NCBI GenBank assembly: GCA_030426825.1
Contig: JAUHXX010000006.1
Span: 1-33,339, forward strand
Length of the DNA: 33,339 nt
Direction of reading: 5' to 3'
Origin: Bacteroidia bacterium
GTDB taxonomy: Bacteria; Bacteroidota; Bacteroidia; Flavobacteriales_D; Crocinitomicaceae
Made by a program: the position numbers and the translations under genes. The stretch's first letter is position 1, and the number at the start of each line of letters is the position of its first letter. The notes beneath the pieces were generated by a model, which saw only the letters and a list, made by a program, of their open reading frames with translations, did not search any database and was not told the DNA's origin. Shown in pieces: positions 1-33,339 of this stretch.

Positions 1-1
1 A

Positions 2-1777
2 CCAAATGTTACCAATCTAATTAACCCAGGCGATCAAGGCTTAACTCTTACAACGACTATTCCAGCAACTTCGGTAGTGGCAACAAATAGTAGTCCGAGA
101 TTTAATAATTTCCCACCTATCTTTTTATGTGCAGATCAAGATTTAATTTTCGATCATTCAGCAACCGATCCTGATGGAGATGTTTTAGTGTATGAAATGT
201 GTACTCCTTATCAAGGAGGCACTTCATTTGCTCCTGCTCCGAATCCAGCATCACCACCGCCGTATACTGATGTTCAATGGGCGGCAGGAATATCCGCGGC
301 TTCACCATTTAGTGCTGGCTCAATATCGATTGACCCTAACACAGGTCAAATGATCGCTTCTCCAGGCGCTCAAGGGTTATTTGCTGTCGGTGTATGTGTC
401 AAAGAATATAGAAACGGGGTTTTAATTGGAGTCAATACGAGAGATTTTTTATTTAAAGTGATTAGCTGTGAAGTTCAACTGGAAGCAGAAATGACACCAC
501 AAAATCAGCTGTCAACTTTTGTTTCATACTGTCAGGGATTGACCATTGATTTTGAAAATACGAGTTGGGGTGGAACCAATTATTTGTGGGATTTTGGAGT
601 TCCAGGAACAACTACTGACCAAAGTACTTCATTTGAGCCTTCGTATACTTTTCCGCAAGCAGGAGTGTATGATGTTATGTTAGTTGTAAATCCAGGATGG
701 TCATGTACAGACACTGCAATTAACACTTTCATTATTAATGATGAAATAGAAGCATTTTTTGAACCGCCGCCTATTCAGTGTATAGTTGGCAATAGTTACG
801 ATTTTAATGGTCAAGGGGTATTCCCGGCTACCGGAACCACTTTTGAATGGCTATTTGGAACGGTTGCGAACCCAATGACAGACGTAACGCAAAACCCAAG
901 TAATATTGTGTACAATTCCCCTGGATCCCATCCAGTTACGTTTATCGTGAAGTACGATCAATGCGCAACAAGCTATACAGACAATGTAGAAGTTGCAGCT
1001 CCACCGGCAATTAATTTCGGAATAGAAGATGAGTTAAAATGTGCTCCATATGAAGCGCAATTGGTGAATTTATCTTCTGGAAGTACAACAATATACTCTC
1101 TCTGGGATTTGGGAGATGGAACCACGTCTACTGACACTCATCCCGTAAATGTTTATGATGTTGGCGTATATGATATTTCATTAACCATTTGGACAGATGC
1201 TGGATGTATAGATACTCTTACAATGGACCGCCCTGGATTGATAGAAGTTTTTCCTAGGCCAACTTCAATGTTTGATGTTACACCTCCTGAAGCAAATGAG
1301 TATGAGGCTAACTTCTATTTTATTGATCAGTCAACAGATGCCGTCCAAGTAAGTTATCAATTTGGTGATGGCTATACTGTAACAGCTGATACAACTTGGC
1401 ATTTTTATAATGAACCGGGAGTTTATCATCCTAAACAAATTGTTTACAATGAATTTGGTTGTTCAGACTGGTCGCAAAAACAAATTACGGTAACACCAGT
1501 TATTCCTATTATTGTTCCCAATGCATTTACTCCAAATGGTGATGCCTATAATAATGTTTGGCAACCAGTGCTTTACGAAGATCAGGTAATCGAGTTATTT
1601 ATTTTTAACCGTTGGGGCGAGCTTATTCATCATGCCCATGAATTAAACGCAGGATGGGATGGTTCATACCAAGGTGTAATGGCAGATGATGGCGTTTATA
1701 CTTGGAAAATAATTTACAATGACTTTAAAACAGATGTACCAGTCACGGTGCAGGGTCATGTAATATTAATGAAGTAG
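2..1777 (+). CDS. PKD-domain surface protein with C-terminal gliding-motility/T9SS type B sorting domain (5' truncated by window edge)
   Basis: Frame is open to window base 2. PKD-like motifs (YLWDFGVPG, SLWDLGDGTTS, YQFGDGYT). C-terminus PNAFTPNGDAYNNVWQP...LFIFNRWGELI...GWDGSYQG...GVYTWKI is the CHU_C/T9SS type B signature. Confidence 0.9.
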   Translation, partial: PNVTNLINPGDQGLTLTTTIPATSVVATNSSPRFNNFPPIFLCADQDLIFDHSATDPDGDVLVYEMCTPYQGGTSFAPAPNPASPPPYTDVQWAAGISAASPFSAGSISIDPNTGQMIASPGAQGLFAVGVCVKEYRNGVLIGVNTRDFLFKVISCEVQLEAEMTPQNQLSTFVSYCQGLTIDFENTSWGGTNYLWDFGVPGTTTDQSTSFEPSYTFPQAGVYDVMLVVNPGWSCTDTAINTFIINDEIEAFFEPPPIQCIVGNSYDFNGQGVFPATGTTFEWLFGTVANPMTDVTQNPSNIVYNSPGSHPVTFIVKYDQCATSYTDNVEVAAPPAINFGIEDELKCAPYEAQLVNLSSGSTTIYSLWDLGDGTTSTDTHPVNVYDVGVYDISLTIWTDAGCIDTLTMDRPGLIEVFPRPTSMFDVTPPEANEYEANFYFIDQSTDAVQVSYQFGDGYTVTADTTWHFYNEPGVYHPKQIVYNEFGCSDWSQKQITVTPVIPIIVPNAFTPNGDAYNNVWQPVLYEDQVIELFIFNRWGELIHHAHELNAGWDGSYQGVMADDGVYTWKIIYNDFKTDVPVTVQGHVILMK

Positions 1778-1780
1778 TAA

Positions 1781-3322
1781 TTACACTACTGTTGCTATTT
1801 CTTGTTGCTTAAGTGCTAGAAAGTTTTTCCCTGTCAATTTGCTTCGTACCCAAGTTAGAAAATCAAAATATTCGAAAACAACTTGCTCTTTTGGATCATT
1901 TTTTAAATCCGCCAACAGACTTTCTATTGGTGCTAGTTTTTCTTGTAAATCAAACACGTTTGTAGTTTTAGAAAGCTGAGAAATTAATTTCAAAAAGATT
2001 TCTTCGAATTTATATATCCGGTTTCTGTTTTTTAAATAACGCTTAGTGCTGTTTATTGCATAAGGTAAAAAACGACTGTTATCTAATTCAAAATGAAGAA
2101 TTAAATTGATCAGTTGTGCGAAACAATAAATGTCCTGTTTTTGGTCAATTTTATTCTCGTTTAAGATGTTGTTTGTCCAGCTTAGTGCCTTCGAGAATTC
2201 ACCTAACCCCAAATAAATTACGGCAACTTGAAAGTCTATATGAGCTTTTCTCAGGCTATTAATATGTCCTGCGTACAAGCGATAAGCTTCTTCTATTTGA
2301 GGGACTAATTCTAAAGCCTTTTCGTATTCCCCTTTTTCAGCAAGAAGAGACAATTCTAAACTCATTGTGCTTGAAAAATATTTAATATCTAAATCAATGT
2401 TTTTACCGGGATTCGAAAGTTTTTTAAGTTTCAATAGGTGATCTTGAGCCAAATCATACTTTTTCAATTTAGTTGAGATATAAATGAAATTGGTTAGTGA
2501 TGAAAAATAAATATTGGGCTGCTGTTTAGACAATGTCTGATCTTTTTCTAGTAACTCAATGATGGCATTTAAATGATAATGTGACAAGCTTAAATCATTG
2601 ACTGAAAAGTAGTATGCGCTCTGAATATGATGAAATAAGTATCGACATTTTGTACTACTGTCTTCTTTAGTAATCGATTTAATTTGATCAACGAGTTCAC
2701 TTAATTTCAGTGTCTCGTTTTCATCCCTCACTTTGCCATTTCTGTTAATTTCTTGAAACAACAAACTTTTAACATTCCATAACTTGTGAAAAGTGGATAT
2801 TTCTTTAACGATTCTACTTTCATCAGCGAACATTTTGGTAATTTCTGCAGCTTTGACATCCGTATATAGCTCGTTTTCAATTAGTTTTTTTTGCTTCTCT
2901 TTTATTTCAAGTAGCAGATTGAAGTTCTCATGTTTTCTTGCTTGCTTCTCAGCTGAATTCAAGATTTTTTCAGACTGCCGGTATAATCCCTTATTATACA
3001 GTATTTCGGCACTATGAATTGATCTGAATATTTGTGCGTCAATTGAGGATGTGGAGTGAAAGGTGTCTAAACTCTTGAGGATGTTATTGTACAGCCTAGC
3101 TTTCGTGATAGAAAACTTATTTAAAAAGGCCTGACCCTTAAAATGTTTGAACAGTTTGTCCTCATCATATTCGTCCATCTTGTCGATATAATCGAATAAT
3201 TTGATGTAACTGTTTTCTTCTCCAATTGTATGACGTGATGAGAATACTTTGAAGTATCGTTTTTCACTTTTGTTGAGACTCGTAATGAGCTCATGTAGAC
3301 TATTTGATGCTTTATTAGACAT
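1781..3322 (-). CDS. hypothetical protein, helical/TPR-like
   Basis: Long ORF. Start at MSNKASNSLHELITSLNKSEKRYFKVF (3322) is more plausible than the 3406 start of the ORF track. Helix-rich repeats (LYNKGLYRQSEKIL, EKGEYEKALELVPQIEEAY) suggest TPR-like structure. Confidence 0.7.
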   Translation of the reverse strand: MSNKASNSLHELITSLNKSEKRYFKVFSSRHTIGEENSYIKLFDYIDKMDEYDEDKLFKHFKGQAFLNKFSITKARLYNNILKSLDTFHSTSSIDAQIFRSIHSAEILYNKGLYRQSEKILNSAEKQARKHENFNLLLEIKEKQKKLIENELYTDVKAAEITKMFADESRIVKEISTFHKLWNVKSLLFQEINRNGKVRDENETLKLSELVDQIKSITKEDSSTKCRYLFHHIQSAYYFSVNDLSLSHYHLNAIIELLEKDQTLSKQQPNIYFSSLTNFIYISTKLKKYDLAQDHLLKLKKLSNPGKNIDLDIKYFSSTMSLELSLLAEKGEYEKALELVPQIEEAYRLYAGHINSLRKAHIDFQVAVIYLGLGEFSKALSWTNNILNENKIDQKQDIYCFAQLINLILHFELDNSRFLPYAINSTKRYLKNRNRIYKFEEIFLKLISQLSKTTNVFDLQEKLAPIESLLADLKNDPKEQVVFEYFDFLTWVRSKLTGKNFLALKQQEIATVV

Positions 3323-3594
3323 ATATAAAATTTGGGTTTGATTGAGGTTAACGGAAAATGCTTTCGGTGATATTTCAAAAGTAAAATCGCTTAATCTCTT
3401 ATTCAATATGGGGTATTTATTTCAATACCGTTGATAGAAATGATATTAATGAGGTATTAACTGATTGTATAGACATGTTTATTTATTTAAGTGAAATCAC
3501 TTCTCTTTAAAAAACAGATAATAATCAGTTATTGTTATGACATTTCTATGACAAAAGGAGTCCAAACTTTAGTCAATTTTGCAGCCCCAACATT

Positions 3595-4830
3595 GTGTTA
3601 CGCTTTAACGTCATAGCATTCACGCATCATTCAATTGGTGTTGAAGAAATAGGAAAATTTCATTTGGAAAATGATGAGATTCAGCCAAGGATGCAACATC
3701 TTAAGGATCAATTGAATATTTCGGAATTGATGTATGTATCCACCTGTAACCGGGTTGAATTCGTTTTTGTGACCAATGTAGAAGTCGATCAAATATTTTT
3801 AACTCATTTGCTCAATGAATTCAATCCTGATTGGGATCAGAATCATATACTTCATTTAATAGAAAATGCTAAGCAGTGGAACGGAATTAATGCTGTAAAT
3901 CATCTCATTGAAGTGTCTTCTTCTTTAGATTCAATGGTTATTGGAGAACGTGAGATAATTACACAAATGAAGGATGCATTTGAATTTGCACGTGTGAACA
4001 AACTTTCTGGCGATACGATCAGAATAGTAATGCGACAAGTTGTTCAAACTGCCAAACGAGTTTTTACAGAAACTAGCATTGCAGAAAAGCCTGTTTCAGT
4101 GGTATCTTTGGCTTACCATGAGTTGGCAGACAGAGGATTGTCTGATGATGCTCGGGTACTTTTTGTGGGAGCAGGCGTAACCAATACCAACATGGGTAGG
4201 TTTTTATTGAAACACGGGTTTACCAATTTCACCGTATTTAATCGATCATTAAAAAGAGCCGAGTTACTGTCAGAAATGTTAAATGGTCAGGCCAAAAAAT
4301 TGAGTTCGATAAGTGGGCATAATCATGGTTTTGATTTATTAGTTTGTTGTACGGCTGCGAATGGACATCCAATTAATGAGCAGATATACGCTTCGCTTTT
4401 AGCTGGTGAAAAAGGAAAAAAAATTGTAATTGATCTTGCAGTACCTTCAGATCTTGATCCTGCTATTAAAGAGAAGTATCCGGTGGATCATATTTCTGTA
4501 GATTACCTAAAGCAAATTTCTGAAAAGAATTTAAAGTCTCGTAAAAAGGAATTAATTCATGTGCGTCAAATTATTTTTGAGGCCGTTGAAGAATTCAAAG
4601 AAATCTTTAAGATGCGCCAGGTTGAACTTAAAATGAGGTCTATTCCTGAAAAAGTAAAAGAGATTAAGCAAAACGCGCTTGAAAATGTCTTTTCGAAAGA
4701 TTTGGAAAAGCTAGATGATGAATCTCGTGAAGTCGTTGACAAGATTTTAGATTATATGGAAAAAAAGTACGTCAGTGTTCCTATGATCATGGCCAAACAA
4801 ATGGTCGCTAATAAAGAATTTGAGAAATGA
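3595..4830 (+). CDS. hemA: glutamyl-tRNA reductase (GTG start)
   Basis: Motifs STCNRVEF, SSLDSMVIGEREIITQMKDAF, VVSLAYHELADRGL. Followed directly by hemC. Confidence 0.95.
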   Translation: MLRFNVIAFTHHSIGVEEIGKFHLENDEIQPRMQHLKDQLNISELMYVSTCNRVEFVFVTNVEVDQIFLTHLLNEFNPDWDQNHILHLIENAKQWNGINAVNHLIEVSSSLDSMVIGEREIITQMKDAFEFARVNKLSGDTIRIVMRQVVQTAKRVFTETSIAEKPVSVVSLAYHELADRGLSDDARVLFVGAGVTNTNMGRFLLKHGFTNFTVFNRSLKRAELLSEMLNGQAKKLSSISGHNHGFDLLVCCTAANGHPINEQIYASLLAGEKGKKIVIDLAVPSDLDPAIKEKYPVDHISVDYLKQISEKNLKSRKKELIHVRQIIFEAVEEFKEIFKMRQVELKMRSIPEKVKEIKQNALENVFSKDLEKLDDESREVVDKILDYMEKKYVSVPMIMAKQMVANKEFEK

Positions 4831-5720
4831 AGATCAAAATAGGATCAAGAGGAAGTGATTTGGCCTTATGGCAAGCAAATTATGTTAAAGATGAGCTCGA
4901 GAAAGCTGGTCATGAGGTGGAAATAAAAATCATCATTACGCGTGGGGACACCATTCAAGATTTAAGCTTCGATAAAATTGAAGGCAAGGGTTTTTTCACT
5001 AAAGAGATTGAAGAGAGTCTACTAAATAAAGAAATTGATTTAGCCGTACACTCGCATAAAGATTTAGAAACGACTTCTCCTGATGGGCTGATCATTGGAG
5101 CTGTTTCTTACCGAGCGGATCCTGCTGACCTATTGATTATTCGAAAAGAATCAGTTGATGAACTGAATGTCCTTGATTTGATTGAGAATGCCGTAGTCGG
5201 AACTTCATCAGCAAGACGTCAAACGCAGATGAGACGGTTAAGAACTGATGTTGAGTTGAAAGAATTGAGGGGGAACGTTCCTACACGAGTAAATAAATTG
5301 AGAGAAGGTCAATATGACGCTATCATTTTAGCCGCAGCAGGTCTAAAAAGATTGGAATTAGATTTATCTGATTTGCAATTGGTTGAATTGGATCCAACTG
5401 TTTTTGTTCCGGCCCCAGCTCAAGGAGTGCTTGGTTTACAAATTAGAGAAGGCGAAAGTGATTTGATAGAGGCATTGAGCGTCTTGCACAATCAAAAAGT
5501 TGAGAAAGAAATTTATATTGAACGACAAGTGTTGAAGCAAATGGATGGAGGCTGTCAATTGCCATTAGGCGTTTATTGTACAGATAAAAATAACGAGTTC
5601 ACGGTTTATACCAGTTTTGCAAATTCTAAAACAGGCGTAGCGAGTGTACATTCGTATCAATCTACCAATAGAGATGGTCTTATCGAAACGATTATTGAAG
5701 AGTTAAAGTCGCAGTTATGA
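4827..5720 (+). CDS. hemC: hydroxymethylbilane synthase (porphobilinogen deaminase)
   Basis: IKIGSRGSDLALWQA, VGTSSARRQTQMRRLR, ELRGNVPTRVNKL, cofactor Cys in MDGGCQLPLG. 4-bp ATGA overlap with hemA. Confidence 0.96.
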   Translation: MKIKIGSRGSDLALWQANYVKDELEKAGHEVEIKIIITRGDTIQDLSFDKIEGKGFFTKEIEESLLNKEIDLAVHSHKDLETTSPDGLIIGAVSYRADPADLLIIRKESVDELNVLDLIENAVVGTSSARRQTQMRRLRTDVELKELRGNVPTRVNKLREGQYDAIILAAAGLKRLELDLSDLQLVELDPTVFVPAPAQGVLGLQIREGESDLIEALSVLHNQKVEKEIYIERQVLKQMDGGCQLPLGVYCTDKNNEFTVYTSFANSKTGVASVHSYQSTNRDGLIETIIEELKSQL

Positions 5721-6379
5721 GAATCTTAGTTTCTCGAAATTTACCCAGTGAATCACAATTACGGACTTGGTGCCAAGAAAAAGGCATTGAATTAATTGAA
5801 GCTCCTTTTATTCGAATTGATCCGGTTTTAGATATAGAAATTCCATCAACCGATTGGGTGTTTTTCTCATCTCCAAATGGATTAGATGTTTACTTTAATA
5901 ATTACCCTTTATTAGCTAAGAAGATTGGGGTGTATGGTAAAGGAACTCAAATGAGATTGGCTGCTAGAGGGATTGAGGCCAATTTTACTGGTGATACAAG
6001 TAAGACTCCTTCTGAAATTGGAAAAGAATTTTTTGAATTCATTGGTCCACATGCAACGGTGCTTTTTCCGCAAAGTCAATTGTCTAAAAAGAGCATTGCC
6101 AATGCCAATCCTGGTAATGAATGTATCGTTAAAGTGGTTTATAACACTAGTCTTGCCAGTCATTATGAAACCGGGATTGATATAGCGATATTGACTTCAC
6201 CTTCAAACATTGACGGCTTTTTATTAGAAAATAAAGCAGACAATATCCGATTTATTGTTCTTGGTGAGACGTCCAAAAATCATTTTGAAAATTTAGGCTT
6301 AACCGACCAAATATTTGTCCCAAAATCAGCTGATGAAGAATCAGTTATTCTGCTGCTGGAGGACTTGTTGAAGTCGTAG
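5717..6379 (+). CDS. hemD: uroporphyrinogen-III synthase
   Basis: Position after hemC with ATGA overlap. WVFFSSPNGLDVYF and ILTSPSNIDGFL motifs. Confidence 0.88.
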   Translation: MRILVSRNLPSESQLRTWCQEKGIELIEAPFIRIDPVLDIEIPSTDWVFFSSPNGLDVYFNNYPLLAKKIGVYGKGTQMRLAARGIEANFTGDTSKTPSEIGKEFFEFIGPHATVLFPQSQLSKKSIANANPGNECIVKVVYNTSLASHYETGIDIAILTSPSNIDGFLLENKADNIRFIVLGETSKNHFENLGLTDQIFVPKSADEESVILLLEDLLKS

Positions 6380-7085
6380 ATTCATCAACCTCATTGGGCT
6401 GCTCTTCTTCTGCCTTTGGGCTTACTTTTTTGAAAAAGGTCTTATATCTTACAACTATGATGGCAACACCCAACGTAATTGATCCATCAGCTACATTCCA
6501 TATTGCACCAAACACTTCTTTTCCTCCTAAATCAAAAGGCATCCAGCTAGGCCAGGTAACCGTGAATTGAAACATATCTACAACACTGCCTAAAAGAAAA
6601 CCATGCGGACGTAAAACGGGATTTCCATCAGGACCAATTACCCAACTGTTGTTGCCATCTAGCTCCCAATTCCATGAAATATTTGGATCTAATTCCCAGA
6701 TGAAATCATAAAACATCCCATCTATTAAATTACCTGCAGCACCGGCAAAAATTAGCCCAACGGCTATTATCATTCCTTTAGAGGTGCCTTCTTCACTTAA
6801 TAATTTTCTGATATAATATCCGATACCAACAATTGCAAGTAATCTGAATATAGATAGCGCATATTTTGCCCAAACTCCTGCACCTAAGGTTGTGCCAAAG
6901 GCCATTCCACGGTTTTCAATGTAGTAAAACTGAAAAAATCCGTCAATTATTGGAACTTGTTCGTGTGGACCAAATTGCGTTTTGATGTATACCTTAACGA
7001 TTTGATCGATAAGTAAAACGCCGAGAATTACTAAGATTACTTTTTTACCCAAAACGAGATTATCCTTGGGCATTTTTAGCCTCAA
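6345..7085 (-). CDS. lspA: lipoprotein signal peptidase (signal peptidase II)
   Basis: IENRGMAFG, AGAAGNLIDGMFYDFI, GSVVDMFQF and IWNVADGSITLGV match the LspA catalytic Asp motifs. Multiple TM segments. Confidence 0.93.
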   Translation of the reverse strand: MRLKMPKDNLVLGKKVILVILGVLLIDQIVKVYIKTQFGPHEQVPIIDGFFQFYYIENRGMAFGTTLGAGVWAKYALSIFRLLAIVGIGYYIRKLLSEEGTSKGMIIAVGLIFAGAAGNLIDGMFYDFIWELDPNISWNWELDGNNSWVIGPDGNPVLRPHGFLLGSVVDMFQFTVTWPSWMPFDLGGKEVFGAIWNVADGSITLGVAIIVVRYKTFFKKVSPKAEEEQPNEVDESTTSTSPPAAE

Positions 7086-7437
7086 TGCTCAACGTAGCAT
7101 GAGGAACTAATTTCAATCTTTGCTTTTGAATTAATTTACCTGTAACTCTGCAAATTCCGTAAGTCTTATTCTCAATTCTGATGAGCGCATTACCAAGATT
7201 TTGGATGAATTTTTCTTGTCTGGCAGCGAGCTGAGCCATTTCTTCTCTTGACATGGTTTCAGATCCATCTTCCATCATATTAAATGATCTACCTGTATCA
7301 TCTGTTCCATGATCATCACTATGATCTAATTGACCTTTTAAAAGCTTTAAATCTTCTTTCGCTTCCTTCAATTTAGCTTCAATAATTTCTCTGAACTCTT
7401 TTAAATCTGAATCTGAATATCTTACTAACTCTGCCAT
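7060..7437 (-). CDS. TraR/DksA family transcriptional regulator-like protein
   Basis: YGICRVTGKLIQKQRLKLVPHATLSIEAK tail typical of Bacteroidota DksA/TraR proteins. Acidic coiled-coil N-terminus. Overlaps lspA start. Confidence 0.85.
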   Translation of the reverse strand: MAELVRYSDSDLKEFREIIEAKLKEAKEDLKLLKGQLDHSDDHGTDDTGRSFNMMEDGSETMSREEMAQLAARQEKFIQNLGNALIRIENKTYGICRVTGKLIQKQRLKLVPHATLSIEAKNAQG

Positions 7438-7460
7438 GCGCTCTAATTTTTGAATAGAAA

Positions 7461-7468
7461 CAAATATA
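7461..7468 (-). promoter_or_regulatory. candidate Bacteroidota -7 box (TATATTTG on minus strand) upstream of the DksA-like gene
   Basis: Matches TANNTTTG, ~24 nt upstream of the ATG at 7437. No convincing -33 element. Confidence 0.4.
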
Positions 7469-7564
7469 ATTGAATTAGGCTATAAATTGACTTGCAGATA
7501 GAAATTTTCATCAAAAACACTTGTATGCCTTATGAAATCTAGAACATAAAAGTTTATAAAACGT

Positions 7565-8374
7565 TTAATTGATAATATTTTGATAGGATTTGAAGTACCT
7601 TCTTCCTAATTCAATCAATCCTGCTCCATCATAATGAATGGCATTTTGATCTTTTATTTCTTTTTCTATTACAAAAGGGTATGTGGGATCCGCGTATCCT
7701 GTATTTGTCATTCGGTTTGGTGTATCCTTTATAATGGATTGAATGGTTTTTCTATCTGCTGATTGATTTACCCAATGGGGCACCATGCCGCCTAAAATGA
7801 ATGGGACAGTTTTATTATTCAATTGCGTTCTGATCGCCTCTATAAAATCATCCAAATCTTGCTCATAACTTTCGTTTCCAATATCATTTTCGCCTTGATG
7901 CCATAAAATGGCAACCAATTTACTTTTATCAGCGAATTGATAGATGTGTTCAACCCTTCTAAACGCATCAGTATACAGATATCCGCCAATGCTCCATTTA
8001 TTATCTTGAAAACCAGAACCTGCTTGTCCGCATGGAATGATTAAAAGTTGCCGATTGTCTTGAAGGTATTCTTGCCGATATAATTCCGCAAAAGTGGTGG
8101 CAAATCCTACACTATTTTCAAGTTGAGAATGATGTTGCAAAGGTTCATTTGCAGCAATTATCTCCATATCATTCTCCCCAAATCGTCCGAGCTGTTTGAT
8201 ATCTGAATGCACTTTCGGAACACTAAAAGGCCCTTCGTCTCCATAATGGGTATTTGATTGACCAATGTTGAGGATAATATCATAGCCTTCAATTCGAGAT
8301 TCCACTCTTTCTTCTTTTCGGCAACTGTAGGATCCTATTAAAATGACAAGGATGACATGAATTTTGGGTTTCAT
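7565..8374 (-). CDS. sialate O-acetylesterase-like SGNH-type esterase, putative lipoprotein
   Basis: ILNIGQSNTHYGDEG (GQSN block) and AILWHQGENDIG (HQGE block) of the SASA family. Start likely MKPKIHVILVILIGSYSC (8374), with a lipobox-like GSYSC. Confidence 0.8.
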   Translation of the reverse strand: MKPKIHVILVILIGSYSCRKEERVESRIEGYDIILNIGQSNTHYGDEGPFSVPKVHSDIKQLGRFGENDMEIIAANEPLQHHSQLENSVGFATTFAELYRQEYLQDNRQLLIIPCGQAGSGFQDNKWSIGGYLYTDAFRRVEHIYQFADKSKLVAILWHQGENDIGNESYEQDLDDFIEAIRTQLNNKTVPFILGGMVPHWVNQSADRKTIQSIIKDTPNRMTNTGYADPTYPFVIEKEIKDQNAIHYDGAGLIELGRRYFKSYQNIIN

Positions 8375-8424
8375 ATGATGTAAACAGAAAACCAAGCTAT
8401 TTATTTTGATGATGTCAGAAAATG

Positions 8425-8432
8425 TATCTTTG
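8425..8432 (+). promoter_or_regulatory. candidate -7 box TATCTTTG
   Basis: TANNTTTG consensus 17 nt before the ATG at 8450. A TTG lies 16 nt upstream (8406-8408). Confidence 0.45.
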
Positions 8433-8449
8433 CGCCAGAATCAATCGTC

Positions 8450-9085
8450 ATGAAAGATAAACTGATATATTCCTTAAATAAGCGTTACGCAGTAAAGAAA
8501 TTTGATCCTACTAAAAAGTTGTCATCTGAACAGTTGCAAACTGTCCTTGAGGCTGCTCGATTAACGGCTACATCATATGGTTTACAGTTGATGAAAATAG
8601 TTGTGGTTGAAAATCCTGAGATGAGAGAAAAGTTGGTTTCATGTTCTTTTGGCCAACGTCAGGTAACGGACGCTTCGCATCTATTAGTTCTATGCCGAGA
8701 AAGGGATTTAGATTTAAAACATTTTGAGGATTATGTCAACTTAATGGCAACTACAAGAAATCAAGATCCTAAATCTTTAGATGGATTCAAAAACATGATG
8801 GTCAATTCAATTCTCACCAAATCAGATGAAGAACAAACCCTTTGGCTGGAAAAGCAGGTTTATATTGAACTCGGAAATTTGTTGACAGCATGTGCATTGC
8901 TTGACATAGACTCTTGTCCCATGGAAGGGTTTATTCCGGAAGAATACGACAGAATTCTGAATTTAGAAGAGCAAAACCTGGCAGCAGTTTTAGCATTACC
9001 TATTGGATACAGAGCAGCAGATGATCCCAACGCTCAACGTAAAAAAGTTAGAAGAAGTCAAGAAAATTTTGTGTTAACCGTTTAA
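8450..9085 (+). CDS. nitroreductase family NAD(P)H-dependent oxidoreductase
   Basis: LNKRYAVKKFDPTKKL...LEAARLTATSYGLQ, LGNLLTACALLDIDSCPMEGF and ALPIGYRAADD are nitroreductase-fold signatures. Confidence 0.92.
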   Translation: MKDKLIYSLNKRYAVKKFDPTKKLSSEQLQTVLEAARLTATSYGLQLMKIVVVENPEMREKLVSCSFGQRQVTDASHLLVLCRERDLDLKHFEDYVNLMATTRNQDPKSLDGFKNMMVNSILTKSDEEQTLWLEKQVYIELGNLLTACALLDIDSCPMEGFIPEEYDRILNLEEQNLAAVLALPIGYRAADDPNAQRKKVRRSQENFVLTV

Positions 9086-10360
9086 TTACAGCACCACTAA
9101 TTTCTGTGTATTAGAATTATTTTCTGTACTCATTCGTACAAAGTAAACTCCTGGTTTCAAATCATGAATTTCAATGCTAGACTGAACCATTTCAGTTCGC
9201 AAAATTGCCCCAGTTTCTGAAATTAACTCAAATTGTACAGGCTCAATCAAATTGGTTTTTATGATAGATGACCCGTTAGTAGGATTCGGAAACACGCTAA
9301 AACTTAGTTCAGTTTCTGTTCCTAAACTTGCTGGGTTAGGACTGATCAGTCCAACACGTTCATTTTCAATGATAGACCTCATTAAATCAATTTGCCCTTG
9401 TGTAAATGAATTTTGGCATTCTTCTGACGAATAATCCATGTAGTTCTCAACCATATCTGGCAAGTCACCTAATACTGGAATGGCGTCTGTGCAAGTATTT
9501 TTAGTGGTGTCACAATCTTGATTTGATTGATCTAAGGCATTAGGAGTATCATCAATTCCGTCTTGTTCAGTGCAATCTCCGTCACCCCAAATATGTCTCA
9601 AACCTAAATAATGACCAATTTCATGAACGCAAGTTCTGCCTAAAACAGTGACAGGCCCAGAGCCTAAGTCTAAAGTATTTGGATTATTTGAACCGAAAGC
9701 TTCATATTCAATGACAACGCCGTCACTCATGTTGTCTGCAGAACCTGGAGGCCAATGAGGTAGGTTGTTTGGTGGAGTCGCATAACCCAGTAAGAAAGGT
9801 GTTCCGGCAAAACTCATATTGCAGACCCAAATATTTAAATAGTGTTCTTGATCCCATGGGTCAATTCCTCCGTCTGCAGTTGATTTGACACCTTCAGCTG
9901 GGAATTGAGAGAAATCAATAAAAGAGGTTTCAGTGGTTTGCGTTCGTGTAATTCCGTTGGTTGGATTTCCTTGAGGATCAATGGTAGCCAATTGAAACTC
10001 TATAAAACTATCACCAACTATGGTATTGAAAGTATCTCTTAAGTTAGTCGTATCGGCATTTAGTCTTCTGAAGTCTTCATTCAATCGTGCAATTTGATCA
10101 AATACTACACTGTCTGCCAAGTTTTCTTCAGGTTGATTGTAAACGATATGCACAACCACATTGATTTGATGAACAGTCGAGCGGTCTTGACTTTGAATCA
10201 TTTTTGCACGATCAAAACTTTCATTTACGGCATTTAAATAACCTGGGGTTAATGATTCTTGATGTTGCATCAATTCATAAGTGTGGCACTTATGAGTTTG
10301 AGCATTAACAATTGCTGAAAAGCAAATAGCAGTAATTAGAATAATGGATTTCATGGACAT
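9086..10360 (-). CDS. M43 (pappalysin/cytophagalysin-like) zinc metalloprotease with T9SS type A sorting domain
   Basis: HEIGHYLGLRHIWGDGDC (HExxHxxGxxH), downstream VENYMDYSSEECQNSFTQGQ (Met-turn). C-terminal FSVFPNPTNGSSII...LKPGVYFVRM...QKLVVL. Confidence 0.93.
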   Translation of the reverse strand: MSMKSIILITAICFSAIVNAQTHKCHTYELMQHQESLTPGYLNAVNESFDRAKMIQSQDRSTVHQINVVVHIVYNQPEENLADSVVFDQIARLNEDFRRLNADTTNLRDTFNTIVGDSFIEFQLATIDPQGNPTNGITRTQTTETSFIDFSQFPAEGVKSTADGGIDPWDQEHYLNIWVCNMSFAGTPFLLGYATPPNNLPHWPPGSADNMSDGVVIEYEAFGSNNPNTLDLGSGPVTVLGRTCVHEIGHYLGLRHIWGDGDCTEQDGIDDTPNALDQSNQDCDTTKNTCTDAIPVLGDLPDMVENYMDYSSEECQNSFTQGQIDLMRSIIENERVGLISPNPASLGTETELSFSVFPNPTNGSSIIKTNLIEPVQFELISETGAILRTEMVQSSIEIHDLKPGVYFVRMSTENNSNTQKLVVL

Positions 10361-10462
10361 TTTTTTTCTAAAGTAGAAAAACTGTGCTTACATAAGAATT
10401 AAGAATTGACAAACGGTTAGTCTGCTAATTTGGGCGGCTTATTAATTTACAATGTTCAATTA

Positions 10463-12181
10463 TCAATTGACAATCAATTTTTTGGTTAACACGCGATTGG
10501 AATTGATGACATTCACCAAATAGGTGCCTCTTGCAAATTCATTGATGTCAATTTGAATAAGCTCTTGGTTAAGGTTAGATGTTTGATACACGATTTGGCC
10601 GGCTAAATTTTGGATAATAATTTGACTATTTTCTGCCAGCTGATTTAATGCTATGGTAATTTGATTTTGCGCCGGGTTTGGATACAAATTAAATTCAAAG
10701 TTAGCATGATCTATAAGGCCAGTGACAGTTGCATCAGCTGAAATGTACGTAGTATCTGACTCATTGCAGGCATTTACAACAAGCTGAATACTGTAGTTAC
10801 CAGATGTAGCATACTGATGGCTGATTAATGTATCGTCAAATTCCGTAAAGGTGGTTGAAGTGCCATCTCCCCAATCCACAATGCCATTTCCAAAACGCTC
10901 TGAGTTATTTTCTAAAACTACCGTATTTAAGCTACCATTATGCCAATTACCTTGGGCATCTGGCGGGCCATCAAAACCTAGACAATTGGTACGCAAAAGC
11001 CAACCGTCTTGCGTTTGACCGGCATTTTCTGGGAAAACAAAGCCCGTAAATACCAAATCTCCGTTTGGTAATGCGACTACATCCTGAAGGTAGTTATCTT
11101 GGTTTCTTTTGCGATACCTGCGCGACCAGAGTTCATTCCCGTTAAAATCTGTTTTTAAAATCCAGCCTAGTGGGTTGTTATCTATACTGTCAACACTTGC
11201 ACCACACATTACATAGCCATCAGACACTACAACAGCAGAATTAAACCATTCTGACAAAGTATAATACGAATAGGTTGCAGAATCAACATTTGCATATATT
11301 TTTTCCCATAGCTGGTTCCCGTTTTGATCCAGTTCCATTACCATACCATGGGGTGCTTTGTTTCCAGGGAAATTCGGATCTTCAAATCGATACTGACCAT
11401 AAACTATAATATTTCCGTTTGCCAAGGTTATAGCAGACCCACCTTCACTATTAGGTGTACCAAACCAATTTTGCCACTCCAAATTCCCCTGGCTGTCTGT
11501 TTTTACAACATAGACATCATTACTACCAGCACCAAAACTGCTTGTATAGCCAGCTAATACATAACCTCCATCAGTGGCTAACGATATGTTAAAAGGAAAG
11601 TCAGTTCCTGCTCCTCCAAAATTATTTTGCCATAAAACGTTTCCATTAGTATCAGTTTTTATCAACCAATAATCAACCTGCTGAGCGCCAATGATTGTTC
11701 CCGAAAAACCATTAAAAATATAAGTTGAATCCGTATCCTGAAATCCACCAATTAAGGCATCAAAAAACAAAGTATCTCCAAATTCTTTTACCCACAAGGT
11801 ATCCCCATTTTGGCTAATCTTTTGCAATACAGCATTATCACCTGTGTTATAATAATTTACTTGCCCAGGGATTATTAAATTTCCAGTATTATCCATAAAC
11901 AATCCATCCTGATAACCTGGAATAAAAACATCACCCGAAGTACTCGTTTTGATATTAAAAGTATCTAAACCCTGACAATCTGAATCAAAATGAAATACTT
12001 TTGGTTCATTAGAATACCCTCTTGAACCAACAATCCAAAAAGTATTGTCTTGATTGTTGTAAAGGATACTTCTAAAAACTTCTGATTCTGGATTAGATAA
12101 ATCCACCAATTCGTTAAAATAAATCTGTCCATAGCTCATGCTAGAAACAACAAAGGCTATGAACAAATTTAATGTTTTCAC
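10463..12181 (-). CDS. secreted beta-propeller/PKD protein with T9SS type A sorting domain
   Basis: Repeated DTLWVKEFG / NVLWQNNFGG / GNLEWQNWFG / NQLWEKIY / NELWSRRY blades. PKD-like GNGIVDWGDGTSTTF. C-terminal FNLYPNPAQNQITI...FARGTYLVNV...KKLIVN. Confidence 0.88.
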   Translation of the reverse strand: MKTLNLFIAFVVSSMSYGQIYFNELVDLSNPESEVFRSILYNNQDNTFWIVGSRGYSNEPKVFHFDSDCQGLDTFNIKTSTSGDVFIPGYQDGLFMDNTGNLIIPGQVNYYNTGDNAVLQKISQNGDTLWVKEFGDTLFFDALIGGFQDTDSTYIFNGFSGTIIGAQQVDYWLIKTDTNGNVLWQNNFGGAGTDFPFNISLATDGGYVLAGYTSSFGAGSNDVYVVKTDSQGNLEWQNWFGTPNSEGGSAITLANGNIIVYGQYRFEDPNFPGNKAPHGMVMELDQNGNQLWEKIYANVDSATYSYYTLSEWFNSAVVVSDGYVMCGASVDSIDNNPLGWILKTDFNGNELWSRRYRKRNQDNYLQDVVALPNGDLVFTGFVFPENAGQTQDGWLLRTNCLGFDGPPDAQGNWHNGSLNTVVLENNSERFGNGIVDWGDGTSTTFTEFDDTLISHQYATSGNYSIQLVVNACNESDTTYISADATVTGLIDHANFEFNLYPNPAQNQITIALNQLAENSQIIIQNLAGQIVYQTSNLNQELIQIDINEFARGTYLVNVINSNRVLTKKLIVN

Positions 12182-12321
12182 TAGTGTATAATTAATTTTT
12201 TCGTAATACTTTCTCCTTTATCAGAAGTGAGATTTATTAGATAAATTCCCTTCTGGTAATCAGATAAACGTAAAACTAACTCATTATGTTGGTCGTTGAA
12301 TCCCCAAGAGATAAGGTTAGA
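12181..12321 (-). pseudogene. orphan C-terminal fragment of a T9SS type A sorting domain
   Basis: Minus-strand translation SNLISWGFNDQHNELVLRLSDYQKGIYLINLTSDKGESITKKLIIH* preceded by an in-frame TAA (12322-12324). No start codon or upstream domain. Confidence 0.72.
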
Positions 12322-12408
12322 TTAAAAAAATGAATTCACTTTAATCTCTGCGGAATAAAAACTAAATAGTAAACTGATTTTCAGTTCATTTAGTATCCAA
12401 TCTAAAAC

Positions 12409-14496
12409 CTACTTAATCGTAATTTCAACACGCCTGTTGTTCTGTCTGCCGATTGGCGTGTCATTGCTATCTATTGGATATTTGCTGCCATAACCTTTAT
12501 AAGTAAGTCGATTTTCAGGAATTCCATGTTTAATTAAAAAAGTATACACCGTTTTTGCGCGATATTCAGACAGGTTTTTGTTTTCTGCATCTGCCTGGCT
12601 ATTGTCGGTGTGTCCACCAATTTCAAACTTATATTTATTATGCGTCATTAAAATGTCAATCATCCTTCTTAATTCAAGTTCAGATTCATCTCGTAATGCT
12701 GATTTCCCCTCATCAAAAAAGATATTATTTAGGGCAATTGTTTGACCTTTTTCAACAGGCACTAAAAACAGGTTAATCGTGGTATCACTGAAAGCAGCTA
12801 AATTGCTCAAATCAATGTTTTGTGATATGGGAATAAATCCTTCTGCTTCAGCTCTGAAACCATAGTTTGACCCTTTAGGTAACACAATTTTATACCCATC
12901 CCATCCGAATGAATGCGCCATTCCAACACGTTCACCAGTTTGCAGATTCTCATATTCTACATAGGCGTCAATCGGCTCATTGGCCTTTTTGTTCACCACC
13001 ATCCCCTGAACAATTAAAACGGGTTCTGGTTTGATGGATTCTGGAGCTTTGATTCTGAAAATATCAGACCTTCCATATCCATCTTTCGAAGAAACTAAAT
13101 AAGCATAATCACCTTGAGCAGCAAGTACAAAATAGGCATCCCAGGCATCTGAATTTATTTCGGGTCCAAGGTTAAGTGGTTTGGTCCAATTAGTCCAGCT
13201 ATCGTCTTTTCTGGTGCACATGAAAATATCTGAACTCCCGTAACCGGAGTGGCCATATGATGAGAAGAAAAGCGTTTTGCCATCTGGCGCAAGGAAAGGT
13301 GAAAAATCTGTCATAAATGAATTAACCTGAGGCCCTAAGTTCATAGGTTTTGTCCAGGTAGAATCTGACTTTAAAAAACTGATGAAAAGATCTTTGTTAC
13401 CATAGGTATCCCCATCATCAATCGAAGTAAACAATTTAGTGCCATCACTAGTTAAAAAGTAATTCACATATTTATCGTCATTTTTAAAATCATTAATGTC
13501 TTGCTCTTTGGGTAAGGTCCATACCCCATTTTTTTTGTAAGATATTGATACCCCACTTGAACCTTTCGTCCCATCAGCCTTGTAAGTATTCCCTACCAAT
13601 ACTTTATTATTGTCAGGCGTCATTGAAATCACGTAGTTATAGCCGTTATTATTCAGAGGTGGAGGTAAATGAGTTGCTTTTTGCCAAGTATTGGTAATGG
13701 TATCTAATTCTGACATCCAAATATCTGTATAGTCTTTTGCAATATTCTCTGGATGATTTTTACGGTTAAAATATAAATGTTTTCCATCAGCAGTAATGAA
13801 TGGACTCTTGTCTTCATCATTCGTATTGATGTTTGGTCCTAAATTTTCCATTTTATGTCCGTTCTCAGGATTTTCGATCAAATAAATTGGCTCTGTGTAG
13901 CGGTTGATTTTAATGTAATCTGCCTCAACAATCATTTTATCATCCACTTTAATTCCAGTTTTATAACCAACTAACTTTATTTTTTCGTTCGAATGAAATA
14001 ATTCATCATTGACATAAAACCGAACCACATCATTTTTTTGTTTGATTCTGAGAATGTTGGTTTGTGGCATAGGTTTAACAGCAGAAAATCTTTCCCAGTC
14101 TCTGAAAATCACTCTTTCATTATCTACCTTACCGTAAATTTTAACCGATCCGTTTGAATTAATTACGAAGGCAAAATAGTCTTCCCAATCAAATTGACCA
14201 AACAAGATACCATAACCATTGTTTTCTACTCCTTCAACTTCTCGAATCGCCACTTCAATCTCGTAATCATATAGAGGATTTACTTTTATTTTGGTTCCAA
14301 ATCCACAGGCACCATCAACTTTTTGTTCTATCTCAAAATGTCCGTCTTTAATTACCGAGCGCTGTTTTTGATCATCTTTTTCTAACCAGCCATTTGTATT
14401 GCTTTCAAATCCATCTAAAAATTCTTCAAATTTTTGAGCAGACGTATTGATTGAGAATATGATGCAAAGAATGCTGAGTATAGAGAGCTTGGTCAT
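12409..14496 (-). CDS. OmpA family protein with WD40-like PD40 repeats
   Basis: PFITADGKHLYFNRK, DFSPFLAPDGKTLFFSSYGHSGYGSSDIF (PD40). C-terminal IGGHTDNSQADAENKNLSEYRAKTVYTFLIKHGIPENRLTYKGYG...NRRVEI (OmpA). Likely start MTKLSILSILCIIFSINTSAQ. Confidence 0.93.
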   Translation of the reverse strand: MTKLSILSILCIIFSINTSAQKFEEFLDGFESNTNGWLEKDDQKQRSVIKDGHFEIEQKVDGACGFGTKIKVNPLYDYEIEVAIREVEGVENNGYGILFGQFDWEDYFAFVINSNGSVKIYGKVDNERVIFRDWERFSAVKPMPQTNILRIKQKNDVVRFYVNDELFHSNEKIKLVGYKTGIKVDDKMIVEADYIKINRYTEPIYLIENPENGHKMENLGPNINTNDEDKSPFITADGKHLYFNRKNHPENIAKDYTDIWMSELDTITNTWQKATHLPPPLNNNGYNYVISMTPDNNKVLVGNTYKADGTKGSSGVSISYKKNGVWTLPKEQDINDFKNDDKYVNYFLTSDGTKLFTSIDDGDTYGNKDLFISFLKSDSTWTKPMNLGPQVNSFMTDFSPFLAPDGKTLFFSSYGHSGYGSSDIFMCTRKDDSWTNWTKPLNLGPEINSDAWDAYFVLAAQGDYAYLVSSKDGYGRSDIFRIKAPESIKPEPVLIVQGMVVNKKANEPIDAYVEYENLQTGERVGMAHSFGWDGYKIVLPKGSNYGFRAEAEGFIPISQNIDLSNLAAFSDTTINLFLVPVEKGQTIALNNIFFDEGKSALRDESELELRRMIDILMTHNKYKFEIGGHTDNSQADAENKNLSEYRAKTVYTFLIKHGIPENRLTYKGYGSKYPIDSNDTPIGRQNNRRVEITIK

Positions 14497-14584
14497 GAAT
14501 GTATTTTTGATAAAGATAAGCATTTGATGTTTTTGAATTTAGCGGAATTCTGACGTTTTATATCATGTTCTGTGCCAACATCCC

Positions 14585-14592
14585 TATTTTTG
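14585..14592 (+). promoter_or_regulatory. candidate -7 box TATTTTTG upstream of uvrC
   Basis: TANNTTTG 6 nt upstream of the annotated ATG at 14599. The close spacing lowers confidence. Confidence 0.35.
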
Positions 14593-14598
14593 TAGTGC

Positions 14599-15369
14599 AT
14601 GTTTGATCATTTAAAAGATAAAATAAAAACGATTCCTCACAATCCTGGGGTTTATCAATATTATGATAAATCAGGAAAGATCATTTATGTCGGAAAGGCT
14701 AAAAACTTAAAAAAAAGGGTAGCATCTTATTTCACTAAATCGCAGGATAATGGTAAAACATTGATGCTCATTAAGCGTATCCAAGATATTAAATATCTAG
14801 TGGTAGATACTGAAATGGATGCGCTCTTATTGGAGAACAATTTAATTAAGAAGTATCAGCCTAAGTATAACATCCAACTTAAGGATGATAAAACCTATCC
14901 CTGGATTGTCATTAAGAATGAGGCGTTCCCAAGAATCTTTAAAACAAGAAGAGTTATTAAAGACGGCTCCAAATATTTCGGTCCTTATGCCTCAGTGAAA
15001 ATGTTGTACACACTGATGGACTTGATTAAAGAAGTGTATCCCCTCAGGACTTGCAATCTCAATTTGTCACCTGAAGCAATTGAAAAAAAGCAATACAAGG
15101 TATGTTTAGAGTATCATATAGGGAATTGCAAGGGACCTTGTATTGGTGAAGAGTCAGTTGAGAATTATGAGCGTTATTTAGATGAGATTCGTAACATTTT
15201 AAAAGGCAATGTTTCAACCGTTATTTCTGCATTAAAAAATTGGATGAATGAACTTGCTACAGATTTAAAATTTGAAGAAGCGCAAGACATCAAAGAAAAG
15301 ATCCGATTGTTAGAAGGTTATTATTCAAAATCTGCAATTGTCAGCCCAACCATAATGTTGATGTCATGA
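14599..15369 (+). CDS. uvrC: excinuclease ABC subunit C, N-terminal part (frameshifted)
   Basis: GIY-YIG domain (NPGVYQYYDKSGKIIYVGKAKNLKKRVASYF), KYNIQLKDDKTYPWI, UVR segment. Reading frame breaks at ...SAIVSPTIMLMS*. Confidence 0.9.
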   Translation: MFDHLKDKIKTIPHNPGVYQYYDKSGKIIYVGKAKNLKKRVASYFTKSQDNGKTLMLIKRIQDIKYLVVDTEMDALLLENNLIKKYQPKYNIQLKDDKTYPWIVIKNEAFPRIFKTRRVIKDGSKYFGPYASVKMLYTLMDLIKEVYPLRTCNLNLSPEAIEKKQYKVCLEYHIGNCKGPCIGEESVENYERYLDEIRNILKGNVSTVISALKNWMNELATDLKFEEAQDIKEKIRLLEGYYSKSAIVSPTIMLMS

Positions 15370-16388
15370 CTATGGTAGAGGATGACAAATATGCTTATGT
15401 GAATTATTTGAAGATGAATAATGGTGCAATAATTCATGGCCACACTGTTGAGGTGAAAAAGAAATTGGATGAAAGCCCTGAGCAAATTATTCCCATTGTG
15501 TTGGTTGAAATGAGAGAACGCTTCGGATCAGAAGGAAAAGAGATTATCTGTGAGGCTGATATAGCTGAAGATTTCCCAAATCTCAAAATAACACATGCTC
15601 AACGAGGTGATAAAAAGGCATTGCTAGATTTATCGCTTCGCAACGCAAAATTTTACATGCTTGAAAAACACAAGCAAGAAAAGCTGGTGAACCCTGATCG
15701 TAATTTAGAACGCATCATGGAAACCATGAAGAAAGATTTAAGGTTGAAAGAATGGCCTACACATATAGAATGTTTTGATAATTCTAACTTTCAAGGAACC
15801 AATGCCGTTGCAGCTTGTGTTGTTTTTAAAAACGGAAAGCCATCAAAAAAAGATTATCGACATTTCAATATAAAAACGGTTACCGGCCCTGATGATTTCG
15901 CATCAATGGAAGAGGTGGTGTTTAGGAGATACCGGAGGCTATTAGACGAAGACCAGCCTTTACCTCAAGTAATCATAATTGATGGTGGAAAAGGACAGTT
16001 GAGTTCGGCCCTAAAATCAATTGATGCCTTAGGCTTAAGGGGTAAGATTACATTGGTAGGTATCGCTAAAAAGCTAGAGGAAATTTACTTCCCTGGAGAT
16101 TCGGTTCCTATTTACATTGACAAGCGTTCAGAATCTTTAAAAATAATTCAACATTTAAGAAATGAGGCGCACCGTTTTGGTATTACTCATCACCGAAATA
16201 AGCGAAGTAAAAATGCTTTAGGCACGGAACTTACCATGATTGCTGGTATAGGAGAAAAAACCGCCCAGGATTTAATCACTGCTTTTAAATCTGTAAAACG
16301 CGTTCGAGAAGCTGACCCAGAGCAAATCGAAAAAGTTATTGGAAAAGCCAAGGCGAAAATTTTGCTGGAGTATCTTCAGAAGAATTAG
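15366..16388 (+). CDS. uvrC: excinuclease ABC subunit C, C-terminal part (frameshifted)
   Basis: IECFDNSNFQGTNAVAACVVF, IIDGGKGQLSSA, HRFGITHHRNKR and HhH tail (TMIAGIGEKTAQDLITAF) of UvrC in the -1 frame relative to the upstream ORF. Confidence 0.9.
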   Translation: MTMVEDDKYAYVNYLKMNNGAIIHGHTVEVKKKLDESPEQIIPIVLVEMRERFGSEGKEIICEADIAEDFPNLKITHAQRGDKKALLDLSLRNAKFYMLEKHKQEKLVNPDRNLERIMETMKKDLRLKEWPTHIECFDNSNFQGTNAVAACVVFKNGKPSKKDYRHFNIKTVTGPDDFASMEEVVFRRYRRLLDEDQPLPQVIIIDGGKGQLSSALKSIDALGLRGKITLVGIAKKLEEIYFPGDSVPIYIDKRSESLKIIQHLRNEAHRFGITHHRNKRSKNALGTELTMIAGIGEKTAQDLITAFKSVKRVREADPEQIEKVIGKAKAKILLEYLQKN

Positions 16389-16390
16389 TT

Positions 16391-16407
16391 TTTGCGATAA
16401 CCGCAAA
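16391..16407. repeat. inverted repeat TTTGCG-ATAAC-CGCAAA upstream of lipoprotein copy 1
   Basis: Perfect 6-bp arms, 5-nt spacer. The same arms with a different spacer precede copy 2. Confidence 0.75.
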
Positions 16408-16457
16408 CAATGATTCTTCCTTGCTGCATTCAATTACCTTAGGGCGTTTGTTCAGAC

Positions 16458-16465
16458 TAATTTTG
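16458..16465 (+). promoter_or_regulatory. candidate -7 box TAATTTTG
   Basis: TANNTTTG, 25 nt before the ATG at 16491. Equivalent box in the paralogous upstream region. Confidence 0.5.
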
Positions 16466-16490
16466 GATCACAAACATGTAAAACAGATCT

Positions 16491-17510
16491 ATGAAAACGC
16501 TTCTCTTTTTAATGACTTTAGTTCTTTTGGGATTTACTTCTTGCCATACGGCTAACTTCAACAACTTCAATAAAAAGAAGTTCACGAATTTAAAACCAAT
16601 TTCGACCACATACCCAGATCAAGATACCCCAGTTCAAACTCATTCATCAGCGTTTTCGGATAGTAAGTCGCCCCAGAAGGTAAATTTCAAAGATGACCTA
16701 GATAGGCTAACAGAGAATGACCCCAAGATATTGGAGATTAAAAAGGCGATTAAAAATGGGACTAAAATTTTCATTAAAAACGACACCACTTATTATCAAG
16801 TAAATGATCCATTCTATGATGGTTTTTCCGAGAATTTAATTGGACGATTAGAAAAGTCTGAAAAACCAGAGAATGAGGATTTTTTAGAAGTAAAAGTTAG
16901 CAATTTTAAAGAAAACAAAGCTGGATTCACTGAAATTAGCACTAATGACATTATCTCAGCTAAAACTGTTATCGGTTTTGATAATTTAAAAGTTGGTGCG
17001 GAGGAGGCACATGTTACTGAGCCTGAAGAATCAAGACAATTCGATCAAAATGAAAAAGCGAATTGGAAAGAAACCTACAAGTCTAGAGTAAGAAAAGTTA
17101 AAATTCACAGTCTCGATTCAAACCCAGAGGCCGCAGTGCATGATTCAGATTCTTTTAAGAAAGGTAGAAAACAGTTTCTTTTGACTATGCTTGTTTTCCT
17201 CCCTTTAGCCGCAATATTTTTGTTGCTGGGAATATTTGCAAATTTTGCTTTCATTTTTTTAGGTGCGGCATTATTAATTATTACCTACAGTGTAGGCTGT
17301 GTTTCAGCGTTCAATTTTAGACTGTATATTGACGAGTGCAAATTGGCAGGAGTTAAACCAAAGCCAGGTGTGCAACTAATGCGCGTAATTCTTTGGTTTG
17401 GAATTTTTGTGATGTCTTTTTTAACTTATTTTGCTCTAGCAGGACTGATATTGATACTCATTGCAAAATTTTCTAAGAAACGATTCAGATTAAAAATGGA
17501 AAATCAATAG
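16491..17510 (+). CDS. hypothetical lipoprotein with C-terminal transmembrane segments (paralog 1)
   Basis: Signal/lipobox MKTLLFLMTLVLLGFTSC. Block TANFNNFNKKKFTNLKPI shared with the next gene. Hydrophobic C-terminal stretches (FLLTMLVFLPLAAIFLLLGIFANF). Confidence 0.8.
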   Translation: MKTLLFLMTLVLLGFTSCHTANFNNFNKKKFTNLKPISTTYPDQDTPVQTHSSAFSDSKSPQKVNFKDDLDRLTENDPKILEIKKAIKNGTKIFIKNDTTYYQVNDPFYDGFSENLIGRLEKSEKPENEDFLEVKVSNFKENKAGFTEISTNDIISAKTVIGFDNLKVGAEEAHVTEPEESRQFDQNEKANWKETYKSRVRKVKIHSLDSNPEAAVHDSDSFKKGRKQFLLTMLVFLPLAAIFLLLGIFANFAFIFLGAALLIITYSVGCVSAFNFRLYIDECKLAGVKPKPGVQLMRVILWFGIFVMSFLTYFALAGLILILIAKFSKKRFRLKMENQ

Positions 17511-17521
17511 ATTGACCTAGA

Positions 17522-17538
17522 TTTGCGGAAATCGCAAA
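17522..17538. repeat. inverted repeat TTTGCG-GAAAT-CGCAAA upstream of lipoprotein copy 2
   Basis: Identical arms to 16391-16407, different 5-nt spacer. Confidence 0.75.
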
Positions 17539-17588
17539 CAACAATTCGTGCTTGCTCAATTCAATTACTTCAAGGTGAATCAATGCCC

Positions 17589-17596
17589 TAAATTTG
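17589..17596 (+). promoter_or_regulatory. candidate -7 box TAAATTTG
   Basis: TANNTTTG, 26 nt before the ATG at 17623. Parallel to 16458-16465. Confidence 0.5.
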
Positions 17597-17622
17597 GTCT
17601 GTAAACATGTAAAACAGACAAA

Positions 17623-18585
17623 ATGAAAACGTTTATAATTTCACTCGCAATAATGGCATTAGGGTTTACCTCGTGTCAAACAGCAAATTTTAACAATTTC
17701 AATAAAAAGAAGTTCACGAATTTGAAGCCAATTGAAGCCACATATCCAGAGCAGGAGCGTGAGGTTTCTGGACAGTCGTTAGCGCTAACAGAAAATAATT
17801 CAGAGTTGAATAAGAATTTCAAGGATGATTTGGATCGCTTAACTGAAAACGATCCTAAAATAATCGCAATTCAAAAAGCAATAAAAAGTAAAACACCAAT
17901 TGTTATAAAAGATGGTGATGTCATTTATGAAGTTAAAAAGCCATTTTATGATGGCATTGCTAGAAGTCTGATTGGAGACTTAGTTGAGTTGGATGAAGTT
18001 CCAAATGAAGAGTATTTAGAATTAAGTGTTGATGGTGTTAAAGAGAGTAGATACGGACTTACAGAAATTTCAACAAATGATGTGAAATTCTATCAAACCA
18101 AATCCGGTTTGATAGAAAAAGTAGAAGAGCCAGTTGAAGAAAAATCTCCAGACGAAGAAAAAATTGAAAAGGAGAAGATTGAAAAAGAACCTGTAAAACA
18201 GATGGATTCAAAACCTATTTTGATGGAAAGAATGACAGATGAAGAAGCTGAATCAATTCCCCATACCAAAAATGCGCGGAATACTTTTTTTTCTGGTTTA
18301 GTAGCTGTAGTTGCAATGTTTTTAACCGTTGCAATAACTGTAGTCTTATCTAGTCCTTGGCTGTTGATTGGAACCGCAGTCCTGTTTTTAATTGCCTTTA
18401 TTCTCATGTGCGTTTCTCTAAGTCAATCAAAAAAATTGGCTCGTGAAACTAAAAAAAGAAATAAAAAGATGAATCGAAAAGCTAGCCATGTAAGAGGTGC
18501 GACAAGAGTGTTTTTCATATTAGGACTTGCAGTTTTTGGAATCGGATTGTTGATAGGACTGGCGGTATTGCTTTATGCATTTTAA
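17623..18585 (+). CDS. hypothetical lipoprotein with C-terminal transmembrane segments (paralog 2)
   Basis: MKTFIISLAIMALGFTSCQTANFNNFNKKKFTNLKPI. Shared DDLDRLTENDPKI and LTEISTND blocks with paralog 1. Confidence 0.8.
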   Translation: MKTFIISLAIMALGFTSCQTANFNNFNKKKFTNLKPIEATYPEQEREVSGQSLALTENNSELNKNFKDDLDRLTENDPKIIAIQKAIKSKTPIVIKDGDVIYEVKKPFYDGIARSLIGDLVELDEVPNEEYLELSVDGVKESRYGLTEISTNDVKFYQTKSGLIEKVEEPVEEKSPDEEKIEKEKIEKEPVKQMDSKPILMERMTDEEAESIPHTKNARNTFFSGLVAVVAMFLTVAITVVLSSPWLLIGTAVLFLIAFILMCVSLSQSKKLARETKKRNKKMNRKASHVRGATRVFFILGLAVFGIGLLIGLAVLLYAF

Positions 18586-18642
18586 CCCACCTAAACCGTA
18601 TTAAATTGTGGGTCAAGCATTTTGGCCTACTTTTTGCATTTG

Positions 18643-18667
18643 ATTCGTGAAACCAAACCTCACGAAT
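18643..18667 (+). promoter_or_regulatory. leader hairpin ATTCGTG-N11-CACGAAT ending one nt before the start codon
   Basis: Perfect 7-bp inverted repeat whose 3' arm ends at 18667. ATG is at 18669. Confidence 0.5.
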
Positions 18668-18668
18668 T

Positions 18669-19928
18669 ATGAATAAACTAGTACTCTTTTTAGGCGCAGC
18701 TATCATGTTGGTGTCCCTAAACTCTTGCAAAAAATATAAAAATAAAGAAGTCTATGCGAATGTACCCGTGTACATGAGCTACTCTGATTTTAGAAGTTCA
18801 TTTGAATATTATGACGGAATGCATCCTATGACAGCTCCCGGAAATATCTTTATTCATAATGACATCATTTTTATTTCTGATGAAGACAAAGGCATTCATA
18901 TTGTTAACAATTCAAACAAATCCGCACCTTATTTTATTGGGTTTATGAATATTCCTGGGAATACGCAAATAGCTGTGAAAAACAATATTTTATATGCGAA
19001 CAGCTTTATTGATTTACTGACAATTGATATCTCAAATATTCAGGATCCGAAATTGGTGAACCGCATGTATGACGTGTTCTCATATTGTACGCCAGCAATT
19101 AATGACGAATATCCAACGGCTGATATCAATAAAGAAAATGGAGTTGTTATTGCATGGGAAATTGAAAAAACAAAGGATGTTTCAGGTTTTGGGGCTAAAC
19201 TCTTTGCTAAAGATTGTGCTGAGTGCGAAAAAGAAGAAATTCAAACAAAATCAGCTTCTTCAATTCGAGTAAATTTAGCCGGTTCAAGAAGCCAGTTTGC
19301 AATTATTGATAATTACTTATATGCTATCGATAAAGGGAGCATTAAGTCCTTCAATGTTTCGAATTCAACAAGTCCGATTTTTGGTCATGAAAAGAAAACT
19401 TGGGATGAGCCCGAAACTCTTTTCCCAGAAGGTGATTATTTGTTTGTTGGAACAACAACAGGTATGAAAATTTATGATGCTGGTGCAGATAGAGATAATC
19501 CAAATTTTGTTTCTGAAATAGAGCATGTTGAATCATGTGATCCAGTTGTTGTTCAAGGAAACTATGCTTATTTAACGCTCAGAACCGGAAGCGATTGTGG
19601 CGGAATTGATGATGAATTACAAGTCATTGATATCGGAAATTTAAAGTTCCCAAAGTTGAAAGAACAATTTGATATGACAGACCCATATGGTTTGGCTGTT
19701 GACGGAAACTTACTATTTGTTTGTGATGGATCAGATGGATTAAAAGTATTTGACAATTCAAATCCGCTAGATTGTGGAGACAACTTGATGTATCACTTTC
19801 CAGCTGTACAAACTTCAGATATTATACTCAATAACGGAGCTGCTATTATGATCGCAGAAGAAGGGGTTTATCAGTATGATTATACAAACCCTAGCAATTT
19901 AACAATGATTAGCTTGCTTAGTTTCTAA
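18669..19928 (+). CDS. LVIVD-repeat (beta-propeller) lipoprotein
   Basis: Lipobox-like MLVSLNSC. Repeats IFISDEDKGIHIVNNSNKSAPYFIG, LYANSFIDLLTIDISNIQDPKLV, LFVCDGSDGLKVFDNSNP typical of LVIVD propellers. Confidence 0.85.
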   Translation: MNKLVLFLGAAIMLVSLNSCKKYKNKEVYANVPVYMSYSDFRSSFEYYDGMHPMTAPGNIFIHNDIIFISDEDKGIHIVNNSNKSAPYFIGFMNIPGNTQIAVKNNILYANSFIDLLTIDISNIQDPKLVNRMYDVFSYCTPAINDEYPTADINKENGVVIAWEIEKTKDVSGFGAKLFAKDCAECEKEEIQTKSASSIRVNLAGSRSQFAIIDNYLYAIDKGSIKSFNVSNSTSPIFGHEKKTWDEPETLFPEGDYLFVGTTTGMKIYDAGADRDNPNFVSEIEHVESCDPVVVQGNYAYLTLRTGSDCGGIDDELQVIDIGNLKFPKLKEQFDMTDPYGLAVDGNLLFVCDGSDGLKVFDNSNPLDCGDNLMYHFPAVQTSDIILNNGAAIMIAEEGVYQYDYTNPSNLTMISLLSF

Positions 19929-19952
19929 GTGTTAATCTTAATGGCAAAAAGG

Positions 19953-19985
19953 GGCTTCATTCTTAATTGAGTGAAGCCTTTTTTT
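19953..19985 (+). terminator. Rho-independent-type terminator
   Basis: GGCTTCATTC-TTAATT-GAGTGAAGCC (10-bp stem with one G-T) followed by TTTTTTT. Confidence 0.85.
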
Positions 19986-20010
19986 ATTAAAAGGATATCT
20001 TTATCCATTC

Positions 20011-20427
20011 GTGACAATTGATACGAAAATATCGCATAAAGTTTTTAACTTTTTATCAGAAGAATTTGATAAAAAATATGAAAAATGTGAAAACAATGAA
20101 ACTTTAGATTCAATTCAGATATACAAAACGAAGGTTTTTATGGATAATATTGGAAGAATTAGCCGGTACTCTGATTCCGTCAAATTAAAATTAACTGAAT
20201 ACAGAAATTATAAAAGTCTAAAAGTGACCTTAGATGAAACGAAAGTGTTTTTAGTTTCTTTCTGTGGGGGAACGTTATTAACCTCAATGTTTTTTCTCTA
20301 TCATCAAAGTTTCGCCGCGATAATTCTAGGATTAGCTTTCGGAACGTATTTGTATGTAATAATTAGAAGATTGGTTAAAAAAGGGTTGATAATTTATATA
20401 GAAAAACTTATCTCTCAATCAAAATAA
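20011..20427 (+). CDS. hypothetical membrane protein (GTG start)
   Basis: 138-aa ORF with hydrophobic segments FLVSFCGGTLLTSMFFLY and FAAIILGLAFGTYLYVII. No family recognised. Confidence 0.55.
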   Translation: MTIDTKISHKVFNFLSEEFDKKYEKCENNETLDSIQIYKTKVFMDNIGRISRYSDSVKLKLTEYRNYKSLKVTLDETKVFLVSFCGGTLLTSMFFLYHQSFAAIILGLAFGTYLYVIIRRLVKKGLIIYIEKLISQSK

Positions 20428-20511
20428 ACCCATGCTGATTTCCATGATAATGTTTGTAAAGTAGTATTCTATCTGCTTTTCTTGGTACACCTTTTTTTTG
20501 GTAAGCCAGTC
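20408..20511 (-). pseudogene. decayed duplicate of the 3' end of the CLF-like ketoacyl synthase gene
   Basis: 20415-20497 aligns without gaps to 20686-20768 (76/83 identical by hand). Translates KKGVPRKADRILLYKHYHGNQHGFILIER versus KKGVPRKANRILIYNHYRGDQHGFILIERV. A 5-nt indel further upstream breaks the frame. Confidence 0.85.
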
Positions 20512-20649
20512 GGTTTGTTCGAGTGTTGTCATTATCGGTTCTACCGATAAGAACAATGTATCGAGAACAATTTGCTGAACTTCTAAAATGTTCTCGATAC
20601 AATCCAGATGAATTCACTTCATTCATTCACAGGATCACTCAAACAAACC
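20512..20649. repeat. 138-bp nested-palindrome element with imperfect terminal inverted repeats
   Basis: Ends GGTTTGTTCGAGTG (20512-20525) / CACTCAAACAAACC (20636-20649), 13/14 complementary. Internal hairpins TTATCGGT-TCT-ACCGATAA (20532-20550), TGTATCGAGAACA-N19-TGTTCTCGATACA (20557-20601) and ATGAAT-N7-ATTCAT. Confidence 0.8.
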
Positions 20650-20675
20650 TGAATATCGATTTTAAAGTTGGGGGA

Positions 20676-21674
20676 CTAAACGCGTTCAATCAAAATAAAC
20701 CCATGCTGATCTCCACGATAATGGTTGTAAATGAGTATTCTATTTGCTTTTCTTGGCACACCTTTTTTCAGACAGTCAGCAGGTAATTGACCGGTTTCTA
20801 ATAATTGGGCACTCATCCAGCAAGCAAAGGCACTAGACGTTGGATATTCACCCACCAAATTTTTGAATTGATAAACAGATGTCTCTGAGAATTGTGTGGC
20901 CATATCATCATACCATTCATCTGATGCTGATGGACTAGTATAACCTAAAACGAGTGCATCGATATCTTCTTTTTTCAAGTTGTTTTTGCTGAGTAGATAA
21001 TTCAGTTTTTGATGGATATCTTCTCGAGATGGATAAGTGATTTGATCAACATCTAAAATTTTGGCAATCGCATTTTTAGATTGATTATTAAGAATAAACA
21101 TAGCAGATCCTTCGCCTGCAATAACTCCATTATTATACAATCCTAATAATCGATTGATGTTGAAATTACTTTCGTCAAATTCGTCTGCGGCTCCAACTAA
21201 ATAGGTGTTGTCTGTATGCTCTTCTAATAACATTTGTGCTCCAGCTAGGGCAGATTCAAAGGATAATCCTCCGCTTACATGGGTCGAATTATAGCCTGTT
21301 CGTTTTCCCATCAAGGCTAAATTACCAGCAACTGCATTTGCAGTGCTCTGCACAAAACTCGTTGGAGTCAAGGTTCCTTCTTCGTATTGGATGATCTGAT
21401 TTAGAAATTTAAAACAATCACCAAGTCCACCGTTTGCTGTACCTAAAATAATGCCGTCCAAATTGGGATGGTCTTTCAATAATGGAAGGCCGGCTCCAAT
21501 GCCTAACTTCACAACTTTACCCATTCTTCGGAGTAATCCCAATGGAATCAACTCCATATAGTTGGGTTCAACGGCTAAGAATTTTCCTTCATTAGCTGAT
21601 AGAATTTTTCCTTGGATGAAGGAATCATCTTGTGATTGTTGAGGTGATATGCAGGTCATCTGATGGATATACAT
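20676..21674 (-). CDS. ketoacyl synthase-like protein lacking the active-site Cys (chain-length-factor-like)
   Basis: Thiolase-fold features (GIILGTANGGLGDCFKFL, SFVQSTANAVAGNLAL, SFESALAGAQMLL, YLVGAADE) and operonic pairing with a complete KS. The segment aligning to KS TACSSS reads SGGLSF. Confidence 0.85.
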   Translation of the reverse strand: MYIHQMTCISPQQSQDDSFIQGKILSANEGKFLAVEPNYMELIPLGLLRRMGKVVKLGIGAGLPLLKDHPNLDGIILGTANGGLGDCFKFLNQIIQYEEGTLTPTSFVQSTANAVAGNLALMGKRTGYNSTHVSGGLSFESALAGAQMLLEEHTDNTYLVGAADEFDESNFNINRLLGLYNNGVIAGEGSAMFILNNQSKNAIAKILDVDQITYPSREDIHQKLNYLLSKNNLKKEDIDALVLGYTSPSASDEWYDDMATQFSETSVYQFKNLVGEYPTSSAFACWMSAQLLETGQLPADCLKKGVPRKANRILIYNHYRGDQHGFILIERV

Positions 21675-21675
21675 A

Positions 21676-22863
21676 TCAAACTTGACTAATGATTAATGAG
21701 CTACAATTTCCTGCAAATCCGAACGAATTGCTCAATACATGTTTGATTTCTTTTGAGCTTTGATTTGCAATTGGGCCGGGGTAGCCTTCAATGGCCTGAT
21801 CAACGTGTAAACTTTGGTACAATTCGTTGTTTTGCAAAGCAAGAATGCTGAACACTGCCTCAATTGCTCCGGCCGCACCTAAAGTATGACCTGTGTATGA
21901 TTTGGTAGAATTATAAGGAGGTAGTTCGCCTAAAGTTTCTGTGAGGCCTCGCAGCTCAGTTATGTCGTTGTTTTCTGTTGCTGTTCCGTGTGCATTCACA
22001 TAATCTATGTCTGCGCCTTTAAGCTGGGCGGTATGCAATGCTTCAGTGATACAAGCTCTGACTCCAATCGCTTCTTCAGATAAAGAAGAGGCGTGGTAAG
22101 CATCATTACTGTTTCCGTATCCTTTAATTTCAGCGTAAATGGTTTTACCGGCAGCTAAGTCTTCATTTTCTAAAACTAAATAAGCCGCGCCTTCTCCTAA
22201 ATTTAAACCTTTTCGATTCTGATCAAATGGTTGACAAATCTCGGGCGAAAATATCTGCAATGCGTTAAATCCGTTGACCGTGAATTTAGCTAGGGCATCT
22301 GTTCCGCCAACAATCATTCGTTTAGCGCGTCCAGATTTAATCAGTTTGGCACCTAACATAATGGCATTCGCAGAAGAAGAACATGCCGTGTTGATGACAT
22401 CCGTATAGCCTTTGATTTGATATTTCTTAGCAATCTTCAATAAATGAGCATTGCAGGTGTAGGCATCAATATGTTCTGAAGGATGTTCAATTGCAGTAGC
22501 ATCCTCAAACAAATGCTTGGTTTCACACATGCCCCCAACAGTTGATCCTGAAATAAAACCGGTTTCAAAGTTAGAAAGATCGTCAGCACTTAATTGGGCA
22601 TTTTGAATGGCTTCTTCAAATGCAGTGATTGCAAGTAAATCTGTTCTGCTGAGCCCCTTTTTATCCGCAAAAGAAATGTTTTCAAGTAATGCTGCATTAC
22701 TCAAATTGACTTCACCAAAAAGGTAGTTTTTTTGATAATTGGATGATAAAAACTGTGCTTTGCGAATCCCAGTTTTACCCGATTTTAATGATTGATGGTT
22801 TTCAAGTACATTGTTACCAATGGCAGATATAACTCCAATTCCAGTAACAACAACTTTACTCAT
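21676..22863 (-). CDS. beta-ketoacyl-ACP synthase (KAS I/II, FabF-like)
   Basis: VVVTGIGVISAIGNN, INTACSSSANAIMLGA (Cys), VNAHGTATENND (His), KSYTGHTLGAAGAIEAV (His). Confidence 0.95.
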   Translation of the reverse strand: MSKVVVTGIGVISAIGNNVLENHQSLKSGKTGIRKAQFLSSNYQKNYLFGEVNLSNAALLENISFADKKGLSRTDLLAITAFEEAIQNAQLSADDLSNFETGFISGSTVGGMCETKHLFEDATAIEHPSEHIDAYTCNAHLLKIAKKYQIKGYTDVINTACSSSANAIMLGAKLIKSGRAKRMIVGGTDALAKFTVNGFNALQIFSPEICQPFDQNRKGLNLGEGAAYLVLENEDLAAGKTIYAEIKGYGNSNDAYHASSLSEEAIGVRACITEALHTAQLKGADIDYVNAHGTATENNDITELRGLTETLGELPPYNSTKSYTGHTLGAAGAIEAVFSILALQNNELYQSLHVDQAIEGYPGPIANQSSKEIKHVLSNSFGFAGNCSSLIISQV

Positions 22864-23129
22864 TATCCTTTGGTCTTATTCGCTTCGATATAGTCAGCCA
22901 TGTGATTGACGTCTACCAAAATTTTACGCCCCTCTTGAGGATTATTAATTTTAATACCGTATTCACGCTCAAGTAAAACAACCAGCTCCAGTGAATCAAT
23001 TGAGTCAAGACCTAATCCGTCTCCGAAAAGAGGGGTGTCATCACCAACGCTTTCAGGTTCTACACCCATTAAATTACAGTAATTAATGATGTGTTTTTTA
23101 ATTTCTAATTTTAATTCTTCTGAAGCCAT
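22863..23129 (-). CDS. acyl carrier protein
   Basis: 88 aa, GDGLGLDSIDSLELVVLLEREYGI with a 4'-phosphopantetheine Ser in LDSIDSLEL. Confidence 0.93.
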   Translation of the reverse strand: MASEELKLEIKKHIINYCNLMGVEPESVGDDTPLFGDGLGLDSIDSLELVVLLEREYGIKINNPQEGRKILVDVNHMADYIEANKTKG

Positions 23130-23131
23130 TG

Positions 23132-24403
23132 TTAGATTAATTTTTCAATTCGAAGTTTCAATATTGTTAAGAATTGACATGTAAATATAAAGATTACTAG
23201 AAAAGTAATAACCGGAAGCAATGCCATCCAATCTCCTTTTTCTAAAAATAAGATGTAGAATCCTTCTAGGCACCAATAGAGTGGTGAGAACGATCCAATT
23301 GTTTGCATATAGTCAGGCATAATAAAAAGTGGAACCCAAACTCCGCCAATTGCCGCAAATATGATGACCAGTACAGCACCAATTCCGTTGGCTTGTACTT
23401 GACTTTTGGTGTAGGTACCAATTAAGAGTGCGAAACTCACTGCGGACAAACTACATAAAATTGAAATCAGAATAAATCCAATAATATTTGAAGGTAGCAC
23501 TAAGGTTGGTAAGCCCATAACAGGGAATAAGAATTTACCCAGGGAGAAAATCAAGGTTAATTGAAGCAATGCGACCACTACAAAAACAACCACCTTACTC
23601 GTTAAGACCACACCGAAACTTGTAGGCAAGGTTTTTAAACGCTGAAAACTACCAGATGTTCTTTCGTTGACAATGTTTCCTCCCAACGAAATCACCATAA
23701 AAAACATAGCAAAAATGGTCCATGCCGGAACGTTATGTTGAGTTGAGTTGGGATTTATTTTACCTCCATTAATTTGAGCAGGAATACGATTTATAGCCAC
23801 CTGATTATTCTTCATATTCTCCATTAATTCCGGTGGAGTTTCCATTTCCATCTCAGCAAAAACAGAGGAAATCATTAACTCACTTTCTACCATGCTTAAA
23901 TATGAATTTAAGATGCCAACTATCGATAAAGTAAAGTTGTCTTGTAGCACAGGGTCATAGTACAAATCAAGCTCGGGTGATTGAATAGTAGATCCATTAT
24001 CAACAGTCTCTGTTACTCCTAATTCTGACATCATCAAGTCACTAGTGCTTTTCGCTTTGGCTTCTAATTTTTCTGAGAAATCAGGAGAAATATACAGTGC
24101 CATTTGCATATCCTGAGCTAACAATTCATCTTTCAATTCTGCTTCTGAAACATCTGTGTGATGTACAATAAACATTTTTGAATCATCAAGCAGTTCAATG
24201 AGTTTTTGAGACGAACCTCCTTCATCATCATTGCCAATAAGCACAGAAATATTGTTTTCATTGACAATTCGGTAAGCACTGTCTTGCACCAGTGTAATGA
24301 TGAGCACTAAAATTACTGGCAACACAAAAAGCATGATAAGACCGAGAAAGTCGCTTTTCAACTGTCTTATTTCTTTCAATATGGCCGCTCTTAATTTAAC
24401 CAT
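23132..24403 (-). CDS. ABC-2 type transporter permease
   Basis: N-terminal TM, large extracytoplasmic domain, FAMFFMVISLGGNIVNERTSGSFQRLKTLPTS and C-terminal TM bundle. Overlaps the ATPase gene by 8 bp. Confidence 0.92.
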   Translation of the reverse strand: MVKLRAAILKEIRQLKSDFLGLIMLFVLPVILVLIITLVQDSAYRIVNENNISVLIGNDDEGGSSQKLIELLDDSKMFIVHHTDVSEAELKDELLAQDMQMALYISPDFSEKLEAKAKSTSDLMMSELGVTETVDNGSTIQSPELDLYYDPVLQDNFTLSIVGILNSYLSMVESELMISSVFAEMEMETPPELMENMKNNQVAINRIPAQINGGKINPNSTQHNVPAWTIFAMFFMVISLGGNIVNERTSGSFQRLKTLPTSFGVVLTSKVVVFVVVALLQLTLIFSLGKFLFPVMGLPTLVLPSNIIGFILISILCSLSAVSFALLIGTYTKSQVQANGIGAVLVIIFAAIGGVWVPLFIMPDYMQTIGSFSPLYWCLEGFYILFLEKGDWMALLPVITFLVIFIFTCQFLTILKLRIEKLI

Positions 24404-25136
24404 TGGTAAGACTCAGAAATAATTCGGTCAACGACTTTGACTCCGTTTGATTCATCAATTGATCAATGGTGTCATTCGCTACAATTTCTCCCTTGTTGAG
24501 CAAAATAATGTTGTCACACAGTTGTTCAGCTTCATCAAGATGATGCGAAGAATAAATTAAGGTGATGCCCAATTCATTTAATTTTTTGAGGTAATTAATG
24601 ATGGCATGTTTGTTTTGAACATCAACTCCTGCCGTGGGTTCATCTAAAAATAGAATTGATGGTTGATGTAGGATGCTCAAGATGAGATTAACCCTTCTTT
24701 TCATACCTCCTGAAAATCCTTTTACTTTTTTATTGCCAACATCCAAAAGGTCAAATTCAGTAATCAATAATTTGGCTCTTTCTTGAATTTGATCTTTGCT
24801 CAATTCATACAAAGCACCGAAGTATTCTATATTTTGCATGAGGGTGAGATCTTCATAAAGGGCATATTCTTGCGGAACGAAACCAATTTGCTTTTTCAAA
24901 TCGTTGCCTTCAAAAGTTGATCCATCATCTTTAGTGAATTTTACTGATCCAGAAGAAGGTTCTAGAATTCCACAAATGATTGAAATAAGTGTTGATTTTC
25001 CTGCTCCGTTTGGTCCAAGAATTCCTGTTCTACTTCCTTTAGGGATGTTAAAACTGATAGATTTTAAACTATCAATTTGCGATTTCTTGTACCGTTTTTT
25101 AAGATCGGTAATTGCTATAGATTCAAAAGTTGACAC
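24396..25136 (-). CDS. ABC transporter ATP-binding protein
   Basis: Walker A GILGPNGAGKSTLI, signature VKGFSGGMKRRVNL, Walker B SILFLDEPTAGVD, H-loop YSSHHLDEAE. Confidence 0.97.
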   Translation of the reverse strand: MSTFESIAITDLKKRYKKSQIDSLKSISFNIPKGSRTGILGPNGAGKSTLISIICGILEPSSGSVKFTKDDGSTFEGNDLKKQIGFVPQEYALYEDLTLMQNIEYFGALYELSKDQIQERAKLLITEFDLLDVGNKKVKGFSGGMKRRVNLILSILHQPSILFLDEPTAGVDVQNKHAIINYLKKLNELGITLIYSSHHLDEAEQLCDNIILLNKGEIVANDTIDQLMNQTESKSLTELFLSLTNG

Positions 25137-26152
25137 TATTTCAGTTTCAATTTTCTAAGTGAGGTAAAGGCATCTTTTTCAACTTCTGATATGGATACCA
25201 TTAAGTCTGCAACAGCGTCAAAGTCTTTTTGTTCGGTTAATCTTCCTTTATAAATACCCGCCATTTGTACCGCAGCATCTCTCCACATGTCTCCAGCTTT
25301 CGTAATTTTTTCAGATATACCCAGTAATCTATCATCTTGGACATAGGCTACGGCTTGTTCTAAAAACGCGGCGTATAAAAACCTGAATCCACCTCCACCT
25401 GTTCCAATTTCTTCTTGCATTCGGATGATTTGACCTAGATATAAACTTGCAGCTTTCAGATCACCTTGAAGTCCAAGTTTTCTTACCTTTTTTGCCGTAA
25501 ATTTTATCCCGTTAACACCAGCAATACCAGTAGGGATTTTCAACATGTCAAAGGCATTTCTTTTGATGCCTTTAATGATTCCCTTGCGCATTAATTCATC
25601 ACTGATTTCGCCTACATTTTCCGGATAGTAAACATGACCTTTAGGTGCTAAAACGCCTTTTGCGAATCGCGCACGCTCCATTTGATAACTGTTCAAACGC
25701 GTAACATCTTCCATTACCGGATCACTCACTAGGTATTCGTCTCCTTCAATTCCATAAACAATTAAGTTATGCGCATTAAAATGAAAGCGATATTCTTTTG
25801 GGAAGTAATCGAGATGAAAAACGCCAACTTGACAACCAACCGGAATGCCTTGAGCTATTTTATCATTTAAATACTTGATGCCTGCTTTAGGATCTTTGAA
25901 TTTCTTCTTTTTCATGTCGATTTTCAAAGCTGAGCAGGTTCTTGAAAAAACTGCACCAGGCATACTCCTGTATGCAATTCCAGGACCACCTTGAACTTTC
26001 AAAAAAGGGATATGAATGTAAAACAGGCCTGATCCGATACCAAAAGCCAAAGGCTCTGTTATCTTATCAATTCCTTGATGTTTGAGTAGACTCGTTATCA
26101 CTCCATTTTCGCAATGGGCGGTTTGAACGTGTTTGTAGTTTTCGACTTTCAC
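25136..26152 (-). CDS. BtrH N-terminal-domain-like protein (putative acyl transferase/peptidase fold)
   Basis: HCENGVITSLLKHQGI, FGIGSGLFYIHIPF, FHFNAHNLIVYGIEGDEYLVSDPV resemble BtrH_N/cysteine-peptidase-fold proteins of butirosin-type and flexirubin loci. Confidence 0.75.
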   Translation of the reverse strand: MKVENYKHVQTAHCENGVITSLLKHQGIDKITEPLAFGIGSGLFYIHIPFLKVQGGPGIAYRSMPGAVFSRTCSALKIDMKKKKFKDPKAGIKYLNDKIAQGIPVGCQVGVFHLDYFPKEYRFHFNAHNLIVYGIEGDEYLVSDPVMEDVTRLNSYQMERARFAKGVLAPKGHVYYPENVGEISDELMRKGIIKGIKRNAFDMLKIPTGIAGVNGIKFTAKKVRKLGLQGDLKAASLYLGQIIRMQEEIGTGGGGFRFLYAAFLEQAVAYVQDDRLLGISEKITKAGDMWRDAAVQMAGIYKGRLTEQKDFDAVADLMVSISEVEKDAFTSLRKLKLK

Positions 26153-26550
26153 TATCCTTTAAAATTTTTTAATTCATCAACAGTGATGTCAAATATTTCG
26201 GCGTATTTATTGAGTTTTTCTTCCGATAACTTTTTGAAAACAGCTGGCTTAAAGTGTTTTTTAACAGTAATTTTCCATTGACCAGAGTAGGCGGCTAGAA
26301 TGCTAACATCCATCACGGATTTTTCCATGAAATAAAATATTGGACTTTTAGTTCCTGCTGCTACTGCTTTTCTTGCTGCTTCTGTTTTTTCGTTGAAATC
26401 TTCCCAAGCATTGTCTAGCGCTTGTTTCTTAACTTCCCAGCCTTCACTTAAAGCAGTGTCATATTTATTGTCTTCGTTTTTGACATAATGCACCTCTCTT
26501 GTGAAGTTTTCAAGAGCACTTTTATCTTGAGGAAGGTCTTTCTTTTTCAT
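26152..26550 (-). CDS. small conserved-looking protein of unknown function in the dialkylresorcinol operon
   Basis: 132 aa, 1-nt overlap with the BtrH-like gene, adjacent to darB start/stop. No recognised domain. Confidence 0.75.
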   Translation of the reverse strand: MKKKDLPQDKSALENFTREVHYVKNEDNKYDTALSEGWEVKKQALDNAWEDFNEKTEAARKAVAAGTKSPIFYFMEKSVMDVSILAAYSGQWKITVKKHFKPAVFKKLSEEKLNKYAEIFDITVDELKNFKG

Positions 26551-27693
26551 CTAACAAACAGTTAGCATGGCATACATGTATGAAAATCTTGAAGATTCAG
26601 GCACCACTAATAAAATCCGTTCACCTTTTTTAAGCTTACCGCTATTGAACAGTTCGTCAACCATTAAATAGATTGAGCCCGCTCCAACATTGCCTGTATA
26701 TGCCAAATTGGTAAACCACTTCTCTTTTGGAATAGGCATGCCGTTATCAATCAAAATGGATTCAATTTTATCTTCAAAAAAGAATGATGATAGGTGAGGT
26801 AAAAAGTGATCAACATTGTCCACTGTTTCTCCTCTATCTTTAAAGATTTCAACCAGTCGATCGAATCCTAGTTTAACGATATTTTCGCTCAATAATTTTA
26901 CATCTTGTTTGATGCTCATTACCGATTTATCGAATACTTCTTCAGGTGTAAAATCTAAATAACTTCTCAATGAACCATCTTCATTTTTATCAGAGGCCAT
27001 GTACATGCAAGCTGGTTGATTATTGGCGTAAGAAGCACCATCAACCCAATCAATTTTTAATGAAATTCCGTCACTTGATGGCTTATCTTGCAATAAAAAA
27101 GCGGCTGCTCCATCAGACAACATCCATCTTAAAAAGTCTTTCTCAAACGCTAAGTGCGGATTAGCCTCTAGCTCTGAAAGTTTAGAAATTTCTTCTTCGT
27201 ACTGTTCTGATCTTAATATTTTAGCTAAACGTTCAGAACCCGTTGTGACCGCATTTTTTTTATCGCCAACCTTTACGGCATTATAAGCATATTTCAACGC
27301 ATGCATTCCAGAGCAGCAAACCCCTGAAGGAGAAACAACCTCAATCGCATTTGATTCAGGCAAATGACCATGAACCATAACAGCATGAGAGGGCATCATT
27401 TGGTCGGGAGTTGATGTTCCGCAAGCAATTAAATCTATTGATTGAAGACCTTCTGTTTTGTTATCAAATAAATTACGAATAGCAAGAGCTGCCATTTCAG
27501 CATTCGTGTGGGTGGTTTTACCATCCTTAGTTAATGCATAATAGCGTTGTTTAATTTTATTATTTCGTAAAACGAGTAATCTAGACTTTGATTTTTTCCC
27601 ATTAATCAAACCTAGGTATTCTTCCATCTCATCATTAGAAACAACGTCATTGGGTAAAAAATTTGCTGTTTTTGTAATGTAAACCTCTCCCAT
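26551..27693 (-). CDS. darB: ketoacyl-ACP synthase III-like dialkylresorcinol biosynthesis protein DarB
   Basis: EVYITKTANFLPNDVVSNDEMEEYLGLINGKKSKSRLLVLRNNKIKQRYYAL and VVSPSGVCCSGMHALKYAY (Cys). Near darA. Confidence 0.85.
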   Translation of the reverse strand: MGEVYITKTANFLPNDVVSNDEMEEYLGLINGKKSKSRLLVLRNNKIKQRYYALTKDGKTTHTNAEMAALAIRNLFDNKTEGLQSIDLIACGTSTPDQMMPSHAVMVHGHLPESNAIEVVSPSGVCCSGMHALKYAYNAVKVGDKKNAVTTGSERLAKILRSEQYEEEISKLSELEANPHLAFEKDFLRWMLSDGAAAFLLQDKPSSDGISLKIDWVDGASYANNQPACMYMASDKNEDGSLRSYLDFTPEEVFDKSVMSIKQDVKLLSENIVKLGFDRLVEIFKDRGETVDNVDHFLPHLSSFFFEDKIESILIDNGMPIPKEKWFTNLAYTGNVGAGSIYLMVDELFNSGKLKKGERILLVVPESSRFSYMYAMLTVC

Positions 27694-27749
27694 TTGTAAT
27701 TAAAAAATTTGTGTAAAAGTAATCATTTATCTATAGATTCAAATGCCAG

Positions 27750-29423
27750 TTAATTTGGTTGTTTAAGCCATATTTTGTTCAATTGAGTAGCAATTTCCTT
27801 GTTATAGTCTATTCCACCATCTATATTTTGATTTTCAGATGGAGAATTTTCCAACATAAATTGATACGGATTAATGGCTCCTTTTTCATAGGAGCCGGTT
27901 TTTATGAATTGTGTATATCTCATAATTTCAGTAGCAATAGACTCTAATAATTGAAGATTATCAACAACTTTTACAATCAACTGATTTCCAGTATAATTGA
28001 TTTTTAAATCTAGATGTAAATCTTCAAGGAATTTAATTTCAAAAGGGTCGATATAAAAATTGCTGTGATCTTGCTCTTGAAACTTACCCCAATCCATGAA
28101 CAATTGTTGCACGCTTTGGTTCAGCTTTCCAAATTTTTGACCAGGACTGTCTTCGTTAAAAAAGAGTGCCCTCAGCACATCCATATCAGTATATCCACCG
28201 TTGAAAAACAGTAATGAAGGAATAGCCCAATAATTTGCCCAATCCCAAAAAATCTTTGGAATCATTATTTGACTTTGACCAAATAGTGGATATTTATTGG
28301 TGTAGATATGTAGCCAATTTTCAAACATGGCTTTGTGTGTGCGTTCATAGACGATAGTTCGTACATGAATATCCTCCTGGTTTAAATCTCGTGTAATCAA
28401 ATCACTGATCCAACTGTTCGACATTCCTATAAAATCCGTTCCAGGAGAATAGAAAGGGTCTGCAAATACACCAGCGTCCCCAACGGCACACCAACGATCA
28501 TGAGAATATAATTGCTTGGCCCCATGAGCATATTTTTTTAAGACCATAAAGTCGAGCAGGTCATCTTTTTTTTCTTCAATTACAGCAGCACATTGTGGCT
28601 CATTTTCTTTTAACCATTCTAGTGCTTTATCAAATCGATTGATTTTATTGAATTCGACATGCCTTGGATCTGCAACAATGCCTACAGAAGTATTTCCTGA
28701 GGATAATGGTATTAACCAAACCCAATATCCAGGTCCCATTAGGTGATTGGTACTCAACCTTCTCAGTCCAGGTTTTAGTTTTGACTTCCAAGCAGAGTTA
28801 TCAGACCAATCTGTAACATCAATTTCACCTTTAACTCTGAACCAGCAGGTATTGATATTGTGCTCAACAGATTCGGTTAACTCAAGTTTACGTTTTAAAA
28901 AAGCTAGTCTTCCGGTGGCATCAACCAACCATTTTGCTTTATAATTATTGGTTTGATTTTCAGTTTCAACGCTGATGCTGTGACCTGCTTCATCAATTTC
29001 TGCTCCGGTTACAGTTGCACCTTGTAAAATCGCATTGCCCAATTCCTTATTTCTTTTAAGCAATTCATTTTCAAATAGTCCTCTATCTAATTGATGACTT
29101 GGAACAGGGGGTGGGTTTATCGGGCCGATTTCTGCACGTTGATCAATTTGATCTCTTTTACTTGGAGTTAGAAAAAATCGCAATCCGTGTTTTGGCAATT
29201 GATCTTGATCTAAATATTCTTTTAAACCGAGAATTTCTCGTAAATAATAGGTGCCGAGTTCTACTGTAGATTCTCCAACTTTGTGAGCAGAATCAACTGG
29301 GTTTGTGGCGTTTTTTTCTGCAATTAAAATACTCGCTTCTGGATTTGCTTTTTTAAGTTGTAATCCTAAGCATAATCCTGCAAGACCGCCGCCAGCTATA
29401 ATGATATCAAAATTGTTCTCCAT
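27750..29423 (-). CDS. FAD-dependent oxidoreductase, tryptophan-halogenase-like family
   Basis: FDIIIAGGGLAGLCLGLQL (FAD binding), HKVGEST, GPGYWVWLIPLSSGNTSVGIV (WxWxIP-like), VGDAGVFADPFYSPGTDFI. Confidence 0.82.
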   Translation of the reverse strand: MENNFDIIIAGGGLAGLCLGLQLKKANPEASILIAEKNATNPVDSAHKVGESTVELGTYYLREILGLKEYLDQDQLPKHGLRFFLTPSKRDQIDQRAEIGPINPPPVPSHQLDRGLFENELLKRNKELGNAILQGATVTGAEIDEAGHSISVETENQTNNYKAKWLVDATGRLAFLKRKLELTESVEHNINTCWFRVKGEIDVTDWSDNSAWKSKLKPGLRRLSTNHLMGPGYWVWLIPLSSGNTSVGIVADPRHVEFNKINRFDKALEWLKENEPQCAAVIEEKKDDLLDFMVLKKYAHGAKQLYSHDRWCAVGDAGVFADPFYSPGTDFIGMSNSWISDLITRDLNQEDIHVRTIVYERTHKAMFENWLHIYTNKYPLFGQSQIMIPKIFWDWANYWAIPSLLFFNGGYTDMDVLRALFFNEDSPGQKFGKLNQSVQQLFMDWGKFQEQDHSNFYIDPFEIKFLEDLHLDLKINYTGNQLIVKVVDNLQLLESIATEIMRYTQFIKTGSYEKGAINPYQFMLENSPSENQNIDGGIDYNKEIATQLNKIWLKQPN

Positions 29424-30341
29424 TTATTGCTTCATTGATGGAATACCTGAGTAAAAAAATTGTTGCTTTTTCGCTTTGATCTTTTTCTGCGTAAAAGGTC
29501 GCACCAATATCGAATATACCGTGACAATAATAGGTGAAACTATGAATAAGGCGAAAACAAGATAGCATCTAAAGCCTACAAGCCAACGTTTTCGTGCTGA
29601 GGGCTTTTCTTTTTTAATGATTTTATTCGCCCACATTTGGAATAGCTTTTTTGCTCTGCCTTCAATGAATAAAACTGTTGTAGTCAAGTGGAATTTTCCT
29701 GCATTTAGAAAACCATCTTGAAGACCTTTGAGATTTGATTCATTCAATTTGCTTAGGGTCATCTTACCATATTCTGAAGCAAAAGCAATGTCTTCATCCG
29801 AAACTCCAGGTTTTGGGAAAATCCCCCATTTTTTAGTCTTTTTTCCTGTTGACATCCAATGCAGAATCGCTATAGCTGACACTAAATTTGAGCTTCGGTC
29901 TGCTAATGGAATATTCCCAACAAGATTGGCACCCGCTTCTTTCAGTTGCTTGATTACTGAATCTTGAGAATTGAGCCACATGTTTCTGGCGCCAATTATG
30001 GTAATCACATCTGTGCCTTTAAGTTTCGCTTTAAATGCTTCATCATGCAATAAAGAATTGGCCGGAATAGATGGAGAAAGAAACCAGGGTTGATAACCGA
30101 AAACTATCAAATCATACTGTTCATGCTTATAACTAATCGGTTTTATATCGGCCGGGATTTCAAGAACAGATTCTGGCATTGCATCATAGAATCTGTCTGT
30201 TTTCCAAGGAAATTCGAATACTTTTAATGGCTCAACTATGACACGATCAACATCATATTCAGAAAAAGGAGATATAAAGTTTTCTAAAATCTCGTGTAAT
30301 TGACCAGATTGAGAATAATTGATGAGCAAGATTTTTTTCAT
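29424..30341 (-). CDS. darA: dialkylresorcinol condensing enzyme DarA
   Basis: KILLINYSQSGQLHEI, YDLIVFGYQPWFLSPSIP, IIGARNMWLNSQ, GIFPKPGVSDEDI. Linked with darB, ACP and KS genes. Confidence 0.87.
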   Translation of the reverse strand: MKKILLINYSQSGQLHEILENFISPFSEYDVDRVIVEPLKVFEFPWKTDRFYDAMPESVLEIPADIKPISYKHEQYDLIVFGYQPWFLSPSIPANSLLHDEAFKAKLKGTDVITIIGARNMWLNSQDSVIKQLKEAGANLVGNIPLADRSSNLVSAIAILHWMSTGKKTKKWGIFPKPGVSDEDIAFASEYGKMTLSKLNESNLKGLQDGFLNAGKFHLTTTVLFIEGRAKKLFQMWANKIIKKEKPSARKRWLVGFRCYLVFALFIVSPIIVTVYSILVRPFTQKKIKAKKQQFFYSGIPSMKQ

Positions 30342-30344
30342 GAG

Positions 30345-30815
30345 CTACTGCAGTTCTTTTGGGTCTAAAATTGAAGAACTCCGAGCATAATCTCTAATGA
30401 TTTGTTGAAGTTGATCTTTCAATGAGCTAAAGTTAGCAACTATATGTTTTTTATCTTCATCAATATTGCCATTGTATTTCAGAATTTTTGGACTATTTTC
30501 TTGTACAGATAATCTAAGAAAGCGATATTCCGTATTTTTTGGATATTTCTCAATAGCAGTTTCAAGCAGATCAACCCCCTGCTTAAACGTATCAAGTTTC
30601 TCTTTCATTCCTTTTAAAAAAGATGCTTTTTTAGCAATCAGCGCTCCTTTATAGGCTTTCACCAGGGTAGAGGATTTCACTTTTTCAAGTTCCTGAATTT
30701 TCGAATCTAAAATGGCCTGCTCTTCACTTTCCAAGGCTTTGTAGTAAGCTCTTTGGTCTACTTGCGCCCCAGCGTATGTAGAAAAAATCAACAGCAGAAT
30801 CAAGAGGTTTTTCAT
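30345..30815 (-). CDS. hypothetical secreted protein, first gene of the dar operon
   Basis: Signal peptide MKNLLILLLIFSTYAGAQ. Stop lies 3 nt before darA start. Confidence 0.75.
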   Translation of the reverse strand: MKNLLILLLIFSTYAGAQVDQRAYYKALESEEQAILDSKIQELEKVKSSTLVKAYKGALIAKKASFLKGMKEKLDTFKQGVDLLETAIEKYPKNTEYRFLRLSVQENSPKILKYNGNIDEDKKHIVANFSSLKDQLQQIIRDYARSSSILDPKELQ

Positions 30816-30838
30816 TTTATCAAAAGGGTTTAATCATT

Positions 30839-30846
30839 CAAATTTA
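30839..30846 (-). promoter_or_regulatory. candidate -7 box (TAAATTTG on minus strand) for the dar operon
   Basis: TANNTTTG, ~24 nt upstream of the ATG at 30815. No clear -33 element. Confidence 0.45.
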
Positions 30847-30959
30847 GCACTTTAATAACACTCAGATTTAAAAGAAGTTTAAAGCTATCTGCACAATGCA
30901 AATCTTATGCCCTTTTCATCTTCAATAAAGATTGAATTCATCAACCAAGTTTAAATTCC

Positions 30960-30967
30960 TATTTTTG
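30960..30967 (+). promoter_or_regulatory. candidate -7 box TATTTTTG for yicC-gmk-nadD
   Basis: TANNTTTG, 17 nt before the ATG at 30985. Confidence 0.45.
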
Positions 30968-30984
30968 TTGAAATTTGAAAGCTC

Positions 30985-31857
30985 ATGCTGCAATCAATGA
31001 CAGGCTTCGGTAAAGCGACCGGAACTTACCAAAATAAAAAAATCACTGTAGAGATAAAATCTTTAAACAGTAAAAACCTTGATCTCTACGTTCGAATGCT
31101 TCCGCAATACAAAGAACATGAGATTGACTTGCGAAAGTACATAGCCAGTCAACTTGATAGAGGAAAAATAGAATGCAATATCAATGTTGAAACCAATGGT
31201 GAAGCAAAATCTTACAGTATTAACAAAGAAGTTGCGGGGAGGTATTATGCTGAACTTGTTGACTTAGGTGCATACCTTGAGATTCCAACAAATGATGTTT
31301 TGGCTACTTTGCTAAAGATGCCAGATATTTTTTCATCTGAAAGTGAAGAAGCGGATGAAAAAGAGTGGGAGTTTATTTTTGACTTGGTTAAGCAAGCAAC
31401 CCAAAAACACATTGATTTCAGGAATGAAGAAGGTAAGGCTTTGTATGATGAGTTCAAGACGAGAATAACAAACATCTCAAATGCATTTGAACAGGTTCCG
31501 AATTTTGAAAAAGCCAGAATTGAGGATATTAAAAATAGAATCGAATCTAATTTAGAAGAATTCGCGTCTGGTACGAAAGTAGATAAGAATAGATTTGAGC
31601 AAGAGTTGATTTATTATATAGAAAAGATTGACATTGCTGAAGAAAAGCAAAGATTGGCAAAGCACCTAGAGTACTTTGTTGAGGTAATGGATCAGCCTAA
31701 ATCTCAAGGAAAAAAACTAGGCTTTATTAGTCAAGAAATAGGAAGAGAAATCAATACGCTGGGTTCTAAATCCTATCATTCAGAAATGCAAAAATTGGTT
31801 GTAGAGATGAAGGATGAACTAGAGAAAATTAAGGAGCAAGTATTGAATACTCTTTAA
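30985..31857 (+). CDS. yicC: YicC family endoribonuclease
   Basis: MLQSMTGFGKATG, VEIKSLNSKNLDLYVRMP-like start. QPKSQGKKLGFISQEIGREINTLGSKS tail. Confidence 0.95.
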   Translation: MLQSMTGFGKATGTYQNKKITVEIKSLNSKNLDLYVRMLPQYKEHEIDLRKYIASQLDRGKIECNINVETNGEAKSYSINKEVAGRYYAELVDLGAYLEIPTNDVLATLLKMPDIFSSESEEADEKEWEFIFDLVKQATQKHIDFRNEEGKALYDEFKTRITNISNAFEQVPNFEKARIEDIKNRIESNLEEFASGTKVDKNRFEQELIYYIEKIDIAEEKQRLAKHLEYFVEVMDQPKSQGKKLGFISQEIGREINTLGSKSYHSEMQKLVVEMKDELEKIKEQVLNTL

Positions 31858-31866
31858 CATCAACAA

Positions 31867-32451
31867 ATGAACGAAGATTTCGAAATAAAGGGGAAATGTT
31901 TAATTTTTTCTGCTCCATCAGGAGCGGGGAAAACTACCTTGGTGCATTACCTATTAAGAAATATTGATTCGTTGGAGTTTTCTGTTTCTGCAGCAAGTAG
32001 AGAACCAAGAGGAAGAGAAATTGATGGAGAAGATTATCATTTTTTATCCGTTGATGAATTCAAAAAAAGAATAGATCAGAATGCATTCATAGAATGGGAA
32101 GAAGTTTATACGAATATGTTTTACGGAACCCTAAAGTCGGAAGTTGAAAAAGCCTGGAGTAAAGGCAAAACAGTGGTGTTTGATGTAGACGCAGAAGGGG
32201 GGATTAATTTGAAAAAAATATTCGGAAAGCATGCGCTATCTATATTCGTAAAACCGCCTTCATTATTTGTCTTAGAACAACGTTTGCGAGACAGAAGAAC
32301 TGAAACCGAAAACAGCATTCAAAAAAGATTGGGAAAAGCGCAAGGGGAGTTAGATAAAGCAGACCAGTTTGACTACGTTTTATTGAATGATAATCTTGAA
32401 AAGGCCTGCCATGAGGCGAAGGAATTAGTGATTCAATTTATTGCCGGATGA
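31867..32451 (+). CDS. gmk: guanylate kinase
   Basis: LIFSAPSGAGKTTLVHYLL, SAASREPRGREIDGEDYHFLS, VVFDVDAEGGINLKK. Confidence 0.96.
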   Translation: MNEDFEIKGKCLIFSAPSGAGKTTLVHYLLRNIDSLEFSVSAASREPRGREIDGEDYHFLSVDEFKKRIDQNAFIEWEEVYTNMFYGTLKSEVEKAWSKGKTVVFDVDAEGGINLKKIFGKHALSIFVKPPSLFVLEQRLRDRRTETENSIQKRLGKAQGELDKADQFDYVLLNDNLEKACHEAKELVIQFIAG

Positions 32452-33095
32452 AAAAAGTAGGACTCTTTTTCGGATCTTTCAATCCCATTCACATTGGGCA
32501 TCTTATTTTGGGAAATTATTTGGCAGATCGTACAGATTTGAATGAAGTATGGTTTGTAGTTTCTCCACATAATCCACATAAAAAGAAAGCCAATTTATTA
32601 GAGGATCATCACCGATTGGCCATGGTAAGAATTGCGGTTGAGGATAACAACAAGCTCAAAGCCTCTGATGTTGAATTCGATTTGCCTAAACCTTCATATA
32701 CTGTTTTTACTCTTCAAAAACTCAAAGAAGATCATCCTGACAAAGAATTCGTATTAATTATGGGAGAGGATAATTTGAGGTCCTTTCATAAATGGAAAAA
32801 CTACGAATATATTTTAGAAAATCATCAAGTATTGGTGTATCCAAGAATCAGAACAATTCAGGAAGAAGAATCTGAAAATAAGATTCTTAATAAAGGAGAG
32901 ATCAGACAAAATAGTCACACTGAGCCTGTCGAAGTGCTATTGCAGTCTGATTCAATTACCTTGCTTGAAGATGTCCCTATGATGAAAATATCTTCTAGTT
33001 TTATAAGAAAGGCTGTTAAAGAAGGTAAAGACATTCGTTATTTATTATCAGAACCGGTTTATCAGTATTTAGACGAAATGAACTTTTATAAATGA
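32448..33095 (+). CDS. nadD: nicotinate-nucleotide adenylyltransferase
   Basis: VGLFFGSFNPIHIGHLILGNYLA, VVSPHNPHKKK, LIMGEDNLRSFHKWKNYE, KISSSFIRKAVKEGKDIRYLL. ATGA overlap with gmk. Confidence 0.95.
   Translation: MKKVGLFFGSFNPIHIGHLILGNYLADRTDLNEVWFVVSPHNPHKKKANLLEDHHRLAMVRIAVEDNNKLKASDVEFDLPKPSYTVFTLQKLKEDHPDKEFVLIMGEDNLRSFHKWKNYEYILENHQVLVYPRIRTIQEEESENKILNKGEIRQNSHTEPVEVLLQSDSITLLEDVPMMKISSSFIRKAVKEGKDIRYLLSEPVYQYLDEMNFYK
32914..32937. repeat. REP-like palindromic sequence GTCACACTGAGCCTGTCGAAGTGC inside nadD
   Basis: CACT...AGTG outer stem with the CTGAGCCTGTCGAAG core seen in many Bacteroidota intergenic REP-like repeats. Translated as SHTEPVEV. Confidence 0.7.
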
Positions 33096-33339
33096 GCACA
33101 TTATTAGCCATAAAAGCCTTGCACGTTATTTTCGTGGTTACCTGGTTCGCAGGCCTCTTTTATATTGTGAGATTGTTTGTGTATCAAGCCGAAGCAAAGG
33201 ATAAGTCTGAAAATGAGCGCTCGGTGTTAGTTCCACAATTCAAAATTATGGCCAAACGACTGTGGTATGGAATAACATGGCCATCTATGATTTTGGCCAC
33301 AACCTTTGGTACCTGGATGATAATAGACACGCCTGCCAT
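33092..33339 (+). CDS. CopD/HemJ-like membrane protein (3' truncated by window edge)
   Basis: MSTLLAIKALHVIFVVTWFAGLFYIVRLFVYQAEA...MAKRLWYGITWPSMILATTFGTWM. Overlaps the nadD stop (ATGA). Confidence 0.8.
   Translation, partial: MSTLLAIKALHVIFVVTWFAGLFYIVRLFVYQAEAKDKSENERSVLVPQFKIMAKRLWYGITWPSMILATTFGTWMIIDTPA

Follow-up and report, generated by a model that had tools for sequence, protein, structure and literature searches.

Genes of the operon

We begin with what lies at the locus. The window, that is, the whole stretch of 33,339 nucleotides that was analysed, corresponds to the complete contig C101 in a Crocinitomicaceae draft genome (402 contigs, 3.6 Mb, 3.4% contamination). Between positions 20676 and 30815 it carries an operon of eleven minus-strand genes, several of which overlap by a short stretch; no gap exceeds 56 bp. 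A first-pass annotation of this DNA had counted ten genes but listed eleven; the list itself holds, with every gene present on the minus strand. The genes are given below in their order from 30815 to 20676, followed by two features to the left of the operon.

30345..30815, minus: operon gene 1, secreted-looking protein of 156 aa whose N-terminus is hydrophobic and signal-like (homologs 35-46% identical)
29424..30341, minus: DarA, aromatase of dialkylresorcinols, with a flavodoxin-like domain and a helical C-terminus (collinearity, predicted fold)
27750..29423, minus: 557-aa FAD enzyme between darA and darB, a relative of flavin-dependent halogenases (similarity to PltA and CmlS, motifs)
26551..27693, minus: DarB, DAR ketosynthase/cyclase (NF053539, active-site residues)
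26152..26550, minus: DarG-family flexirubin biosynthesis protein, 132 aa, Azoarcus darD by position (NF053545)
25136..26152, minus: DarH, acyltransferase related to BtrH and candidate ester-forming enzyme (NF053550, invariant Cys-His-Asp)
24396..25136, minus: ABC transporter ATPase, Azoarcus darF by position (ABC_tran E=4e-33; same position in relatives)
23132..24403, minus: ABC-2 permease, Azoarcus darI by position (ABC2_membrane_3 E=1.4e-34)
22863..23129, minus: acyl carrier protein (ACP), darC (PP-binding E=2e-10; D42-S43 invariant)
21676..22863, minus: ketosynthase (KS), FabF-like, darJ (PRK09185/fabF models E<1e-82; C161, H292 and H326 invariant)
20676..21674, minus: CLF-like KS without active-site cysteine, Azoarcus darK by position (Ketoacyl-synt_2 E=7e-11)
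20408..20626, minus: remnant, second copy of the CLF 3' end (direct repeat; its translation matches the CLF C-terminus)
18669-19928: LVIVD-repeat gene, left of the operon (conserved neighbour)

Promoter and terminator scans gave results at or below chance. The protein of the first gene has no Pfam match; its homologs (35-46% identity) stand directly upstream of darA in several relatives, with split and with joined loci.

DarB scores 614.6 bits against the curated model NF053539 (cut-off 550), and its C126, H300 and N329 are invariant among 48 sequences. By its sequence it is a dar operon, with a DAR-clade DarB whose active-site residues are intact. The 132-aa gene, which the first-pass annotation had left unplaced, is DarG, a standard part of flexirubin loci (181 bits against NF053545, cut-off 170; the predicted structure is of low confidence, pLDDT 61), and the gene it had described as BtrH_N-like is a second standard part, DarH, with 445 bits against NF053550 (cut-off 300) and with C14, H128 and D144 invariant among 51 sequences. 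These two names are those of the NCBI models; gene letters differ between sources, and the genes in the same positions in Azoarcus are called darD and darE. The CLF-like KS lacks the active-site cysteine, and 22 homologs show no conserved Cys, while the KS keeps Cys161, His292 and His326; the pair therefore probably acts as a KS/CLF with the ACP.

DarA (305 aa) has no match in Pfam or NCBIfam, and neither DarA nor DarH has a meaningful sequence match in the PDB. The protein is collinear with the darA that stands beside darB in relatives (37-58% identity); here it is near darB, but with the one halogenase-like gene in between. Its AlphaFold model (pLDDT 77) has a flavodoxin/WrbA-like domain followed by long helices. 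GPCR entries among the fold matches (rmsd 18-30) were discarded as flavodoxin-fusion constructs or long-helix artefacts. On position, homology in relatives and predicted fold, the assignment fits the published DAR-aromatase DarA.

Location of the aryl-polyene genes

The first-pass annotation had observed that no aryl-polyene ammonia-lyase, AMP ligase, ketoreductase, dehydratase, thioesterase or acyltransferase is encoded in the operon, and had proposed to search the rest of the genome for them. The observation is right for the operon, and a search of the genome by family and by region finds all of these enzyme classes elsewhere in the genome, on a second contig, C97. The genome has two aromatic ammonia-lyases, and the one on C97 (8991-10514) is FlxA (791 bits against NF053541, cut-off 700). 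FlxB (the ketoreductase) and LolA2 on the same contig also match curated models. Around FlxA are a KS, an ACP, a lipid A-type acyltransferase (Lip_A_acyltrans), a FabZ-like dehydratase, a 4HBT thioesterase and more KS, ACP and CLF genes, together with a polysaccharide deacetylase, a FabA-like dehydratase, a glycosyltransferase, a carotenoid-isomerase-like gene and an MMPL-acyltransferase-methyltransferase fusion. The candidate for the coumarate AMP/CoA ligase (FlxY) is a 249-aa AMP-binding fragment at the contig end, where Crocinitomix has a full homolog of 447 aa in the same place. As the draft is fragmented and 3.4% contaminated, the assignment of C97 to the same genome rests on the similar GC of the two contigs (0.32-0.39 and 0.35-0.37), on the resemblance of both loci to those of Crocinitomix and on a flank that is conserved in congeners.

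We consider how often the two halves occur together in 150 Crocinitomicaceae genomes, counting only matches above the curated cut-off. (At E<=0.001, DarB or FlxA models match in 141-147 genomes; these matches are mostly weak and paralog-like, probably FabH and HutH, and are left out.) DarB is found in 34 of the 150 genomes and FlxA in 36, with both in 33. One DarB genome lacks a full-score FlxA and carries a fragment of it at the edge of a contig; G008 is the only well-completed genome that has FlxA without DarB and DarH. The two genes lie within 25 kb on one contig in about 21 genomes and are clearly split in about 9 of the 33: in G077 they are 396 kb apart on one contig, with the flx genes themselves divided, and in G130 they lie deep inside separate contigs. 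Whether joined or split, most mapped dar loci keep the collinear order darA-darB-darG-darH-ATPase-permease-ACP-KS-CLF. This order is broken in G033, G048 and G013, which keep only darA and darB together, and also in G077 and G019.

Comparison with known dar and flx loci

Among the closest known systems is the dar operon of Azoarcus sp. BH72 (arcuflavin; azo0283-0293), with the order darA-B-D-E-F-(G-H)-I-C-J-K, a darE described as a "BtrH-like peptidase" and a DarA named DAR-aromatase (PMC3949708). Both operons have darA, darB, a small conserved protein, a BtrH-like protein, ABC ATPase, permease, ACP, KS and the last protein in the same order, and in both organisms the polyene genes are not all linked. 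The Azoarcus operon differs in having no halogenase, in two toxin-antitoxin-like genes between its ATPase and permease, and in serving a polyene of the xanthomonadin type. What the first-pass annotation described as a compact operon lacking most aryl-polyene enzymes is the standard dar operon, in the Azoarcus order. A survey of DAR clusters found the DAR genes within or beside polyene genes in 9 of 16 genomes (PMC3949708).

In Chitinophaga pinensis the resorcinol genes darB-darA (Cpin_6850-6851) and the polyene genes flxA-flxY (Cpin_1853-1877) are unlinked, and assays identified FlxA as a tyrosine ammonia-lyase and FlxY as a coumarate-CoA ligase (PMC3992019). Compared at the level of the loci, the present genome shares the two separate sites, FlxA and FlxB, and has a candidate for the AMP-ligase function; C. 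pinensis, however, belongs to another branch of the Bacteroidota, and its pigment, C43H54O4, has no halogen. In Flavobacterium johnsoniae, whose darB is needed for flexirubin (McBride et al. 2009, as cited in PMC3992019), the dar and flx genes differ from ours in forming one 37-kb flexirubin cluster. Another close system is Crocinitomix catalasitica ATCC 23190 (dar operon L119; flx locus L115, L212), which has the identical eleven-gene order, halogenase-like gene included, and whose flx locus adjoins the same backbone genes as here. Its dar operon, in contrast, is at another chromosomal site, and DarB is 72% and the halogenase-like protein 55-56% identical.

The split pathway and its probable product

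Combining these loci, we find it very likely that the operon is the dar half of a pathway to the orange pigment flexirubin that is split between two chromosomal loci. The first-pass annotation had offered such a split as one of two readings, and the flx set on C97 bears it out. In the proposed pathway, DarB would condense and cyclise two fatty-acid-type intermediates and DarA would aromatise the product to a 2,5-dialkylresorcinol; published work demonstrates both steps for homologs. An ACP-bound acyl precursor is probably provided or extended by the ACP/KS/CLF trio. On C97, the flx locus would make the aryl-polyene acid out of tyrosine, with FlxA and the AMP ligase acting first. DarH probably forms the ester by passing the ACP-bound polyene on to a hydroxyl of the resorcinol, and its invariant Cys14, His128 and Asp144 are what one would expect of a BtrH-type, papain-like transacylase; a different protein, FlxW, has been proposed as the ligase by Schoner et al. 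(PMC3992019). Transport of the pigment to the outer membrane would probably fall to the ABC pair, LolA2 and the MMPL-type exporter encoded on C97, and the halogenase-like enzyme probably halogenates a phenolic ring in the pigment.

It could be asked whether the two loci are separate at all, or whether a real chromosome that joins them, as in F. johnsoniae, has been broken by the assembly. The assembly is a fragmented draft and about 21 relatives do have the joined arrangement. Of the refuting condition named by the first-pass annotation, the half on relatives holds, in that they do carry the full set nearby; the other half, an assembly gap here, is contradicted by the flanks. One contig holds both sides of the operon (20.7 kb and 2.5 kb), and in all three same-genus genomes the LVIVD-repeat gene of the left flank stands 94-136 bp from yicC, the neighbour on the right, with no operon between. 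None of the three has a full-score DarB or FlxA, a DarH or the MMPL fusion. As these two genes are nearly adjacent in congeners that lack both loci, the operon sits alone at a clean site. It is thus an insertion (or a loss in the others) at a site bounded by a conserved terminator-like stretch on one side and by the sequence immediately preceding yicC on the other. On C97 the flx block likewise ends at conserved backbone on its right, a group of genes (OmpA-like, 446 aa, 235 aa, 446 aa) that is also the flank in Crocinitomix and that the congeners have with no flx genes beside it. Crocinitomix, moreover, carries its two loci on separate large contigs. An artefact of assembly is therefore extremely improbable. 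Just outside the operon, a direct repeat of 83 nt, 92% identical, joins positions 20415-20497 to 20686-20768 inside the last gene; the truncated CLF copy that it marks looks like a trace left by an earlier copy or by a recombination event.

The other reading in the first-pass annotation was that this minimal set makes a different product, for instance a resorcinol esterified with a short polyketide. The operon's own KS, CLF and ACP would then build the polyketide. These three are indeed distinct from those of C97, and the acyltransferase-like DarH is encoded alongside them. The same trio, however, is found in dar blocks that lie right beside flx genes in relatives, which makes it part of the flexirubin pathway. 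The operon has no ketoreductase or dehydratase, the flx set is present in the same genome, and a full-score DarB nearly always comes with FlxA, the single exception being the genome with the FlxA fragment. We consider a different product very unlikely; the most likely product of the split pathway is a flexirubin.

The halogenase-like gene

We turn our attention to the uncommon feature of the operon, the gene between darA and darB. The best solved relatives of its 557-aa protein are the halogenases PltA (E=4.6e-18, PDB) and CmlS (E=1.8e-11). Its GGGLAG (GxGxxG) and WxWxIP motifs do not vary among 13 aligned homologs, while 99-100% of 92 keep W234, W236 and K78; K78 is placed as the equivalent of the catalytic lysine by the PltA alignment alone. 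The WxWxIP motif is usually taken as a halogenase signature. The protein passes the Trp_halogenase Pfam model with a score of 37.7 over a threshold of 21, while the CmlS model of NCBIfam gives 73.7 bits against a cut-off of 900.

A gene of this family stands between darA and darB here, in Crocinitomix, in a Flammeovirgaceae MAG and in Aureispira (loci L119, L129, L148, L155 and L165), and 43 of the 79 loci that carry one have darA, darB, darG, darH or flxA within 10 kb. It is present in six of the 36 DarB- or FlxA-positive Crocinitomicaceae, and in four of these it lies at a distance from the dar operon. Chlorinated flexirubins are known, and their chlorination patterns are mentioned in PMC3992019; none of the papers searched ties flexirubin chlorination to a halogenase gene.

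The gene suggests a halogenated flexirubin. We propose tentatively, and at somewhat less than even confidence, that it represents an uncharacterised family of flexirubin halogenases across the Bacteroidota, present only in some producers, and that this variant of the operon marks a halogenated flexirubin. A credible but less likely alternative is another flavin enzyme, such as a hydroxylase or oxidase that acts on the resorcinol or the polyene. It would agree with the shortfall against the NCBIfam halogenase models, none of which reaches its cut-off, with the matches to geranylgeranyl reductases and like flavoproteins, and with the nearly half of the relatives that have no core dar or flx gene within 10 kb. 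Against it are the identity of the closest solved structures as halogenases and the conservation of both the WxWxIP motif and the near-invariant lysine.

Implications

The operon is ordinary, one of an already-known type with one accessory gene worth testing. Aryl-polyene genes missing from beside a dar operon are no sign of a new product, as flexirubin loci are often split, and cluster mining on single contigs would miscall such split loci. The halogenase-like gene provides a testable candidate for the halogenation of the pigment.

Sequences beside the dar operon

To the left of the dialkylresorcinol (dar) operon, UvrC is divided between two open reading frames that overlap each other:

14599-15369, separate ORF, GIY-YIG/UVR part of UvrC
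15366-16388, separate ORF, RNaseH/HHH part of UvrC

In five relatives, by comparison, UvrC is a single frame of 605-624 aa, and the break may be a frameshift, of sequencing or mutational origin. An ORF of 138 aa (20011-20427), for which the Pfam search gives no match, lies in the stretch that separates the LVIVD-repeat gene from the operon; the corresponding intergenic gap in three congeners that have no dar or flx loci is too small to contain it. At 20408-20626, just beyond the operon end, the 3' end of the CLF occurs a second time as a remnant, with an 83-nt repeat of 92% identity; it may be a recombination scar or the leftover of an earlier dar copy.

Related genes on other contigs and in other genomes

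The contig that carries the flx (aryl-polyene) genes in the same draft genome (C97, loci L003 and L004) also encodes a 1271-aa protein in which MMPL, acyltransferase and methyltransferase parts are fused, and has a carotenoid-isomerase-like gene; both are kept next to flx genes in relatives.

Six Crocinitomicaceae genomes (G071, G043, G128, G108, G001 and G047, Crocinitomix catalasitica ATCC 23190) contain DarB-like matches of 368-405 bits, below the DarB cut-off of 550 bits. The open frames holding these matches are 540-650 aa long and are possibly fused StlD/DarB-type ketosynthases belonging to another pathway. G008, a well-completed genome of the family, has the tyrosine ammonia-lyase FlxA above its cut-off (C91:27396-28886), and a search of this genome finds neither a full-score DarB nor DarH, nor a homolog of the halogenase-like protein. 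The product of G008 may be a free aryl polyene.
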